From contig NZ_JAFBBY010000001.1 in the NCBI RefSeq assembly GCF_016907515.1, forward strand, positions 4,526,001 to 4,590,000: 64,000 nucleotides of DNA, written 5' to 3'. This document shows positions 1-64,000 of the stretch, in pieces. Each line of letters begins with the position of its first letter. Position 1 is the first letter of the stretch. Made by a program: the position numbers and the translations under genes. The notes beneath the pieces were generated by a model. That model ran no database searches and was not told where the DNA came from. It saw nothing but the letters and a program-made list of their open reading frames with translations. This stretch comes from Nocardioides nitrophenolicus (GTDB lineage Bacteria > Actinomycetota > Actinomycetes > Propionibacteriales > Nocardioidaceae).

Positions 1-230
1 CCGACCCGCAGGCCGTCGTACTTGACGTCGGAGTTGATCCCGAGGGTGTCGCCGACGGTGGGCAGCCGCACGGTGACCCGGACGTCGCCGCTGACGACGC
101 CGAGGGTCTGCAGGCCGAGCACGCCGGTCAGCGCGCCGAGCAGCAGGAGGCCGAGGACGCCGACCGCGGCCAGTCGCAGCCGCAGGACACGCGGGTCGGC
201 CTTGGTGTGGGCGAACAGGAACTCGCTCAC
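1..230 (-). CDS. MCE family protein, N-terminal part (cut by window edge)
   Basis: Only the first 76 or so residues are inside the window; the gene runs off the left edge. A GTG start lies 4 nt after the stop of the upstream permease. The product opens with a short cytoplasmic stretch, then one hydrophobic helix (about residues 20-43), then VRVTVRLPTVGDTLGINSDVK, which looks like the beginning of an MCE/MlaD beta-barrel domain. In the mce family such proteins are anchored in the membrane and form the lipid-conducting part of an importer together with the two YrbE permeases encoded just upstream. The family call rests on context plus this N-terminal pattern, because most of the domain is missing. 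Confidence 0.75.
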   Translation of the reverse strand, partial: MSEFLFAHTKADPRVLRLRLAAVGVLGLLLLGALTGVLGLQTLGVVSGDVRVTVRLPTVGDTLGINSDVKYDGLRV

Positions 231-234
231 CCGC

Positions 235-1071
235 TCACCCCGAGATCTGCACCTGCTGGTCCGCGCCCCACAGGAGCAGCGTCAGCAGGATGTCGACGAC
301 GGTGAGGGAGATGATGCTGGCCCGGATCGCGCGGCCGGTCGCGCGGCCGACGCCCTCGGGACCGCCGGTGGCGGTGAAGCCGTGGTAGCAGTGGACGAGG
401 GTGACGACCGTGGTCAGCACGACCACCTTGATCGCCGAGTAGATGACGTCGATGGGCGCGACGAAGGTACGGAAGTAGTGGTCGTAGGTGCCGGCCGACT
501 GGCCGTAGAAGGTGGTGACCATCAGGTCCGTGGCGACGTAGGTGCCGACCAGTCCGATCAGGTAGAGCGGCAGCACCACGATCCACGCGGCGACCAGCCG
601 GGTCGAGACGAGATAGGGGATCGGGCGGATCGCCATCGACTCCAGCGCGTCGATCTCCTCGCTGATCCGCATCGCGCCCAGCCGGGAGGTGAAGCCGCAG
701 CCGATCCGCGCCGCGAAGCCGAGGGCGGCGACCATGGGCGCGAGCTCGCGGGTGTTGGCGTAGCCGGAGATGAAGCCGGTGAGCGGGGCCAGGCCGATCA
801 CGTCGAGGCCCTGGTAGCCCTCGAGGCCGACCTCGGTGCCGGTCAGCGTCGAGAGCAGCAGCACCACGCCGACCACGCCGCCGCCGACGAGGAAGATGCC
901 GGAGCCGAGGGTCACCTCGGCGAGCACCCGCTGGATCTCGCCGCGGTAGCGGGTGAGCGCGATCGGGAGCGCCACGACCGCCCGCCAGGCCAGCACCAGC
1001 TGCAGGCCGATGCCGGCCAGTGGCCCGACGACCGCCCGGTCGACGGTCCGCTCGATCGTGGAGTGGCTCAT
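235..1071 (-). CDS. YrbE/MlaE-family ABC transporter permease (second of pair)
   Basis: 278 aa, polytopic. It has the MlaE/YrbE permease signature: a long hydrophobic N-terminal half, the central EEIDALESMAIRPIPYLVSTR segment, and several C-terminal helices. The family forms the integral membrane part of Mce lipid or steroid importers. The ATG at 1069-1071 overlaps the TGA of the upstream permease (ATGA), so the two are translationally coupled. An MCE protein follows after 4 nt. Reading further upstream in this frame would only run into the neighbour. The substrate cannot be told from sequence; cholesterol, other steroids and fatty acids are known for relatives. Confidence 0.9.
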   Translation of the reverse strand: MSHSTIERTVDRAVVGPLAGIGLQLVLAWRAVVALPIALTRYRGEIQRVLAEVTLGSGIFLVGGGVVGVVLLLSTLTGTEVGLEGYQGLDVIGLAPLTGFISGYANTRELAPMVAALGFAARIGCGFTSRLGAMRISEEIDALESMAIRPIPYLVSTRLVAAWIVVLPLYLIGLVGTYVATDLMVTTFYGQSAGTYDHYFRTFVAPIDVIYSAIKVVVLTTVVTLVHCYHGFTATGGPEGVGRATGRAIRASIISLTVVDILLTLLLWGADQQVQISG

Positions 1072-1877
1072 CCGATGGGGCCCCCGGCGAAGGTGCTGTA
1101 GACCTGGGAGATCACGAAGTTCGCGGCGAAGAGCAGCACGAAGTTCGTGACCACCGCGCTGGTGACCGCCTCGCCGACGCCGGTGGGGCCGCGCTCGGCG
1201 CGCAGTCCCTTGTACGACGCCACCAGGGCGCAGATCACCGCGAAGATCGCGGCCTTGGCCAGCGACAGCCACAGGTCGGAGAGCTGGGCCAGTGTCGTGA
1301 CCGAGGCGAGATAGCTGCCGGGCGGCAGGTCCTGGAGCACGACGCTCACGCTCAGCGTGGTGATGATCGTGAAGAACATGACCACGCCGTTGAGCAGCAC
1401 CGCGACCGCGACGATCGCGAACATCCGCGGCACGACCAGGCGCTCGAGCACGGAGAGGCCCATCACCTCCATCGCGTCGATCTCCTCGCGGATCCGGCGC
1501 GAGCCGAGGTCGGCGCAGATCGCGGACCCGGCGACGCCCGAGAGCATCAGCGCGGTGATCAGGGGAGAGGCCTGGCGGACCACCGCCAGGGTGTTGCCGG
1601 CGCCGGTGAACGCGACCGCGCCCACCTCCTGGGCGAGCACGCCGACCTGGAGGGCCAGGATGATGCCGAACGGGACCGAGACCGCCAGCGCGGGCAGCGT
1701 GCAGACCCGGATCGCGTACCAGGTCTGCACCACGGTCTCCGCCACCGGGAACCGGCGCCCCGCGACCGCGTCGAGCGCGGCGGTGAGCACCCGGCGGGTG
1801 AACCCGAGCAGCGCGACGACCTCCGCCAGCGGCCGGCCGAGGGCCGGGAGGACCCGCGAGGCGCTGTCGGCGGGCAT
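1068..1877 (-). CDS. YrbE/MlaE-family ABC transporter permease (first of pair)
   Basis: 269 aa, homologous to the downstream gene: multiple membrane helices and the conserved EEIDAMEVMGLSVLERLVVPR motif of MlaE-type permeases. The ATG at 1875-1877 was chosen because AGGAG lies 4 nt upstream; the open frame extends 20 codons further but that part overlaps the operator. This is the first gene of the mce operon, which leaves the window on the left. It is divergent from a MerR regulator, and a perfect operator palindrome sits in its promoter, so control by that regulator is likely. Confidence 0.9.
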   Translation of the reverse strand: MPADSASRVLPALGRPLAEVVALLGFTRRVLTAALDAVAGRRFPVAETVVQTWYAIRVCTLPALAVSVPFGIILALQVGVLAQEVGAVAFTGAGNTLAVVRQASPLITALMLSGVAGSAICADLGSRRIREEIDAMEVMGLSVLERLVVPRMFAIVAVAVLLNGVVMFFTIITTLSVSVVLQDLPPGSYLASVTTLAQLSDLWLSLAKAAIFAVICALVASYKGLRAERGPTGVGEAVTSAVVTNFVLLFAANFVISQVYSTFAGGPIG

Positions 1878-1915
1878 GGCGCTCCTGTCGTCGTACGGGC
1901 TCGGAGGGGGCACAA

Positions 1916-1932
1916 TGACAGTAGAACTGTCA
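1916..1932. promoter_or_regulatory. Operator 1 and yrbE promoter of the merR/mce divergent region
   Basis: Perfect inverted repeat TGACAGT-AGA-ACTGTCA. On the minus strand it contains TACTGT (1923-1918), a plausible -10 box, with TGGACA at 1947-1942 as a possible -35 (18-nt spacing) for the yrbE operon. The same half-site recurs in operator 2, 87 bp away. Binding by the adjacent MerR protein is inferred. Confidence 0.65.
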
Positions 1933-2002
1933 CACACGTACTGTCCACGCCGATGTGACGCACGTCAACCCTTTCCAGAATCCCCGCGTTGCATCGGCGA
2001 AA

Positions 2003-2023
2003 TGACAGTCGTACTGTGACAGT
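2003..2023. promoter_or_regulatory. Operator 2 and leaderless merR promoter
   Basis: TGACAGT-CGT-ACTGT, the operator 1 pattern with an altered end, running into a second inverted pair ACTGT-G-ACAGT (2013-2023). It overlaps TACTGT (2012-2017), which has TTGCAT (1989-1994) 17 nt upstream and the merR ATG 7 nt downstream. That geometry suggests a leaderless, self-regulated merR promoter. Confidence 0.6.
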
Positions 2024-2024
2024 C

Positions 2025-2792
2025 ATGAGTTCTGTTGCGGGGGTGGACTCGGCACCCCAGGCCGACGACGGCGGCTCGCTGCGCACCGTCGACGAGCTGG
2101 CAGCCGCCGCGGGCCTGACCGTGCGGACCACCCGCTACTACGCCAGCCTCGGTCTGCTCCCGCCGCCCGCGCGGCGCGGCCGGATGGCCTGGTACGACGA
2201 CACCCACCTCGCGCGCCTGGAGATGATCCGCGCGCTGCAGGGCCACGGCTTCACCCTCCAGGCGATCGAGAAGTACCTCGCCTCGCTGCCCGCCGACGCC
2301 GGCGTCGAGGACCTCGCCGTCCAACGCGCGATGCTGACCTCGTGGACGGTGGGGGAGCCCCAGGAGCTCACCCGCCGCCAGCTCGACCAGCACGCCGGTC
2401 GCCGACTGAGCGACGACGAGGTGACCCTGATCGAGGAGTTCGGCCTGCTCCGCGTCGCCACCGACGAGCGCGGCTCGGTGCGCTACAGCCCGGTCCACGG
2501 CTTCGACGTCGCGGTCCAGCTGCTCCAGGTCGACATCCCCGTCGCCGGCATGCGCGCCGCCGGCGACGCCATCGAGCGCCACATGTCGGCCCTCGCCGAG
2601 GAGCTGACCGTCGTCCTGCGCGACGAGGTCGTCGAGCCCTGGCGCCGGGGCAGCGACCGCCACTCGCGCGCCGACGCCGAGCAGCTCGAGGCCACCATCG
2701 GCACCCTGCGCCGGCTCACCCTCGACGCGATCGTGCGCGGCTTCCAGCGCTCGGCCAACAAGGTCATCGCGCGCTCCCTGGACCGGGGCTGA
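2025..2792 (+). CDS. MerR family transcriptional regulator
   Basis: 255 aa. The N-terminal winged HTH (about residues 20-85) has the MerR pattern RTVDELAAAAGLTVRTTRYY followed by the wing GLLPPPARRGRMAWYDDTHL and LEMIRALQGHGFTLQAIEKYL. A long C-terminal effector domain of about 170 residues without a metal-binding cysteine cluster argues for an organic ligand, perhaps a lipid or acyl-CoA. ATG 2025 is preferred: a -10 box lies 7 nt upstream and no ribosome binding site is visible. It is divergent from the mce permeases and shares palindromic operators with them, so it probably controls that operon and itself. The 3' end overlaps the convergent phosphatase gene by 29 nt. Confidence 0.88.
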   Translation: MSSVAGVDSAPQADDGGSLRTVDELAAAAGLTVRTTRYYASLGLLPPPARRGRMAWYDDTHLARLEMIRALQGHGFTLQAIEKYLASLPADAGVEDLAVQRAMLTSWTVGEPQELTRRQLDQHAGRRLSDDEVTLIEEFGLLRVATDERGSVRYSPVHGFDVAVQLLQVDIPVAGMRAAGDAIERHMSALAEELTVVLRDEVVEPWRRGSDRHSRADAEQLEATIGTLRRLTLDAIVRGFQRSANKVIARSLDRG

Positions 2793-3213
2793 ACCGGCGC
2801 ACGAACCGGGCCTGGAAGGGCGTCTCGACCGCGCGGGCGTCGTACCGCCCCCGGATCCAGGCCACCGCGTCACCGGGAGGTACGCCGTCCAGCACCGCGA
2901 GGCAGGCAAGCGCGGTCCCGGTGCGCCCACGCCCGCCCGCGCACGCGATCTCGACCCGCTCGGTCGCGGCCCGGGCGAGGGCGTCCTGGAGTGCCGCGCG
3001 CAGGTCGGCGGGGTCGGCCGGCAGCCGGAAGTCCGGCCAGCGCACCCAGCGCCCGGGCCACGGGGCCGATGCGGGCCGGCGCCCGAGGAGGGTGAGCGCG
3101 AACTCCGGGGGCGGGCCGTCGGGCAGCGGACGGCGCAGGCCGCGACCCCGGACCGAGCGGCCGGACGGCAGCGTCACCACGCGTGGTGCGCCCGGATCCC
3201 ATGGTCGGCCCAT
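2764..3213 (-). CDS. Small protein-tyrosine phosphatase-like protein
   Basis: 149 aa with the cysteine phosphatase P-loop CAGGRGRTG (Cys91, Arg97; the C-X5-R signature). An Asp in the segment WPDFRLPADPADL (around 57-70) could be the general acid on the WPD-type loop. The size and motif fit the dual-specificity/tyrosine phosphatase superfamily; the substrate is unknown. It is convergent with merR, overlapping its last 29 nt, and divergent from ndk, whose coding region starts 27 nt beyond the start of this gene. A phosphatase role is well supported by the P-loop; the protein-tyrosine specificity is inferred. Confidence 0.8.
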   Translation of the reverse strand: MGRPWDPGAPRVVTLPSGRSVRGRGLRRPLPDGPPPEFALTLLGRRPASAPWPGRWVRWPDFRLPADPADLRAALQDALARAATERVEIACAGGRGRTGTALACLAVLDGVPPGDAVAWIRGRYDARAVETPFQARFVRRFSPGPGSAR

Positions 3214-3226
3214 CCGCCGAACGTAC

Positions 3227-3239
3227 TAAGGTCACCGCC
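3227..3239 (+). promoter_or_regulatory. Leaderless promoter -10 box of ndk
   Basis: TAAGGT at 3227-3232 lies 7 nt before the GTG of ndk, with no separate ribosome binding site. This TANNNT-N7-start arrangement recurs at many genes in the window. No convincing -35 was seen. Confidence 0.45.
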
Positions 3240-3650
3240 GTGACCCAACGCACTCTCGTCCTGCTCAAGCCCGACACGGTCCGCCGTGGCCTGGTCGGCA
3301 ACGTGCTGGCCCGGTTCGAGGCCAAGGGGCTGCGCATCGTCGCCATGGAGCACCGCCACATCGACGCGGAGACGGCCGACGCCCACTACGCCGAGCACGT
3401 CGAGCGCGACTTCTACCCGCCGCTGCGCACCTTCGTGACCAGCGGCCCGCTGGTGGCGCTGGTGCTCGAGGGCGACGAGGCGATCGAGGTGGTCCGCGCG
3501 CTCAACGGCGCCACCGACGGCCGCAAGGCCGCCCCCGGCACGATCCGGGGCGACCTGTCGCTGTCCAACCGGGAGAACCTGGTGCACGGGTCGGACTCGC
3601 CTGAGTCGGCGGAGCGGGAGATCGGGCTCTGGTTTCCCGGGCTCGGCTGA
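3240..3650 (+). CDS. ndk: Nucleoside diphosphate kinase
   Basis: 136 aa, the usual family length. It transfers a phosphate between nucleoside di- and triphosphates through a phospho-histidine, here in NLVHGSDS. Other family signatures are LLKPD near the N-terminus, ERDFYPPL and the GATDGRKAAPGTIRGDL segment that carries the nucleotide-binding Arg and Thr residues. GTG 3240 gives the canonical N-terminus VTQRTLVLLKPD; upstream in-frame starts would add an unrelated extension overlapping the phosphatase gene. It is followed by a 26-bp palindrome and a hairpin, so it is probably transcribed alone. Confidence 0.96.
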   Translation: MTQRTLVLLKPDTVRRGLVGNVLARFEAKGLRIVAMEHRHIDAETADAHYAEHVERDFYPPLRTFVTSGPLVALVLEGDEAIEVVRALNGATDGRKAAPGTIRGDLSLSNRENLVHGSDSPESAEREIGLWFPGLG

Positions 3651-3670
3651 GCTGGCGGCGGGCGGCTGCA

Positions 3671-3696
3671 GGAATCGCCGGTCGACCGGCGATTCC
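3671..3696. repeat. Perfect 26-bp palindrome downstream of ndk
   Basis: The sequence GGAATCGCCGGTC followed directly by its exact reverse complement, 21 bp after the ndk stop. It has no loop, so it is as likely to be a protein-binding or cruciform site as an RNA hairpin. Confidence 0.7.
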
Positions 3697-3698
3697 GG

Positions 3699-3730
3699 CA
3701 CTTGTCGGCCATTGCAACGCCCGACAAGTG
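3699..3730 (+). terminator. Hairpin downstream of ndk, probable terminator
   Basis: CACTTGTCGG, a 12-nt loop, then CCGACAAGTG gives a 10-bp perfect stem, followed by ACAGTTTTG with a short T run. It starts 3 bp after the 26-bp palindrome. The rest of the 299-bp ndk-mreB gap, up to 3949, holds a possible mreB -10 (TACGCT, 3822-3827) and nothing else that stands out. Confidence 0.55.
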
Positions 3731-3949
3731 ACAGTTTTGCCCGCCCAGTGTGACCCCTGTGACTCCTGAGACCCGGCGCGCCGCACCGGCGTGCCTGCGC
3801 GGCTGAGCCGCCGACGTTCCTTACGCTCGCAAGCGGAGACCGTCGGATCGTGCGCTCGGCAGTCTCCCCGGCGCTCCATCGGCCGGCTTCCCCGACGCGC
3901 ACGGACGGACCTGCCGCTCGGCCGGTCCGGTGACGTCTTGCGAGGAAGC

Positions 3950-4981
3950 GTGAGGGCGAACTCCATCATCGGCCGCGACATGGCCGTGGACCTCGGTACC
4001 GCCAACACGCTCGTCTACGTCCGCGGCCGGGGCGTCCTGCTCGACGAGCCGAGCGTGGTGGCGCTCAACGACGGCACCGGCGAGGTGATCGCGGTCGGGC
4101 ACCAGGCCAAGCAGATGCTGGGCCGTACGCCGGACAGCATCACCGCGCTGCGTCCCCTGCGCGACGGGGTGATCGCGGACTTCGAGGCGACCGAGCAGAT
4201 GCTGCGCCACTTCATCGCGCGCGTGCACCGCCGGCGCTACTTCGCCAAGCCGCGGATGGTCATCTGCGTCCCGAGCTCGATCACGCCGGTCGAGCAGCGT
4301 GCGGTCAAGGAGGCCGGCTACCAGGCCGGCGCCCGCCGCGTGTACGTCGTGGAGGAGCCGATGGCCGCCGCGATCGGCGCCGGGCTGCCGGTGCACGAGG
4401 CGACCGGCAACATGATCGTCGACGTCGGCGGCGGTACGACGGAGGTCGCCGTCATCTCGCTCGGCGGCATCGTCACCTCCCTCTCCATCCGCACGGCCGG
4501 CGACGACCTCGACGCCGCGATCATCGCGTGGATGAAGAAGGAGCACGGCGTGATGCTCGGCGAGCGCACCGCCGAGGACGTCAAGATCACCCTCGGCTCG
4601 GCGTTCCCGCGCCCCGGCGAGCCGCAGGGCGAGGTCCGTGGCCGCGACATGGTCACCGGGCTGCCGCGCACGGTCGAGGTGACCAGCGCCGACGTGCGCC
4701 ACGCGCTCGAGGAGCCGCTGCACGCCATCGTCGACGCGGTCCGGGTCACCCTGGACCAGACCCCGCCCGAGCTGGCGGGCGACATCATGGACCGCGGCAT
4801 CGTGCTCACCGGTGGGGGAGCGCTGCTGCGTGGCCTCGACGAGCGGATCCGTCACGAGACCGGCATGCCGGTGCACGTCGCCGAGGACCCGCTGGTCTCG
4901 GTCGCGATGGGCGCCGGCCGCTGCGTCGAGGAGTTCGAGGCCCTCCAGCAGGTGCTGGTCACCAACCAGCGGCGGTTCTGA
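3950..4981 (+). CDS. mreB: Rod shape-determining protein MreB
   Basis: 343 aa, typical family length. It is a bacterial actin that forms filaments under the membrane and positions the elongasome. Actin-fold signatures are visible: MAVDLGTANTLVYVRGRG (phosphate 1), the IVDVGGGTTEVAVIS phosphate 2 loop, and VLTGGGALLRGLDERI in the adenosine motif. GTG 3950 has GAGGAA just upstream and gives the short N-terminus VRANSIIGRD usual for the family. It is first in the operon mreB-mreC-mreD-pbp2-rodA, only 3 nt from mreC. Nocardioides-type cells are rods or fragmenting filaments, consistent with an MreB-led system. Confidence 0.97.
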   Translation: MRANSIIGRDMAVDLGTANTLVYVRGRGVLLDEPSVVALNDGTGEVIAVGHQAKQMLGRTPDSITALRPLRDGVIADFEATEQMLRHFIARVHRRRYFAKPRMVICVPSSITPVEQRAVKEAGYQAGARRVYVVEEPMAAAIGAGLPVHEATGNMIVDVGGGTTEVAVISLGGIVTSLSIRTAGDDLDAAIIAWMKKEHGVMLGERTAEDVKITLGSAFPRPGEPQGEVRGRDMVTGLPRTVEVTSADVRHALEEPLHAIVDAVRVTLDQTPPELAGDIMDRGIVLTGGGALLRGLDERIRHETGMPVHVAEDPLVSVAMGAGRCVEEFEALQQVLVTNQRRF

Positions 4982-4984
4982 GCG

Positions 4985-5947
4985 ATGGCCCTCGACACCC
5001 GACCCCCGTCGACCCGGCCGACCCGGCCGAGCACCGTACGCCGGACCGGCACCTCCCGCGACCCCGAGCGCGACTCCGGTCGTCCCGCCCGCTCGCTGGT
5101 GGTGGCTCTCGTCCTCGCCTGCGCCGCGCTGATGGTGGTCGACAAGGCGGGGGGCGACAGCTCGCCGCTCGACCCGGTCCGCCGGGTGGTCGGTGAGGTC
5201 GTCGGCCCGGTCCAGGCCGGTGTGTCGACCGTCGTCCGCCCGCTCGTCGACCTGCCGGGCGCGCTGCGCACCAACGGCGGGCTGCGCGACGACGTCAGCC
5301 GGCTCGAGGCCGAGAACGCCGACCTGCGCACGCGGCTCGCCAAGGCCGGCTACGACGACCGGCGTCTCGCCGAGCTCGAGGGCCTGCGCGCCGTCGCCGG
5401 CGACATCGGCTATGCCCTGGTGCCGGCCCGGGTGATCGCGATCGGCTCGGCCCAGTCCTTCTCCAGCACGGTCACCCTCGACGCCGGCTCCGACGCCGGC
5501 CTGCGCGCCGACATGACGGTGGTGGCCGCCCAGGGCCTGGTCGGCCGGATCACCTCGGTGACCGCCCACACCGCCACCGTGCTGCTCATCGTCGACGACA
5601 GCTCGCGGGTGGGCGGCCGGATCGGCGACAACAGCGAGCTCGGCTTCGTCAGCGGGCACGGCACGCTCGGCACCGACGACCGCCTGGAGCTGGAGCTCGC
5701 CGACCACAACGTCGTCCCGAAGATGGGCCAGCCGGTCTTCACGTGGGGCAGCGAGGGCGGCTCGCCGTACGTCGCCGGGGTGCCGATCGGCACCGTCGGC
5801 AAGGTCTACGAGTCCCTGCGGGAGACGTCGTACCGCGCCGTCATCACCCCCGCGGTCGACTTCACCGCGCTCGACCTGGTCGGAGTCGTGGTGCCGTCCG
5901 GCACGCCCAACGCCACCATCGAGGCCGACGGGAGTCTGCGCCCATGA
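4985..5947 (+). CDS. mreC: Rod shape-determining protein MreC
   Basis: 320 aa. A basic, Pro/Arg-rich cytoplasmic tail (1-36) precedes one transmembrane helix (about 37-52). A coiled-coil (about 95-125, DVSRLEAENADLRTRLAKAG) is followed by the MreC beta domains with ARVIAIGSAQSFSSTVTLDAGSDAGL and MTVVAAQGLVGRITSV. It is the bitopic periplasm-side scaffold linking MreB and MreD to PBP2 and RodA. It starts 3 nt after mreB and its stop overlaps the mreD start (ATGA). Confidence 0.96.
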   Translation: MALDTRPPSTRPTRPSTVRRTGTSRDPERDSGRPARSLVVALVLACAALMVVDKAGGDSSPLDPVRRVVGEVVGPVQAGVSTVVRPLVDLPGALRTNGGLRDDVSRLEAENADLRTRLAKAGYDDRRLAELEGLRAVAGDIGYALVPARVIAIGSAQSFSSTVTLDAGSDAGLRADMTVVAAQGLVGRITSVTAHTATVLLIVDDSSRVGGRIGDNSELGFVSGHGTLGTDDRLELELADHNVVPKMGQPVFTWGSEGGSPYVAGVPIGTVGKVYESLRETSYRAVITPAVDFTALDLVGVVVPSGTPNATIEADGSLRP

Positions 5948-6546
5948 ACCGTCGCGGCCGCCTCGTCGCCACCCTCGTCGCCGTCTTCGCCGCCCTGCTG
6001 CTGCAGGTGACGGTGCTGCCGCACTTCGCCTGGGAGGTCGGCGGCCTCGGCGTCGTTCCCGGGCTGGTGCTGCTCGTCGTGGTCGCCACCGCCGTCGCCA
6101 CCGACACCCGGTTCGCGACGCTGACCGGCTTCTGGGCCGGCCTGCTGCTCGACATCGCGCCGCCCGCCGACCATCTCGCCGGGCGCTGGGCGCTGGCCCT
6201 GATGATCGTCGGGTACGTCGTGGGCCGCCTGGTCCACGACAACGCCGGCGACGTCGGCGCCGGAAGCAGGTTCGCCCGCGAGGGCGTCCGCCGCCCGCCG
6301 CTGCCGCTCGCGCTGGCCGCCGCGGCCGGCGGCTCCTTCGTCGGCACCTCGGTCTTCGCGCTCACCGGGCTGCTGCTGCGCGACTCGGGTGCCGGGATCG
6401 GCGACGCGCTGCAGGTCGCGCTGGTCGCGCTGGTGCTCGACGTGGTGGCCGCGCTGGTCGTCGTACCCGCTACGCTGTGGGTCTTCGACCGTGCCACCCG
6501 CGACGGCCTGCCGCGTCCCTCCCAGCGGATCCGGGCGCGCGCGTGA
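5944..6546 (+). CDS. mreD: Rod shape-determining protein MreD
   Basis: 200 aa, a hydrophobic protein with about five membrane helices. Family features include the N-terminal helix ending in LLQVTVLPHF and the central ATLTGFWAGLLLDIAPPADH segment typical of MreD. The ATG at 5944 overlaps the mreC stop, and the GTG of the next gene overlaps the mreD stop (GTGA). It is an elongasome component that works with MreC and RodA. Confidence 0.93.
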   Translation: MNRRGRLVATLVAVFAALLLQVTVLPHFAWEVGGLGVVPGLVLLVVVATAVATDTRFATLTGFWAGLLLDIAPPADHLAGRWALALMIVGYVVGRLVHDNAGDVGAGSRFAREGVRRPPLPLALAAAAGGSFVGTSVFALTGLLLRDSGAGIGDALQVALVALVLDVVAALVVVPATLWVFDRATRDGLPRPSQRIRARA

Positions 6547-8666
6547 CCGCAGCCGCCTCCCACCGCAGCCGGCTGCGCCTGATCGTCATCCAGACGCTGG
6601 TCTTCTCCCTGCTCGCCACCCTCGGCGTCCGGCTCTACTACCTGCAGGTCGTCTCGGGCGAGCGCTACCAGGGCAAGGCCGCGTCGCAGTCGGTCCGCGA
6701 GATCGTGGTGCAGCCCCAGCGCGGGCTGATCGTCGACGCGATGGGCCGCCCGCTGGTGACCAACCGGCTCACCTGGGTGGTCTCGGTCGACCGCACCCTG
6801 ATCGGCCGGATGTCGGCGGCCGACCGCGCCGAGCTGCTGGCGCGCACCTCCGACGCGATCGGCGTCAAGGTCGCCAAGATCGAGGCCAAGCTGCTGCTGT
6901 GTGGCGACAGTGGCGCGGTGGCCGGCCAGTGCTGGAACGGCTCGCCGTACCAGCCGGTCCCGATCGCGCAGGACGTCAAGGAGGGCGCGGCGCTGCGGAT
7001 CCTCGAGCAGCCCGAGGACTTCCCCGGCGTGGTGGTCGACCGGCAGAGCGTGCGAGAGTACCCCTCGCCGTACGGCATCAACGCCGCCCACGTGCTCGGC
7101 TACCTCAGCCCGATCACCAAGGACGAGCTCGAGTCCGCCGAGGACACCGGCGACAGCTCGGTCAACGGCGCGTCGGTGGTCGGCCGGGCCGGCGTCGAGA
7201 AGGAGTACGACGAGTGGCTGCGCGGGCAGCCCGGCTACCAGCAGGTGGCGGTCGACTCCAAGGGCCGGGTCCGCCAGGACGTCTCCGACCTGGAGGCCCA
7301 GCCCGGCGACACCCTGGTCACCTCGATCGACGCGAAGGTGCAGCGCGTCGTCGAGGAGCAGCTCGCGGCGATGATCGCCAAGCAGCGCCAGACCCGCGAC
7401 CCGGTGACCAAGCGCAACTTCGAGGCCGACTCGGGCGCGGCCGTGGTGCTGGAGGCGAAGACCGGCCGGATCGTGGCGATGGCCAGCCAGCCGACGTACG
7501 ACCCCTCGGTGTGGGTCGGCGGGATCACCGACAAGCAGCTCGAGCACCTCTACTCCGAGGCGGCCGGGACGCCGCTGCTGGCGCGCGCCTTCCAGGGCCA
7601 GTTCGCGCCGGGCTCGACCTGGAAGCCGTTCATGACCGTGGGCGCGCTGACCCACGGGTACTCCCCGTCGACGGTCCTTCCGTGCTCCTCGGCGGTCCAG
7701 ATCGGCAACCGCGCCTTCCACAACCACGAGTCGGCGGCGTACGGACCGATCACCTTCGCCCGCGCGCTCGAGGTCTCCTGCAACACCTTCTTCTTCCAGG
7801 TCGGCATGCACTTCTGGCAGACGCTGGGCTCCGACCCCGACGACGCCGACGCCAAGGACCCGCTGGTCGAGCAGGCCGAGCGGTTCGGCTTCGGCGAGCG
7901 CACCGGCGTCGACCTGCCGGGCGAGGCGTCCGGCCGGGTCGCGGACCGCAAGTGGAAGCGCAAGTACTACGAGTCGATGAAGGGCTACTACTGCGGCATC
8001 GCGAAGAAGCCGCAGGACACCAAGACCTCCGACTTCGTCTACAAGTTCGCCCGCGAGTTCTGCGTCGAGGGCTGGAAGTACAAGATCACCGACGCCGCGA
8101 ACTTCGCGATCGGCCAGGGCGACACCATCGTGACCCCGCTGCAGCTGGCTCGCGGGTACGCCGCCATCTCCAACGGCGGCACCCTGTGGGAGCCGCGGAT
8201 CGGCAAGGCGATCGTGTCGCCCGACGGCAAGGTGATCCGCGAGATCGAGCCGAAGAAGGAGCGCAAGCTCAAGATCCCGGCCTCGGTGCTCGGCTACCTC
8301 GACGAGGCGCTCCAGGGTGTCGCGAGCCGCGGCACCATGAGCTGGAAGCTCCAGGGCTTCCCGCTGGACCAGGTCAAGATCCGGGCCAAGACCGGCTCCG
8401 CCGAGGTCTACGGCAAGCAGTCGACCGGCTGGGTGGCGTCGTACACCAAGGACTACGTCGTGGTGATGATGATGAGCCAGGGCGGCACCGGCTCGGGCTC
8501 GACCGGTGAGGGGATCCGGGCGATCTGGGAGGCGCTGTACGGCGTCGACGGCGACCAGGTCAGCTCCGGCAAGGCGGCCATCCCCGGCGTCACCCCGCCG
8601 GCCCAGCTGCCCACGTTCAGCGACGACGGCTCGATCCTGCCGCCCGCGCGGTCCGAGGGGGAGTGA
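6543..8666 (+). CDS. mrdA: Penicillin-binding protein 2, elongasome transpeptidase
   Basis: 707 aa, a class B PBP. One N-terminal membrane anchor (about 12-35) is followed by the pedestal/dimerisation domain and a C-terminal transpeptidase. Active-site motifs are all present: S358TWK (SxxK), SCN (SxN) and AKTGSAEV (KTG). It crosslinks peptidoglycan during side-wall growth. GTG 6543 overlaps the mreD stop; an in-frame start further upstream would lie inside mreD. The insert around EQAERFGFGERTGVDLPGEASGRVADRKWKR is long and lysine-rich, possibly a lineage-specific loop. Its stop overlaps rodA by one base. Confidence 0.95.
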   Translation: MTAAASHRSRLRLIVIQTLVFSLLATLGVRLYYLQVVSGERYQGKAASQSVREIVVQPQRGLIVDAMGRPLVTNRLTWVVSVDRTLIGRMSAADRAELLARTSDAIGVKVAKIEAKLLLCGDSGAVAGQCWNGSPYQPVPIAQDVKEGAALRILEQPEDFPGVVVDRQSVREYPSPYGINAAHVLGYLSPITKDELESAEDTGDSSVNGASVVGRAGVEKEYDEWLRGQPGYQQVAVDSKGRVRQDVSDLEAQPGDTLVTSIDAKVQRVVEEQLAAMIAKQRQTRDPVTKRNFEADSGAAVVLEAKTGRIVAMASQPTYDPSVWVGGITDKQLEHLYSEAAGTPLLARAFQGQFAPGSTWKPFMTVGALTHGYSPSTVLPCSSAVQIGNRAFHNHESAAYGPITFARALEVSCNTFFFQVGMHFWQTLGSDPDDADAKDPLVEQAERFGFGERTGVDLPGEASGRVADRKWKRKYYESMKGYYCGIAKKPQDTKTSDFVYKFAREFCVEGWKYKITDAANFAIGQGDTIVTPLQLARGYAAISNGGTLWEPRIGKAIVSPDGKVIREIEPKKERKLKIPASVLGYLDEALQGVASRGTMSWKLQGFPLDQVKIRAKTGSAEVYGKQSTGWVASYTKDYVVVMMMSQGGTGSGSTGEGIRAIWEALYGVDGDQVSSGKAAIPGVTPPAQLPTFSDDGSILPPARSEGE

Positions 8667-9883
8667 TGAGCAACCGGATCCAGGCCAGCACCCGGCGTAC
8701 GACGGCGTCCCGGCGGGTCGGCCGCCTCCAGTGGGCCGATCTCGACCTGGTCCTGCTCGGCGCGGTGCTGGTGCTCTCGCTGCTCGGCTGCCTGCTGATC
8801 TGGTCGGCGACGCTCGAGCGCGACGACCTCACCGGCGGCGACACCCGCGCGTTCCTCGTCAAGCAGGTCGTCAACGTCGTGCTCGGGCTCGGGCTGATGC
8901 TGCTGGTGGTGGTGACCGACCACCGCTGGGTGCGGATCCTGGCCCCGATCGGCTACCTGCTCGCGATCGCCGGGCTGCTGCTCGTGCTGGTCATGGGCTC
9001 GACCATCAACGGCTCGCGCTCGTGGCTGATCCTCGGCGGGATGTCCTTCCAGCCCTCCGAGCTGGCCAAGCTGGCCGTCGTGGTCGGCATGGCGCTGGTC
9101 GTCGCGGAGCGCAGCGAGGGCCGCTGGCGCGACCGGGTCGGCACCTCCGACGTGCTGCTCATGCTGCTGGTCGCCGGCGTCCCCGCCGTGCTGATCCTCG
9201 CCCAGCCGGACCTCGGCACCATGCTGGTCCTCACCGCCACCGTGTTCGGCGTGATCGCCGCGTCCGGCGCCCACCGACGGTGGCTGGCGCTGCTCGCCGG
9301 CGGCGGCGTGCTCGCCGCGGTCGTCGCGGTGTCGAGCGGGATGCTCAAGGAGTACCAGGTCGACCGCTTCCTCGCGTTCACCAACCCCGCGCTCGACCCG
9401 AAGGGCGCCGGCTACAACGTCGAGCAGGCGCGGATCGCGGTCGGCAACGGCGGCCTGTTCGGGCAGGGCCTGTTCCACGGCTCGCAGACCCAGTCCGGCT
9501 TCGTCCCCGAGCAGCACACCGACTTCGTGTTCACCGTCGCCGGCGAGGAGCTCGGCCTGGTCGGCGCCGCGTTGATCGTGGCCCTGCTCGGCGTCGTGCT
9601 GTGGCGCGCGCTGCGGATCGCGACCCGCACCGACGACGTCTTCGGCCGGATCGCCGCGGCCGGCATCGCCTGCTGGTTCGGCTTCCAGGCATTCCAGAAC
9701 ATCGGCATGTGTCTCGGCATCATGCCGGTGACCGGCGTGCCCCTGCCCTTCGTGTCCTACGGCGGCTCCTCGATGTTCGCCGGCATGCTCGCCGTCGGGC
9801 TGCTCCAGAACATCCACCTGCGGGCGCTCTCCGCCCCGGCCTCGCGGCTCGCGCCTCAGCAGCGGGTGCTGGTCCGGGGCTGA
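8666..9883 (+). CDS. rodA: Rod shape-determining protein RodA (SEDS glycosyltransferase)
   Basis: 405 aa with about ten membrane helices. It is a SEDS-family peptidoglycan polymerase that pairs with the PBP2 encoded just upstream. Signature segments are GSRSWLILGGMSFQPSELAKLA, AQPDLGTMLVL, and the C-terminal TGVPLPFVSYGGSSMFAGMLAVGLLQNI. ATG 8666 overlaps the TGA of mrdA (TGATG); a GTG three bases earlier is an equally possible start. It is the last gene of the elongasome operon: the next gene has its own promoter and different base composition upstream. Confidence 0.96.
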   Translation: MSNRIQASTRRTTASRRVGRLQWADLDLVLLGAVLVLSLLGCLLIWSATLERDDLTGGDTRAFLVKQVVNVVLGLGLMLLVVVTDHRWVRILAPIGYLLAIAGLLLVLVMGSTINGSRSWLILGGMSFQPSELAKLAVVVGMALVVAERSEGRWRDRVGTSDVLLMLLVAGVPAVLILAQPDLGTMLVLTATVFGVIAASGAHRRWLALLAGGGVLAAVVAVSSGMLKEYQVDRFLAFTNPALDPKGAGYNVEQARIAVGNGGLFGQGLFHGSQTQSGFVPEQHTDFVFTVAGEELGLVGAALIVALLGVVLWRALRIATRTDDVFGRIAAAGIACWFGFQAFQNIGMCLGIMPVTGVPLPFVSYGGSSMFAGMLAVGLLQNIHLRALSAPASRLAPQQRVLVRG

Positions 9884-9895
9884 GCGCGCGGGCGA

Positions 9896-9950
9896 TTGTC
9901 AAAAATTATACCCAATACGGATTTCGCAATAGTCGCCTATTGTTGTGTAG
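9896..9950 (+). promoter_or_regulatory. AT-rich leaderless promoter of the orphan ATPase
   Basis: A sharply AT-rich stretch in an otherwise GC-rich region. TATTGT (9938-9943) lies 7 nt before the GTG at 9951, consistent with leaderless transcription. The stem CAATAG-TCGC-CTATTG (9927-9942) overlaps the -10 and could be an operator. Confidence 0.5.
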
Positions 9951-11144
9951 GTGAAGGCCAGCCTCAATCCCTACAACCCAGGCTCGGGACTTCGCCCGCC
10001 GGCGCTGGTCGGGCGTGACCGAGAGTTGGAGGCACTCGAGGTCACCCTCGAACGGGCGCGCAACGGTCTGCCGAACCGCGGCCTGATCCTCAGCGGGCTC
10101 CGGGGCGTCGGCAAGACGGTTCTCCTGAACGAGATGCGCTCGCGGGCCGAGGACGCGGGCTGGTTCGTGGTCTCTCTCGAAGCACGTCCCGACAGCGCGG
10201 GCAGCGCGAGCGCCCGACAGATCCTCGCGCGGGCCATGACCGCTGAGGCGCGCAAGCTCAAGCCGCGCGAGGCGGTCAGCGAGCGCGTGAAGAGCGCCCT
10301 GGCGTCTATCACTGCCTTCAACGTCAGGCTGGGGGCGTCGGGCATCGACCTCGGCGTCGAGCTCGCGCGAGGCCGCGCCGACAGTGGCGACATCGAGATC
10401 GACCTGCCCGAGGTGGTCCAGGACCTGTGCGCCGCACTCGGCGAGGACAACCGATCCTTCGGCTTGTTCATCGACGAACTGCAGGATCTCGACGAGAGCC
10501 TGCTGCGTGCCCTGCTGGTCACCCAGCACCAGGCGGGCCAGCGCGGCTGGCATTTCTACCTGATCGGTGCCGGCCTGCCGCACCTTCCGGGGATCCTGGC
10601 CGACGTCCGGTCGTACGCCGAGCGGCTCTTCGACTATCGCTCCATCGCGCCGCTGCCGGAGACCGAATCCGCTGCGGCGCTCGTCGAGCCCGCCCGGACC
10701 GCTGATGTCACCTTCGAGCCAGCGGCGCTCGGGTTGCTGGTGGAGGCATCCGGCGGCTACCCCTACTTCCTGCAGGAGTATGGCCGTGCGGTCTGGGATG
10801 TGGCGCCCGGACCTGTGATCGCATGGGGCGACGCCCAGGCCGGACTGGTCGTCGGGCTCCAGCGGATGGACGACGGGTTCTTCAGGTCCCGCTGGGACCG
10901 GGCTACGAAGTCCGAGCGTCGGATGCTGGTCGCCATGGCGGAGGACGGAGAGGGGCCGTCGACGTCGAGCGAGATCGCTCACCGGATGGGTCTGAAGCCC
11001 ACCAGTCTGGGTCCGTACCGCGCCAACCTGATCAACAAGGGACTGGTCTATGCGCCGGACCACGGCCTGGTCGCCTACACCGTGCCGGGCATGAGCGACT
11101 ACGTCCATCGCCATCAGGACGATCTCGACGCGGCCGGTCGCTGA
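9951..11144 (+). CDS. Orphan Orc1/Cdc6-like AAA ATPase with C-terminal winged helix
   Basis: 397 aa. Walker A GLRGVGKT (49-56), Walker B FGLFIDELQD (170-179, acidic pair Asp175/Glu176), a LIGAGLPHLP sensor-1-like segment, and a C-terminal winged-helix-like tail (about 325-385, SEIAHRMGLKPTSLGPYRANLINKGLVY). The N-terminal VGRDRELEALEVTLERA is typical of archaeal Orc1/Cdc6 and related STAND/MNS-type ATPases. It is a standalone gene between the rod-shape operon and the copper genes, with an AT-rich promoter and no obvious partner. DNA binding through the winged helix is likely; a role in replication is not implied. Similar orphans occur on mobile DNA, so it may have been acquired. Confidence 0.75.
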   Translation: MKASLNPYNPGSGLRPPALVGRDRELEALEVTLERARNGLPNRGLILSGLRGVGKTVLLNEMRSRAEDAGWFVVSLEARPDSAGSASARQILARAMTAEARKLKPREAVSERVKSALASITAFNVRLGASGIDLGVELARGRADSGDIEIDLPEVVQDLCAALGEDNRSFGLFIDELQDLDESLLRALLVTQHQAGQRGWHFYLIGAGLPHLPGILADVRSYAERLFDYRSIAPLPETESAAALVEPARTADVTFEPAALGLLVEASGGYPYFLQEYGRAVWDVAPGPVIAWGDAQAGLVVGLQRMDDGFFRSRWDRATKSERRMLVAMAEDGEGPSTSSEIAHRMGLKPTSLGPYRANLINKGLVYAPDHGLVAYTVPGMSDYVHRHQDDLDAAGR

Positions 11145-11175
11145 TCCCGACCACGCATCCGGCAGGATGGGCCCC

Positions 11176-11721
11176 GTGCTGACCGTCCGCCGTACGCCGC
11201 GCGCCCGCGTGCGTCTCTCGGCGACGCTCGGCAGCCTCGAGAGCGTCACGGCGCTGGTGGTGGCGCACCTCGCGGCCGGGGGCGAGCTGCCGTCGGCCTG
11301 GTGGCTGGCGGGCTTCGCGGTCCTCGTGTACGCCGCCAGCGGGGTCGTGCTGCGCGAACGGGCCGGCATCCGCGTGGTGCTGCCCGCGCTGCTCGCCGCC
11401 CAGGTGCTCGGGCACGCCTGGCTGGTCGCCCTGGCCCCGCACGCCCATCCGGGCCACGAGCACGCCGCGTCGGCCTTCCTCGGCCTGACCCCGGCGATGC
11501 TGGGCGCCCACCTGCTGGCCGCCACGGTCACGGGCGCGATGTGGGTGCTGCGGCGGCGTGCGGTGGAGGTGCTGCTGCGCTGGACCGAGCCGGGCGTCGT
11601 ACCGGTCCCGGCCGTGCGGGGGGCTGCCGGCCCGGACCCGCGCCCGGCGCGCACCCCGCGCGAGCACCGCGCGCTCGCGCCGACCCGCGGTCCACCGGCG
11701 GGCTCGCTGGCGATCGCCTGA
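11176..11721 (+). CDS. Hypothetical membrane protein of the copper gene set
   Basis: 181 aa from GTG 11176, which has AGGA 8 nt upstream; ATG 11167 is an alternative that leaves no room for a ribosome binding site. Four hydrophobic segments are visible (about 20-35, 42-60, 65-80, 100-125). Between the third and fourth lies HAHPGHEH, a histidine cluster suited to binding copper or zinc on the outer face. The C-terminal tail is Arg/Pro-rich and probably cytoplasmic. Not a family I recognise. Its position directly before ycnI and copCD suggests a role in copper handling. Confidence 0.65.
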   Translation: MLTVRRTPRARVRLSATLGSLESVTALVVAHLAAGGELPSAWWLAGFAVLVYAASGVVLRERAGIRVVLPALLAAQVLGHAWLVALAPHAHPGHEHAASAFLGLTPAMLGAHLLAATVTGAMWVLRRRAVEVLLRWTEPGVVPVPAVRGAAGPDPRPARTPREHRALAPTRGPPAGSLAIA

Positions 11722-11790
11722 CTCCCCGTTCGGGGAGCGGGCCGTTCGCCGCGCCCTCCGAACACCCGAGTCGATTCGAAAGAGACATCC

Positions 11791-12516
11791 ATGCAGATCC
11801 GACGCTTCACCCTGCCCACCCTCGGCGCCACCGCGGCGCTCGGCATCGTCGCGCTCACCGCGGGCGCCGCCAGCGCCCACGTCACCGTCACGCCGAACAC
11901 CACCGCCGCCGGCGCCTACGCCGTCCTCACCTTCAGTGTGGGTCACGGCTGCGAGGGGTCGCCGACCACCAGCCTCGCCATCCAGATGCCAGAGTCGATC
12001 CCCGAGGTCACGCCGACGGTCAACCCCGGCTGGGACGTCGAGAAGGTCAGCGAGCAGCTGGCCGAGCCGATCACCGACGAGCACGGCAACGAGGTCACCG
12101 AGCGGACCGCCCAGGTCGTCTACACCGCGAAGACGCCGCTGGCCGACGGGTACCGCGACACGGTCGAGCTGTCCGTCCAGCTGCCCGACGAGGTGGGCGA
12201 CACCCTCGCCTTCCCGGTGGTCCAGACCTGCGAGAAGGGCAAGACCGACTGGACCGAGACCGCGGCGGAGGGTCAGGACCCCGAGGCCCTGGCGAATCCC
12301 GCACCGGTCGTGACCATCACCGAGGCGACCGGCGAGGGCCACCACGGCGGCGCCGCGGAGTCGGACGAGAAGTCCGACGACGCCGCCACCGAGAAGGCCG
12401 ACGCCAAGGACGACGACGGTGACGGCAACGGCCTGGCGATCGGCGGCCTGGTGGCCGGCATCGGCGGTCTCGCCCTCGGTGGCCTGGCGCTGGCGCGCTC
12501 CGGCAAGAAGGCCTGA
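11791..12516 (+). CDS. YcnI family (DUF1775) copper-associated secreted protein
   Basis: 241 aa. Signal peptide of about 29 residues ending ...TAGAASA, so the mature protein starts with His: HVTVTPNTTAAGAYAVLTFSVGHGCEGSPTTSLAIQMP. In YcnI proteins this N-terminal His takes part in Cu(II) binding. The domain fills about 30-165, followed by an acidic Glu/Asp/Lys linker and a C-terminal membrane helix (about 212-234), so it is membrane-anchored outside the cell. A GAAAGAG-type ribosome binding site precedes the ATG. The gene is 8 nt from the CopC-CopD fusion, a common pairing. Confidence 0.9.
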   Translation: MQIRRFTLPTLGATAALGIVALTAGAASAHVTVTPNTTAAGAYAVLTFSVGHGCEGSPTTSLAIQMPESIPEVTPTVNPGWDVEKVSEQLAEPITDEHGNEVTERTAQVVYTAKTPLADGYRDTVELSVQLPDEVGDTLAFPVVQTCEKGKTDWTETAAEGQDPEALANPAPVVTITEATGEGHHGGAAESDEKSDDAATEKADAKDDDGDGNGLAIGGLVAGIGGLALGGLALARSGKKA

Positions 12517-12524
12517 GCACCGCG

Positions 12525-14171
12525 ATGGCCCGGCGTGTGCCGGCGTACCTCCTCGCCGTCCTGGTCGCCGTCCTGACGGTGGTCGGGGCGGCGGGTCCGG
12601 CGTCGGCACACGCCACCCTCGTCTCCACCGACCCCGCCGAGGGCGCGGTCCTCCCCGAGGCGCCGAGCCAGGTCACCTTCACCTTCGACGAGCCGGTGCA
12701 GCTCGTGCCCGACGGCCTGCTCGCCTTCGACGCGGCGGGCAAGCGGATCGAGGTGGAGCCGTCCGCGAAGGGCGTCGAGGTCACCGGCCGACTGCCGGGC
12801 GACCTCGCGAACGGCACGTACGTCGTCACCTGGCGCGTCGTCTCGGCCGACGGCCATCCCATCGCCGGCTCGCTGACCTTCCACGTCGGGGCGCCCAGCC
12901 CGAAGGTGGTGCCACCGCAGACCGGGCCGGCCGACCCCGGGGCGGTGCCGACGGTCCAGGGGATCGTGCACGGTGTCGACTACGCCGCGCTGCTGCTGGC
13001 CGGCGGACTGGCGATCTTCCTGAGCTGGACGGCGCGCGGCGTGCGCCTCCCCGACGACGTACGACGGCGGCTGGTGCGGGTGCTCCGGGGCAGCGCGCTG
13101 GTCGCGGTGCTGGCGGCGGCGCTCGCCGTACCACTGGCGGGGGCCTACCAGCTCGGCTCCGGTCTCGGCGGCGTGCTCGACCCGGCCTCCTTCGATCCCG
13201 GCCTGGTCCAGGACGACCTCCAGGTGCTCGCGCTCCAGCTCGCCGGGCTCGGCGTCGCGGCCTGGGCCGCCGGCCAGGCTCGCTCGTCGCTGGTCGTCGA
13301 CCTGGTCACCGCGCTCGCGGTCTGGTCACCCGCGCTGGTGGGGCACACCCGCGCCTACGAGCCGACGCTGCTGCTCGTCGTCACCGACGCCCTCCACCTC
13401 AGCGCCGGCGCGGTCTGGCTCGGTGGGCTCGCGGGTCTGGCGCTGACGCTGCCGGCCGTCGCCGGGCGGCCGAAGGACGCGGCCCACCTGATCGCCCGGT
13501 TCTCGACGGTCGCCGCCGGCCTGCTCGCGGCGCTCGCGGTCACCGGCGTGCTCCTCGGCTGGCGCATCGTCGGCGCCTGGGCGCCCCTGTTCGAGGAGAC
13601 CTGGGGCCGCCTGCTGCTGGTGAAGGTCGCGCTGGTGCTGGTGGTGGTCGCGATCGCGGCGTACAACCGGTTCCGGCTGGTGCCGCGGGTGGCGGGGGAC
13701 GACGGGCACGACCAGCGCCGGGCCGCGACCGGCCTGGTGCGGCGCACCGTCCTCGCCGAGGCGGCGCTGCTGGTCGCGGTCCTCGGCGTGACCGGCTTCC
13801 TCACCCAGAAGCCGCCGCGCGGCGAGGCGCCCGCCCAGGCGCAGACCGCGGACACCGGGGTGGTGACCGGCGTCGCGGGTGACGACCTCAAGGTGCTCGC
13901 CGTGCTCGACCACGGGCCGGGGCTGCAGCGCCGGCTGCTCGTCCAGGTGCAGAACCTCGCGGGCGACCCGCTCGACCTGGCCGCGGCGCCCGCGGTCGCG
14001 CTGCGCTCCGACAGCGTCGACCTGGGCGCCATCCCGGTGGTGCCGAGCGGAGCCGGCACCTATGCCGCCGACGTGGTCTTCCCCCACACCGGCAGCTGGC
14101 AGCTGCAGGTCAGCATCCGGGTCGACACCTTCACCAGTCCGGTGACCACGCTGGATCTCAGGGTGCGCTGA
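12525..14171 (+). CDS. CopC-CopD fusion copper import/resistance protein
   Basis: 548 aa. Signal peptide (1-28, ending GPASA), then a CopC domain starting with the copper-ligand His: HATLVSTDPAEGAVLPEAPSQ, with the second ligand region VVSADGHPIAGSLTFHV (about 104-120). An eight-helix CopD domain follows (about 145-430; LHLSAGAVWLGGLAGL is characteristic). The last 120 residues form an extracytoplasmic beta domain resembling YtkA/FixH-type modules. CopC binds copper outside the membrane and CopD is thought to move it inwards. It is the last gene of the copper set and is followed by a hairpin. Confidence 0.9.
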   Translation: MARRVPAYLLAVLVAVLTVVGAAGPASAHATLVSTDPAEGAVLPEAPSQVTFTFDEPVQLVPDGLLAFDAAGKRIEVEPSAKGVEVTGRLPGDLANGTYVVTWRVVSADGHPIAGSLTFHVGAPSPKVVPPQTGPADPGAVPTVQGIVHGVDYAALLLAGGLAIFLSWTARGVRLPDDVRRRLVRVLRGSALVAVLAAALAVPLAGAYQLGSGLGGVLDPASFDPGLVQDDLQVLALQLAGLGVAAWAAGQARSSLVVDLVTALAVWSPALVGHTRAYEPTLLLVVTDALHLSAGAVWLGGLAGLALTLPAVAGRPKDAAHLIARFSTVAAGLLAALAVTGVLLGWRIVGAWAPLFEETWGRLLLVKVALVLVVVAIAAYNRFRLVPRVAGDDGHDQRRAATGLVRRTVLAEAALLVAVLGVTGFLTQKPPRGEAPAQAQTADTGVVTGVAGDDLKVLAVLDHGPGLQRRLLVQVQNLAGDPLDLAAAPAVALRSDSVDLGAIPVVPSGAGTYAADVVFPHTGSWQLQVSIRVDTFTSPVTTLDLRVR

Positions 14172-14176
14172 CGACC

Positions 14177-14206
14177 GAGGGGCCGGACCTGACGGCCCGG
14201 CCCCTC
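14177..14206. terminator. Hairpin between convergent copCD and rhamnosidase genes
   Basis: GAGGGGCCGG, a 10-nt loop, CCGGCCCCTC: a 10-bp GC-rich stem centred between two convergent stops. There is no T tract on either side, so any termination would be of the GC-hairpin type seen in actinobacteria. Confidence 0.6.
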
Positions 14207-14223
14207 GTCGCTCACTCTCGCGG

Positions 14224-17200
14224 TCAGCGGCGGACCGTCAATCTCAGCGCCGTGCGAGCGGCCGTGAAGTTGCGGCTGCCGGCGTGGACGACGCGGATGG
14301 TGCGGACCCCGGCCGGCTGCCGGGTCAGCCTGATCACGACCTTGCCGGTCGCGTCGACCTTGCCGGTGCCGATCACCTTGCCGCCGCTCCTGACCTTCAC
14401 GACGCCCGTCGGGACGGCGCCGTCGGCGGACAGGCGCACCACGACCTTGGGCCGGGTGCCGGCCTTCGGGCGCTTCGGCCGGACCTTCGCGGACAGCGAG
14501 GTGGTCGCCTGCGCCACCGTCACGCCGACCGAGCCGGCCGAGGCGGCGTTCGCGTCGTCACCGGCGTAGCGCAGGCCCAGCTGGTGGGTCCCGGCCTCGA
14601 GCCGGAGCGCGCCGAGGGTGATCCGCGCGGCGCCGTCCACCACGGTGCCGGAGCCGACCGGAGTGGTGCCGTGGGTGACGGTGACGGTGCCGGTGGGCGC
14701 CTCGCCCGTGACTGTGGCGACGACGACGCTGGGCTGACCGTAGGTGCCGGTGACCGCCGGGGCCGTCACCGAGGTCACCGCCACCGTGTCGTCGACGACC
14801 CATGCCCCGTCGACCTCCGCGGTCACCGTGCCCCCGTCGACCTCGAAGTCGTAGCCGCCGGCCGCGACCCTGAACTCCGCGGTGTCGAGGCCGTTGCGCT
14901 CCGTCATCCCCACGAAGGACACCCCGGGGATGTTCTCGAACGAGGTGACCTCCTCCTGGACGGGCAGGTAGAGCGTGGCAGTGGTGTTCGCCGGCACCGT
15001 GGTGGCGTACGACGTCAGCTCACCGTCGGTGGCCTCCCAGTGGGAGTCGATGACGCCATAGCTGGAGTCGAAGCTGCCCTCGACCGAGGTGAAGTCGCCA
15101 CCGGGCACGGGCTGCAGGACGAACTCCCGGTAGCCCTTGCCGCCGTCGGAGGTGATGCCGAGCTGGTACTCGTACATCCACTGCTGGGAGGCCCCCAGCG
15201 CGAAGTGGTTCTGCGAGTTCATCTGGCTGTTGCCGCCCTGGGCGAAGCCACGCTCGTAGGAGTTCCACAGCTCCCACATCGAGGTCGCGCCCAGCGTCAC
15301 CGGGTAGAGCCAGCTGGCGAACTCGTCGTTGCTGAACAGCTTGTACGCCGTCTCGATCTCACCGGTCTTCGTCAGCGCCGGCAGGATGTTCGGCGTGGCG
15401 TTGAAGCCGGTCGTGATCGTGTAGGGCTTGTTGCTGGCCTGGCCGCCGGAGAAGATCCCGGTGCCCGCCTTCGGGCCGTTGCCGTCGTTGCTCTTCGCCG
15501 GGTCGGCGATCAGCTCGGCGAGCCGCTCGGTGGCGAACTCCCGGTAGGTCTTGCCCGCGTCGGGTCCGGCCTGGACCGTCATCGTGTCGCTGAACAGGTC
15601 CAGCGCCAGCGGTGTCGCGTACGACGCCTGCGAGTCCTGCAGGGTCCGGCCGGCGACCAGGTTGGCCCCGGGGGTGGCGTTCAGGGTGAACCCGGTCTGC
15701 GGGTCGACGTAGAGGCGGTTGAAGCTGTCGACGCCCTGGGTGTAGCGCTGCCGGAGGGTCTCGGCGTACGCGGTCCGGCCGATGATGTCGGCCATCTTGG
15801 CGGAGATGTCCAGGAAGTACAGGTACATCGCCTGGTTCACCATGTGTGCCTCGGTGTTGGCATCCATGCTGATGTGGTCGGCATGGCTCGACGTGCCCGC
15901 GGTGAGTCCCGGGTAGTCCGCCGACAGCGGCTGGTCGGAGTAGCCCTTGAGCCACTTCTGGATCGTCGCGAAGTTCTCCTCGATGATCTGCGTGTCGCCG
16001 TACTGCGTGTAGAGCTGCCACGGCGCCTGGGCGACCGCACCCTCCCAGGTCGGCGTGGCCGGCATGGCGGCGCCGAGCTCGCCGGTCAGGCTGATCACGG
16101 GGACGGTGGTCCCGACGCTGCCGTTGGAGCCCTGGGCGTCGCGCAGCGCCACCATCCACTGGCGCAGGAACGCCTGGGTGTCGGAGGAGTTGTACGTCGC
16201 CGAGCGGGCGTAGGCCTGCAGGTCACCCGTCCAGCCCATCCGCTCGTTGCGCTGCGGGCAGTCGGTCGGCAGGGAGAAGAAGTTGCCGAGCTGGCTGCGC
16301 TGGGCGTTGTCGAAGAACTTCGTCGCCAGCCGGCCGGTGTAGTTGTCGTCGCTGGTGGTCGCCTCGTAGTCGCTCTCCGGCAGGTCGATCGAGGAGAGCA
16401 CGATGCCCTGCACGCCGTCCAGCGGCAGCGCGGTCGTGCGGTGGGGCACCGTGATCTCGATGTACTGGTAGCCGCGGAAGGTGAAGTTCGGCGTGATCAC
16501 GACGTCGCGGTCGGCGTCGGCGGCCGAGGCGACGTAGGTGTCCGAGGCGAGCGCACCGCGGTAGGTGTCGGTCAGGATCCGGCCGGCGACGCCCGGGCGG
16601 TAGCTGCCGTCCGGTCCGTAGAGATCGGCGTACGGCGTGGGCTGGCTGACCCGCGGGTCGGGGCCGGGCCAGGTGGTGTTCGGGGAGTCGCTGTTGCCGG
16701 GGTAGATGGTCTCGCCGAAGCGGAAGATCACCTCGTCACCGGCCCGCAGCGAGCCCTTGGGGATCGTGATGGTCGGGACGCCGACCATGTTGACGCCCAT
16801 GTCGTAGGTCCAGGTCGTGTCGTCCTCGCTGTGCGTCTGCAGCACGCGCTTCGCGGTCAGCCGCTCGACCTCGTGGACCGGCTGGTCCTGACGGGAGACG
16901 AGGGCGGGGTTGAGCTGGCTCTTCATCGTGATGACGTCGGGCGTCGACCACTTGCTGAGCAGCGCCGGCTTGTAGGACGTCGTGGTCCAGTTGGCGACAT
17001 TGGCCTCCTTGCCGGCGTCGTACCGCACGCCCTGGAAGTTGTCGGCGTACCGGTTCGGGCCGTCGTTGAAGGCCTTCCAGGTCGTCGGGTTCGTGACGAC
17101 GGTCTGGGTGGAGCCGTCGGCGAAGGTGATGACCATGCGGGCGAGCAGGGCCTCGCTGTCTCCGAACATGTTGTAGTTGCTGCCCGTGAAGGTCATCATC

Positions 17201-18798
17201 CCGGACCAGAAGCCGGGGCCGAGCATGGCGCCGACGGCGTTGGTGCCGTTGGCGAGCAGGTCGGTCACGTCGTAGGTCTGGTAGGGCAGGGTCTTGGCAT
17301 AGGTCGCCATGCCGGGGTTGAGGTAGTCGTCGCTGACCCGCTCGCCGTTGATGTGCATCTCGTAGGCGCCCTGCGCGGTGACGTAGAGCCGGGCCTTCGC
17401 GATGTCCTTGGCCGGGTCGACCCGGAACTCCGAGCGGAGCTGGGTCTGGGCGCCGTACGACGGGTCGGCGTAGCGCGGTCCGACCTGGGCGGGCGTCGTG
17501 GGGTTGATCCGGATCGTGTTGCCCGTGGCCGTGATCCCCGCGTTGGGCAGCGAGGTGAAGATGCCGTAGTTGGCGCCGGTGGTCGCGTCGAAGAGGGTGC
17601 GCTTCGCGCTCTGGCCCACGTCGACGATGCGGTAGTCGGTGATCGTGACGTCGTCGCCGACGTTCTTGACCGAGAAGCCGACGGAGTTCAGGTTCGGGAA
17701 GGTGTTGTAGTTGCCGCCGGTGACCATCGTGTGGGTTCCGGCGCCGTCGATGGTCGAGTTCGGCGACACGTTCAGGTTGTTCAGCGCGCCGGGACGGCCC
17801 GCGCCGAGGGTGAGCGTGGCAGCCGTGAAGCCGGTGAGGGCGACGCCGTCGACCGTGTAGGTCATCGCGCTCTCGTTGCCCTGGATGCGCAGCGTGTGGG
17901 GCGCGTTCTTGTTGGCCGGGGTGAACAGCGTGCGGACCGCGGCGTTGGTGCTGTCGACCAGCCGGACGGACTTGTACGGCGCGGTGTTGGGGTCGCCGTT
18001 CACGTCGTCGGTGGCGTGGTAGCCCTTGCGGTACAGGTTGACCACGCCGCCGGTGTTGGTCGCCGGGTCGCTCGTGACGCCGGACAGGTCGAGCTCGAAG
18101 CGGACGAAGTTCTCGCCGCCCGGACCGCCGTAGACGTTGCGGAAGTCGCTGGTGAAGCGCTGGTCGTCGGCGCCGAAGATGAACGAGGCGTTGTCGCCCG
18201 CGTTGATCGTGAACCCGGCGTTGACGTCGAAGATCGACAGCGACTTGGCGTCGAGCTTGGTCTTCGTGCTTCCGATCCACTGGGCGCCGTCCCAGGCGCC
18301 GATCTTGGTGTCCATCAGGCCGGTCGAGAAGCGGGCCACGTCGGAGACGGTCTCCACGCCGCGGTTGTCGACGACCCGCACCCGCCACCAGTAGTCGGTC
18401 TCTGGGCGCAGCTTGGCCGCGTCGCCCGTGCTGCCGTAGCGGATGTCGGTCGACTCGTCCGACGCGACGACGCCGCTGTCCCAGGCCAGGCTGGTGAAGC
18501 GGGCGTCGCGCGCGACCTCGATGCGGTAGCTGACCTGCTTGGCGCCGACCAGGTTGGACTCCATGCCCCAGCACAGGACCGGCGCGGGGTCGTCGATGCC
18601 GAGCGGGTCGTCGGTGAGGTGGTTCACCTCGAGCCCGGTGATGGCGACCGAGGCCGTGGCGGCGCTGGTCGCCACCTTCTCGGGCGCCGCGGTCGCCGGC
18701 GTCGCCACCGCGCCGGTCGTCCCCAGGGTCAGGGCCAGGCCGAGAGCGGCCGCGAGGGAGGGGGCCGCCTTCCTTCCTCGTTCGGGAAGTCGCGTCAT
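14224..18798 (-). CDS. Large secreted alpha-L-rhamnosidase (GH78), multidomain
   Basis: 1524 aa. Signal peptide (1-38, ending PATAA); an Ig/FN3-like rhamnosidase N-domain; a lectin/LamG-like insert (about 180-400, with GFTINAGDNASFIFGADDQ); the GH78 accessory domain (LYVTAQGAYEMHINGERVSDD); the catalytic (alpha/alpha)6 barrel with DCPQRNERMGWTGDLQ around 845-860, holding the general acid Glu; WELWNSYERG near 1175 with the probable base Glu; a C-terminal beta domain; and two Ig-like repeats at the end. It releases terminal L-rhamnose from polysaccharides or glycosides. ATG 18798 has GGAG 9 nt upstream and opens directly with the signal peptide; ATG 18813 is an alternative. A LacI-type operator lies just upstream. 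Confidence 0.9.
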   Translation of the reverse strand: MTRLPERGRKAAPSLAAALGLALTLGTTGAVATPATAAPEKVATSAATASVAITGLEVNHLTDDPLGIDDPAPVLCWGMESNLVGAKQVSYRIEVARDARFTSLAWDSGVVASDESTDIRYGSTGDAAKLRPETDYWWRVRVVDNRGVETVSDVARFSTGLMDTKIGAWDGAQWIGSTKTKLDAKSLSIFDVNAGFTINAGDNASFIFGADDQRFTSDFRNVYGGPGGENFVRFELDLSGVTSDPATNTGGVVNLYRKGYHATDDVNGDPNTAPYKSVRLVDSTNAAVRTLFTPANKNAPHTLRIQGNESAMTYTVDGVALTGFTAATLTLGAGRPGALNNLNVSPNSTIDGAGTHTMVTGGNYNTFPNLNSVGFSVKNVGDDVTITDYRIVDVGQSAKRTLFDATTGANYGIFTSLPNAGITATGNTIRINPTTPAQVGPRYADPSYGAQTQLRSEFRVDPAKDIAKARLYVTAQGAYEMHINGERVSDDYLNPGMATYAKTLPYQTYDVTDLLANGTNAVGAMLGPGFWSGMMTFTGSNYNMFGDSEALLARMVITFADGSTQTVVTNPTTWKAFNDGPNRYADNFQGVRYDAGKEANVANWTTTSYKPALLSKWSTPDVITMKSQLNPALVSRQDQPVHEVERLTAKRVLQTHSEDDTTWTYDMGVNMVGVPTITIPKGSLRAGDEVIFRFGETIYPGNSDSPNTTWPGPDPRVSQPTPYADLYGPDGSYRPGVAGRILTDTYRGALASDTYVASAADADRDVVITPNFTFRGYQYIEITVPHRTTALPLDGVQGIVLSSIDLPESDYEATTSDDNYTGRLATKFFDNAQRSQLGNFFSLPTDCPQRNERMGWTGDLQAYARSATYNSSDTQAFLRQWMVALRDAQGSNGSVGTTVPVISLTGELGAAMPATPTWEGAVAQAPWQLYTQYGDTQIIEENFATIQKWLKGYSDQPLSADYPGLTAGTSSHADHISMDANTEAHMVNQAMYLYFLDISAKMADIIGRTAYAETLRQRYTQGVDSFNRLYVDPQTGFTLNATPGANLVAGRTLQDSQASYATPLALDLFSDTMTVQAGPDAGKTYREFATERLAELIADPAKSNDGNGPKAGTGIFSGGQASNKPYTITTGFNATPNILPALTKTGEIETAYKLFSNDEFASWLYPVTLGATSMWELWNSYERGFAQGGNSQMNSQNHFALGASQQWMYEYQLGITSDGGKGYREFVLQPVPGGDFTSVEGSFDSSYGVIDSHWEATDGELTSYATTVPANTTATLYLPVQEEVTSFENIPGVSFVGMTERNGLDTAEFRVAAGGYDFEVDGGTVTAEVDGAWVVDDTVAVTSVTAPAVTGTYGQPSVVVATVTGEAPTGTVTVTHGTTPVGSGTVVDGAARITLGALRLEAGTHQLGLRYAGDDANAASAGSVGVTVAQATTSLSAKVRPKRPKAGTRPKVVVRLSADGAVPTGVVKVRSGGKVIGTGKVDATGKVVIRLTRQPAGVRTIRVVHAGSRNFTAARTALRLTVRR

Positions 18799-18822
18799 GA
18801 GTACGTGCTCCATCAGTTCCAC

Positions 18823-18836
18823 TTGAACCGTTTCAA
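18823..18836. promoter_or_regulatory. LacI-family-type operator upstream of the rhamnosidase
   Basis: TTGAACCGTTTCAA, one base away from a perfect TTGAAAC/GTTTCAA palindrome, the consensus shape for LacI-family sugar repressors. A further half-site CTGAAACG follows at 18838-18845. It lies 25 bp upstream of the start codon. No LacI-type gene is in the window, so the regulator must be elsewhere. Confidence 0.65.
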
Positions 18837-18923
18837 TCTGAAACGCCCTGGGACCGTAACGTGACGACCGCCACAGGGGCAACGAGTTGGCGGGGACCCG
18901 CCACACCGCCCGCCACGCCTCGG

Positions 18924-19601
18924 TCAACCGAGCTCGGGACGCACCGCACCCGGGACCCGGATCCCGCTCTCATAGGCCACGACGACGAGCTGGGCCCGGC
19001 TGTGTGCGCCGAGCTTGGTCAGCAGCCGGCCGACGTGGGTACGCGCGGTCGCGGCCGACATCTGCAGCAGGGCCGCGATCTGCTCGTTGCCGAGCCCCTG
19101 GCCGATCAGGCCGAGCACCTCGCGCTCGCGCGCGGTGAGCGTCTCGATGCCGGGATAGGGGACACCGGGCGCGACGGGGGCGACCAGGTGGTCGATGAGC
19201 GCCCGGGTCGCCTTGGGGGAGAGCAGGTTGCCCCCGTCGTGCACCGTGCGGATGGCGTGCACGAGCGCGTCGGTGTCGGCCCCCTTGCCGAGGAAGCCGC
19301 TGGCGCCGGCCCGGATGCTCCGCAGCACGTTCTCGTCCTGCTCGAAGGTGGTCAGCACGAGCACCTTCACCTCGCCGGCCCGGGGATCGGCGACGATCCG
19401 CCGGGTCGCCTCCACGCCGTCGATCCCGGGCATCCGGACGTCCATCAGGACGACATCGGGCAGCAGCTCGATCGCGAGCCGCTCCGCGCTCAGGCCGTCG
19501 GCCGCCTCCCCGACGACCTCCAGCCCCGGCTCGCTGGCGATCAGGTCGCACAGCGCGCGGCGGATCAGCTCGTGGTCGTCGGCGACGAGGACCCGGATCA
19601 C
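18924..19601 (-). CDS. NarL/LuxR-type response regulator
   Basis: 225 aa. Receiver domain (1-120) with the acidic pocket ADD near residue 8, phospho-acceptor Asp54 in VLMDVRMPG, the LVLTTF threonine and the conserved Lys in GFLGKGA. A LuxR-type HTH fills about 150-215: LTAREREVLGLIGQGLGNEQIAALLQMSAATARTHVGRLLTKLG. GTG 19601 overlaps the stop of the histidine kinase (GTGA), so the two are cotranslated. It is the output half of this two-component system. The rhamnosidase gene lies 125 bp downstream on the same strand, but its separate LacI-type operator argues against simple cotranscription. Confidence 0.93.
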   Translation of the reverse strand: MIRVLVADDHELIRRALCDLIASEPGLEVVGEAADGLSAERLAIELLPDVVLMDVRMPGIDGVEATRRIVADPRAGEVKVLVLTTFEQDENVLRSIRAGASGFLGKGADTDALVHAIRTVHDGGNLLSPKATRALIDHLVAPVAPGVPYPGIETLTAREREVLGLIGQGLGNEQIAALLQMSAATARTHVGRLLTKLGAHSRAQLVVVAYESGIRVPGAVRPELG

Positions 19602-20770
19602 TGCCCGCCTCCGATCGGCACCCGTACGCCGAGGACGAAGTCGCCCCCCTCGGGGCCGAACCAGACCCTCCCGCCGGCCTCCTCGACCCGCTCCCGCACA
19701 CCCCGGAGACCCCAGCCGCTGCGGAGCTCGGCGGCGCCGTCGTCCGACCTGTTGCGGACGGTCAGGGTGAGCTGGCCCCCGGCGGCGTCCAGCGCGATCC
19801 GCACGGGCGCCCCGGCGCCGTGCTTGAGCCCGTTCGTCAGGCCCTCCAGGGCGGCCCGGCGGACGACCTCGACCGTCGGCGGGGCGAGCGCCGTCGAGAC
19901 GCCGCCACCCGTCAGCACCACGTCGAGGCCGTGGTCCCGGAACTCCGAGACGAGGTCGTCGAGGTCGAGACCGGCCACGACCGGGACGGCCGAGGAGTCG
20001 CCGGCGCGCAGGTCGGCCAGCAGCTGGTCGATGTCGCCCAGCGCGGCCGTCGCCGCCTCGTCGATCTCCCGCAGCGCCCTGCGCCCGGCCGGCGAGAGGT
20101 CGTCGTCGGTGCGCAGCGACACCGCGGCCCGCAGGTGGATGATCGCCATCCGGTGCGCGACCACGTCGTGCACCTCGCGCGCGATCCGCAGCCGGTCGCC
20201 GGCGATCCGCGCGGCCGCCTCGGACTCCCGCGAGTGCTCCGCGCTCTCCGCGCGCTCGCGCAGTGACACCAGCAGCTCCTCGCGGAGCCGGATCACCTGC
20301 CCGAACGCCAGCGCCACCAGCGCACCACCGGCGACCAGGCTGGTGCCGAACGCGAACCAGCGCCAGTCCTTCTCCGCCGTCTCCGCGACGATCACCGCCC
20401 CCATGGTCGGCAGCGTCCACGCGAGCGCCCACGGCATCGTGTGGCGCACCGAGAAGGCGTAGACCGCGACCCAGGCGGCGAAGTGGTAGCCGAAGCCCTG
20501 CAGGCCGAGGAGGGAGGCCGCCAGGTCGCAGCCGGTGCACAGCAGCAGCGCGGCCAGCGGGCTGCGCTCGCGCAGCAGGATGCCGAGCGACGCGGTGGAG
20601 CAGACGATGGCGTCGGCCCAGGTCACGCTGCCGACGTCGGGACCGACGAAGCTGATCCACCACACCACGGCCACGAGTCCGGCGCTCGACGCCGTCACCG
20701 GCCAACGGGCCGGCCCCTGCGTCACCGGTCCCGCTGCGTCCACCACCGCCCCATGATGCCAGGGCGCCAC
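19598..20770 (-). CDS. Sensor histidine kinase, HisKA_3 (NarL-type) family
   Basis: 390 aa. The N-terminal half holds about five to six membrane helices (30-160) without a large extracytoplasmic domain. A short coiled linker precedes the dimerisation/phosphoacceptor helix REVHDVVAHRMAIIHLRA (His201). The ATPase domain has the N box EGLTNGLKHG and a G box in GWGLRGVRERVEEAGG. It phosphorylates the response regulator encoded right after it. The start is uncertain: GTG 20770 is given, with in-frame GTG codons 24 and 27 nt downstream. The signal is unknown; the lack of a sensor domain suggests membrane stress or an intramembrane cue. Confidence 0.9.
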   Translation of the reverse strand: MAPWHHGAVVDAAGPVTQGPARWPVTASSAGLVAVVWWISFVGPDVGSVTWADAIVCSTASLGILLRERSPLAALLLCTGCDLAASLLGLQGFGYHFAAWVAVYAFSVRHTMPWALAWTLPTMGAVIVAETAEKDWRWFAFGTSLVAGGALVALAFGQVIRLREELLVSLRERAESAEHSRESEAAARIAGDRLRIAREVHDVVAHRMAIIHLRAAVSLRTDDDLSPAGRRALREIDEAATAALGDIDQLLADLRAGDSSAVPVVAGLDLDDLVSEFRDHGLDVVLTGGGVSTALAPPTVEVVRRAALEGLTNGLKHGAGAPVRIALDAAGGQLTLTVRNRSDDGAAELRSGWGLRGVRERVEEAGGRVWFGPEGGDFVLGVRVPIGGGQ

Positions 20771-20844
20771 CCCTCTGGCGTACGTCGAACGGCGTACGCC
20801 GGAGCACGTCGCTCGTCCGATGCGCCTCGCCCGGAGCGCTCGCG

Positions 20845-21099
20845 ATGCTGGGCATCTGGTGGAACCAGCACGGCACGAGAGGGCCCAGGATCATGTCTCA
20901 GCGCACCGAGGAGCTCGACCAGGTGGACGTCCGGATCCTGCGCGGCTTCGCGCGGGGTGCCCTCAGCAAGACCGTCGCGACCGAGCTGGACCTGCCCCTG
21001 CGCACCGTGGAGCGGCGGATGTCGTCGATCCGCGAACGGCTCGGGGCCCCGAACACGGTCGCCGCGGTGGTCATCGCCGTGCGCCGCGGCTACATCTGA
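20845..21099 (+). CDS. Small LuxR-type HTH protein
   Basis: 84 aa, almost entirely one helix-turn-helix of the LuxR/NarL type: VDVRILRGFARGALSKTVATELDLPLRTVERRMSSIRERLGAPNTVAAVVIAVRRGYI. ATG 20845 has GGAG 8 nt upstream; ATG 20893 would give a 68-residue protein limited to the HTH. It has no receiver or sensor domain, so it is a stand-alone DNA-binding protein, comparable to small actinobacterial GerE-type regulators. It is divergent from the histidine kinase gene 75 bp away and may feed into the same pathway; this is inference. Confidence 0.75.
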   Translation: MLGIWWNQHGTRGPRIMSQRTEELDQVDVRILRGFARGALSKTVATELDLPLRTVERRMSSIRERLGAPNTVAAVVIAVRRGYI

Positions 21100-21104
21100 G
21101 CCAA

Positions 21105-21273
21105 GCTGAGCCCGGATCCACCGATCTCCCGCTGCTGCGCGCCACCAGCTGGGCACGTTGGCTGCGTTGCCGACGCTCGACAGCCAACCAGGCTGCCTTC
21201 GCGCCGGACGCCTTGCCACCGCACCCATCTGGTGACGCTCGCGACGCGGCAGATCGGTGGATCCAGGCTGAGG
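21105..21273. repeat. Foldback element with long inverted arms
   Basis: Outer arms 21105-21132 and 21246-21273 are imperfect inverted repeats with a perfect 14-bp core, GGATCCACCGATCT (21114-21127) against AGATCGGTGGATCC (21251-21264). Nested inside are GTTGGCTG / CAGCCAAC and CACCAG / CTGGTG. The whole gap of about 178 bp between two convergent genes is therefore one structured element. It could act as a bidirectional terminator or be a REP/MITE-like repeat. Confidence 0.6.
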
Positions 21274-21277
21274 CCGG

Positions 21278-21841
21278 CTACGGCGTGCGAGCCACGCCCC
21301 AGTCGTCGAAGGTCAGCACGATCCCGGGCTCCGCGGTGACCTTGACCGGCCGGTGCTCCGCGTCGAGCCAGACCTCGGCCTCGAGCGAGTCGGGGAGCAG
21401 CGCCGCGAGCTGGGCGGGCAGCGTGACGCCGGCCAGCGCGGCGGCCGGGTCGAGGGTCACCCGGTAGTGCTCGGTCGCCACGCCGTCGACCTGCTCGGGA
21501 CCGACGTGGACCAGCTGCTCGACGGCGACGGAGTCCAGCGCACGCGCGACCTGGGTGGTGTCGTCGAGGGTGAGCTCGCGGGCGGGGCCGCCGCCCAGGG
21601 TGGCGCGCACCCGCACGCTGCCGGCGGTGCGCAGCGCCTCGGCGACCTCGTGCACCACGGGAGCGGTCGCCGGCGCCGGGTCGGCCGTGGGAGTGCTCCC
21701 CGGCGGGGTGCTGGTCGGCGCGGTCGTCGGCGCGGTGCTCGTCGGTGCCGAGCGCGGCGCGGGCTCGTCGTCACCGCCGCAGCCGGCCAGGAGCAGCACG
21801 CTCGCCAGGACGGCGGCGGGGAGGGCGGGGCGAGCGTTCAC
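21278..21841 (-). CDS. Small lipoprotein, LppX/LprG-like
   Basis: 187 aa. Lipoprotein signal with lipobox LLLAGC, followed by a Thr/Pro-rich spacer (about 28-60). The C-terminal 125 residues follow the LppX/LprAFG pattern: a segment on a probability of release (VHEVAEALRTAGSVRVRATL), VDGVATEHYRVTLD, and a final VWLDAEHRPVKVTAEPG. The domain is shorter than in mycobacterial LprG, so the match is partial. GTG 21841 overlaps the upstream stop (GTGA) and has GGAGG 4 nt before it. It is third in the chaA-like operon. If a true LppX relative, it would carry lipids across the cell wall. Confidence 0.7.
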   Translation of the reverse strand: MNARPALPAAVLASVLLLAGCGGDDEPAPRSAPTSTAPTTAPTSTPPGSTPTADPAPATAPVVHEVAEALRTAGSVRVRATLGGGPARELTLDDTTQVARALDSVAVEQLVHVGPEQVDGVATEHYRVTLDPAAALAGVTLPAQLAALLPDSLEAEVWLDAEHRPVKVTAEPGIVLTFDDWGVARTP

Positions 21842-22725
21842 GATGCCTCCTCGGCGGTGACGGGCGCGGTCACCGCGAGCTGGTGGAGCAGGCCGTCGAC
21901 GCGCACCTGCAGGAACAGGCGGTAGTCGCCGGGCTGGGTGAAGACGGTGTGGAAGGTGAGCACGGTTCCGTCGTCGGTGACCTCGGGGGCACCGTAGGGG
22001 TGCACGTGGACGAAGCCGCGCGAGTCGACCGCGAAGCCGGTGAGGTGCGCGCTGGTGCCGAGATAGCTGCCGAGTGCGACCGGCTCGCCGTCGGCATCGG
22101 TCAGCCGCAGCCGGAGCCGTCCGTTGGCGCCGACCTCGCCCGCGGCGCGCAGCGTGGCCTCGACCACGCCGTCGCTGCCGGTCTCGGCCGCCTCGCCCCG
22201 GGGCACGTCGACCGGCGTCCAGTCGCCGGGGACCCGCAGCGTCGTACCGAGGACGATCGGGTTGCTGGCGCCCTCCGGGATGAACTCCGCGACCACCCGC
22301 CACCTGCCGGGGGAGCCGAGGTCGACCCGCGCGGTCCAGGTGCCGTCCTCGGCGAGGGTCGGGTGGAGATGACGGAACTGGTCGAGGTCGTCACGCACCA
22401 CGTACAGGTGGAGCAGCTTGGTCTGCTCCTCGGTGTAAGTCAGCAGGGGAGCGCCCGACGGGTCGAGGATCCGGAACGCGACGTCGCCGGTCGCGTCGGC
22501 GCCCGGCAGCCGGACGTCGGTCATCCGGTAGCCCTCGACCTCGGCGCTGGTGCCGTCGCCGACCGGGTTGCCGACCGGCTGGGCGCCGGAGCCGCCGTCC
22601 TTGGCGGGGGTCAGTGTGATCCGGCCCGCGTCGTCGGCCGGCTCGTCGGCGGAGGAGCAGGCGGCCAGGCCGAGCGCGAGGACGGTCGCGGCGGCGGCCA
22701 GCAGGGTCGACGTACGACGGCTCAC
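21838..22725 (-). CDS. Secreted lipoprotein, function unknown
   Basis: 295 aa. Lipobox LGLAACSS near residue 20, then a low-complexity spacer and two beta-rich halves. The first half has QTKLLHLYVVRDDLDQFRHLHPTLAEDGTWTARVDLGSPGRWRVVAEF; the second repeats the theme with AHLTGFAVDSRGFVHVHPYGAPEVTDDGTVLTFHTVFTQPGDYRLFLQ. The paired HLHP and HVHP motifs suggest metal binding. I do not recognise a named family, although the repeated layout resembles proteins found next to copper or heavy-metal genes. It is second in the operon, overlapping both neighbours by 4 nt. Confidence 0.75.
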   Translation of the reverse strand: MSRRTSTLLAAAATVLALGLAACSSADEPADDAGRITLTPAKDGGSGAQPVGNPVGDGTSAEVEGYRMTDVRLPGADATGDVAFRILDPSGAPLLTYTEEQTKLLHLYVVRDDLDQFRHLHPTLAEDGTWTARVDLGSPGRWRVVAEFIPEGASNPIVLGTTLRVPGDWTPVDVPRGEAAETGSDGVVEATLRAAGEVGANGRLRLRLTDADGEPVALGSYLGTSAHLTGFAVDSRGFVHVHPYGAPEVTDDGTVLTFHTVFTQPGDYRLFLQVRVDGLLHQLAVTAPVTAEEAS

Positions 22726-23840
22726 GGCGCCACCGTCAGCAGCAGGAAGGCCGCGAGGAGCAGCAGGTGGACGATGCCGTTGAGCGGCTTGGCGCGTCCC
22801 GGGACGACGGTCAGGATGCCGACGACGGAGGAGAGCGCGAGGAGCACCAGCTGCAGCGGGTCGAGGCCCAGCGCGAGGTCGCCCTCGAGCCAGATGGAGG
22901 CGACCGCGATCGCGGGGATGGTCAGTCCGATCGAGGCCATCGCCGATCCGTAGGCGAGGTTGAGGCTGATCTGCACCCGCTGCTGGCGGGCGGCGCGGAC
23001 GGCGGCGATGGTCTCCGGCGCCAGCACCAGCATCGCGATCACGACGCCGACGACGGCATGGGGGAAGCCGAGCCAGTCGACGGCGTCCTCGATGGAGTAG
23101 GACTCGACCTTCGCCAGCCCGACCACGGTGACCAGGGAGAGCACCAGCAGGGCCAGGGCGATCCACGTCTCGCGGTTGGTCGGCGGGTCGGCGTGGGTGT
23201 CGCCGTCGGCGTCGTCCTGGGCCGTCCAGCCGCCGGGCGTCGACGTCGTGCCGGGGAGGAAGAAGTCGCGGTGACGCACGGTCTGGGTGAAGACGAAGGA
23301 GCCGTAGAGCACCAACGAGGCGAGCGCCGCGAAGGTCAGCTGGGTGCCGGAGAGCACGGGCCCGGACTCGCTGACCGTGAAGGTCGGCACCACCAGGGTG
23401 AGGCCGGCGAGCGTGATCACCGTCGCCAGCGCGGAGCCGGTGCCCTCGGGGTTGAAGATCGCGAGGTGGTGGCGCACCGCCCCGACGACCAGCGCGAGGC
23501 CGACGATGCCGTTGACCGTGATCATCACCGCCGCGAAGACCGTGTCGCGCGCCAGCGTCGAGGTGTCGCCGCTGCCGGAGACCATCAGCATCACGATCAG
23601 GCCGACCTCGATCACCGTGACCGCGACCGCGAGCAGCAGCGAGCCGAACGGCTCGCCGACCTTGTGGGCGACGACCTCGGCGTGGTGCACGGCCGCCAGC
23701 ACCGCGCCGATCAGGGCGACGCCGATCAGGCTGGCCGCGAGGGGGCCGGGGTGGGTGCCCCAGCTCACGGCGAGCACGATGGCGGCGAGGGGCGGCGTGA
23801 ACACCGTCCACCCGAGTCGTCCGGAGGTGGAGGCGCTCAT
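22722..23840 (-). CDS. Calcium/proton antiporter, ChaA-like (CaCA superfamily)
   Basis: 372 aa, about eleven membrane helices in two halves. The alpha repeats are visible: AVAVTVIEVGLIVMLMVSG with its membrane Glu, and VLAPETIAAVRAARQQRVQISLNLAYGSAMASIGLTIPA, which closely follows the ChaA pattern. It exchanges Ca2+ (or Na+/K+) for protons across the cytoplasmic membrane. An acidic cytoplasmic loop, DDADGDTHADPP, lies between the halves. ATG 23840 was preferred over ATG 23888 because it leaves a GGATCGAG-like ribosome binding site and a normal short N-terminus. It is first gene of a three-gene operon with two lipoproteins. Confidence 0.87.
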   Translation of the reverse strand: MSASTSGRLGWTVFTPPLAAIVLAVSWGTHPGPLAASLIGVALIGAVLAAVHHAEVVAHKVGEPFGSLLLAVAVTVIEVGLIVMLMVSGSGDTSTLARDTVFAAVMITVNGIVGLALVVGAVRHHLAIFNPEGTGSALATVITLAGLTLVVPTFTVSESGPVLSGTQLTFAALASLVLYGSFVFTQTVRHRDFFLPGTTSTPGGWTAQDDADGDTHADPPTNRETWIALALLVLSLVTVVGLAKVESYSIEDAVDWLGFPHAVVGVVIAMLVLAPETIAAVRAARQQRVQISLNLAYGSAMASIGLTIPAIAVASIWLEGDLALGLDPLQLVLLALSSVVGILTVVPGRAKPLNGIVHLLLLAAFLLLTVAP

Positions 23841-23907
23841 GGTGCTCGATCCTACGGGGGCCGGTGTCGCCGCCCGCGACGATGTCACCCGGGCTCCCGC
23901 GCCCTCG

Positions 23908-23920
23908 TAGAATCGGGGAC
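23908..23920 (+). promoter_or_regulatory. Leaderless promoter -10 box of the radical SAM gene
   Basis: TAGAAT (23908-23913) lies 7 nt before the ATG at 23921, with no ribosome binding site between. It is one of the best matches to the actinobacterial -10 consensus in the window. Confidence 0.6.
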
Positions 23921-25861
23921 ATGTCCGTCGAGTCCGTCTTCCCCCGGCTGGAGCCCCACCTGCTCTCGGTCTCCAAGCCGATCCAGTACGTCGGCGGCGA
24001 GCTCAACATGGTCGCGAAGGACTGGGACGCCGCCGAGGTGCGCTGGGTGCTGATGTACCCCGACGCCTACGAGGTCGGCCTGCCCAACCAGGGCGTCCAG
24101 ATCCTCTACGAGGTGCTCAACGAGCGGGAGTGGATCCTCGCCGAGCGCACCTACGCCGTGTGGCCCGACATGGAGAAGGTGCTGCGCGAGCAGGAGATCC
24201 CGCAGTTCACCGTCGACAGCCACCGCCCGGTCGGCGCCTTCGACCTGTTCGGCGTGAGCTTCTCCACCGAGCTCGGCTACACCAACCTGCTCACCGCGCT
24301 CGACCTGGCCGGCATCCCGCTGCACGCCGTCGACCGCTCCGACGACCACCCCGTCGTGATCGCCGGCGGGCACGCCGCGTTCAACCCCGAGCCGATCGCC
24401 GACTTCGTCGACGCCGCCGTCCTCGGCGACGGCGAGGAGGTCGTGCTCAAGATCTCCGAGCTGGTGCGCGAGTGGAAGGGCGAGGGCCGGCCCGGTGGCC
24501 GGCTCGAGCTGCTGCGCCGCCTCGCTGTCTCGGGCACGGTCTACGTGCCGCGGTTCTACGACGTGACGTACGCCGCGTCCGGGGAGATCGCGGCCGTCGT
24601 ACCCAACCATCCGGAGGCGCCCGACCGGGTGCGCAAGCACACGCTGATGGACCTCGACCAGTGGCCCTACCCGCGCAACCCGCTGGTGCCGCTCGCCGAG
24701 ACCGTCCACGAGCGGTTCTCCGTCGAGATCTTCCGCGGCTGCACCCGCGGCTGCCGGTTCTGCCAGGCCGGCATGATCACCCGCCCGGTGCGCGAGCGCT
24801 CGATCGAGACGATCGGCGCCATGGTCGACAACGGCATCAAGAAGACCGGCTTCGAGGAGGTCGGCCTGCTCTCGCTGAGCTCGGCCGACCACACCGAGAT
24901 CGGCGACGTCGCCACCGGCCTCGCCGACCGCTACGAGGGCTCCAACGTCTCGCTGTCGCTGCCCTCCACCCGCGTCGACGCGTTCAACATCACGCTGGCC
25001 AACGAGTTCTCCCGCAACGGCCGGCGCTCCGGCCTCACCTTCGCGCCCGAGGGTGGCAGCGAGCGGATGCGAAAGGTGATCAACAAGATGGTCACCGAGG
25101 ACGACCTGATCCGCACCGTCGCGACGGCGTACTCCCACGGCTGGCGGCAGGTGAAGCTCTACTTCATGTGCGGCCTGCCCACCGAGACCGACGAGGACGT
25201 GCTCCAGATCGCCGAGCTCGCCAAGCGCGTGATCGCCACCGGTCGCGAGGTCTCCGGGCGCAACGACATCCGCTGCACCGTCTCCATCGGCGGCTTCGTC
25301 CCCAAGCCCCACACGCCCTTCCAGTGGGCCGCCCAGCTCGACGCCGAGACCACCGACCACCGCCTGCAGGTGCTGCGCGACACCGTCCGCGCCGACCGCC
25401 GCTACGGCAAGGCCATCGGCTTCCGCTACCACGACGGCAAGCCCGGCATCATCGAGGGCCTGCTGTCTCGCGGCGACCGCCGCGTCGGGCGGATCATCGA
25501 GCAGGTCTGGCGCGACGGCGGCCGCTTCGACGGCTGGTCCGAGCACTTCTCCTTCGACCGCTGGGCCGCCTCGGCTCGCCTTGCGCTGGAGGGCACCGGC
25601 GTCGACCTCGACTGGTACACGACGCGCGAGCGGACGTACGACGAGGTCCTGCCCTGGGACCACCTCGACTCCGGCCTCGACAAGGACTGGCTGTGGGCCG
25701 ACTGGGAGGACGCCCTCGCCGTCGGCTCGGGGGAGTCGGACGTCGAGGTCGAGGACTGCCGCTGGACGCCGTGCTACGACTGCGGGGTGTGCCCGGAGAT
25801 GGGCACGGAGATCCAGATCGGGCCCACGGGACAGAAGCTGCTGCCGCTGTCGGTCGTCTGA
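23921..25861 (+). CDS. TIGR03960 family B12-binding/radical SAM protein
   Basis: 646 aa. The N-terminal 240 residues include a B12-binding-like Rossmann region (VLMYPDAYEVGLPNQGVQILYEVLNE). The radical SAM domain carries Cys274, Cys278 and Cys281 in RGCTRGCRFCQAG. A C-terminal DCRWTPCYDCGVCPEMG adds more cysteines, a hallmark of this family. The exact reaction is not established; the family co-occurs with TIGR03936 (DUF2344) and with RNase E/G. Here the TIGR03936 partner is 16.4 kb away at 42252, with the glycan island in between. Confidence 0.92.
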   Translation: MSVESVFPRLEPHLLSVSKPIQYVGGELNMVAKDWDAAEVRWVLMYPDAYEVGLPNQGVQILYEVLNEREWILAERTYAVWPDMEKVLREQEIPQFTVDSHRPVGAFDLFGVSFSTELGYTNLLTALDLAGIPLHAVDRSDDHPVVIAGGHAAFNPEPIADFVDAAVLGDGEEVVLKISELVREWKGEGRPGGRLELLRRLAVSGTVYVPRFYDVTYAASGEIAAVVPNHPEAPDRVRKHTLMDLDQWPYPRNPLVPLAETVHERFSVEIFRGCTRGCRFCQAGMITRPVRERSIETIGAMVDNGIKKTGFEEVGLLSLSSADHTEIGDVATGLADRYEGSNVSLSLPSTRVDAFNITLANEFSRNGRRSGLTFAPEGGSERMRKVINKMVTEDDLIRTVATAYSHGWRQVKLYFMCGLPTETDEDVLQIAELAKRVIATGREVSGRNDIRCTVSIGGFVPKPHTPFQWAAQLDAETTDHRLQVLRDTVRADRRYGKAIGFRYHDGKPGIIEGLLSRGDRRVGRIIEQVWRDGGRFDGWSEHFSFDRWAASARLALEGTGVDLDWYTTRERTYDEVLPWDHLDSGLDKDWLWADWEDALAVGSGESDVEVEDCRWTPCYDCGVCPEMGTEIQIGPTGQKLLPLSVV

Positions 25862-25881
25862 GTCGCGGAGGCGGGATCGCC

Positions 25882-26343
25882 TCAGCGGCGGCCAACCGCG
25901 TCGATCGAGACCGCCAGGCCCTTATCCGAGCGAACGAGCATCCAACGGTGGTCGTTCGCCCGCCACACGTTCTCCGCGCGACGCGCCTCGGCCGCCCACC
26001 GGCACGCCTCGGGAAGCCAGCGCTCGGTGACCTCCGCCGCGACCGCGGCCCGCTCGCCTGATCGCACCGCGTTCCAGCGCATCAGGAGCCGGGGCACCTC
26101 ACGGCTCTTCGCGAAGATCTGGGTACGGCCGTCGCCGACCCAGTAGAAGTCGAAGACCATGGCGATGCCGGAGCCTCGAGTCGTGGGCGTCGGGCCGGGG
26201 GCATCGAAGAAGAGCGAGTCGAGGAGGACGCCATGCTCACGCAGGACGGCCTCGAGGGTGTCCCTCCCCAGGACGTGGGCGAACCCGGCCGGCAGCCGCG
26301 TCTTGGAGTACTCCCGCCACGGAAGGTCCGACTCCGGCGACAT
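25882..26343 (-). CDS. Hypothetical protein
   Basis: 153 aa, soluble, no signal peptide or membrane helix. The segments PAGFAHVLGRDTLEAVLREHGVLLDSLFF and GSGIAMVFDFYWVGDGRTQIFAKSREVPRLLMRWNAV look like a compact alpha/beta domain with many conserved-looking aromatics. I do not recognise the family. It is convergent with the radical SAM gene, 20 nt from its stop, and starts 33 nt after the stop of the next gene on the same strand. Confidence 0.6.
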   Translation of the reverse strand: MSPESDLPWREYSKTRLPAGFAHVLGRDTLEAVLREHGVLLDSLFFDAPGPTPTTRGSGIAMVFDFYWVGDGRTQIFAKSREVPRLLMRWNAVRSGERAAVAAEVTERWLPEACRWAAEARRAENVWRANDHRWMLVRSDKGLAVSIDAVGRR

Positions 26344-26376
26344 GGTCCGATGCTACCGAGACCCGGTCGGAGCGCC

Positions 26377-26694
26377 TTAGCCGTTCTCGCGACCGGGCAA
26401 CGGCGCCCCGCCGAGAAATGCTTCGTAGGGCTCGACGGCGTCCTCGTCGACGGTGGTGGTCGCCGGCCCGTAGCGGGTGTCGGTGCGGTCCCGCTTGGGC
26501 CCGGAGATCCAGTACGTCTCGCCGGTCTCCACGTCCGCGAAGTTCCCGGTCCACAGTCCCGGCGTCCGCCGGAGCTCACGGCCGTGGAAGCGCGCGGTGT
26601 TCCACGACCGGTTGAAGTCGACCCAGCCGATCCACGACGGGCCGAGGTCGGTGTCGAAGCCGGTCTTCAGCTGCACGAACATGACCCGCCTCAC
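26377..26694 (-). CDS. Small hypothetical protein
   Basis: 105 aa, soluble. The N-terminus MFVQLKTGFDTDLGPSWIGWVDFNRSWNTARFHGRELRR is followed by FADVETGETYWISGPKRDRTDTRY, a beta-rich pattern. The GTG at 26694 overlaps the stop of the upstream gene (GTGA); ATG 26682, with GAGG nearby, is an alternative. It is not a family I can name. It appears to be the third gene of a small operon behind two Septum_form proteins. Confidence 0.6.
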   Translation of the reverse strand: MRRVMFVQLKTGFDTDLGPSWIGWVDFNRSWNTARFHGRELRRTPGLWTGNFADVETGETYWISGPKRDRTDTRYGPATTTVDEDAVEPYEAFLGGAPLPGRENG

Positions 26695-27365
26695 GCGCCC
26701 ACCTGCTGCCCCGCGTCCCGCAGCCGACCGGTGATCTTCTCGCCGTCACCGCGCTCGACGTAGCAGAAGAACGCGTCGCCGTCGTCGGGCTCGCTCTCGT
26801 CGAACGAGTCCGACTCCACCCGTACATCGAAGTCCCCCGACTCCACCGCCGCGGCGTACGCCGGGTCCAGGCCGGGGAGGCCGTGGCAGAACTCGGCGCG
26901 GGACACGTCGCGGAAGATCCGGGCCAGGTCGTCGTCGAACCGGCCGACCCAGATCACCTCGCCCAGGTGTGGCTCGGCGCAGGTCGCCTTGATCGGGTCG
27001 TCGAGGAAGTCGCGGTCGATGCACTGCCCGACCCGGGCGTCGTCCTCCCAGACGGTGCGGCTGCCCATGACGGCGGCGAAGACGAAGAAGCCGACGCCGA
27101 GGACCAGCACCAGGGCGCCGACGACCACGCCGGTGACGGCCGCCCACCGGCCGGCGCGCCGCCGCTCGCGGGTGCGGACGATCCCCGCGATGCCCAGCCC
27201 GATCCCGACCGGCGCGGCGCAGCAGGTGAGTGAGCACACCAGCGCCGCGATCGACAGCCCGTCATAGGACACCCGGGACCCGTACGGCGGCTGCCCGCCG
27301 TACGGGTTCGGCCCCGGGCCGGCGCCCGGCTCGTAGGACGGATAGCCGCCGCTGGGGTCGGTCAT
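26691..27365 (-). CDS. Septum_form/DUF4190-type membrane protein, second of tandem pair
   Basis: 224 aa. A Pro/Gly/Tyr-rich cytoplasmic N-terminus (1-30), two membrane helices (about 36-58 and 74-100; SIAALVCSLTCCAAPVGIGLGIAGIVRTRERRR is the DUF4190 pattern), then an exported domain beginning DDARVGQCIDRDFLDDPIKATCAEPHLGEVIWVG, the Septum_form motif with its cysteines. Its neighbour 7 nt upstream has the same architecture, so the pair arose by duplication. The Septum_form name comes from the family; a septation role in this organism is not shown. Confidence 0.8.
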   Translation of the reverse strand: MTDPSGGYPSYEPGAGPGPNPYGGQPPYGSRVSYDGLSIAALVCSLTCCAAPVGIGLGIAGIVRTRERRRAGRWAAVTGVVVGALVLVLGVGFFVFAAVMGSRTVWEDDARVGQCIDRDFLDDPIKATCAEPHLGEVIWVGRFDDDLARIFRDVSRAEFCHGLPGLDPAYAAAVESGDFDVRVESDSFDESEPDDGDAFFCYVERGDGEKITGRLRDAGQQVGA

Positions 27366-27372
27366 CCCCGGG

Positions 27373-28089
27373 TCAGAGCAGCGGCTTGGTCAGCTCGTCG
27401 TCCGGCTCGACGTAGCAGACCAGGTGGTCGCCGACCTCGACCTTCTCCGGGTCCTCGATGACCGCGTTGATGTCCTGGATGTACGGCGCCAGCTTGGTCA
27501 GGTCGTCGGGGTCGATCGCGGTCGCGCAGTAGCTCGCCATGCCGTCCTCGATCTCGCTGAGGTTGTCGGAGGTCACCTTGGCGACGCCGACGATCTCGGC
27601 GTCGTGCTCCTCGGTGCACTCCTTCTTCCGCATGAGCACCGTGCCGTCGTCCTCGTCGATGTCGACGCACTGCCCGACCTCGGCCTTGGCCGGCGTCACC
27701 ACGGAGTCCGCGAAGAGGAACAGCGCCCCGACGGCGACGGCGGAGCCGATCGACATCAGCAGACCGATGACGATGCCGGCGATCGCCAGCCCCCGACCCT
27801 TGCGCTGTCCGCCCTTGGTCCGCGAGAGCCCCACGAAGCCGAGGACCACGCCCACCGGCGCCAGGCAGCACAGCAGGCTGGTCACCAGCGCGGCGATCGA
27901 GATCCCGTCTGTCTTCGGCGGCATCGGGTCGGACCCACCCGGGAAGGCCCCGGGGGCGCCGTAGCCGCCGCCGGAGCCGGAGGCGTACGGGGTCGGCGGC
28001 GGGGGCGGCGCCGGCTGACCGTAGGGGTTCGGCGGCTGGTTCTGGCCGTAGGGGTTCTGCGGCGGGTTCTGGCCGTAAGGGTCGCTCAC
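27373..28089 (-). CDS. Septum_form/DUF4190-type membrane protein, first of tandem pair
   Basis: 238 aa. An N-terminal PYGQNPP/PYGQNQPP-type repeat (2-30), a Pro-rich linker, two membrane helices (about 60-85 and 100-130; ISIAALVTSLLCCLAPVGVVLGFVGLSRTKGG), then the outside domain AEVGQCVDIDEDDGTVLMRKKECTEEHDAEIVGV. GTG 28089 was chosen because TAGGGT lies exactly 7 nt upstream (28102-28097), giving a leaderless start, and because it opens with the repeat; the frame stays open another 78 codons upstream into the promoter region. It is the first gene of the operon and a paralogue of the next one. Confidence 0.78.
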   Translation of the reverse strand: MSDPYGQNPPQNPYGQNQPPNPYGQPAPPPPPTPYASGSGGGYGAPGAFPGGSDPMPPKTDGISIAALVTSLLCCLAPVGVVLGFVGLSRTKGGQRKGRGLAIAGIVIGLLMSIGSAVAVGALFLFADSVVTPAKAEVGQCVDIDEDDGTVLMRKKECTEEHDAEIVGVAKVTSDNLSEIEDGMASYCATAIDPDDLTKLAPYIQDINAVIEDPEKVEVGDHLVCYVEPDDELTKPLL

Positions 28090-28141
28090 GGGCGACACCC
28101 TAGTGTCGTTCGCGGGCTGAAGGGGGGAGAACGGCCTGAGG

Positions 28142-28265
28142 TAGGGTTCAGCGGCGTCCAGCGGACCCCCTCGGAGAGGACCGGACGGCGCGGCAGCCCG
28201 CACTCCGGGCTGGGTGAGTGTCTCGGGGGTCTGACGCCCCGACCCCGTACGAGAGGTGAGCCCCG
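28142..28265 (+). promoter_or_regulatory. Promoter and structured leader of the methyltransferase
   Basis: TAGGGT (28142-28147) is a plausible -10, giving a leader of about 110 nt. The leader holds two short hairpins, CAGCCCG-5 nt-CGGGCTG (28194-28212) and GGGGTC-9 nt-GACCCC (28226-28246), shortly before the ribosome binding site. Attenuation is possible but not shown. Confidence 0.4.
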
Positions 28266-28946
28266 ATGGACTACGACGAGAGCTACTACGACGCGAACGG
28301 TCAGCAGGATGATCGGCCCGCACTGCTGCTCTACGTCCGGCTCGTCCAGCGCTATCTCAAGCCCACGCGCGTACTTGACGTCGGCTGTGGCACCGGCACG
28401 CTGCTCGCCCGCCTCTCGCAGAAGGTCCCGTCCGACGGCTACGAGGTCTCGGCCTGGTCGGCGGCGCGGGCACGCGAGAACTCACCGGGCAGCACGGTCT
28501 ACGAGGCCGGCGACGACCTGCCGACCGCCACCTACGACGGTTTCACGGCGGTCCACGTCTTCGAGCACATTCCCGACGAGCAGCTCATCGCACTGATCGA
28601 GCAGCTGCGCAAGACGACGACACCAGGTGCGCGCGGGTTCATCGTCATGCCCGACCCGGCGGGGCGAGCCGCCGCGATTCACGGCCCGGCGTGGAATGCG
28701 TTGAGCGACCCGACCCACATCAACATGAAGTCACACGACGAATGGCGGCGGTTCCTGACCGATCAGGGGCTCGTCGTCGAGCGTGAGGCGACCGACGGGA
28801 TGTGGAACTTCCCCTACTCCAGCTGGCCGAAGCTGCTCGACGGCCTGCGCTACGGCCTGCCGATGGCGGCGCAGTACCTCGCCGGGAGGATGTTCCTCAA
28901 GCCCGGCCGCGGCGAGTCGTCGTTCTTCGTCGTGCGCTGGGCCTGA
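28266..28946 (+). CDS. Class I SAM-dependent methyltransferase
   Basis: 226 aa. SAM-binding motif I is VLDVGCGTGTLLARL (about 36-50). YDGFTAVHVFEHIPDEQL is the motif IV region, and GFIVMPDPAG follows as the next strand. It resembles the methyltransferases of surface-glycan and lipid clusters. GAGAGG lies about 10 nt before the ATG. It stands at the left end of the glycan island, tail to tail with manA (2-bp gap), so a sugar or glycolipid substrate is plausible. Confidence 0.85.
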   Translation: MDYDESYYDANGQQDDRPALLLYVRLVQRYLKPTRVLDVGCGTGTLLARLSQKVPSDGYEVSAWSAARARENSPGSTVYEAGDDLPTATYDGFTAVHVFEHIPDEQLIALIEQLRKTTTPGARGFIVMPDPAGRAAAIHGPAWNALSDPTHINMKSHDEWRRFLTDQGLVVEREATDGMWNFPYSSWPKLLDGLRYGLPMAAQYLAGRMFLKPGRGESSFFVVRWA

Positions 28947-28948
28947 GC

Positions 28949-30127
28949 TCAGAGCAGGTCGTCGAGGCGTCCCGCTGCACCGGACGGGACGTAGGCCTGG
29001 GCGACCTCGCCGGTGCCGATGATCCGGAGCTCGCCGTCGCTGTCGTCGGCGTAGGCGGCATCACCGCGACGCAGATGGAGCATCTCGTCGCGTGCGTTGA
29101 GCACGGCGACCTCGCCACCCGTGCAGACCAGCAGCCGCTTGCCGCGGTGGGGGAGGATCGCGCCGGCCGGGTCGGCCTGCGAGCTCTGGGTCACCGAGAG
29201 CGCGAACTCGCGGGTGGGGCTGAACACGTCGGTCGACGTGCTGAAGAGCTGGGGCGTCACCCGGGCGACCCGCGACATGCCCTCCTCCAGGCACAGCACC
29301 AGCCCCTCGGCGTCGACGTGCTTCGAGGTGAGGCCGGCCCGCAGCACGTTGTCGGAGGACACCATCACCTCCAGGCACATGCCCTTCAGGTGCGCGTGGA
29401 TGATGCCGGTGCCGAGGTACGCCGCCTCGCCGGGCTGCAACGTCAGCCGGTTGAGGAGCAGCGAGACGACGACGCCCACGTCGCCGGGGTAGTAGGCCTC
29501 GATCTCGACCGCTGTCGCATAGGCGCGCTTGATGTCGATGCCCTCGGCCAGCGCGTCACGACACTGGTCGACGATCTCCGCCACGGCGTCGGCCGGCGGG
29601 GGATCGGAGAGCAGGCCCTCGACCAGCTTCACGATGCCGGCGAAGCCGGGGTTGTCCCGCAGCTGCTTCGTCAGCGCCTTCGCGGTGGGGTGGCCGAGCG
29701 GCATCAGCACGCGGAGGATCTCGGCGGTCGGCCGGAATCCGACGAGGGTGTCGAAGGTGGAGAGCGCGTAGACCATCTCCGGCTTCGGGTACGGGTCCTT
29801 GAACACCCGCTCGGGAGAGTCCATCGGGATCCCGCGTGCTTCCTCGGCCTCGTACCCGGCGCGGGCGCGCCCGGCGTTGGGGTGGGCCTGGATCGACAGC
29901 GGACGGTCGGCGGCGAGGACCTTGAGCATGAAGTCGAGCTCGCCCGCAGGCCCGGTGAGCGGGCGCTTCTCGCCCTGCTCGTCGACGTACTGGGCGGTGC
30001 CGAGTGGGTGCGTGCCGACCCACACCTCGGCCACGGGCCCGCCCTCGGGCTGGCGCCGCTGGAATCCAGGGATGGCGTCGGCCGATCCCCAGTCGTAGGA
30101 CTGGGTCGGGCACTCGAGCGCGAGCAA
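28949..30127 (-). CDS. manA: Mannose-6-phosphate isomerase, class I
   Basis: 392 aa. It interconverts fructose-6-P and mannose-6-P, the entry to GDP-mannose. Type I zinc enzyme motifs are present: SIQAHPN (Gln and His ligands), the ...KPEMVYAL Glu region, and PGEAAYLGTGIIHAHLKG with the last His. The TTG start is supported by a strong AGGAGG 5 nt upstream and by the family N-terminus LLALECPTQSYDWGS. Together with the gmd gene 11 kb to the right it can feed GDP-6-deoxyhexose synthesis for the same island. Confidence 0.94.
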   Translation of the reverse strand: MLALECPTQSYDWGSADAIPGFQRRQPEGGPVAEVWVGTHPLGTAQYVDEQGEKRPLTGPAGELDFMLKVLAADRPLSIQAHPNAGRARAGYEAEEARGIPMDSPERVFKDPYPKPEMVYALSTFDTLVGFRPTAEILRVLMPLGHPTAKALTKQLRDNPGFAGIVKLVEGLLSDPPPADAVAEIVDQCRDALAEGIDIKRAYATAVEIEAYYPGDVGVVVSLLLNRLTLQPGEAAYLGTGIIHAHLKGMCLEVMVSSDNVLRAGLTSKHVDAEGLVLCLEEGMSRVARVTPQLFSTSTDVFSPTREFALSVTQSSQADPAGAILPHRGKRLLVCTGGEVAVLNARDEMLHLRRGDAAYADDSDGELRIIGTGEVAQAYVPSGAAGRLDDLL

Positions 30128-30233
30128 GGGAACCTCCTGGAGCTAGACGGCGGAAGGGCCACCCTAATCTGCGAGCCGCCGCGTCCGCGGTTCGGCGGGC
30201 CGTGTCGGTGCCGGTATCGACGGGGCCAGCGAC

Positions 30234-30247
30234 TAGGATCCGCCGCG
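30234..30247 (+). promoter_or_regulatory. Leaderless promoter -10 box of the GT-C gene
   Basis: TAGGAT (30234-30239) lies 8 nt before ATG 30248, with no ribosome binding site visible. Confidence 0.5.
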
Positions 30248-31951
30248 ATGTTCAAACCGACGTGGCGCCCCAGTCCTCGAGTCGCGCATCTTCTCTCGAT
30301 GCTGTGGCTCGCCGTCTTCACCGTAGGAGTGTGGGCCCGTCCGGTGCTCGGTGGCTTCGGACACCTCCGACTCTCGAACCCCGGCGACTCGAACGCGTTC
30401 GAGTTCTACCTCGCGTGGAACGTGCACGCCCTCGTCAACGGGCAGGATCCGTTCTACACCCACGTCATGTACGCGCCCGAGGGCCTGGACCTCGGCAACG
30501 CGATCTCGATCCCGGGCCCCTCCCTCCTGGTGGCCCCGGTCACGCTGCTGTTCGGCGGGACGGCCGGCTACAACGTCGCCTTCCTCCTGCCCATCGTGCT
30601 CGCGGCCGTGGCGACCTATCTCCTGGCCATCGAGCTCGGAGCGAACCGGATCGGCGCGCTCCTGGCCGGCAGCCTGGTCGTCGTGGCGCCGTACTTCGCA
30701 GGCCATGGGCTCGGTCACATGAACCTGATGTGGATCTTCGGTCTCCCGGCCATCGCTTGGCTGGTGGCGCGCCATGTCAACGGCCGCCTTCGCCTACGCT
30801 GGCTCGCCTGCGGGGTGGCTGTCGTGATCGCGTTTACCCTCGCGTCGTCGTCCGAGCTGTTCGTCACCCAGATCGCCTTCGGCCTCGTTGCTTGGGCGGT
30901 GGCGCTGGTCATCGCCGAGCAGCGCCACCGGCGGCCACTGGTGCGGGCCGGCATCGCGACCGTGTGCGGTGGAATCGGCGGTCTGGTCCTGGGCGCTCCG
31001 GTCATCTACGCCTCGTTCAGGTCGGGAATCCCCGAGACTGCCGCGAACCCCGTGCGCAGCTATCCGGCGGACCTGACGAACCTGCTGGCACCGACGGAGC
31101 TCATGGAGTTCGGGTCCAGGACCTTCGCCCCCCTACGCAGCACCTGGCTGGGCAATGGCGCCGAGAACACCGCCTACCTGACGGTGCCCCTCATCGTGTT
31201 CGTGTTGTGCGTGCTCTGGGTCGCCCGGGGCAGCCGCCGGCTCGTGGCGCTCCTCGTCTTCGGGGCGATCGCCCTCGTCTGCAGCTTCGGGCCGTCGCTG
31301 ACCATCGCCGGCAAGCCGACGGTGGACATGCCGTGGCTCGTGGCCACTCATCTACCCGTCATCGAGCACGCGCTGCCGGTCCGGTTCTCGTCGTTCGTCT
31401 GGATGGCTGCCGCCCTGCTCGTCGCCCTGGTCTGGACCAGCCGACAGCTGCCGAGGCTGCTGACCGGTGTCCTCGCAGTCTTGGCAGTGGTCCTCGTCCT
31501 GCCGAATCTGACAGCGATGACCTTCCCCGTCGACACTTCAGTGCCTGCCTACTTCGCCGACGGCCACTGGCGCAAGGACATCGATGCCGGCGACAACGTC
31601 CTCGTGCTCGCGCCCGGCGAGATGGGGCCGGGTCTGCGGTGGAGCGAGGCGACCGGCTTCGCGTTCAACACGCCCACAGGCAACGGCGGTGGTGCGAGTC
31701 TTCCGGAGGCCCTCGAGGATCCGACCGGCATGGCACTGTTCCAGGCACAGTTCGACCCCACCATCGACTACGACTGGAAGACGAACCTGCCTGGCTTCCT
31801 CCAGCGGACCGAGGTCGAGCTCGTGCTCATCGACGCCGCGGACCGGTTCTGGCGTGGCGTCATGGATGAGATCTACCCCGGCGTGGGGCGGGCGACCGAG
31901 GGGGTCGTGGTCTACGACATCCCCGAGCTCAGCGGCTCGGCCAGTCCCTAG
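30248..31951 (+). CDS. Polytopic membrane protein, GT-C glycosyltransferase-like
   Basis: 567 aa. About eleven to twelve membrane helices, then a soluble C-terminal domain of about 120 residues outside the membrane. The first extracytoplasmic loop carries LSNPGDSNAFEFYLAWNVHALVNGQDPFYTH, with an Asp in the position used as catalytic or metal residue by GT-C polyprenyl-phosphosugar transferases. That fold works with lipid-linked donors at the outer face. The specific sugar is not deducible. The start is set by the leaderless -10. Convergent with the GT4 gene, whose stop overlaps by 4 nt. Confidence 0.75.
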   Translation: MFKPTWRPSPRVAHLLSMLWLAVFTVGVWARPVLGGFGHLRLSNPGDSNAFEFYLAWNVHALVNGQDPFYTHVMYAPEGLDLGNAISIPGPSLLVAPVTLLFGGTAGYNVAFLLPIVLAAVATYLLAIELGANRIGALLAGSLVVVAPYFAGHGLGHMNLMWIFGLPAIAWLVARHVNGRLRLRWLACGVAVVIAFTLASSSELFVTQIAFGLVAWAVALVIAEQRHRRPLVRAGIATVCGGIGGLVLGAPVIYASFRSGIPETAANPVRSYPADLTNLLAPTELMEFGSRTFAPLRSTWLGNGAENTAYLTVPLIVFVLCVLWVARGSRRLVALLVFGAIALVCSFGPSLTIAGKPTVDMPWLVATHLPVIEHALPVRFSSFVWMAAALLVALVWTSRQLPRLLTGVLAVLAVVLVLPNLTAMTFPVDTSVPAYFADGHWRKDIDAGDNVLVLAPGEMGPGLRWSEATGFAFNTPTGNGGGASLPEALEDPTGMALFQAQFDPTIDYDWKTNLPGFLQRTEVELVLIDAADRFWRGVMDEIYPGVGRATEGVVVYDIPELSGSASP

Positions 31952-33087
31952 GGCGACGTCGGCGCGATCCGGTCGAACAGCTCGGCGTGCCGCTCCACCA
32001 CGTTCTCGGCGAGGTACAGCTCGCGAGCCCGCGCGCTTCCGGCCTCGCGGTCGAAGTCCGCAGCCTCGATCTCGCGAAGGGCCGCGGCGATCGCCCCACT
32101 GTCGCGCGGCGGGACGATCGCACCGAAGCCGGTGTGGCGCACAGGCATCCGCACGCCGGGCAGGTCGGAGGCGAGCGACGGGACGCCGAGCATCATGGCC
32201 TCCACCTGCACGATCCCGAACGCCTCGAGCGAGTTGATCGAGGGGAGCGCGAAGACGTCGATGGAGGCGTAGAAGTCGGGCACTGCCTCGTTGGGGACGA
32301 AGCCGAGCATCCGTACCCGCGGGTCGTCGTCGATGGCGGCGCGCACCTTCTCCACGACGCTGCCGCCGGCCACCTTCGCGAAGTCGCCGCCGATCACCAG
32401 CCGGGCGTCGGGGCCGAGCTCGCGGAACCCGCGGACGAGGTACTCGAGCCCCTTCTCCTCGACGATCCGGCCGAGGAAGCCGACGTGCAGGCCCTCGCCG
32501 TCGCGGTACGCGGGCGAGCCGCCGGTGCGGAGCAGCGACGGGGCGGGGAGCTCGGTCGTGCGCCCACGCAGGTCGTCGGCGAGTCGGCTCGACTCGGCGT
32601 AGTCCTCGCTCGTGACGCACACCGTGGCCGAGCGGCGCACGGCCATCCGGTGGGAGCGGTCGAGCGCGCGCACCTGGAACCGGTTGAAGGCCGAGTCGGG
32701 CAGGTCGACGTCGCACTGGTAGGTCACGACCAGCGGCACGTCCTTGCCGATCGCCTTCGCGATCGCCCCCGCCTCCAGCATGGGGGCGTGGAGGTGGACC
32801 AGGCGGGCCCGTCGCGCCCAACGGGCGACGGTCGGCACGAAGCCGGGGCTGATGATGCCCTTGCCGATCCGGGCCGCGACCCGGGTGCGGATCACGTCGA
32901 CGCCGTTGATGGTCTCGTGCGTGGGGGTGCCGGGCTCGTGCCGTCCGCAGACCACGAGGACCTTCCAACCCCGGGTCGCGAGGCCTTCCGCGGTCACCCT
33001 GGCCGCCTCCGTGACGCCGGAGACGTACGGCGTGTAGTAGTTCAGGGCGACGACGACGTCGTAGTCGTGGTGTCGGGTGTCTGGCAC
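31948..33087 (-). CDS. Glycosyltransferase family 4, mannosyltransferase-like
   Basis: 379 aa, GT-B fold. The N-terminal acceptor domain has YTPYVSGVTEAARVTAEGLATRGWKVLVV. The C-terminal nucleotide-sugar domain has LHVGFLGRIVEEKGLEYLVRGFRELG and the E-x7-E motif in LPSINSLEAFGIVQVEAMMLGVPSLASDLPGV. It resembles PimB/PimC-type and other GDP-mannose-using enzymes; the donor is inferred. GTG 33087 has AAGGAG 5 nt upstream. It is the last gene of a three-gene minus-strand set with a UbiA prenyltransferase and a PAP2 phosphatase (26 bp after the upstream stop). Confidence 0.9.
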   Translation of the reverse strand: MPDTRHHDYDVVVALNYYTPYVSGVTEAARVTAEGLATRGWKVLVVCGRHEPGTPTHETINGVDVIRTRVAARIGKGIISPGFVPTVARWARRARLVHLHAPMLEAGAIAKAIGKDVPLVVTYQCDVDLPDSAFNRFQVRALDRSHRMAVRRSATVCVTSEDYAESSRLADDLRGRTTELPAPSLLRTGGSPAYRDGEGLHVGFLGRIVEEKGLEYLVRGFRELGPDARLVIGGDFAKVAGGSVVEKVRAAIDDDPRVRMLGFVPNEAVPDFYASIDVFALPSINSLEAFGIVQVEAMMLGVPSLASDLPGVRMPVRHTGFGAIVPPRDSGAIAAALREIEAADFDREAGSARARELYLAENVVERHAELFDRIAPTSP

Positions 33088-33113
33088 GGTGGCTCCTTCG
33101 TGGTCGGACGGGG

Positions 33114-33992
33114 TCAACGTGTGAGCACTCCTGCGGCGAAGACCACCAGCCAGAGGACGCCGAGGAACTGGAGGACGCGGTCGCCGAGGACGATCGCCTC
33201 CGGCTCGCCGGCGGCGCCGCGGTCGATGTCGACGGCATACCTGAGCATCGCGAGCACGAACGGGACGATCGACAGCTCCGCGAGCGTGGTCGGGACGGTC
33301 TCGCCGCCGACGGCCCACAGGCTGTAGAAGACCACGGTCGCGGCCGCCGCGATGCTCCACACGAACCGGAGGTAGCTCTGGGAGTAGAGCTCCAGGCTCG
33401 GGCGGGTGGTCGCGTTGCCCTCGCCGACGACGTGCACCTCGGAGTAGCGCTTGCCGGCGACCATGAAGAGCGAGCCGAACGCGGCGACCAGGAGGAACCA
33501 GGGCGACAGCTCGACGTCGGCCGCGACGCCTCCAGCGACGGCACGCAGCAGGAAGCCGGAGGAGACGACAGCGAGGTCGAGGACCGGCTGGTGCTTGAGG
33601 AAGATGCAGTAGGCCAGCTGGAGCGCGATGTAGACGGCCAGCAGCAGGGTCAGCTCGGCATAGCCGAGCGCGAAGGTCGCGGCGAGCACCACGACGATCA
33701 GCGCGGCAGCGGTGACGTAGGCCGAGCGGACGGAGACCAGGCCGGCGGCGATCGGGCGGTTGCGCTTGGTCGGGTGCGCCCGGTCCGCCTCGACGTCGAG
33801 GGCGTCGTTGATCAAGTAGACCGACGACGCGGCGATGCAGAAGCTGACGAAGGCGACCAGCACCGCCCGGGCCGGGTCGGGCGAGAAGAGGTTGCCGGCG
33901 GCGAGCGGACCGGCGACCACCAGGACGTTCTTCACCCACTGGCGGGGCCGGGCGGTACGCACCAGGCCGCGTGCGGCGCTCGACGCGCTCAC
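33114..33992 (-). CDS. UbiA-family decaprenyl-phosphate phosphoribosyltransferase
   Basis: 292 aa, about eight to nine membrane helices. The UbiA signature NDALDVEADRAHPTKRNRPIAAG carries the Asp residues that bind Mg and pyrophosphate; the second motif lies near LKHQPVLDLAVVSSGFLLRAVAGG. RPRQWVKNVLV at the N-terminus is typical of DPPR synthase. The enzyme joins 5-phosphoribosyl pyrophosphate to decaprenyl phosphate. GTG 33992 overlaps the PAP2 stop (GTGA). The pairing with a PAP2 phosphatase mirrors Rv3806c-Rv3807c of mycobacteria, where the phosphatase removes the 5-phosphate. No arabinosyltransferase is seen here. Confidence 0.88.
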   Translation of the reverse strand: MSASSAARGLVRTARPRQWVKNVLVVAGPLAAGNLFSPDPARAVLVAFVSFCIAASSVYLINDALDVEADRAHPTKRNRPIAAGLVSVRSAYVTAAALIVVVLAATFALGYAELTLLLAVYIALQLAYCIFLKHQPVLDLAVVSSGFLLRAVAGGVAADVELSPWFLLVAAFGSLFMVAGKRYSEVHVVGEGNATTRPSLELYSQSYLRFVWSIAAAATVVFYSLWAVGGETVPTTLAELSIVPFVLAMLRYAVDIDRGAAGEPEAIVLGDRVLQFLGVLWLVVFAAGVLTR

Positions 33993-34489
33993 CGGTCCGC
34001 GCTCTCGACGCAGCGCCGTGCGATCGTGCCTGCGGCAACTCCGACGGCGACCCCGGTCAGGACGTCCGACGGGTAGTGGACCCCGAGTGCGACCCGGCCC
34101 AGGGCCATGGTGGCGGCCAGGCCGGTGGCCGCCGGCGCACCGATCATCGGGGCGAGGGCCACGGCGGCCGCCGTCGTCGACGACGTGTGGGCCGACGGGA
34201 AGCTCAGGTCGGACGGAGTGGGCACCCGGACCTCGACGCGAGGGTCGAAGGGGCGACGACGGCGGACCACTCGCTTGATCACCACGGCGCCACCGTGGGC
34301 GAGGAAGGCTCCTCCGGTGACGGCCAGCCAGTCCCTGCGCCGGCGGGCGTCGACGAGCGCTCCGGCCAGACCGAGCCCCATCCAGCCGAACGCATGTTCG
34401 CCCCAGGTCGAGTAGGCGCGCGCCGCAGCGGTGCCGGGCCGGCCCGCGGCGGCCTGCAGCCGCACCATCAGGGCAACCTCGCTCGTCAT
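33989..34489 (-). CDS. PAP2-family phosphatase, putative DPPR phosphatase
   Basis: 166 aa. PAP2 motifs are present: KRVVRRRRPFDPR, then SFPSAHTSSTTA, and GRVALGVHYPSDVLTG with the nucleophile-side His. About four to five membrane helices. ATG 34489 has GGAGG 4 nt upstream; the longer open frame is rejected because it would cross the promoter region shared with the divergent FkbM gene. It overlaps the UbiA-family gene by 4 nt, an arrangement that suggests it dephosphorylates decaprenyl-phosphoryl-5-phosphoribose. It is the first gene of this minus-strand set. Confidence 0.85.
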   Translation of the reverse strand: MTSEVALMVRLQAAAGRPGTAAARAYSTWGEHAFGWMGLGLAGALVDARRRRDWLAVTGGAFLAHGGAVVIKRVVRRRRPFDPRVEVRVPTPSDLSFPSAHTSSTTAAAVALAPMIGAPAATGLAATMALGRVALGVHYPSDVLTGVAVGVAAGTIARRCVESADR

Positions 34490-34568
34490 CCAACCTCCAG
34501 TCTGCGGCCCAGATCGTAACTGCCCCGGTGAGGGCCGCGGCGAAGCGGGAAGAGCGTGGGGACCCCGG

Positions 34569-34581
34569 TACCATGCCGCGG
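34569..34581 (+). promoter_or_regulatory. Leaderless promoter -10 box of the FkbM-type gene
   Basis: TACCAT (34569-34574) lies 7 nt before GTG 34582. It overlaps the competing ATG 34573, so if it is the -10 that ATG cannot be the start. Confidence 0.45.
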
Positions 34582-35613
34582 GTGAACGGTGACACCTTCG
34601 TCTCCTATGCCCAAAACGGCGAGGACGTGCTGTTGTGGCGGGCTCTCGGACACATTCCACATGGTCGCTACGTCGATGTCGGTGCTTGGGACCCGGTCAG
34701 CGACTCCGTGACCAAGGCCTTCTACGACCGGGGATGGCGAGGAGTCAACGTCGAGCCGGTCCCGCAATTGGCCGATGCGCTCCGCGACGCGCGCCGTGGC
34801 GACCTGGTGATCCAGGCCGCGGTGTCCTCGGAGGAGGCGACTGAGCTCGTGCTGCACCAGGTCGTCGCGACCAATGGCGGCGGCGACACCACAGGCCTGT
34901 CGACCCTGCTCGACGACATCGCGTACGAGCACTCCGGGGAGGGCTTCGAGGTCGAGGAGGTCGTCGTGCCGACGACGAGCCTGGCCGCAGTCTGCGATGC
35001 GGAGATCCTGGCCGGCACCATCCACTTCCTGAAGGTCGACGTGGAGGGGGCGGAGGCCGACGCGCTGCGGTCGATGGACTTCAAGCGGCACCGACCGTGG
35101 GTCGTCGTGGTCGAGGCGACCAGGCCAAACTCCACGGTGCCGACCCACGAGGAGTGGGAGGGGCTGTTGCTGTCGGCCGGCTACGAGTTCGCCATCTTCG
35201 ACGGGCTGTCCCGCTACTACGTGGCCGCCGAGCACCCCGAGCTCAAGGATGCACTGAGCTACCCCGTCTGCGTCTTCGACCGGTACACCACGTTCGCCCA
35301 GGTCGAGCAGGGCGAGGAGCTGGCCGCGGCGCGGGACGCCCACGACCGGGTGTCCGCGGAGCTCGCTCGGGTATGGCAGGACCTCGTCCATTGGCGTGCG
35401 GTGGCCCTCGACCGCTGGACTCAGGGATTCAAGGAGCGCGAGCGGCTCGAGAACCGCCTGACGGCGGTCAAGAAGCGCAATCTCGACCGATCCGCTGCCC
35501 ACCGACGCGAGCTCAAGGAGCTGCGGGAGCGGATCAGCCGGATCGAGAACAGCTCATCGTGGCGGGTCACCAAGCCGCTGCGATGGGCCCGATCGAAGGC
35601 GCCCGGTCAGTGA
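34582..35613 (+). CDS. FkbM-family methyltransferase with C-terminal coiled coil
   Basis: 343 aa. SAM domain: GRYVDVGAWDPVSDSVTKAFYDRGWRGVNVEPVPQ and the FkbM pattern FLKVDVEGAEADALRSMDF. A coiled-coil region (about 255-320) ends with SSSWRVTKPLRWARSKAP, a tail common in proteins of actinobacterial glycan clusters and possibly a docking element. Such proteins O-methylate sugars. GTG 34582 fits the family N-terminus (NGDTFVSYAQNGEDVLLWRALG) and the leaderless -10; ATG 34573 is the alternative. Its stop overlaps the next GT4 gene (GTGA). Confidence 0.85.
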   Translation: MNGDTFVSYAQNGEDVLLWRALGHIPHGRYVDVGAWDPVSDSVTKAFYDRGWRGVNVEPVPQLADALRDARRGDLVIQAAVSSEEATELVLHQVVATNGGGDTTGLSTLLDDIAYEHSGEGFEVEEVVVPTTSLAAVCDAEILAGTIHFLKVDVEGAEADALRSMDFKRHRPWVVVVEATRPNSTVPTHEEWEGLLLSAGYEFAIFDGLSRYYVAAEHPELKDALSYPVCVFDRYTTFAQVEQGEELAAARDAHDRVSAELARVWQDLVHWRAVALDRWTQGFKERERLENRLTAVKKRNLDRSAAHRRELKELRERISRIENSSSWRVTKPLRWARSKAPGQ

Positions 35614-37064
35614 CATCGCCGACTCGGGAGGCAATGCTGCGGGCGCTCGACCAGCGACTCCGATCGGTCGCGCCGGCGTTGCTCAGCGATCCTCCGCAGG
35701 CATCCGGCGATCCCGCCACGGACGCCGCCGAGCTGATGGAGGCGCTGGTGGCCGGCGTCCGACAGGACCTCGACTCCAGCCGGGTCTGGCTCCTGCTCGC
35801 CGCCATGACGGCTGGACTGCCCCCGGCCGACGCCGTACGCCGTGCCCGTCGTCGCCTGGAGCTGCTCTCGACGCGTGACGCCATGACCTGGCTCCTGAAC
35901 GAGTCCGCTGCCGTGATGACATCCGCGGATGCGGCGGCCGAGGTGGAGCTGGTGACCGATCGCCCGGTCGTTGACGTGCACTTCACGGCGGGCAGCGACC
36001 TCTCGACCGGCATTCAACGGGTCGTGCGGCGGGTGCTTCCCCTGTGGGCGCAGTCTCACGACGTGCTGATGGTGCGATGGGACGACGACAAGGCGCTGCG
36101 CGGCCTCTCCGGTCGCGAGCACCGCCGGGTGATGGGGCTGGAGAGTGCCGCCGAGCCCAGTGCCGACGGTCGGCGGGTGATCCCGTGGCAGGTGCCCGTC
36201 GTGCTGCTCGAGGTTCCTGTCGCGGAGCAGGGCGTGCGTCTGGCGAGCCTGGCCGAGTTCTCGCCGAACCGAGTGGCAGTGATCGGCTATGACTGCATCC
36301 CGGCGGTGAGCGCCGAGCTCGTGACCGAGCTGGACCGCGAGAAGTTCGCCGAGTATCTCGAGATGGTGAAGTACGTCGACGTCGTCGCGGCGATCAGCGG
36401 CAGCGCCGCGGCCGAGTTCCGCGGCTTCGCGTCCACGTTGCCGGCTCAGGGGCTGACCGGCCCGCAGGTGGTCACGTGCGGGCTGCCGACAGCCGGGACG
36501 GTCACTGGCGGCGATGCCGTGTCCCGTCCACCACTTCCCGAGGTCATCTGCGTCGGCACGGTCGACCGCCGCAAGAACCAGATGGCGCTCGTCGAGGCGG
36601 CGGAGCACCTGTGGCGGGAGGGCCTGAAGTTCCAGCTGCGGCTCGTCGGACCGTCGCATGGCCAGACCGACGAGATGAGGAAGCTTGCCGAACGGCTCAA
36701 CACGGACGGCCGGCCGATCTATCTCGACCGCGAGGTCTCGGATGCGATTCTCGACGCCGTCTACCGCACCGCTCGGATGGTCGTCTTCCCGTCGCTGCAC
36801 GAAGGCTTCGGGCTTCCTGTCGCCGAGGCGCTGTCGTACGGCGTGCCGGTCATCACGAGCGACTTCGGCAGCACGCGGGAGATCGCGGAGGGCAACGGCG
36901 CGCTGTTGGTCGATCCCCAGGACGTCTACGCCATCGCCGATGCGATGCGCCGCCTGTTGACCGACGACGAGCTGCATGCCCAGCTCGTCAGTCTGGCCCG
37001 GCAGCGATCAACCCGCTCGTGGGATGAATACGCCGCCGAGGTGTGGGAGGTTCTCGTTCCATGA
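35610..37064 (+). CDS. Glycosyltransferase family 4 with N-terminal extension (copy 1)
   Basis: 484 aa. About 110 residues of a helical N-terminal extension precede a GT-B core starting at VVDVHFTAGSDLSTGIQRVVRRVLPLWA. Core motifs include VIGYDCIPAVSAE, AAISGSAAAEF, VGTVDRRKNQMALVEA and FPSLHEGFGLPVAEALSYGVPVITSDFGSTREIA with the E-x7-E pair. GTG 35610 overlaps the FkbM stop; ATG 35634, with GGGAGG close upstream, is an alternative start. The next gene is a clear paralogue in the same operon. Donor and acceptor are unknown. Confidence 0.88.
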   Translation: MTSPTREAMLRALDQRLRSVAPALLSDPPQASGDPATDAAELMEALVAGVRQDLDSSRVWLLLAAMTAGLPPADAVRRARRRLELLSTRDAMTWLLNESAAVMTSADAAAEVELVTDRPVVDVHFTAGSDLSTGIQRVVRRVLPLWAQSHDVLMVRWDDDKALRGLSGREHRRVMGLESAAEPSADGRRVIPWQVPVVLLEVPVAEQGVRLASLAEFSPNRVAVIGYDCIPAVSAELVTELDREKFAEYLEMVKYVDVVAAISGSAAAEFRGFASTLPAQGLTGPQVVTCGLPTAGTVTGGDAVSRPPLPEVICVGTVDRRKNQMALVEAAEHLWREGLKFQLRLVGPSHGQTDEMRKLAERLNTDGRPIYLDREVSDAILDAVYRTARMVVFPSLHEGFGLPVAEALSYGVPVITSDFGSTREIAEGNGALLVDPQDVYAIADAMRRLLTDDELHAQLVSLARQRSTRSWDEYAAEVWEVLVP

Positions 37065-38635
37065 GCCGGAGACTCGATCCCGTGGCCGCGCAGCTCGAAG
37101 AGGAGTGCCGCGAGCGCGCAGCAGTCGTCCTCGGCAAACTCGACGACCGCCGGCGCCAGGCTGCTCGCAGCCGGTTCCGACTGGTCCTCACGACGCTGGG
37201 ACACGTCCCGGAGTCCGACGAGAGCGCTCTCGTGGCCCAGGTCGGCGATGCCCTGGCCGACTGCGACCCCGAGGCTCTCTGGCTCGCGCGCTCGGTGGTG
37301 GCTGCCCGACTGCCCACGGCCGAGCAGATGGCGACCGCGCTGCGTACAGCCCGGCTGGACGGTCCCTGGGCAGCGCTGCTACCGGCATTGCGCGGTATCC
37401 GTCGCGAGGCGCCCGTCGCCGAGGTGCGGGTCGTCGCCGGCGCTGTGACCTGCGACATCCATGACACGGCGCGTACCGACTTCGTCTCTGGGATTCAACG
37501 GGTCGTGCGAGCGGTTGCCGTCCGTTGGGCCCAGAAGGAGGGCATCGAGTTCCTGGGGTGGACCTCAGACCTCAAGGCGTTGCGGTCGCTCTCCGCCGTC
37601 AACCACGCGCGGATCTTCGAGGGTGTCGTCGGCTCGGACGACGCCGACGACGAGGATCGGGACGACGAGAACGTCGAAGTGGTCGTGCCCTGGTCCGGCA
37701 CCCATCTCGTGCCGGAGCTCGCCGGCGCCCCCGAGCGGATCTCGCGGATCATGGCCCTGAGCCGCTATGCGCGGTGCCGCGTCGGGCTGATCGGCTATGA
37801 CTGCATCCCTCTGACGACGGCCAGCTCGGTGGCACCCGGCATGACCGGCATGTTCGCCCGCTATCTCGCGTCGTGTCGCAGCGTCGACCGGATCGCAGCG
37901 ATCTCCGATGCCGCGGCGATCGAGTACGGCGGCTGGCGGGAGATGCTCGCCGGGGTCCGAGAGGACGGCCCGGTGGTCAAGGGGATCACTCTGCCGGTGA
38001 CCGGTCAGGTCGCGACGGAGGATGCACTCCGGGAGACCGAGCATGCCCTCGGCCTCTCCTCGGCGCCCATGGTGCTGGTCGTCGGCAGCCATGAGCCCCG
38101 CAAGAACCACCTCGCCATCCTGCACGCGGCCGAGCTGCTGTGGCGTGAGGGACTGCGATTCACCCTCACGCTGGTCGGTGCGGCGTCGTGGAAGGCAGAG
38201 GAGTTCTACGAGGTGATCGGCGATCTCCAAGGTGCGGGCCGGCCCGTCCACTCGGTGCGAGGCCTACCCGACACCCAGCTCTGGGCGGCGCTCGAGCTGG
38301 CTCACTGCACTGTGTTCCCCTCGCTCAACGAGGGCTTCGGCCTCCCTGTGGCCGAGTCGCTGGCCGCCGGCACCCCGGTCATCACGAGCAACTTCGGCAG
38401 CACGCGCGACATCCTGGCGCCCGACGGCGTACCGCTGGGCGGGCTGCTCGTGGATCCCCGCGACGACCACGCCATCGTCGACGCGCTGCGGACCATGCTC
38501 ACCGACCGTGAGGCCTACGACCGGATGAAGGCCGAGACGGCGAAGCACGAGCTGGGGTCGTGGGACGACTACGCCGAGCAGGTCTGGGACTTCCTCGTCG
38601 AGGAGGACGGCCGCGGCACGCGGTCGCCTCGGTAG
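37061..38635 (+). CDS. Glycosyltransferase family 4 with N-terminal extension (copy 2)
   Basis: 524 aa, paralogue of the previous gene: again a helical N-terminal extension (about 1-125), then VTCDIHDTARTDFVSGIQRVVRAVAVRWA, GLIGYDCIPLTTASS, IAAISDAAAIEYG, VGSHEPRKNHLAIL and FPSLNEGFGLPVAESLAAGTPVITSNFGSTRDI. An acidic insert DDADDEDRDDENVEVV (about 195-210) is present only in this copy. The ATG overlaps the previous stop (ATGA), with GGAGG 10 nt upstream. The two may act in sequence, adding different sugars of one repeat unit; that is inference. Confidence 0.88.
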   Translation: MSRRLDPVAAQLEEECRERAAVVLGKLDDRRRQAARSRFRLVLTTLGHVPESDESALVAQVGDALADCDPEALWLARSVVAARLPTAEQMATALRTARLDGPWAALLPALRGIRREAPVAEVRVVAGAVTCDIHDTARTDFVSGIQRVVRAVAVRWAQKEGIEFLGWTSDLKALRSLSAVNHARIFEGVVGSDDADDEDRDDENVEVVVPWSGTHLVPELAGAPERISRIMALSRYARCRVGLIGYDCIPLTTASSVAPGMTGMFARYLASCRSVDRIAAISDAAAIEYGGWREMLAGVREDGPVVKGITLPVTGQVATEDALRETEHALGLSSAPMVLVVGSHEPRKNHLAILHAAELLWREGLRFTLTLVGAASWKAEEFYEVIGDLQGAGRPVHSVRGLPDTQLWAALELAHCTVFPSLNEGFGLPVAESLAAGTPVITSNFGSTRDILAPDGVPLGGLLVDPRDDHAIVDALRTMLTDREAYDRMKAETAKHELGSWDDYAEQVWDFLVEEDGRGTRSPR

Positions 38636-38644
38636 GGTGAGCCG

Positions 38645-39004
38645 GTGACTTCGCGAGCACGCGACCTGGTGGGTCGGGCAGACCTCGGCCTCCCCTATCA
38701 GAGCAAGCAGGTGTTCCGGCGGGCGCTCATGCACCTGCCCTGGCGGATGTTCGTCGGTCGGCAGGTCGAGTTCAACCGGGCGACCGCGGAGGCCGTCGAC
38801 GGGCTGGCGGAGGCGGTGCGCCGCCTGGAGAAGCGGCTCGACAAGCTCGCCCGCGCCCAGCAGGAGGACGCCGCGACCCACCGCGAGAGCGGGGCGGTCG
38901 CGGTGCGGGAACAGCTCTACGACACCGAAGGGGCCCTGCGCCGCGACCTGAGTGCCCTGCAGCTGGAGATCGCCCGGCTTGCTCAGGAGAACCGCGGCTC
39001 GTGA
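38645..39004 (+). CDS. Small coiled-coil protein between glycosyltransferases
   Basis: 119 aa. The first 45 residues are basic and amphipathic (GLPYQSKQVFRRALMHLPWRMFVGRQVEFN), possibly membrane-associated; the remainder (about 46-115) is one predicted coiled coil, AVDGLAEAVRRLEKRLDKLARAQQED. No catalytic motif. TAGGGT lies 6 nt before the GTG, overlapping the stop of the preceding gene, so a promoter inside the operon is possible. The last 4 nt overlap the next glycosyltransferase. I cannot name a family; a scaffold or chain-length role in the glycan machinery is a guess. Confidence 0.75.
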   Translation: MTSRARDLVGRADLGLPYQSKQVFRRALMHLPWRMFVGRQVEFNRATAEAVDGLAEAVRRLEKRLDKLARAQQEDAATHRESGAVAVREQLYDTEGALRRDLSALQLEIARLAQENRGS

Positions 39005-40143
39005 CGGTCGGGGTCAACCTCGTCGGCGACTTCAGCGCCGTCCACGGCCTCGCCGAGGCGTCGCGCCGCGTCGTCGACGCGCTCGTCCTGGCCGGCGTCG
39101 ACGTCTCGATCGTCGACGCGCGCAGTGGAGCCCCTCGCGACCCCAGCCGTCGCAGCGCCGCCCTCGACGCGCTGCCGACGGGCAAGCGCCACCCCATCGA
39201 CCTGGTGCTGCTCAACGTCAACGAGATGAAGACGCTCACCGACGCCGAGCTCGACCGCTACACGATCGGCCTGTGGTACTGGGAGCTGCTCGAGCTCGAC
39301 GCGGCTCACCTCACCCAGTACGACCGCGTGGACGAGGTCTGGGCGGCGTCGGACCTGGTGGCCGGCACCTTCCGGGCCCTCGGCAGCAAGCCGGTGCGGA
39401 TGATCCCGGCCGTCGTCCCGCCGGTCGAGGCACCACCCCTGGACCCGGAGATCGCCCGTCTTCCCGACGGGCTGCGGGTGCTCTTCACCTTCGACGCCAA
39501 CTCGAGCGTGGCGCGCAAGAACCCGTTCGCGTGCGTCGAGGCGTTCCGGCGCGCGTTCGGCCCCGGTGAGCGGGGCAGCAGCGCCCACCTGGTCGTGAAG
39601 GCGCTGTCCAGCGACAACTACCCGGGCCTGTCCGGCGAGCTGGCCGAGGCCGTCGCCTCCGTCGCCGGCACGCTGATCAGCGACGACCTGCCGCGGCCCC
39701 AGATGGACGCGCTGCTCGATTCGTGCGACATCTACCTCTCGCTGCATCGGTCCGAGGGCTTCGGCCTCGGGATGGCCGAGGCGATGAGTCTCGGCAAGGC
39801 GGTCGTCGCGACGGCGTTCGGTGGCAACACGTCCTTCATGACGATGGACACCGCCGGTCTGGTCGGCTTCGACATGCGCGAGATCGTCGAGGCCGACCAC
39901 GTGCTCCAGCCGGCCTACCGGCGGGTCTACCGGCCCGGCCGGTGGTGGGCGGAGCCCGATGTCGACCAGGCCGCAGCCTGGCTGCGGCTGCTCGCCGACG
40001 ACCCGGACCTGCGCCGGGCGATGGGGGAGCGCGCCGCGACCCACATCCGCGAGGTCGCCGGCCCGCTCGCGGTCGGCCGGGCGATGGCGACGCGGCTCGC
40101 GGAGATCGCGGCGGAGACGGCGACGGCCCCCGCCTCGTCGTGA
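39001..40143 (+). CDS. Glycosyltransferase family 4 (GT1-like group)
   Basis: 380 aa. The N-terminus VGVNLVGDFSAVHGLAEASRRVVDALVLAGVDVSIVD is the pattern of GT4 enzymes acting on a lipid-linked glycan. LRVLFTFDANSSVARKNPFACVEAFRRAF starts the donor domain, and LSLHRSEGFGLGMAEAMSLGKAVVATAFGGNTSFM contains the E-x7-E motif. LWYWELLEL in the middle matches relatives often seen in cell-surface polysaccharide loci. GTG 39001 overlaps the coiled-coil gene by 4 nt. It is the last gene of this plus-strand operon, convergent with the GDP-sugar genes. Confidence 0.88.
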   Translation: MTVGVNLVGDFSAVHGLAEASRRVVDALVLAGVDVSIVDARSGAPRDPSRRSAALDALPTGKRHPIDLVLLNVNEMKTLTDAELDRYTIGLWYWELLELDAAHLTQYDRVDEVWAASDLVAGTFRALGSKPVRMIPAVVPPVEAPPLDPEIARLPDGLRVLFTFDANSSVARKNPFACVEAFRRAFGPGERGSSAHLVVKALSSDNYPGLSGELAEAVASVAGTLISDDLPRPQMDALLDSCDIYLSLHRSEGFGLGMAEAMSLGKAVVATAFGGNTSFMTMDTAGLVGFDMREIVEADHVLQPAYRRVYRPGRWWAEPDVDQAAAWLRLLADDPDLRRAMGERAATHIREVAGPLAVGRAMATRLAEIAAETATAPASS

Positions 40144-40174
40144 GGCAGGGGCCGCGTACGGTCCGTCGTTCCGC

Positions 40175-41113
40175 TCAGCTCTGCTGGTCGAGCCGCGCGA
40201 GGTCGGCGTCGACCATCTCGGCGACCATGTCCTCGAACGAGATCTCCGGGGCCCAGCCCAGCTCCGCGGCGGCCTTGGCCGCGTTGCCGCGCCGGTCCGG
40301 CGCATCGGTCGGTCGGAGCAGGTCGTCGTCGACCTCGACGTGATCGCGCCAGTTCTCGATGCCGACGTGGGCGAACGCCGCGGCCACGAAGTCGGCGACG
40401 CTGCGGCTGGTGCCGGTGGCGATCACGAAGTCGTCGGCGACCTCGTGTCGCGCGACCAGGCGGAGCGCGCGCACCACGTCGAGGGCGTGCCCCCAGTCGC
40501 GGCGGGCGTCGAGGTTGCCGAGCGTCAGTGGCTCGGACGAGCCGCGGGCGATCTGGGCGACCGCCTTGGTGATCCGCCGGGTGACGAAGACGTCGGGACG
40601 TCGTACGGACTCGTGGTTGAACAGGATCACCGAGCTGATCGAGACCCCGAGGTCGCGGTAGAACTGCACGGCCTCGTGCGCCACGGCCTTCGAGAGCCCG
40701 TACGGGTTGCGCGGGCGGATCGGCGTGGTCTCGTCCTGCAGGGTCACGTCCTCGGTGAAGATCTCCGAGCTGCTGGCGTGCACGATCCGGGCCTTGGGGG
40801 CGTGCTCACGCACCGCCTCGACGACCCGGACCAGACCGAGGAAGTTGATGTCCAGGGTCAGCTCGGTGGCCTCCCAGGAGCGGGCGACCGAGGACAGCCC
40901 GGCGAGGTGGTAGACCTCGTCGGGAACCACCTCGGCCACGGCGCGATCGACGTCCTCGCCCGACCGCAGGTCGACCTGCAGACGCTGGACGCCGTCGGGG
41001 ATCCAGCCGTCGTCGGCGGCGAGGCCGAAGACCTCGACGCCCTCAGCGAGGAGCTGCTCCGCCAGATAGCCACCGTCCTGGCCGGTGATACCGGTGATCA
41101 GGGCGCGGGTCAT
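40175..41113 (-). CDS. GDP-mannose 4,6-dehydratase family protein, probably GDP-6-deoxy-4-ketomannose reductase (RMD-like)
   Basis: 312 aa, extended SDR. NAD(P)-binding GITGQDGGYL (8-17) is close to that of the neighbouring Gmd. The catalytic set is VHASSSEIFT plus NPYGLSKAVAHE (Tyr and Lys of YxxxK). It is shorter than Gmd and diverges in the nucleotide-sugar region, as RMD does. RMD reduces GDP-4-keto-6-deoxymannose to GDP-D-rhamnose. Alternatives are GDP-fucose synthase or another dehydratase. It begins 3 nt after the gmd stop, in one operon. Confidence 0.8.
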   Translation of the reverse strand: MTRALITGITGQDGGYLAEQLLAEGVEVFGLAADDGWIPDGVQRLQVDLRSGEDVDRAVAEVVPDEVYHLAGLSSVARSWEATELTLDINFLGLVRVVEAVREHAPKARIVHASSSEIFTEDVTLQDETTPIRPRNPYGLSKAVAHEAVQFYRDLGVSISSVILFNHESVRRPDVFVTRRITKAVAQIARGSSEPLTLGNLDARRDWGHALDVVRALRLVARHEVADDFVIATGTSRSVADFVAAAFAHVGIENWRDHVEVDDDLLRPTDAPDRRGNAAKAAAELGWAPEISFEDMVAEMVDADLARLDQQS

Positions 41114-41116
41114 CGG

Positions 41117-42097
41117 TCAGGACTTCTCGCTCAGCAGCTTCAGGTCGGACTCGACCATCATCTGGACGAGCTCCTGGAAGCCGACCTTGGGCTCCCAGCC
41201 CAGGGTCTCCTTGGCCTTCGCCGGGTCGCCGATGAGGAGGTCGACCTCGGCGGGACGGAAGAAGGCCTCGTTCTGCTCGACGTACGGAGCCCAGTCGGCG
41301 ATGCCGACGCTGTCGAACGCGATGTCGAGGAGCTCCTTGATGGAGTGCGTCTCGCCCGTCGCGATGACGTAGTCGTCGGCGGTGGGCTGCTGCAGCATGC
41401 GCCACATCGCCTCGACGTAGTCGCCCGCGAAGCCCCAGTCGCGCTGGGCGTCGAGGTTGCCCATCACGATCTTGTCCTGCAGGCCGAGCTTGATCGACGC
41501 CACGGCGAGGGACACCTTGCGGGTCACGAACTCGGGGCCCCGGCGCGGCGACTCGTGGTTGAACAGGATGCCGCTGGAGGCGTGCATGCCGTAGGACTCG
41601 CGGTAGTTGATGGTGAGGTAGTGGCCGTAGACCTTGGAGACGCCGTACGGCGAGCGCGGCCACAGCAGGGTGGTCTCCCGCTGCGGGACCTCCTGGACGC
41701 GACCGAACATCTCGGAGGACGACGCCTGGTAGAAGCGGATCTTGGAGAGGTCGCCCTGCGACCACACGCGGATCGCCTCGAGCATGTTGAGGACGCCCTT
41801 GGCGGTGACGTCGGTGGTCAGCGCCGCCTGCTCCCAGGAGTAGGCGACGAAGCTGATCGCGCCGAGGTTGTAGACCTCGTCGGGCTGCGCCGTCTGCAGG
41901 GCGCGCAGCAGGCTGGACATGTCGGTCAGGTCGCCGGGCAGCAGGGTGACACCGGGCACCGTCCGGCTGACCAGGTCGGCCTTCGGGTTGTTCTGGCCGC
42001 GGATGAGGCCGAAGACCTCGTAGCCCTTCTCGAGCAGGAGTTCGGCGAGGTACAAGCCGTCCTGGCCGGTGATTCCGGTGATGAGGGCGCGAGGCAA
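41117..42097 (-). CDS. gmd: GDP-mannose 4,6-dehydratase
   Basis: 326 aa. Extended SDR with GITGQDGLYLAELLLEKGYEV, the Gmd-specific PDEVYNLGAISFV, YQASSSEMFG and RSPYGVSKVYGHYLT (catalytic Tyr and Lys), FNHESPRRGPEFVTRKVS and GNLDAQRDWGFAGDYVEAMW. It makes GDP-4-keto-6-deoxy-D-mannose, which the neighbouring enzyme likely reduces. TTG 42097 was chosen because GGAG lies 6 nt upstream; ATG 42139 has no ribosome binding site. A -10 TAGACT on the minus strand at 42156-42151 gives a leader of about 46 nt. Confidence 0.93.
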   Translation of the reverse strand: MPRALITGITGQDGLYLAELLLEKGYEVFGLIRGQNNPKADLVSRTVPGVTLLPGDLTDMSSLLRALQTAQPDEVYNLGAISFVAYSWEQAALTTDVTAKGVLNMLEAIRVWSQGDLSKIRFYQASSSEMFGRVQEVPQRETTLLWPRSPYGVSKVYGHYLTINYRESYGMHASSGILFNHESPRRGPEFVTRKVSLAVASIKLGLQDKIVMGNLDAQRDWGFAGDYVEAMWRMLQQPTADDYVIATGETHSIKELLDIAFDSVGIADWAPYVEQNEAFFRPAEVDLLIGDPAKAKETLGWEPKVGFQELVQMMVESDLKLLSEKS

Positions 42098-42239
42098 GGT
42101 GGTCTCCGTTCCGTTGGGGCGTCCGAGGTGCCGGACCATGGACGCGCGGCAGTCTACGGGCCGCGCGAGTGAGCGTGAACTCGTCGCGCTCCGTCGGGGC
42201 GCCGGTCACGACGGTTCGGCCGCGGCGCGTGCGGCTCGG

Positions 42240-42251
42240 TAGCCTCCCCGC
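42240..42251 (+). promoter_or_regulatory. Leaderless promoter -10 box of the TIGR03936 gene
   Basis: TAGCCT (42240-42245) lies 6 nt before GTG 42252 with no ribosome binding site. Confidence 0.45.
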
Positions 42252-42971
42252 GTGGCTCGACAGCAACCCGAACAGCAGGCACCGCCGGTCCAGCGGATCC
42301 GGATCCGGTACGCCAAGCGCGGTCGGCTGCGCTTCACCAGCCACCGCGACGTCAGCCGCGCGATCGAGCGGGCCGTCGTCCGGGCCGGCATCCCGATGGC
42401 GTACTCCTCGGGCTTCCACCCCCACCCCCGGATCTCGTACGCCGGCGCCTCGCCGACCGGCGCCGCCAGCGAGTCGGAGTACGTCGAGCTGGGCCTGGCC
42501 GAGGTGCGGGAGCCGGGAGCCGTGGGAGCGGCGCTGGACGCCGTGCTGCCCGACGGGCTCGACGTCGTGGTCGCGGTCGACGCGGCCGCGACGACCGCCG
42601 GCTCGCTCGCGGACCTGCTCACCGCCAGCCACTGGCTGATCGACCTCGGGGGAGCGGCGCCCGAGGTGGCCCGCACCGCGGTCGAGGCGTTCTTGGCCAC
42701 CGACTCGGTGACGGTCGAGCGGATGACCAAGAAGGGGCTGCGCTCCTTCGACTGCCGCGCGGCGGTGGTGCGGCTGCGGGTCACCCCGGAGGGCGACCTG
42801 GACCTCCTCCTCGAGCACACCGTGCCCGCCGTACGTCCCGACGACGTGCTCACCGGCCTGCGCGAGGTCAGCGGGCTCGAGGTCAGCGCGACCGGGCTGC
42901 TCACCCGGGTCGCCCAGGGCGTGCTGGACCGGGCCACCGAGTCGATCGGCGACCCGCTCGCGACCCGCTGA
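42252..42971 (+). CDS. TIGR03936 family (DUF2344) protein
   Basis: 239 aa. QRIRIRYAKRGRLRFTSHRDVSRAIERAVVRAGIPMAYSSGFHPHPRISYA is the family signature. The remainder is a compact alpha/beta domain. Elsewhere the family sits directly behind TIGR03960 radical SAM proteins, sometimes fused to them, and in front of RNase E/G. Here it is in front of rne but separated from its TIGR03960 partner by 16.4 kb. Its role is not established; tRNA or ribosome-linked modification has been suggested for the pair. It ends 311 bp before rne. Confidence 0.92.
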   Translation: MARQQPEQQAPPVQRIRIRYAKRGRLRFTSHRDVSRAIERAVVRAGIPMAYSSGFHPHPRISYAGASPTGAASESEYVELGLAEVREPGAVGAALDAVLPDGLDVVVAVDAAATTAGSLADLLTASHWLIDLGGAAPEVARTAVEAFLATDSVTVERMTKKGLRSFDCRAAVVRLRVTPEGDLDLLLEHTVPAVRPDDVLTGLREVSGLEVSATGLLTRVAQGVLDRATESIGDPLATR

Positions 42972-43007
42972 CGCGCCAGGGATGCCGGCTCGGTGAGGGC
43001 CGTGTGC

Positions 43008-43282
43008 GATACTCGCCACAGATTTCCACCCGCGCGCGTCCCACAGGACGGCGAGCGGAGAGATCGACGACGTTCTCGCCGGACGGCAGGTGACTGACCG
43101 CCCGGCACGGTGGAGACGGACCACCGCCCGACGCGACGCATACGGCGACCGCGGCAGGCGAGGGGCCCGACTCCGGCGACGCACGACCGCGGAGGGTGTC
43201 GTCCCACGCAGGCTTGTGGTGCCGCCCCGTGCGAGCGCCGATGACACCCCGGGCGCGAACGCCCGGGTGGAGGAGTAGCGCA
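43008..43282 (+). promoter_or_regulatory. RNase E/G promoter and long 5' leader with RBS-proximal hairpin
   Basis: GATACT (43008-43013) is a plausible -10. It gives a leader of about 260 nt with no gene in it. Just before the ribosome binding site is CCCGGGCG-CGAA-CGCCCGGG (43248-43267), an 8-bp stem with a tetraloop, followed by GGAGG. In enteric bacteria rne is autoregulated through structures in its leader; a similar role here is inferred. Confidence 0.6.
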
Positions 43283-46138
43283 ATGACCGACGCGCCCACC
43301 GAGATCCCGACCGAGACTCCCGCCGAGCGGGCCGAGCCGCCCGCGGAGACGGCGCAGGCCGAGCAGTCCCCGAAGGCGGAGAAGGCGGCGGCCAAGAAGC
43401 CCGCCAAGAAGGCGGCGGCCAAGAAGACCGCGGCGAAGAAGACGGCCGCGAAGAAGACCGCGGCCAAGAAGACGGCCGCGAAGAAGACCGCGGCGAAGAA
43501 GACCACCGCCAAGAAGACCACCGCGGCCAAGAAGACGACCGCCAGCCGGGCCAAGGCCAAGGCGGCCCCCGCACCCACCTCCGAGCAGCTCGAGCTCACG
43601 CCCGAGGCCGAGGCTCCCGAGGTGGCGGCCCCCGTCGTCGAGACGGCCGCGGCCCCGGCGACCGCGCTGCTGTTCCAGCCGCCGGTCGCGCCCGTCGAGG
43701 AGCCCGCCGCCGAGGAGGAGCCGGCCGAGGAGGAGCCCGCCGCCGAGGAGGCGCCGGCTGAGGAGCCCGCCGCCCCGGAGGAGCCGGCCGAGGAGCCGGC
43801 CGCCGAGGAGCCGGCCGCCGAGGAGCCGGCCGCCGAGAAGTCGGACGAGGAGACCGAGGACACCGACGACACCGACGACACCGAGGGCGACGAGTCCGGC
43901 TCGGGCACCGGCGCCGCGCGCCGCCGTCGCCGCCGTGGCGGCCGGCGCCGCCGCAAGCCCGCCGCCGAGGGCGAGGACGCCACCGAGGGATCCGACGCCG
44001 ACGGCGCCGAGTCCGACCAGGACGCCCAGCCCGCCGAGGGCGAGCAGTCGGCGGCCGAGGGCGACGACAGTGAGGACAGCGACGGCGCGGGCTCCGGCGG
44101 CTCTCCCTCGTCGCGCCGGCGTCGGCGCCGCCGTCGGGCCGGTGAGGGCGGCGGCGACAACGAGGGCGACGACCCCGAGAACACCGTCACCCGGGTCCGC
44201 AAGGCACGCACGTCCGAGGACGAGATCACCTCGATCTCCGGCTCGACCCGCCTCGAGGCCAAGAAGCAGCGCCGGCGCGAGGGCCGCGAGGCCGGCCGCC
44301 GACGTGCGCCGATCGTGAGCGAGGCCGAGTTCCTGGCCCGCCGCGAGTCGGTCGAGCGGGTGATGGCGGTCCGGCAGCGCAAGGACCTGACCCAGATCGC
44401 CGTCCTCGAGGACAAGGTGCTCGTCGAGCACTACGTCGCGCGCGAGTCGCAGACCTCGCTCATCGGCAACGTCTACCTCGGCCGGGTCCAGAACGTGCTG
44501 CCCTCGATGGAGGCCGCGTTCATCGACATCGGCAAGGGCCGCAACGCCGTGCTGTACGCCGGCGAGGTCAACTGGTCCGCGCTGGGCCACAAGGACGGCG
44601 AGCCGCGCAAGATCGAGTCGGTCCTGCAGTCCGGCCAGACGGTGCTGGTGCAGGTCACCAAGGACCCGATCGGCCACAAGGGAGCCCGGCTCACCAGCCA
44701 GGTCAGCCTCGCGGGCCGGTTCCTGGTCTACGTGCCCGACGGCACCACCTCCGGCATCTCCCGCAAGCTGCCCGACACCGAGCGCTCGCGGCTCAAGACC
44801 CTGCTCAAGGAGATCGTCCCCGACACCGCTGGCGTGATCGTGCGCACCGCCGCCGAGGGCGCCTCGGAGGAGGAGCTGACCCGCGACGTCGAGCGGCTCA
44901 AGGCGCGCTGGGAGGACATCGAGGGCAAGGTCGCCAAGGGCAACGCCCCCCAGCTGCTCTACGGCGAGCCGGACCTCACCCTCAAGGTGGTCCGTGACCT
45001 GTTCACCGAGGACTTCGCCAAGCTCGTCGTCCAGGGCGACGACGCCTGGTCGATGGTCAAGGACTACGTCGAGCAGGTCGCCCCCGACCTCATCGAGCGT
45101 CTCGAGCACCACCAGCCGGGTGACGGCGCGCCGGACCTGTTCTCGACGTACCGCATCGACGAGCAGATCGCCAAGGGCCTGGACCGCAAGGTCTGGCTGC
45201 CCTCCGGCGGCTCGCTGATCATCGACCGCACCGAGGCGATGACCGTCGTCGACGTCAACACCGGCAAGTTCACCGGCTCCGGCGGAAACCTCGAGGAGAC
45301 CGTCACCAAGAACAACCTCGAGGCCGCCGAGGAGATCGTCCGCCAGCTCCGGCTGCGCGACATCGGCGGCATCATCGTCGTCGACTTCATCGACATGGTG
45401 CTCGAGTCCAACCGCGACCTCGTGCTGCGCAGGCTGGTGGAGTGCCTGGGCCGCGACCGGACCCGCCACCAGGTCGCCGAGGTCACCTCGCTGGGCCTGG
45501 TCCAGATGACCCGCAAGCGGATCGGCACCGGTCTGCTCGAGGCGTTCAGCGAGAACTGCAGTCACTGCCAGGGCCGCGGCATCGTGGTCCACGACCTCCC
45601 GGTCGAGCCCAAACGCGGGGGAGGGGAGCAGCAGGAGGAGTCCCGCCGCACCAGCCGCCGCCGCAAGGGCAAGGGCGGCGCGTCGGCCGAGGCTCCGGCT
45701 GAGACGCCCAAGGCGGTTCCGTCGCCGAAGGACATCGCCGCGATGGCCAAGCCGGCCGACCACGAGCACGAGCCCGAGGCCCCGGTCGTCGACGAGGTGG
45801 TCGAGGACACCCCGGTCGTGGAGACCCCGGTCGTCGAGCCGCCGGCGGCCGCGCCCGAGCCGACGCCGGAGCCCGAGCCGACGCCCGAGCCGGAGCCCGA
45901 GCCGACGCCCGAGCCGGAGCCCGAGCCGGAGCCCGCGCCCGAGCCCGCACCCGTGGCCACCACGACCGTGGTGACCCGGACCCGCCGGCGCGCGGCCACC
46001 CGCCCCGCGGGTCCGCCGACCGAGGCCCCCGAGCCGGCTCCGGAGCCGGCCGCGGAGACCGGGGCGGACGCCGAGGCCGAGGAGCCGCACGTCGAGCACG
46101 TCCCGATCAAGCGCAAGGGCGGCTCGCGCAAGCGCTAG
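43283..46138 (+). CDS. rne: RNase E/G family endoribonuclease with long low-complexity tails
   Basis: 951 aa. The N-terminus (about 20-95) is a lysine/alanine repeat (AAKKTAAKKTAAKKT) like a histone H1 tail. A Glu/Pro/Ala-rich acidic stretch (to about 200), an Arg patch ([13 protein letters not shown]), and a second Arg cluster follow. The S1 domain starts near 388 (SLIGNVYLGRVQNVLPSMEAAFIDIG). Catalytic Asp residues lie in MTVVDVNTGK (about 655) and VVDFIDM (about 700). The Zn-link CSHCQGRG is near 760. The C-terminal tail has PEPEPTPEPEPEPE repeats. It processes and degrades RNA. Such tails are disordered; in mycobacteria they surround the core. ATG 43283 has GGAGG 9 nt upstream. Confidence 0.93.
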   Translation: MTDAPTEIPTETPAERAEPPAETAQAEQSPKAEKAAAKKPAKKAAAKKTAAKKTAAKKTAAKKTAAKKTAAKKTTAKKTTAAKKTTASRAKAKAAPAPTSEQLELTPEAEAPEVAAPVVETAAAPATALLFQPPVAPVEEPAAEEEPAEEEPAAEEAPAEEPAAPEEPAEEPAAEEPAAEEPAAEKSDEETEDTDDTDDTEGDESGSGTGAARRRRRRGGRRRRKPAAEGEDATEGSDADGAESDQDAQPAEGEQSAAEGDDSEDSDGAGSGGSPSSRRRRRRRRAGEGGGDNEGDDPENTVTRVRKARTSEDEITSISGSTRLEAKKQRRREGREAGRRRAPIVSEAEFLARRESVERVMAVRQRKDLTQIAVLEDKVLVEHYVARESQTSLIGNVYLGRVQNVLPSMEAAFIDIGKGRNAVLYAGEVNWSALGHKDGEPRKIESVLQSGQTVLVQVTKDPIGHKGARLTSQVSLAGRFLVYVPDGTTSGISRKLPDTERSRLKTLLKEIVPDTAGVIVRTAAEGASEEELTRDVERLKARWEDIEGKVAKGNAPQLLYGEPDLTLKVVRDLFTEDFAKLVVQGDDAWSMVKDYVEQVAPDLIERLEHHQPGDGAPDLFSTYRIDEQIAKGLDRKVWLPSGGSLIIDRTEAMTVVDVNTGKFTGSGGNLEETVTKNNLEAAEEIVRQLRLRDIGGIIVVDFIDMVLESNRDLVLRRLVECLGRDRTRHQVAEVTSLGLVQMTRKRIGTGLLEAFSENCSHCQGRGIVVHDLPVEPKRGGGEQQEESRRTSRRRKGKGGASAEAPAETPKAVPSPKDIAAMAKPADHEHEPEAPVVDEVVEDTPVVETPVVEPPAAAPEPTPEPEPTPEPEPEPTPEPEPEPEPAPEPAPVATTTVVTRTRRRAATRPAGPPTEAPEPAPEPAAETGADAEAEEPHVEHVPIKRKGGSRKR

Positions 46139-46148
46139 CCGCCGTGCG

Positions 46149-46188
46149 GCCGGGTCGGAGGCCCCGTTTTGGCGGATTCCGACCCGGC
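46149..46188. terminator. Hairpin after rne, overlapping the rplU promoter
   Basis: GCCGGGTCGGA, an 18-nt loop, TCCGACCCGGC: an 11-bp perfect stem 11 bp after the rne stop. The loop contains the CCGTTTTGG stretch. The loop and 3' arm overlap a TTGGCG (46169-46174) that is a likely -35 for rplU. Confidence 0.65.
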
Positions 46189-46328
46189 TGCGTAACATTG
46201 TTCGTCGGTGCGCCGCCGAGGCGTTCCGTTCTGCTGGCACCCGGCATCTCGCGAGGCGTAGCGATCGCGACGCGGGAGGATCCGCAGTGTGCCGTAGACC
46301 CAGACGTTGAACCAGAAGGAGCCCGGTG
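46169..46328 (+). promoter_or_regulatory. rplU promoter and leader
   Basis: TTGGCG (46169-46174), 18 nt, then TAACAT (46193-46198): the best sigma-A type promoter in the window after merR. The transcript would start near 46205, leaving a leader of about 120 nt before the rplU ribosome binding site AAGGAG (46316-46321). Short self-complementary segments (CTCGCGAG, GATCGCG) are present, but I cannot identify a known L21 leader. Confidence 0.55.
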
Positions 46329-46631
46329 GTGTACGCGATCGTGCGCGCAGGCGCGAAGCAGGAGAAGGTCGCTGTCGGCGACGTCATCGAGATCGACAAG
46401 GTCTCCACGCCGGTCGGCGACACCCTGACCCTGCCGGTCGTGCTCGCCGTCGACGGCGACAAGGTGACGGCCACCGGCCTCGACAAGGCGGCCGTGACGG
46501 TCGAGGTCCTCGGTGCCGCCAAGGGCCCGAAGATCGTCATCCAGAAGTACAAGAACAAGACCGGCTACAAGAAGCGCCAGGGTCACCGCCAGAAGTACAC
46601 CCAGGTCAAGGTCACCGACATCAAGCTCTGA
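46329..46631 (+). CDS. rplU: 50S ribosomal protein L21
   Basis: 100 aa. [24 protein letters not shown] at the start and [24 protein letters not shown] at the end are characteristic of bL21, which binds 23S rRNA. Two adjacent GTG codons (46326, 46329) compete; 46329 was preferred because AAGGAG lies 7 nt upstream and relatives begin (M)YAIVR. It forms an operon with rpmA and obg, the usual arrangement. Confidence 0.97.
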
Positions 46632-46665
46632 CCCCCGGTCAGCACGACACCCCAAGGACTGAAAC

Positions 46666-46920
46666 ATGGCACACAAGAAGGGCGCGGCGTCCACCAAGAA
46701 CGGCCGCGACTCCAACGCCCAGCGCCTCGGCGTGAAGCGCTTCGGCGGCCAGCTGGTCAACGCCGGCGAGATCATCGTCCGCCAGCGTGGCACCCACTTC
46801 CACCCGGGCTCCGGCGTCGGCCGTGGCGGCGACGACACGCTGTTCGCGCTGATCCCCGGTGCGGTCGAGTTCGGCCGGAAGCGCGGCCGCAAGGTCGTCA
46901 ACATCGTCCCGGGTGAGTGA
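46666..46920 (+). CDS. rpmA: 50S ribosomal protein L27
   Basis: 84 aa. [43 protein letters not shown] is the bL27 signature; the N-terminal tail reaches the peptidyl-transferase centre. There is no N-terminal cleavage extension of the Firmicutes type, as expected in actinobacteria. It lies 34 nt after rplU and is followed by a strong hairpin. Confidence 0.98.
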
Positions 46921-46947
46921 GCGACGCTCACTCCGACCTGAGGCTTC

Positions 46948-46976
46948 GAAGGGCGTCCCGGTTCGGGGCGCCCTTC
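46948..46976 (+). terminator. Terminator hairpin after rpmA
   Basis: GAAGGGCGTCCCG-GTT-CGGGGCGCCCTTC, a 13-bp stem with one G-U pair and a 3-nt loop, followed by GCCCATTTCT. It is strong enough to stop or reduce read-through into obg. Confidence 0.75.
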
Positions 46977-47003
46977 GCCCATTTCTACTGAAAGACTGAT
47001 CCC

Positions 47004-48566
47004 ATGGCCGTGCCCACCTTCGTCGACCGCGTGGTCCTGTCCGTGTCCGCCGGCCGCGGCGGCAACGGCGTCGCGTCCGTGCACCGCGAGAAGTTCAAGC
47101 CGCTCGGCGGTCCCGACGGTGGCAACGGCGGTCCGGGTGGCTCGGTCATCCTGCGTGTCGACCCCGACGTGACGACGCTGCTCGACTACCACCACAGCCC
47201 GCGCCGCAAGGCAGAGCACGGCGGCCACGGCGCCGGTGACCGGCGCAACGGATCCCACGGCGCCGACCTGGTGCTCGCCGTACCCGCGGGCACGGTCGTC
47301 AAGCAGCGCAACGGCGAGATGATCGCCGACCTGGTGACGCCCGGCGCCGAGCTGGTGGTCGCCCAGGGCGGCCGCGGCGGCCTCGGCAACGCCGCGCTGG
47401 CGTCCAAGACCCGCAAGGCGCCCGGGTTCGCGCTGCTGGGCGAGCCGGGTGACGAGCTGGAGGTGGTCCTCGAGCTCAAGGTGGTCGCCGACGTCGGCCT
47501 GGTCGGCTACCCCAGCGCCGGCAAGTCCAGCCTGATCGCCGCGATCTCGCGGGCCCGGCCGAAGATCGCCGACTACCCGTTCACCACGCTGGTCCCCAAT
47601 CTCGGCGTGGTCACCGCCGGCGAGACCGTGTTCACCGTCGCCGACGTGCCCGGCCTGATCGAGGGAGCGGCCGAGGGCCGCGGGCTGGGCCACGACTTCC
47701 TGCGCCACATCGAGCGCTGCGCGGCGATCGTCCACGTCCTCGACACCGCCACCCTCGAGCCGGGCCGCAACCCGCTCGACGACCTCGACGTGATCGAGGA
47801 CGAGCTGCGCCGCTACGGCGGCCTCGACGACCGGCCGCGCCTGGTCGCGCTCAACAAGGTGGACGTGCCCGACGGCCGCGGCATCGCCGAGCTGGTCGTC
47901 GAGGAGCTGCGCGAGCGCGGCCTGCGGGTCTTCGAGATCTCCGCGGTGTCCGGCGAGGGCACCCGCGAGCTGATCTACGCGATGGCCGAGATCGTGCTCG
48001 AGGCCCGCCGCGCCAAGGCGACCGAGATCCCGGCGCGGATCGTCGTACGCCCCAAGGCGGTCGACGACGACGGCTTCACCGTCAAGCGCACCGGCGCCGG
48101 CTGGCGGGTGCGGGGGGCGAAGCCCGAGCGCTGGGTGCGCCAGACCGACTTCAGCAACGACGAGGCGGTCGGCTACCTCGCCGACCGGCTCAACCGGCTC
48201 GGCGTCGAGACCAAGCTGCTGGAGCTCGGCGCGGAGGAGGGCGACGCCGTCCTCATCGGGCCGACCGAGAACGCCGTCGTCTTCGACTTCAAGCCCGGCA
48301 TCGACGCCGGCGCCGAGAACCTGTCGCGCCGTGGCGAGGACGACCGCTTCCACGCCGAGCGGCCCGCCGCGGCCCGGCGTCGCGAGATCCAGGAGCACAT
48401 GGACGAGCGGGCCGAGGGCGAGACCCGCGCAGACGTCGCGCGCCGCATCGACCAGCCGGAGGCCTACGGTCCGAGCTCCTTCGAGATCGGCTCCGAGGAG
48501 GACCCCGACGCGAAGCCGGCGCCGAGCTTCGACGACGACTGGCTGGAGGACGACCCCGGTGAGTGA
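47004..48566 (+). CDS. obg: GTPase Obg/CgtA
   Basis: 520 aa. Obg glycine-rich N-domain ([26 protein letters not shown]...), G domain with G1 [11 protein letters not shown]3 DVPGLIEGA and G4 NKVD, then the OCT domain (about 345-425), which is typical of Gram-positive Obg, and an acidic, less ordered C-terminus. It takes part in 50S assembly and stress control. The start lies 27 nt after the rpmA terminator and 83 nt after the rpmA stop. Its last 8 nt overlap the proB start. Confidence 0.97.
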
Positions 48567-49677
48567 GCGGGCCCTGGTGACCGGGGCGCGCCGGATCGTG
48601 GTCAAGGTCGGCTCGTCGTCGCTGACCACGGCCGCGGGCGGCATCGCTCCGGAGCGGATGAGTGCCCTGGTCGACGTCCTCGCCGCCGCCCGGGCGCGGG
48701 GCGCGGAGGTGGTCCTGGTGTCCTCCGGCGCGATCGCCGCCGGCCTGGCTCCGCTGGGCCTGCGCAGGCGCCCGCGCGGCCTGGCCGCCCAGCAGGCCGC
48801 CGCCAGCGTCGGCCAGGGGCTGCTGGTGCACCGCTACACCGAGGAGCTCGCCCGCCACGGCCTGATCGCCGGGCAGGTGCTGCTCACGCTCGACGACGTC
48901 ACCCGGCGCTCCCACTACCGCAACGCCCACCAGACCTTCGCCCAGCTCCTCGAGCTCGGTGTGATCCCGATCGTCAACGAGAACGACACGGTCGCGACCA
49001 CCGAGATCCGGTTCGGCGACAACGACCGGCTGGCGGCCCTGGTCGCCCACCTGGTCCATGCCGACCTGCTGGTGCTCCTGTCCGACGTCGACGGCCTGTA
49101 CGACGGCCCGCCCAGCCGACCCGGCGCGCGGCTGATCCCCGACGTGCACGGCTCGGCCGACCTCGCCGACGTCGTCGTCGGCTCCGTGGGCGCCGCCGGG
49201 GTCGGCACCGGCGGCATGGTGACCAAGGTCGACGCCGCCGCGATCGCCACCGGCTCCGGCATCCCGGTGGTGCTGACCTCCGCGGACCGTGCGGGGGAGG
49301 CGCTGGCGGGGAAGCCGGTCGGGACGCTGTTCCATCCCACCGGCAAGCGCCGGCCCACCCGGCTGCTCTGGCTGCGCCACGCCACCGAGGCCAAGGGCGC
49401 ACTGGTGCTCGACGCCGGTGCGGTCCGCGCGGTGGTCGAGCGACGGGCCTCGCTCCTCGCGGCGGGTGTGACCGGCGTCCAGGGCGACTTCAGCGCGGGC
49501 GACCCGGTCGACCTGCTCGACCCCGACGGAGCCGTCGTGGCCCGCGGCCTGGTCAACTTCGACGCCGCCGAGGTGCCGAACCTGCTCGGGCGCTCGTCGA
49601 AGGAACTCAAGCGCGAGCTCGGCGCGGCGTACGAGCGCGAGATCATCCACCGCGACGACCTGGTGGTGCTCACCTGA
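48559..49677 (+). CDS. proB: Glutamate 5-kinase
   Basis: 372 aa. Amino-acid kinase domain: [13 protein letters not shown] near the start, [43 protein letters not shown], and [17 protein letters not shown] domain fills the last 95 residues ([31 protein letters not shown]). It phosphorylates glutamate, the first step of proline synthesis. GTG 48559 overlaps the end of obg by 8 nt and uses GGAGG inside obg. Adjacent proA is not present; the repeat region follows instead. Confidence 0.95.
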
Positions 49678-49734
49678 CACCCGCGGTCGTCGGGTGGCCC
49701 GGCGCTGGGTGGGGGGAGCGGATGGGTCTGCTTC

Positions 49735-49852
49735 GCGCTGTAACACGCAGTTCGCTGCTGTTCCGGACCCGGGACGTCGCGAAACGGTGTCTGTACGGGT
49801 CCGGGACATACGACCGAGGTCGGGTAGGCCGGCGGACAACGTGTTACAGCGC
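49735..49852. repeat. 118-bp repeat with terminal inverted repeats, copy A
   Basis: Begins GCGCTGTAACACG and ends with its exact reverse complement CGTGTTACAGCGC (13-bp perfect ends). Inside are GGACCC/GGGTCC and CGACC-GAG-GTCG inverted pairs. Copy B, 154 bp downstream, differs at about five positions. No open frame of note; both copies occupy the 369-bp gap between proB and the monooxygenase gene. Confidence 0.85.
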
Positions 49853-49888
49853 CTCCCGACGCATCCATCCGGTGGGCGGGTCCGTTCG

Positions 49889-50006
49889 GCGCTGTAACAC
49901 GCAGTTCGCTGCTGTTCCGGACCCAGGACGTCGCGAAACGGTGTCCGTACGGGTCCGGGACATACGACCGACGTCCGGTAGGCCGGCGGACAACGTGTTA
50001 CAGCGG
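49889..50006. repeat. 118-bp repeat with terminal inverted repeats, copy B
   Basis: Same orientation and length as copy A, 36 bp after its end. Ends GCGCTGTAACACG and CGTGTTACAGCG. The short flank before the left end (GGGTCCGTTCG) resembles the flank of copy A (GGGTCTGCTTCG), so the true period may be 154 bp. The related third copy near 63.9 kb is in the opposite orientation. Confidence 0.85.
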
Positions 50007-50046
50007 TTCCCGACCAGCCCCAGCCCACCCCACCACGAGGCCCTGG

Positions 50047-51141
50047 TCACCCTCGCAGCGCGCGCCGCACCCATCGGTCGGGCACGAGCGCCGAGAGCCG
50101 GTGTACGACGGCCGGTGCGTCGACGAGCAGGCTGGCCGCGCGGGAGGCCCGGACCACGCGTTCGGTGGGGCGGCGGCGGTGCCGCTCGAACGCCGCGAAG
50201 GCGGCTGCCGGCCGACCTGCCGGCGTCCCCGGTACGCCGAGCAGCCCGGCCAGCAGTGCCGCGTCGACCAGCGCCTGACCGCCGCCCTGGCCGAGGTGGG
50301 GGCGCATCGGGTGCGCGGCGTCGCCCAGCACCACCACCGGGCCGTCGGTCCAGCGGCGCAGCCGCTCGCGGTCGAGGACGTCGACCCGGCTGACCGTCGC
50401 CGGGTCGGTCGCGGCCAGCACCCGGGCGACCGGGTCCGGCCAGTCCCGGAACGCCCGGGCCAGGTGGGCGAGCTGGTCCGGCGCGGTGCCGTGGCCGGTG
50501 GCGCCGGCGGGCTCGCGGGCGGTGGCGAACCAGTAGGCCAGGTCCGCGCCCAGCGGCACCACCCCGAGCTCCTGACGCTCACCCCACAGCTGCACTGCGG
50601 TCAGTCCCGGGGCGGTGGTCAGGCCGCGCCAGGCGGGATAGCCGGCGTACCGCTCCCGCAGGCCGGGCTGCAGGGTGCGCGCCACCCGCGACCGGAAGCC
50701 GTCGGCGCCGACCAGGGCCGCGGCGTCGAGGGGCCTGGTGGACGTCTGCACCCGGACGCCCGCCCCGGCTCGCTGGTAGCCGGTGACCGCGCACCCGAAG
50801 GTCACGCTGCCCGGCGCCAGGCCGGCGTACAGCAGCTCGACGAGCACCCCGCGGCGGACGGCGAGCAGCGGCAGGTCGAGCGTGCGGAGCACCCGGCCGG
50901 AGCGGGTGCGGACCGTCCCGGGGCCGACGGGGTGGCCGGCGGCGCGCACGGCGGCGCCGATGCCGATCCGGTCCAGCGCGGCCAGGGCCTGCGGCCAGAG
51001 GGTGATCGCGCCGCCGGTGCTGCCGAGGGCCGGTCGCTCGTCGAGCAGCCGGCACGACCACGCCGAGCCGGCGTGCCGCAGCGCGGCCGCGAGGGCGAGC
51101 CCGGCGATGCCGGCCCCGGCGATCACCAGCTCCTCGCTCAC
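50047..51141 (-). CDS. FAD-dependent monooxygenase (PF01494 type)
   Basis: 364 aa. FAD-binding GAGIAGLALAAALRHAG near the N-terminus (GxGxxG), the DG motif region ALVGADGFRSRVARTL, and GDAAHPMRPHLGQGGGQALVDA for the FAD ribityl and pyrophosphate. This is the p-hydroxybenzoate-hydroxylase fold; relatives hydroxylate aromatic compounds. The substrate is unknown. GTG 51141 is the first start after the upstream gene and leaves GAGIAG at residue 8; no strong ribosome binding site. It is 26 bp from ppk2, on the same strand, and ends 41 bp from repeat copy B. Confidence 0.88.
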   Translation of the reverse strand: MSEELVIAGAGIAGLALAAALRHAGSAWSCRLLDERPALGSTGGAITLWPQALAALDRIGIGAAVRAAGHPVGPGTVRTRSGRVLRTLDLPLLAVRRGVLVELLYAGLAPGSVTFGCAVTGYQRAGAGVRVQTSTRPLDAAALVGADGFRSRVARTLQPGLRERYAGYPAWRGLTTAPGLTAVQLWGERQELGVVPLGADLAYWFATAREPAGATGHGTAPDQLAHLARAFRDWPDPVARVLAATDPATVSRVDVLDRERLRRWTDGPVVVLGDAAHPMRPHLGQGGGQALVDAALLAGLLGVPGTPAGRPAAAFAAFERHRRRPTERVVRASRAASLLVDAPAVVHRLSALVPDRWVRRALRG

Positions 51142-51167
51142 CCGGCCACGGTAGCGGCCGGAGCCGC

Positions 51168-52058
51168 TCAGTCGCCGACCGCGTCGATCCCGCGCCGGAC
51201 GATCAGCGGGTCGGGAGCGCCCACGATGCCGGCGTCCCTGCCGTCGTAGTCGAACCGGGACAGGAAGTGCCGCATCGCGTTGATCCGGGCCCGCTTCTTG
51301 TCGTTGGACTTGACCGTCGTCCACGGCGCCACGTCGGTGTCGGTGCGGCGGATCATCGCCTCCTTGGCCTCGGTGTAGGCCTCCCACCGGTCGAGGGACT
51401 CCAGGTCCATGGGGGACAGCTTCCACTGCCGGACCGGGTCGACCTGGCGGATGATGAAGCGGGTGCGCTGCTCCGAGCGGGTCACCGAGAACCAGTACTT
51501 GGTGAGCGTGATGCCGGACTCGACGAGCATCGCCTCGAAGGAGGGCACCTGCCGCATGAAGGTCTCGTACTCGTCGGGCGAGCAGAAGCCCATCACCCGC
51601 TCGACGACGGCGCGGTTGTACCAGCTGCGGTCGAACAGGGCCATCTCGCCGGCGGTCGGGAGGTGCTGGACGTAGCGCTGGAAGTACCACTGCCCGGCCT
51701 CGCGGTCGCTCGGCTTGGTCAGCGCGACCACGCGCGCGTGGCGGGGGTTGAGGTGCTCCATGAACCTCTTGATGGTGCCGCCCTTGCCGGCGGCGTCGCG
51801 GCCCTCGAAGACCAGCACGTGCTTGGAGCCACGGGCCTGGGCCCACGCCTGGAACTTGAGCAGCTCGACCTGGAGCAGGTACTTCTGCTCGTCGTACTCC
51901 TCGCGCTGGAGCCGCTCGTCGTAGGGGTAGTTCTCCCGCCAGGTGTCGACCGCCCGGCCGACCGGGTCGATGAGCACCGGGTCGTCGTCGTGGTCGTCGC
52001 CGATGGTGTGGCCCTCGACGCCGAGGCGGTCGATGTAGGCACGGACGTCCTGCAGCAT
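51168..52058 (-). CDS. ppk2: Polyphosphate kinase 2
   Basis: 296 aa. PPK2 Walker A FEGRDAAGKGGTIKRF (GRDAAGKGG at 86-94), Walker B-like ALFDRSWYNRAVVERVMGF (143 on), and the lid-region pattern FIIRQVDPVRQWKLSPMDLESLDRW. The family uses polyphosphate to phosphorylate nucleoside di- or monophosphates. The class is not certain from sequence. Start: TAGCCT on the minus strand (52070-52065) lies 6 nt upstream, giving a leaderless transcript. Divergent from the cysteine desulfurase gene. Confidence 0.95.
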   Translation of the reverse strand: MLQDVRAYIDRLGVEGHTIGDDHDDDPVLIDPVGRAVDTWRENYPYDERLQREEYDEQKYLLQVELLKFQAWAQARGSKHVLVFEGRDAAGKGGTIKRFMEHLNPRHARVVALTKPSDREAGQWYFQRYVQHLPTAGEMALFDRSWYNRAVVERVMGFCSPDEYETFMRQVPSFEAMLVESGITLTKYWFSVTRSEQRTRFIIRQVDPVRQWKLSPMDLESLDRWEAYTEAKEAMIRRTDTDVAPWTTVKSNDKKRARINAMRHFLSRFDYDGRDAGIVGAPDPLIVRRGIDAVGD

Positions 52059-52070
52059 GGCTGGAGGCTA
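52059..52070 (-). promoter_or_regulatory. Leaderless promoter -10 box of ppk2
   Basis: TAGCCT (minus strand, 52070-52065), 6 nt before the ATG, with no ribosome binding site. On the plus strand, TAATCT (52125-52130) is the corresponding -10 for the divergent cysteine desulfurase gene, which also has GGAGG before its ATG. Confidence 0.5.
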
Positions 52071-52140
52071 GGGAGCCGGCGTGAACGGAAGGTGACCGTG
52101 AGCTGGCCCGCCACGACCGGAGGCTAATCTTGGAGGCGCC

Positions 52141-53316
52141 ATGAACGACGCCCGCACGGTCTACCTCGACCACGCCGCGACGACGCCGATGACCGACGTC
52201 GCGGTGGAGGCGATGACCGCCCACCTGCGCGAGGTCGGCAACGCCAGCTCGCTGCACGCGTCCGGCCGCCGGGCCCGTCGGGTCGTCGAGGAGTCGCGCG
52301 AGACCGTGGCGCAGGCCCTGGGCTGCCGTCCCGGCGAGGTGGTGTTCACCTCCGGCGGCACCGAGGCCGACAACCTCGCCGTCAAGGGGCTGTACTGGTC
52401 GCGCCGCGACGCCGACCCCCGCCGGGTGCGGATCCTCGCGACCGCCGTCGAGCACCACGCCGTGCTCGACGCGCTGGCGTGGCTCGAGGAGCACGAAGGC
52501 GCCGAGGTCGAGCTGCTGCCCGTCGACGAGCTGGGCCGGCTCGACGTCGCCGCGCTGCGAGCGGCGATCGAGCGTGACCCCGCGTCGATCGCGCTGGTCA
52601 CGGTGATGTGGGCCAACAACGAGGTCGGCACCCTCCAGCCGATCGGCGACGTCGTCGCCCTCGCGCACCCCCACGGCATCCCCGTCCACACCGACGCCGT
52701 CCAGGCGGTCGGCGCGACCCCCGTCGACTTCGCGGCCTCCGGCGTCGACGCGCTCTCGCTGTCCGGACACAAGGTCGGCGGGCCCCAGGGCGTCGGCGCG
52801 CTCGTCGTACGCCGGGAGGTCGAGCTGGCCGCGCTCGTCCACGGCGGCGGGCAGGAGCGCGACGTGCGCAGCGGCACCCTCGACGTCCCGGCGATCGCGG
52901 GCTTCGCCGCCGCGGTCGAGCTCGCGGTCAAGCAGCAGAGCGAGCACGCCGCCCGGCTCACGGCTCTGCGCGACGACCTGGTCGCCGCCGTACGACGGGC
53001 GGTGCCGGACGCCGTGCTCAACGGCGACCCGGTCGACCGACTGCCCGGCAACGCCCACCTCAGCTTCCCGGGCTGCGAGGGCGACTCGCTGCTGATGCTG
53101 CTCGACGCCCGCGGCATCGAGTGCTCGACCGGATCGGCCTGCTCGGCCGGCGTGCCCCAGCCCTCCCACGTGCTGCTGGCGATGGGCCGCACGAGCGACG
53201 GCGCCCGCAGCTCCCTGCGGTTCAGCCTGGGCCACACCAGCACGTCCGCCGACGTCGAGGCGGTCGGCGAGGCGATCGCCGCCTGCGTCGAGCGGGCCCG
53301 CGCGGCTCGTGCCTGA
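52141..53316 (+). CDS. Cysteine desulfurase (NifS/IscS-like)
   Basis: 391 aa, class V aminotransferase fold. [10 protein letters not shown] at the start, PLP-binding Lys211 in [16 protein letters not shown], and the active-site Cys334 loop [12 protein letters not shown]. It removes sulfur from cysteine as a persulfide. GGAGG lies 6 nt before ATG 52141. The next gene, mnmA, uses just such a sulfur relay for tRNA 2-thiolation, and the two are 20 bp apart, so this copy probably serves MnmA rather than, or as well as, Fe-S assembly. Confidence 0.95.
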
Positions 53317-53336
53317 CGTCCGGAGGTGAGCAGCCG

Positions 53337-54452
53337 ATGAAGGTCGTCGCCGCCATGTCGGGCGGAGTGGACTCCGCGGTGGCCGCCGCGCGCGCCGCCG
53401 AGGCCGGCCACGAGGTCACCGGCATCCACCTGGCCCTCTCGCGCAACCCGAAGTCGTACCGCACCGGTGCCCGCGGCTGCTGCACCATCGAGGACGCCAA
53501 CGACGCCCGCCGCGCGGCCGACGTGATCGGCATCCCGTTCTACGTCTGGGACCTCTCCGACCGCTTCCACGCCGACGTGGTCGAGGACTTCATGGACACC
53601 TACGCGGCCGGGCAGACGCCCAACCCCTGCCTGCGCTGCAACGAGCGGATCAAGTTCGCCGCGGTCCTCGACCGGGCGCTCGCGCTGGGCTTCGACTCCG
53701 TCGCGACCGGGCACTACGCGACGGTCCGGACGTCGGCCGGTGGCGACGTCGAGCTGCACCGGGCGGTCGACGGGGCCAAGGACCAGTCCTATGTGCTCGG
53801 GGTGCTCGACGAGCAGCAGCTGCGGCACTCGCTCTTCCCGCTCGGCGACACGCCCAAGCCGCAGGTGCGGGCCGAGGCGGCCGCGCGTGGGCTGCTGGTC
53901 GCCGACAAGCCCGACAGCCACGACATCTGCTTCGTCGCCGACGGCGACAGCACCGGCTGGCTGCGCGAGAAGCTCGGCGACCGCGCGCCCAACCACGGCG
54001 GCGAGATCGTCGACGACGTCACCGGGGCGGTGCTCGGCGAGCACACCGGGACCTACGGGTTCACGATCGGGCAGCGCAAGGGGCTGCGGCTCGGGCATCC
54101 CGCCGCCGACGGCCGGCCGCGCTACGTCCTCGACATCGAGCCGGTCTCGGGCACGGTGACCGTCGGGCCGCGCGAGCGGCTCGCGGTCGACCGGGTCGAG
54201 GGCGACCGGGTGCGCTGGTGCGGCCGTCCGCTCGACGCCGGCAGCGTCCTCGACGGCCCCGGGGTGACGGTCCAGCTGCGCGCCCACGGCGCCGAGCACC
54301 GCGCGGTCGTCCGTGTCGGCGCCGACACGCTGGACGTCGACCTGCTCGAGCACGCCGAGGGGATCGCGCCCGGCCAGGCCGTCGTCGTCTACGACGGCAC
54401 CCGGGTCGTCGGCTCCGCCGCGATCACCCGCACCCGGCGGGTGGCGGCGTGA
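53337..54452 (+). CDS. mnmA: tRNA-uridine 2-sulfurtransferase MnmA
   Basis: 371 aa. PP-loop SGGVDSAV (8-15); catalytic Cys98 in [14 protein letters not shown] and the partner Cys in [21 protein letters not shown] and the C-terminal beta domain follow. It makes s2U34 in tRNA-Lys, Glu and Gln. GGAGGTG lies 8 nt before the ATG. Its stop overlaps the next gene by 4 nt (GTGA). No Zn cluster or fusion is present. Confidence 0.96.
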
Positions 54453-55468
54453 GCGGCGGCGTGAGGGGCACCGGCGTCGGCTCCTTCCCGGGCGACACCC
54501 AGCGCGACTACGACGAGGCGCTGTCCGTGGTGCTCGGCGAGCTCGCCTCCGACGAGCACGGGCTGGCCTTCGTGCCCGAGGTGCCCGGCCGCGGCGCCGG
54601 AGCCGCGCTGACCGGCCGCACCCTGGGCCTGGTCACCGAGCTCGACGCCGACCTGCAGCCCGAGGGCTGGCGGCTCACCGGCACCTCCGGCGCGCCGGCG
54701 CTCGACCAGCGCCGCGCGCGCAGCCTGCTCGCCCAGGACCTCGACGCGCTGGAGGAGCGGGCCGCCGGGCACGCCGGGCCGGTCAAGGTGCAGGTCGCCG
54801 GTCCGTGGACCCTCGCCGCCACCGTCGAGCGCCCGCGGGGCGACAAGCTGCTCGCCGACCACGGTGCCCGCCGCGAGCTCGCCCAGGCGCTCGCCGTCGC
54901 GGTGGGCGACCACCTGGCCGACGTCCGCCGCCGGCTGCCGGACGCCGCCGAGCTGGTGCTCCAGCTCGACGAACCGGCGCTGCCCGCGGTGCTGGCGGCC
55001 GGCGTACCGACGGCGTCGGGGTTCGGCAAGCACCGCGCCGTCCATCCGCCCGAGGCGAGCGAGGCACTGGGCTGGGTGCTCGCCGCGGCCGCCGACGCGG
55101 GTGCGACGCCGTGGGTGCACTGCTGCGCGGCCGACGCGCCGATCGCGCTGCTCCGCGGCGCCGGCGCGCGGGGCGTGCTGGTCGACCTCGACCAGCTCGA
55201 CGCCGACGGTCACGACGCCGCGGCCGAGGCGCTGGAGGCGGGCGACACCATCGGACTCGGCGTGGTGCCGACGACCGGACCGCTGCCCGGCGACAAGGCG
55301 CTCGTGGAGCGGGGGCTGCGCTGGCTGGACCTGCTGGGCCTCGACCCGGAGCGGGCCGGCGCCGGCCTGGTGGTCACGCCCACCTGCGGACTCGCCGGCA
55401 GCTCCGCCGCCGACGCCCGCCGCGCGCTCGAGCTGGCCCGACGGGTTGCGAGCGCTCTGTCAGGCTGA
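54449..55468 (+). CDS. MetE-like cobalamin-independent methionine synthase domain protein
   Basis: 339 aa, a single (beta/alpha)8 domain corresponding to the C-terminal half of Met[11 protein letters not shown] at the N-terminus, [27 protein letters not shown], and the zinc ligands His/Cys in WVHCCAAD and Cys in [12 protein letters not shown]. Full MetE proteins are about 750 aa, so this is the short actinobacterial form. Homocysteine methylation is possible, but the methyl donor and a link with sulfur transfer to tRNA are open. GTG 54449 overlaps mnmA (GTGA). Confidence 0.88.
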
Positions 55469-55472
55469 TCGG

Positions 55473-56555
55473 GTGATCAGCACTCGGGGCTTCCTGCTCA
55501 AGAGCCTGGCCGCCGCACTCGTCGTGCTCGGCGTGCTCGTGGCCGTCACCGCGCTCGGCCGCTGGCTCTCCGGCTCCGACGACGGTCCCGACGGCGGTCC
55601 CGACGGCGGCCCGGCGCCCGCGACCAAGAAGGCGATCGCGGCCGTGGCCGTCGACGTCCTCGACCTGCGCGTCACGTCCTTCGAGGTGAACCCCTCCTAC
55701 GACACGCCGGACCCGCTGGGCGTCGAGATCCGCTTCCGGCCGCCGGGGGAGGAGGGCGACTCCCACTATCTCCACGTCGGGGTGCGGCCGGAGGGGCAGG
55801 CAGAGGAGTGCAGGGAGTACTACGAGTGCGCCGACTGGGAGGACCACGGCGGCCGGTTCCACCTGTCCTGGCAGGAGGAGCAGCCCGAGGAGGATCCCGG
55901 CATCCTCACCCTGACCTTCCGCGTCGCGGGGGAGGAGCGCAGCGTCACCTACGCCGGCGAGCAGCTCACCGGCGACCCGCGGGAGCAGGAGCTGCCGCTC
56001 AGCGTCGAGGGCGACCTGGTGCGGCTGCTCACCGACGACCGCCTCTCCGCGACCACCACCCGGGCGATGGTCGAGGCCGACCTGCCGAAGTGGCCGGAGG
56101 ACGACACGGCCGGTGACCCGGTCCCGACCACGCCCGAGATCGTCGCGCAGTGGATGGTCGAGGACGGGGTGCGCGAGGTCGCGGACCAGCGCCCCGCCGA
56201 CACCGGCGCGTACGGCGACGGCGCGGTCGGCGCCGAGCTGGCCGCGCGCGACCACACGACGAGCGTGGTGCTGGTGCCGAAGGACAGCCCGACGGTGCCG
56301 ACCTGCGGTGCGGACTGGCACTGCGAGACCCGGCGCGACGTCGTACGGGGCTGGCAGCCGGGCGTCGCGATCGCCATCCGCCGGACCCCCGACGCCGTCG
56401 TACTGGTCACCGTCCGCGCCGACGGCATCGACGGGCCGGTCGGTCGGCGTTCCGGTGGTGCGGCCGCGGCCGACTATCTGGCCCTGGCGGACGGCTTCGC
56501 CGCGTTCACGCTGACCACGACCAAGGAGTTCGCCGCCGGCGTCCCGGCCTGGTGA
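55473..56555 (+). CDS. Hypothetical exported/membrane-anchored protein
   Basis: 360 aa. One N-terminal membrane helix (about 8-32) followed by a low-complexity GSDDGPDGGPDGGPAPATKK linker and a large extracytoplasmic domain rich in acidic residues. Cys pairs lie in EECREYYECADW and PTCGADWHCETRRD, compatible with disulfides. No family recognised. It starts 4 nt after the MetE-like gene with no strong ribosome binding site at GTG 55473. The next features are a 32-bp tandem repeat and the hairpin. Confidence 0.7.
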   Translation: MISTRGFLLKSLAAALVVLGVLVAVTALGRWLSGSDDGPDGGPDGGPAPATKKAIAAVAVDVLDLRVTSFEVNPSYDTPDPLGVEIRFRPPGEEGDSHYLHVGVRPEGQAEECREYYECADWEDHGGRFHLSWQEEQPEEDPGILTLTFRVAGEERSVTYAGEQLTGDPREQELPLSVEGDLVRLLTDDRLSATTTRAMVEADLPKWPEDDTAGDPVPTTPEIVAQWMVEDGVREVADQRPADTGAYGDGAVGAELAARDHTTSVVLVPKDSPTVPTCGADWHCETRRDVVRGWQPGVAIAIRRTPDAVVLVTVRADGIDGPVGRRSGGAAAADYLALADGFAAFTLTTTKEFAAGVPAW

Positions 56556-56559
56556 TTCC

Positions 56560-56645
56560 GCCGACCCGGCGCGAACTGGCTCCGGAAATGCGCCGACCCG
56601 GCGTGAAGTGGCTCGAAAAAAGCACCGACCCGGCGCAAAAGTGGC
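56560..56645. repeat. 32-bp tandem direct repeat, 2.7 copies
   Basis: Units start at 56560, 56592 and 56624, each opening with (G/A)CCGACCCGGCG followed by a variable AA and GGC. The third unit is the left arm of a 19-bp hairpin, whose right arm is therefore an inverted copy. It fills the space between two convergent genes. Confidence 0.75.
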
Positions 56646-56663
56646 ACTTTTGCGCCGGGTCGG
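56625..56663. terminator. Long hairpin, probable bidirectional terminator
   Basis: CCGACCCGGCGCAAAAGTG, one base G, then the exact reverse complement: a 19-bp perfect inverted repeat containing AAAA/TTTT runs. It lies between the convergent hypothetical protein gene and the efflux pump gene. Confidence 0.8.
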
Positions 56664-56678
56664 CGGGGGAGGCCGGGG

Positions 56679-58235
56679 TCAGCCGACGTGGACCCCCTCG
56701 GGTACGTCGCCCGCGAGCTCGGTGTGCTTGACGTTCAGCAGCAGCCACACGATCAGCGAGGCGGCCCACATCATGAACGCGCCGACCAGGAAGGCGTGGG
56801 TGGCGCCGTCGGCGAAGGCCATCGGGCCGTTGAGCTGGCTGGTCGGGTTGGCCGTCATCAGCTCACCCAGCTTCGAGGTGGTGAAGTGCGCGGCCACGGC
56901 CGAGAGGGTGGCCAGACCGAGCGCGCCGCCGACCTGCTGCATGGTGTTGAGGACACCCGAGCCGATGCCGGCGTCCTGGGTGCGCACGCCGTGGACGGCG
57001 ACCAGCGTCATCGGGACGAAGGTCAGGCCCATGCCGAGTGACATGAGAACGATGTACGGCGCGATGTCGGTCCAGTAGTTCACCGAGCCGAACTCGAGGC
57101 GGGAGAACATGAACAGCGCGAACCCGGCGATCAGGGTGCCGGTGCCGGAGAGGAAGCGCGGGTCCATCTTGGCGATCAGCTTGGACGACAGGGTCGCTCC
57201 GAACACCATGCCGACGCAGAACGGCAGGAACGCGAAGCCGGCCTTGAGCGGCGAGTAGCCCATGATGTTCTGGACGTAGAGCGAGAGGAAGAAGAACATC
57301 GCGAACATCGCGGCCGGCGTGATCATCATCGACACGAAGGCCACCGCGCGGGTGCGGCTGGCGAAGATCGACAGCGGCATGAGCGGGCTCTTCACCCGGG
57401 TCTCGGCGAAGACGAACGCGATCAGCGCGACGACGCCGAGGGCGATGGCGGTCAGTGCGAGCGGGTCGCCCCAGCCGTAGCTGGTGCCGTTCGGGTTGAC
57501 CGCGGAGATCGTGTCGGGGTCGACGTTGCTGGTGCGGGTGATGCCGTAGACCAGCGCGAGCAGGCCGCCGGTGCCGAGCACGGCGCCGGGCAGGTCGAGG
57601 GTGCCGGCGTGGTGGTCGGTGTCGGGCAGCAGCCGCGGGGCGAAGAACGCCGCGCCGAGGCCGATCGGGACGTTGATCAGGAAGGTCAGCCGCCAGCCCC
57701 AGTTCGGGTCGAGGTCGGTCAGCCAGCCACCGAGGATCAGGCCGATCGCGGCGCCGACGCCGGACATCATGGCGAAGACGGAGAACGCCCGGTTGCGGGC
57801 CGGGCCGGCCGGGAAGGTCGTGGTGATCAGGGCCAGCGCGGTCGGCGAGGCGAGCGCGGCGCCGAGGCCCTGGAGGCCCCGCGAGCCGAGCAGCATGGCC
57901 TCGTTCTGGGCGATGCCGCCGAGGGCGGAGGCGACGGCGAACAGCGCGACGCCGATCATGAAGACCCGGCGGCGACCGTAGAGGTCACCGAGGCGGCCGC
58001 CGAGCAGCAGCAGGCCGCCGAAGGCGAGCGCGTAGCCGGTGACGACCCACGACAGGTTGGAGGCGTCGATCTTGAGGTCGGTGCCGATGTAGGGCAGGGC
58101 GATGTTGGCGATGGTGCTGTCGAGCACCACCATCAGCTGCGCCACGCAGATGAGGACGAGCGCCCAGCCCAGATGCTTCGAGCCGGGGGCGGCCTGCTCC
58201 TTCTCGGGCAGGTCGGAGGCGGTCATTTCGGCCAC
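56679..58235 (-). CDS. MFS drug efflux transporter, DHA2 (14-helix) family
   Basis: 518 aa, 14 membrane helices. The A motif region LGGRLGDLYGRRRVFMIG, the helix-1 motif LDSTIANIALPYIGTDL, and the helix-5 region ...GVGAAIGLILGGWLTDL of DHA2 proton antiporters are present. GTG 58235 has AAGGAAG 5-6 nt upstream; ATG 58226 is an alternative. It is 37 bp downstream of the tetR gene on the same strand, so probably one operon under TetR control. Substrates cannot be told from sequence; antibiotics, dyes and lipids are known for relatives. Confidence 0.92.
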   Translation of the reverse strand: MAEMTASDLPEKEQAAPGSKHLGWALVLICVAQLMVVLDSTIANIALPYIGTDLKIDASNLSWVVTGYALAFGGLLLLGGRLGDLYGRRRVFMIGVALFAVASALGGIAQNEAMLLGSRGLQGLGAALASPTALALITTTFPAGPARNRAFSVFAMMSGVGAAIGLILGGWLTDLDPNWGWRLTFLINVPIGLGAAFFAPRLLPDTDHHAGTLDLPGAVLGTGGLLALVYGITRTSNVDPDTISAVNPNGTSYGWGDPLALTAIALGVVALIAFVFAETRVKSPLMPLSIFASRTRAVAFVSMMITPAAMFAMFFFLSLYVQNIMGYSPLKAGFAFLPFCVGMVFGATLSSKLIAKMDPRFLSGTGTLIAGFALFMFSRLEFGSVNYWTDIAPYIVLMSLGMGLTFVPMTLVAVHGVRTQDAGIGSGVLNTMQQVGGALGLATLSAVAAHFTTSKLGELMTANPTSQLNGPMAFADGATHAFLVGAFMMWAASLIVWLLLNVKHTELAGDVPEGVHVG

Positions 58236-58272
58236 AGTGCTTCCTTGGATGTGAGGAGTTGTGTGAGAACGG

Positions 58273-58875
58273 TCAGCCGCGGGTGGCGGCCGGGAGGATG
58301 ACCTGGTCGACGACGCGGGCGATCAGGTCGGGAGTCGGCTGGTCGCCGATGAGGAACATGCGGTGGAGCACGATCCCGGGCAGGGCGGCGGAGAGGATCT
58401 CGAGGTCGAGGCCGTCGCGGAGCTCGCCCCGCTGGTGGGCCCGCTCGTAGATCTGCTGGGCGATGGCCACCTTGGGGGCGATGAACCGCTCCCGGAACGC
58501 GGCGGCGAACTCGGCGTCGCGTCCGATCGCGGTGACCACGCTCCCGAGGATGGCGGTCTGGTGCTCGTCGGTGAGCCCACCCGGCGCGCAGAACACGCTG
58601 AGCAGGTCTCCGCGCAGGCTGCCCGTGTCTCGGGGCAGCTCCAACGGTGTCTTCTGGGACATGAGCGCGTCGATGACGAGCGCGGCCTTGCCGTCCCACT
58701 TGCGGTAGAGCGTGGCCTTCGACGCCTTGGCCTTCGTGGCGACCGCGTCCATGGTGAGGCGGTCGTACCCGACGTCGACCAGCACGGCCAGCGTCGCGTC
58801 GAGGATCTCCTGCTCCCGGTCGCCCTCCACACGGGGTCGGGTCGGCGCCTCACGGCGGCTGCGACGGGGGACCAT
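58273..58875 (-). CDS. TetR/AcrR family transcriptional regulator
   Basis: 200 aa. N-terminal HTH (about 18-65): DREQEILDATLAVLVDVGYDRLTMDAVATKAKASKATLYRKWDGKAALV. The remaining all-helical part is the ligand-binding and dimer domain. ATG 58875 is supported by TTGCCA-N18-TACCGT-N7-ATG on the minus strand, a leaderless promoter; the frame stays open upstream but that part lies in the promoter. A palindrome AAAC-G-GTAC-G-GTTT overlaps the -10. It probably represses itself and the downstream DHA2 pump. Divergent from ligA. Confidence 0.93.
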   Translation of the reverse strand: MVPRRSRREAPTRPRVEGDREQEILDATLAVLVDVGYDRLTMDAVATKAKASKATLYRKWDGKAALVIDALMSQKTPLELPRDTGSLRGDLLSVFCAPGGLTDEHQTAILGSVVTAIGRDAEFAAAFRERFIAPKVAIAQQIYERAHQRGELRDGLDLEILSAALPGIVLHRMFLIGDQPTPDLIARVVDQVILPAATRG

Positions 58876-58880
58876 AGATG

Positions 58881-58894
58881 AAACGGTACGGTTT
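58881..58894. promoter_or_regulatory. TetR operator overlapping the tetR promoter
   Basis: AAACGGTACGGTTT, symmetric as AAAC-N-GTAC-N-GTTT. It covers the -10 box TACCGT (minus strand 58888-58883). The -35 TTGCCA is at 58912-58907 on the minus strand. An additional TTTCGTTTCG follows and might be a second half-site. Confidence 0.65.
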
Positions 58895-58928
58895 CGTTTC
58901 GTCTGATGGCAAGACCCTGAATTGGTGA

Positions 58929-62252
<3,324 letters not shown>

Positions 62253-62260
<8 letters not shown>

Positions 62261-62773
62261 GGTCGGCTCCTTGGGGGATCACGGCGTCGCCGAGGCTGGT
62301 GCGCAGCTTGGCGAGTGCCTGCGAGGTCTGGCTCTTGACGGTGCCCTCGGTGACGCCGAGGGCGTGGGCGACCTGGGCGATGCTCTGGTCCTCGTAGAAC
62401 CGGAGCACCACGACCGCCCGCTGGCCCGGCGGCAGCTGGGCGAGCGCGGCCATCAGGTCCGGGCGGGTGCTCCGATCGACCTCGGGACCGGGGCGTCGGG
62501 CACCCGATCGGTCGGCCGCTCGTTGCGCCAGCCCTTCTTGCGGAACCACGACGCCGCCGTGTTGACCAGCGTGGTCCGGGCGTAGCCGGCGGCGGACTCC
62601 AGGCTCCGCACCCGGTGCCAGTTCGCATAGGTCTTCGCCAGCGCGGTCTGGACGAGGTCCTCGGCCTCGGCATGGTCGCCGACCAGCAGGTACGCGGTCC
62701 GGTACAGCCCGGCCCAGCACCCGTGCATCAGCTCGGCGAACTCGTCGTCGCTCAGTGCTCGCGGCATCGACAT
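62253..62773 (-). pseudogene. SigE-family ECF sigma factor, interrupted by a one-base frameshift
   Basis: Region 2 is in one frame (ELMHGCWAGLYRTAYLLVGDHAEAEDLVQTALAKTYANWHRV) and region 4 in another (MAALAQLPPGQRAVVVLRFYEDQSIAQVAHALGVTEGTVKSQTSQAL). The first frame ends at 62453 and the second runs on to 62253. Adding one C (plus-strand G) in the GGG run at 62484-62486 would restore ...DAPVPEVDRSTRPDLMAAL and a protein of about 173 aa, the normal family length. Either a real inactivating deletion, a slippage site, or a sequencing error. Confidence 0.8.
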
Positions 62774-62837
62774 CCTCTCGTCGTCACCCTGCTAGATGCG
62801 GCGGGGTCCCGAAAGGGTTGGCTGGCACACTGGCCGG

Positions 62838-63851
62838 GTGAGGCTGCTCGGTCGCGCCGTCCCCGTCGCGCTGCTCGCGCTGCTCGTCGGGGCATGCAGT
62901 GGCGCCGAGCGGCCGGACCCGCCCACGAGCCGCCCGACCGGGACGGTCGCACCGTCGTCGCAGCCGCCGGCCGCCGTACCCCACCCGGTGTCGCTGCCCG
63001 CGCTCGCCCAGAAGGACTTCGACGGCCGCGGCCTGCGGCTGGGCGAGGAGGTCGCGCGGACGCCCCGCCATCGTCAGTACGCCGTCACCTGGCGCAGCGG
63101 TAAGCTCACCGTGTCCGGCCGGCTGGCCGTGCCGGAGGGGCCCGGGCCGTTCCCGACGGTGGTGCTCGCGCATGGCTACATCGATCCGGCGGTCTACGTG
63201 AACGGGCAGGGGATGACCCGGGAGCGCTCGTGGTTCGGCGACCACGGGTATGTCGCGCTGCACGTCGACTACCGCGGGCACGCCGAGTCCGATCCCGACC
63301 CGAGCGGCGGGCTCGACATGCGACTGGGCTACACCGAGGACGTGATCAACGCGGTGCTCGCGCTGCGGGCGTGGGACGGACCCGTCGACGACGGCCGGAT
63401 CGCTCTCGTGGGCAGGTCGATGGGCGGCGGGGTCGTCTACAACGCCCTCGTCGCGCGGCCCGGACTGGTCGACGCGGCGGTGGTCTTCGCGCCGGTCAGC
63501 TCCGACGCGGTCGACAACTTCGAGCGGTGGATCCGGCCCGACCCGAGCCGGGGGAGCCTGGCGCGCCGGATCCTGCGTGAGTACGGCGAGCCCGCGGCGC
63601 AGCCGGCGTTCTGGCAGGGGATCAGCGCCCGGACCTACTTCGACGACATCACCGAGCCGGTGCTCATCCATCACGGCACCTCCGACGACTCCTGCCCGAT
63701 CCGGTGGAGCCGGGCGACGGCTCGGTGGCTGGCACGGGCGGGGGTCGAGGTCACGCTGCGGACCTATCCCGGCGAGGAGCACGCCTTCGGGCCGCGGTGG
63801 GCGCTGTCGATGGAGCGCACCGAGCGGTTCCTGCGCCGGCACCTGGCCTGA
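62838..63851 (+). CDS. Secreted alpha/beta hydrolase lipoprotein
   Basis: 337 aa. The signal ends in a lipobox (LALLVGACSG), then a Pro/Thr/Ser-rich linker. The alpha/beta hydrolase core has the oxyanion-side PTVVLAHGYIDPAVY, nucleophile Ser in IALVGRSMGGGVVYN, an Asp in VLIHHGTSDDSCPI and the His in YPGEEHAFGP. This is the dienelactone hydrolase/prolyl-oligopeptidase S9 type; the substrate is unknown. GTG 62838 gives a clean lipoprotein signal; the earlier in-frame start would add 14 charged residues. Divergent from the sigma factor gene. Confidence 0.87.
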   Translation: MRLLGRAVPVALLALLVGACSGAERPDPPTSRPTGTVAPSSQPPAAVPHPVSLPALAQKDFDGRGLRLGEEVARTPRHRQYAVTWRSGKLTVSGRLAVPEGPGPFPTVVLAHGYIDPAVYVNGQGMTRERSWFGDHGYVALHVDYRGHAESDPDPSGGLDMRLGYTEDVINAVLALRAWDGPVDDGRIALVGRSMGGGVVYNALVARPGLVDAAVVFAPVSSDAVDNFERWIRPDPSRGSLARRILREYGEPAAQPAFWQGISARTYFDDITEPVLIHHGTSDDSCPIRWSRATARWLARAGVEVTLRTYPGEEHAFGPRWALSMERTERFLRRHLA

Positions 63852-63872
63852 CGGGGGCGGCTGGCCGCCGGC

Positions 63873-63982
63873 TGTAACACGTTGTCCGCGTCACTGGTCG
63901 CCACTTGTCAGCGCGTAGCGTCGGCGACACGCCGTACCTGCCGCTGACACCTGGCGGGTAGCCGGGTGGACAGCGTGTTACA
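63873..63982. repeat. 110-bp repeat with terminal inverted repeats, copy C
   Basis: Ends TGTAACACG and CGTGTTACA. The left end GCTGTAACACGTTGTCCGC (from 63871) matches the reverse complement of the right end of copies A and B, so the copy is inverted. Interior differs but is also self-complementary (TGTCAGCG at 63906-63913, CGCTGACA at 63942-63949). It lies 22 bp after the hydrolase gene. Confidence 0.75.
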
Positions 63983-64000
63983 TCGGCAGAGCGAGCCCCG

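Follow-up and report, generated by a model that had tools for sequence, protein, structure and literature searches.

REP-like palindromes are common bacterial repeats, and the RAYTs are, to our knowledge, the only enzyme family tied to them so far. I-Bth0305I is a homing endonuclease of the EDxHD family. Several published systems provide points of comparison for the repeats described here. The commonest inter-REP spacings in P. fluorescens are 71 and 110 bp, according to a portion of PMC3116915. CGTC REPs are reported in part of another REP paper (PMC3733652) to have no dedicated transposase, and the words Nocardioides, Actinobacteria and TGTAAC have 0 occurrences in the main text of that paper. 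The insertion sequence ISPpu9 of P. putida inserts in REPs, as stated in an extract of PMC8450116. According to passages of PMC3985639, AbiEi represses its own promoter and binds there to inverted repeats that begin with TGTTGC, and a section of PMC6083498 names EDxHD as a homing endonuclease family.

The window analysed here is a 64,000-nucleotide stretch of the Nocardioides nitrophenolicus genome, in which the following features are of immediate concern.

49735..49852, + strand: copy 1 of a 118-bp palindromic element of subfamily A, full length, with ends CTGTAACACG...CGTGTTACAG at a spacing of 102
49889..50006, + strand: copy 2 of the 118-bp palindromic element of subfamily A, 113/118 identical to copy 1
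49735..49747, + strand: left conserved end of copy 1, the outer part of an arm of about 34 bp
49840..49852, - strand: right conserved end of copy 1, from end comparison
49889..49901, + strand: left conserved end of copy 2, from end comparison
49994..50006, - strand: right conserved end of copy 2, from end comparison
49724..50014, + strand: tandem duplication holding copies 1 and 2 (2 x 137 nt, 154-bp spacing, 93% identical, from a repeat search of the window)
48559..49677, + strand: proB, with AA_kinase and PUA domains (Pfam), the convergent left neighbour, given as context
50047..51141, - strand: FAD-binding monooxygenase-like gene with a FAD_binding_3 domain (Pfam), the convergent right neighbour, given as context
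63869..63986, + strand: an element of subfamily B with the same ends and a different core, elsewhere in the window, found in a scan with the B model

The initial annotation had described two 118-bp copies with about five differences at the positions of copies 1 and 2, and this is exactly what the alignment gives. The ends of the pair are GCGCTGTAACACG and CGTGTTACAGCGC, with one altered end base in copy 2. The inverted ends that had been noticed are real, but alignment of the copies puts the conserved arm at about 34 bp and not at 13 bp. In the same way, the pair does lie between both genes but fills the gap only approximately, occupying 272 bp of about 369 bp. The 137-nt direct repeat takes in some of the flank, and the window pair therefore arose by local tandem duplication. 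The further suggestion that the near-identity of the pair reflects recent duplication holds up as well, given that the repeat runs into the flank and that the median identity to the window copy among 59 subfamily-A copies is 75%.

With 40 of its 103 candidates scored, a search of the 5.8-Mb host genome with the 118-bp sequence gave at least 89 match rows at E<=0.001, a number far from chance. There are 74 full-length copies in the host loci examined, and the spacing from CTGTAACACG to CGTGTTACAG is 102 bp in 63 of these and 101 bp in the other 11. The copies fall into two subfamilies with ends in common and different cores: A has 60 copies and a further one that carries an internal duplication, while 13 belong to B. 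Model A2 was built on 49 of the 60 subfamily-A copies and model A3 on 13 of the 14 others; a 117-bp copy of subfamily A at 2896799, initially grouped with B, was reassigned for the models. Subfamily B has 19 sites above 60 bits in the model scan. Eight sites of the model scan lie outside the list of 74, bringing the host total to at least 82, or about 0.17% of the genome, and an evenly spaced 400-kb sample of the host contained five elements. Clusters with two or three copies account for 14 of 59. The reading of the window pair as a REP-type or non-autonomous mobile element is supported by these results: at least 82 copies with inverted ends were found, nearly all of them intergenic, and the element is absent from the orthologous junction of relatives in which the two genes are still neighbours. 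Terminal inverted repeats are present in the elements; no target-site duplication was apparent in 30 element flanks read by eye, and the element-free junctions are those of other species, too diverged to show one. Extra single ends also occur in tandem at exactly 40 bp beside full elements, to the left or right (L031, L032, L033, L035, L037, L045, L049, L051), and single-end tandem spacings of 20 and 30-31 bp are seen too (L034, L061, L062).

The position of the elements relative to genes was assessed with a codon-usage gene predictor, which placed 33 copies at convergent, 34 at tandem and five at divergent junctions. These 72 of the 74 copies are intergenic; of the other two, one has a 16-bp overlap with a predicted gene and one is without a predicted neighbour on one side. 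Taking 59 cluster representatives (3088047 and 3088723 counted separately, 4032865 omitted, gene contexts compiled by hand), convergent junctions are in excess, at 26/59 versus 60/382 sampled junctions (p=2.5e-6), while divergent junctions number 4/59 versus 56/382 (p=0.07). At tandem junctions the elements lie at random with respect to gene direction (17 versus 17). A place at gene ends would be explained if the element were a structured RNA, its hairpin serving as a terminator, 3'-end stabiliser or ncRNA, and the very stable folds predicted for window copies 1 and 2 on the + strand (z -7.7 and -6.4) would agree with this, as would the bias to convergent gene ends and an excess of pairing at a few columns in the short elements of one relative. 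However, in the 59 subfamily-A copies used for a covariation test (60 less copy 2419682, removed for its internal 20-bp duplication) the variable stem columns pair mostly at the rate expected from column composition, for instance 76% observed versus 79% expected at 18-101, 61 versus 69 at 22-97 and 59 versus 71 at 25-94. A weak excess is confined to 14-105 (51 versus 38) and 15-104 (53 versus 43). Together with the even split of orientations at tandem junctions and the absence of any Rfam match in the window, this leaves the structured-RNA option of the initial annotation highly improbable. Subfamily A is not a maintained RNA hairpin; terminator action as a side-effect is possible. Both arms look like independent copies of one motif of about 34 bp, CTGTAACACGNNGTYCGCYGCTCTWCCSGACCC, an arrangement that would be expected for two protein-binding sites in dyad symmetry. 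Protein binding, which had been offered as another option, is favoured by the fixed element length and helical-turn spacing, and the sites are best described as putative.

Comparison with relatives shows the window site to be lineage-specific. In 29 relative proB loci, the best of 98 genomes, proB and the monooxygenase gene are both present in seven. The two genes abut in G083, their alignments lie 35-56 bp apart in G081, G014 and G042, the gap measures 235 bp and holds a different repeat in G051, and it exceeds 500 bp in G064 and G025. Neither TGTAACAC nor GTGTTACA is found in any of the 29 loci; relatives that keep the gene order thus lack the element, and the window pair is lineage-specific. 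The G051 gap (L267) contains several copies of another short repeat, TGACACTTCGGC..., which suggests that a further family also occupies sites of this kind.

Open reading frames between neighbouring elements include two host paralogues of about 350 aa that are 58% identical to each other. Each is bordered by elements of a single subfamily.

4131699-4132715 (genome coordinates): AbiEi-nuclease paralogue with subfamily-A elements on both sides, from ORF reading
4033090-4034148 (genome coordinates): AbiEi-nuclease paralogue with subfamily-B elements on both sides, from ORF reading

The encoded protein joins an AbiEi_4/AbiEi-type winged-helix antitoxin fold to a C-terminal Vsr/homing-endonuclease-like nuclease domain, and its homologues are usually annotated as 'type IV toxin-antitoxin system AbiEi family antitoxin domain-containing'. 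In a confident model, residues at the expected nuclease active site, acidic residues included, are conserved. The partner protein is a predicted DNA-binding and probably DNA-cutting one. A single-protein search revealed three further, distant host homologues (28-29% identical), and the host genome has seven profile matches in total. All three distant homologues (L133, L134 and L135) adjoin other repeats. The palindromes of L134 form a dispersed family: two sampled stretches hold copies, and so does the window, as follows.

3667..3734, + strand: a copy of a different palindrome family, made of two adjacent palindromes, TGCAGGAATCGCC... and ACTTGTCGG...; this family flanks the distant AbiEi-nuclease homologue at genome position 5418479

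The L133 palindrome had no second copy in the host sequence examined. Several copies of the L135 repeat lie beside its distant homologue, and parts of it are found elsewhere in the host (L042, L086, L089, L093).

The pairing of gene and palindrome extends through the genus. The subfamily A model has matches in 14 of 98 genus genomes and the protein search in 93. The homologue of one genome of the genus (G067, L144) matches an N. nematodiphilus locus at 100% identity over 337 residues, from which the genus is taken to be Nocardioides. Five non-host genomes carry a homologue of at least 57% identity (G034, G056, G033, G086, G081); an element lies beside the gene in all five, and on both sides in G056, G033 and G081 among the matches listed. 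At homologues of 40-50% identity the palindromes are mostly shorter, with unchanged outer hexamers, TGTAAC...GTTACA, and the lengths are quantised (70-72, 90 and 109-110 bp) in steps of about two helical turns. A palindrome score of at least 14 in both flanks was obtained at 18/34 homologue loci versus 1/80 control genes, and a score of at least 10 at 25/34 versus 17/80, all controls being drawn from the host genome. In a set of 37 GTDB-collection loci (titled Nocardioides in 34 cases, Pimelobacter and Mumia in one case each, and an unverified 'Bacillus' in the last, with a few truncated flanks), a TGTAAC-type palindrome, defined by up to one mismatch per hexamer, is present upstream at 32, downstream at 30 and on both sides at 28. 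Short-type palindromes occur in 38/98 genus genomes, with 1-31 copies each and three or more in 32, and the control pattern occurs in none of the 98. Elements are found in 42/65 genomes with a close protein (best E<=1e-50) versus 6/33 without; a genome was scored as positive, in a tally compiled by hand, with at least one short-type match or at least two subfamily-A-model matches, both strands of one site counting as two.

Protein and arm distances are correlated (Mantel r=0.54, 0/500 permutations), with values of 0.55 for residues 1-70, 0.44 for residues 71-190 and 0.375 for the rest. This test omits eight of 71 homologue loci (L133, L134, L135, L149, L150, L198, L199 and L201); 62 of the remaining 63 lie within 500 bp of a TGTAAC-type palindrome, and the distances were taken from 61 distinct proteins. 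The regional values fit, short of proof, recognition of the ends by the winged helix. In one genome, G047 (L202-L220), 11 of 19 palindromes examined have a long flank in common and sit inside a larger repeat of about 300 bp, which may be a mobile unit of its own with the palindrome as cargo.

A gene bordered by palindromes could also be read in regulatory terms alone. The AbiEi-like protein would then be a self-regulating nuclease, for defence or another role, with the palindromes as its operators. The dispersed copies would in that case not be mobilised units but decoys, a regulon, or something left behind by gene duplication and hitchhiking. Autorepression by AbiEi through inverted repeats (in part of PMC3985639) speaks for such an arrangement, as do the conserved position of the flanking copies and an upstream palindrome within 800 bp of the gene at 32/37 loci. 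However, the downstream copy is nearly as frequent, and the preference for convergent junctions and the small number of divergent sites make most dispersed copies poor promoter sites. The window copies, moreover, are absent from the orthologous junction of relatives. We consider this purely regulatory account unlikely.

Beyond the genus, the family profile has matches in 217/296 class genomes and 99/114 genera. At 19 loci of other genera, a palindrome score of at least 14 was reached in 15/36 inner flanks versus 0/34 outer windows; by locus, this corresponds to six with both sides, nine with at least one side and 10 with neither. The palindromes at these loci differ in sequence from the TGTAAC type. 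The flanking palindrome of G291 recurs at three sites in 200 kb and at none in a control genome, while that of G125, a weak case, has one site in 200 kb against two partial matches in the control. Such a broad distribution, along with the several PADLOC AbiEi models matched by all four homologues tested, might point to a system serving the host in anti-phage defence or chromosome maintenance, with chromosomal palindromes keeping hold of the nuclease until foreign DNA frees or redirects it. Against this, no AbiEii toxin is found among 10 neighbour genes at five loci (one of the 10 being without a Pfam match), so the loci scanned are not a two-gene, bicistronic AbiE system, and the patchy, species-specific element families look selfish. 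A host-serving role seems scarcely likely at all.

The elements are themselves a target for another mobile element. An IS256-type element (409-aa Transposase_mut, PF00872) has four intact, identical copies in the host (L048:1841-3234, L057 (L101), L099 and L100), three inside 118-bp elements and the fourth inside a 93% relative of the IS itself. Two of the three have a clear 8-bp target duplication and one an imperfect one. As the elements make up only about 0.17% of the genome, the target preference of the IS is strong (P about 2e-8 if insertions were random). These insertions also account for intervals of about 1.5 kb between matching ends, each being an IS256-type element within a 118-bp copy, and this bears on whether the repeats are a classical MITE, with a transposase from one of the known families acting on inverted ends of 13 to 34 bp (CTGTAACACGNNGTYCGC) and the AbiEi-nuclease gene as an unrelated passenger. 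The inverted ends and many copies are those of a MITE, but the host loci examined contain no autonomous element with matching ends, and the Y1/HUH transposase profile (PF01797) has no match in the host genome, compared with matches in 5/14 control genomes. A MITE would also leave the gene-palindrome pairing across many genomes unexplained, and we regard it as quite improbable.

Taken together, the dispersed intergenic copies, quantised inverted ends, flanking of each gene by its own subfamily, correlated divergence, conserved active site and lineage-specific window site make it probable, on sequence evidence, that the elements are an intragenomic population of non-coding palindromic repeats whose spread is aided by a cognate AbiEi winged-helix/nuclease gene. 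Because AbiEi represses its own promoter through inverted repeats, we propose that dimers of the partner protein bind both TGTAAC ends in a similar manner, and that the upstream element copy would be the operator of the AbiEi-nuclease gene. The nuclease may then cut at or near the elements, and repair could copy or duplicate them. Through cutting and repair of this kind, which recall the spread of homing endonucleases, the elements would multiply in a REPIN-like manner and form tandem pairs, and their excess at convergent gene ends would follow from the tolerance of such sites for insertions.

These results suggest that actinobacteria have a kind of mobile repeat system that had not been recognised before. 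No report of an AbiEi-nuclease combined with REPIN-like palindromes was found in those parts of the open-access literature that were searched, which is not proof of novelty. We lean slightly towards a broader reading as well, namely that Actinomycetes harbour a class of selfish (or domesticated) elements in which an AbiEi antitoxin-nuclease fusion recognises and propagates its own operator palindromes, forming REPIN-like populations without a transposase. Several such pairs may coexist per genome (here A, B and at least one more family), and many 'AbiEi family antitoxin' proteins would be enzymes of this type and not antitoxins. If an unrelated enzyme joins RAYT in this role, an operator plus a nuclease would be shown to be a possible origin of repeat populations, and toxin-antitoxin regulators, homing endonucleases and repeat evolution would be linked. 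The 'antitoxin' annotation in wide use might then be a misnomer for the actual function, and a genus of soil bacteria would offer a directly testable gene-repeat pair.

Of the known systems, several can be set beside this one. The AbiE type IV toxin-antitoxin system has the same AbiEi-type winged-helix antitoxin fold; however, the protein here carries a fused C-terminal nuclease domain, the neighbours scanned at five loci include no AbiEii, and the operator-like palindromes are dispersed over the genome. Vsr/EDxHD homing endonucleases such as I-Bth0305I resemble the nuclease domain in predicted fold and conserved acidic residues, but the scanned neighbours here are ordinary chromosomal genes instead of those of introns or phages, the module for recognition resembles AbiEi, and the repeats are short, many-copy palindromes. 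GTAG- and CGTC-tagged REPs are likewise short palindromes dispersed between genes, often as dimers, whereas the units here are longer and have no GTAG or CGTC tag. ISPpu9 sits in REPs as the host IS256-type element sits in the 118-bp elements; the latter belongs to the Transposase_mut family, and ISPpu9 is likened to it by target only. The closest parallel is with REPINs and RAYTs, which share dispersed intergenic palindromic doublets in inverted orientation, a cognate gene flanked by repeats (both close host paralogues, and both sides at 28/37 loci), a separate gene for each of the several repeat classes in a genome, and lineage-specific families. The spacings of 71 and 110 bp given for P. 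fluorescens in the portion of PMC3116915 cited above are numerically near the 70-72 and 109-110 bp found here. In contrast to that system, there is no Y1 transposase, the enzyme having an AbiEi fold and a Vsr/homing-endonuclease-like nuclease; the ends lack a GTAG tag, being CTGTAACACG, TGTAAC...GTTACA; and single ends appear, by eye, without a hairpin of their own, with little covariation in subfamily A. We set the system apart as new in kind because its lifestyle is REPIN-like but its enzyme and ends are unrelated to RAYT and REP; with greater weight on lifestyle, it would count as a REPIN/RAYT variant.
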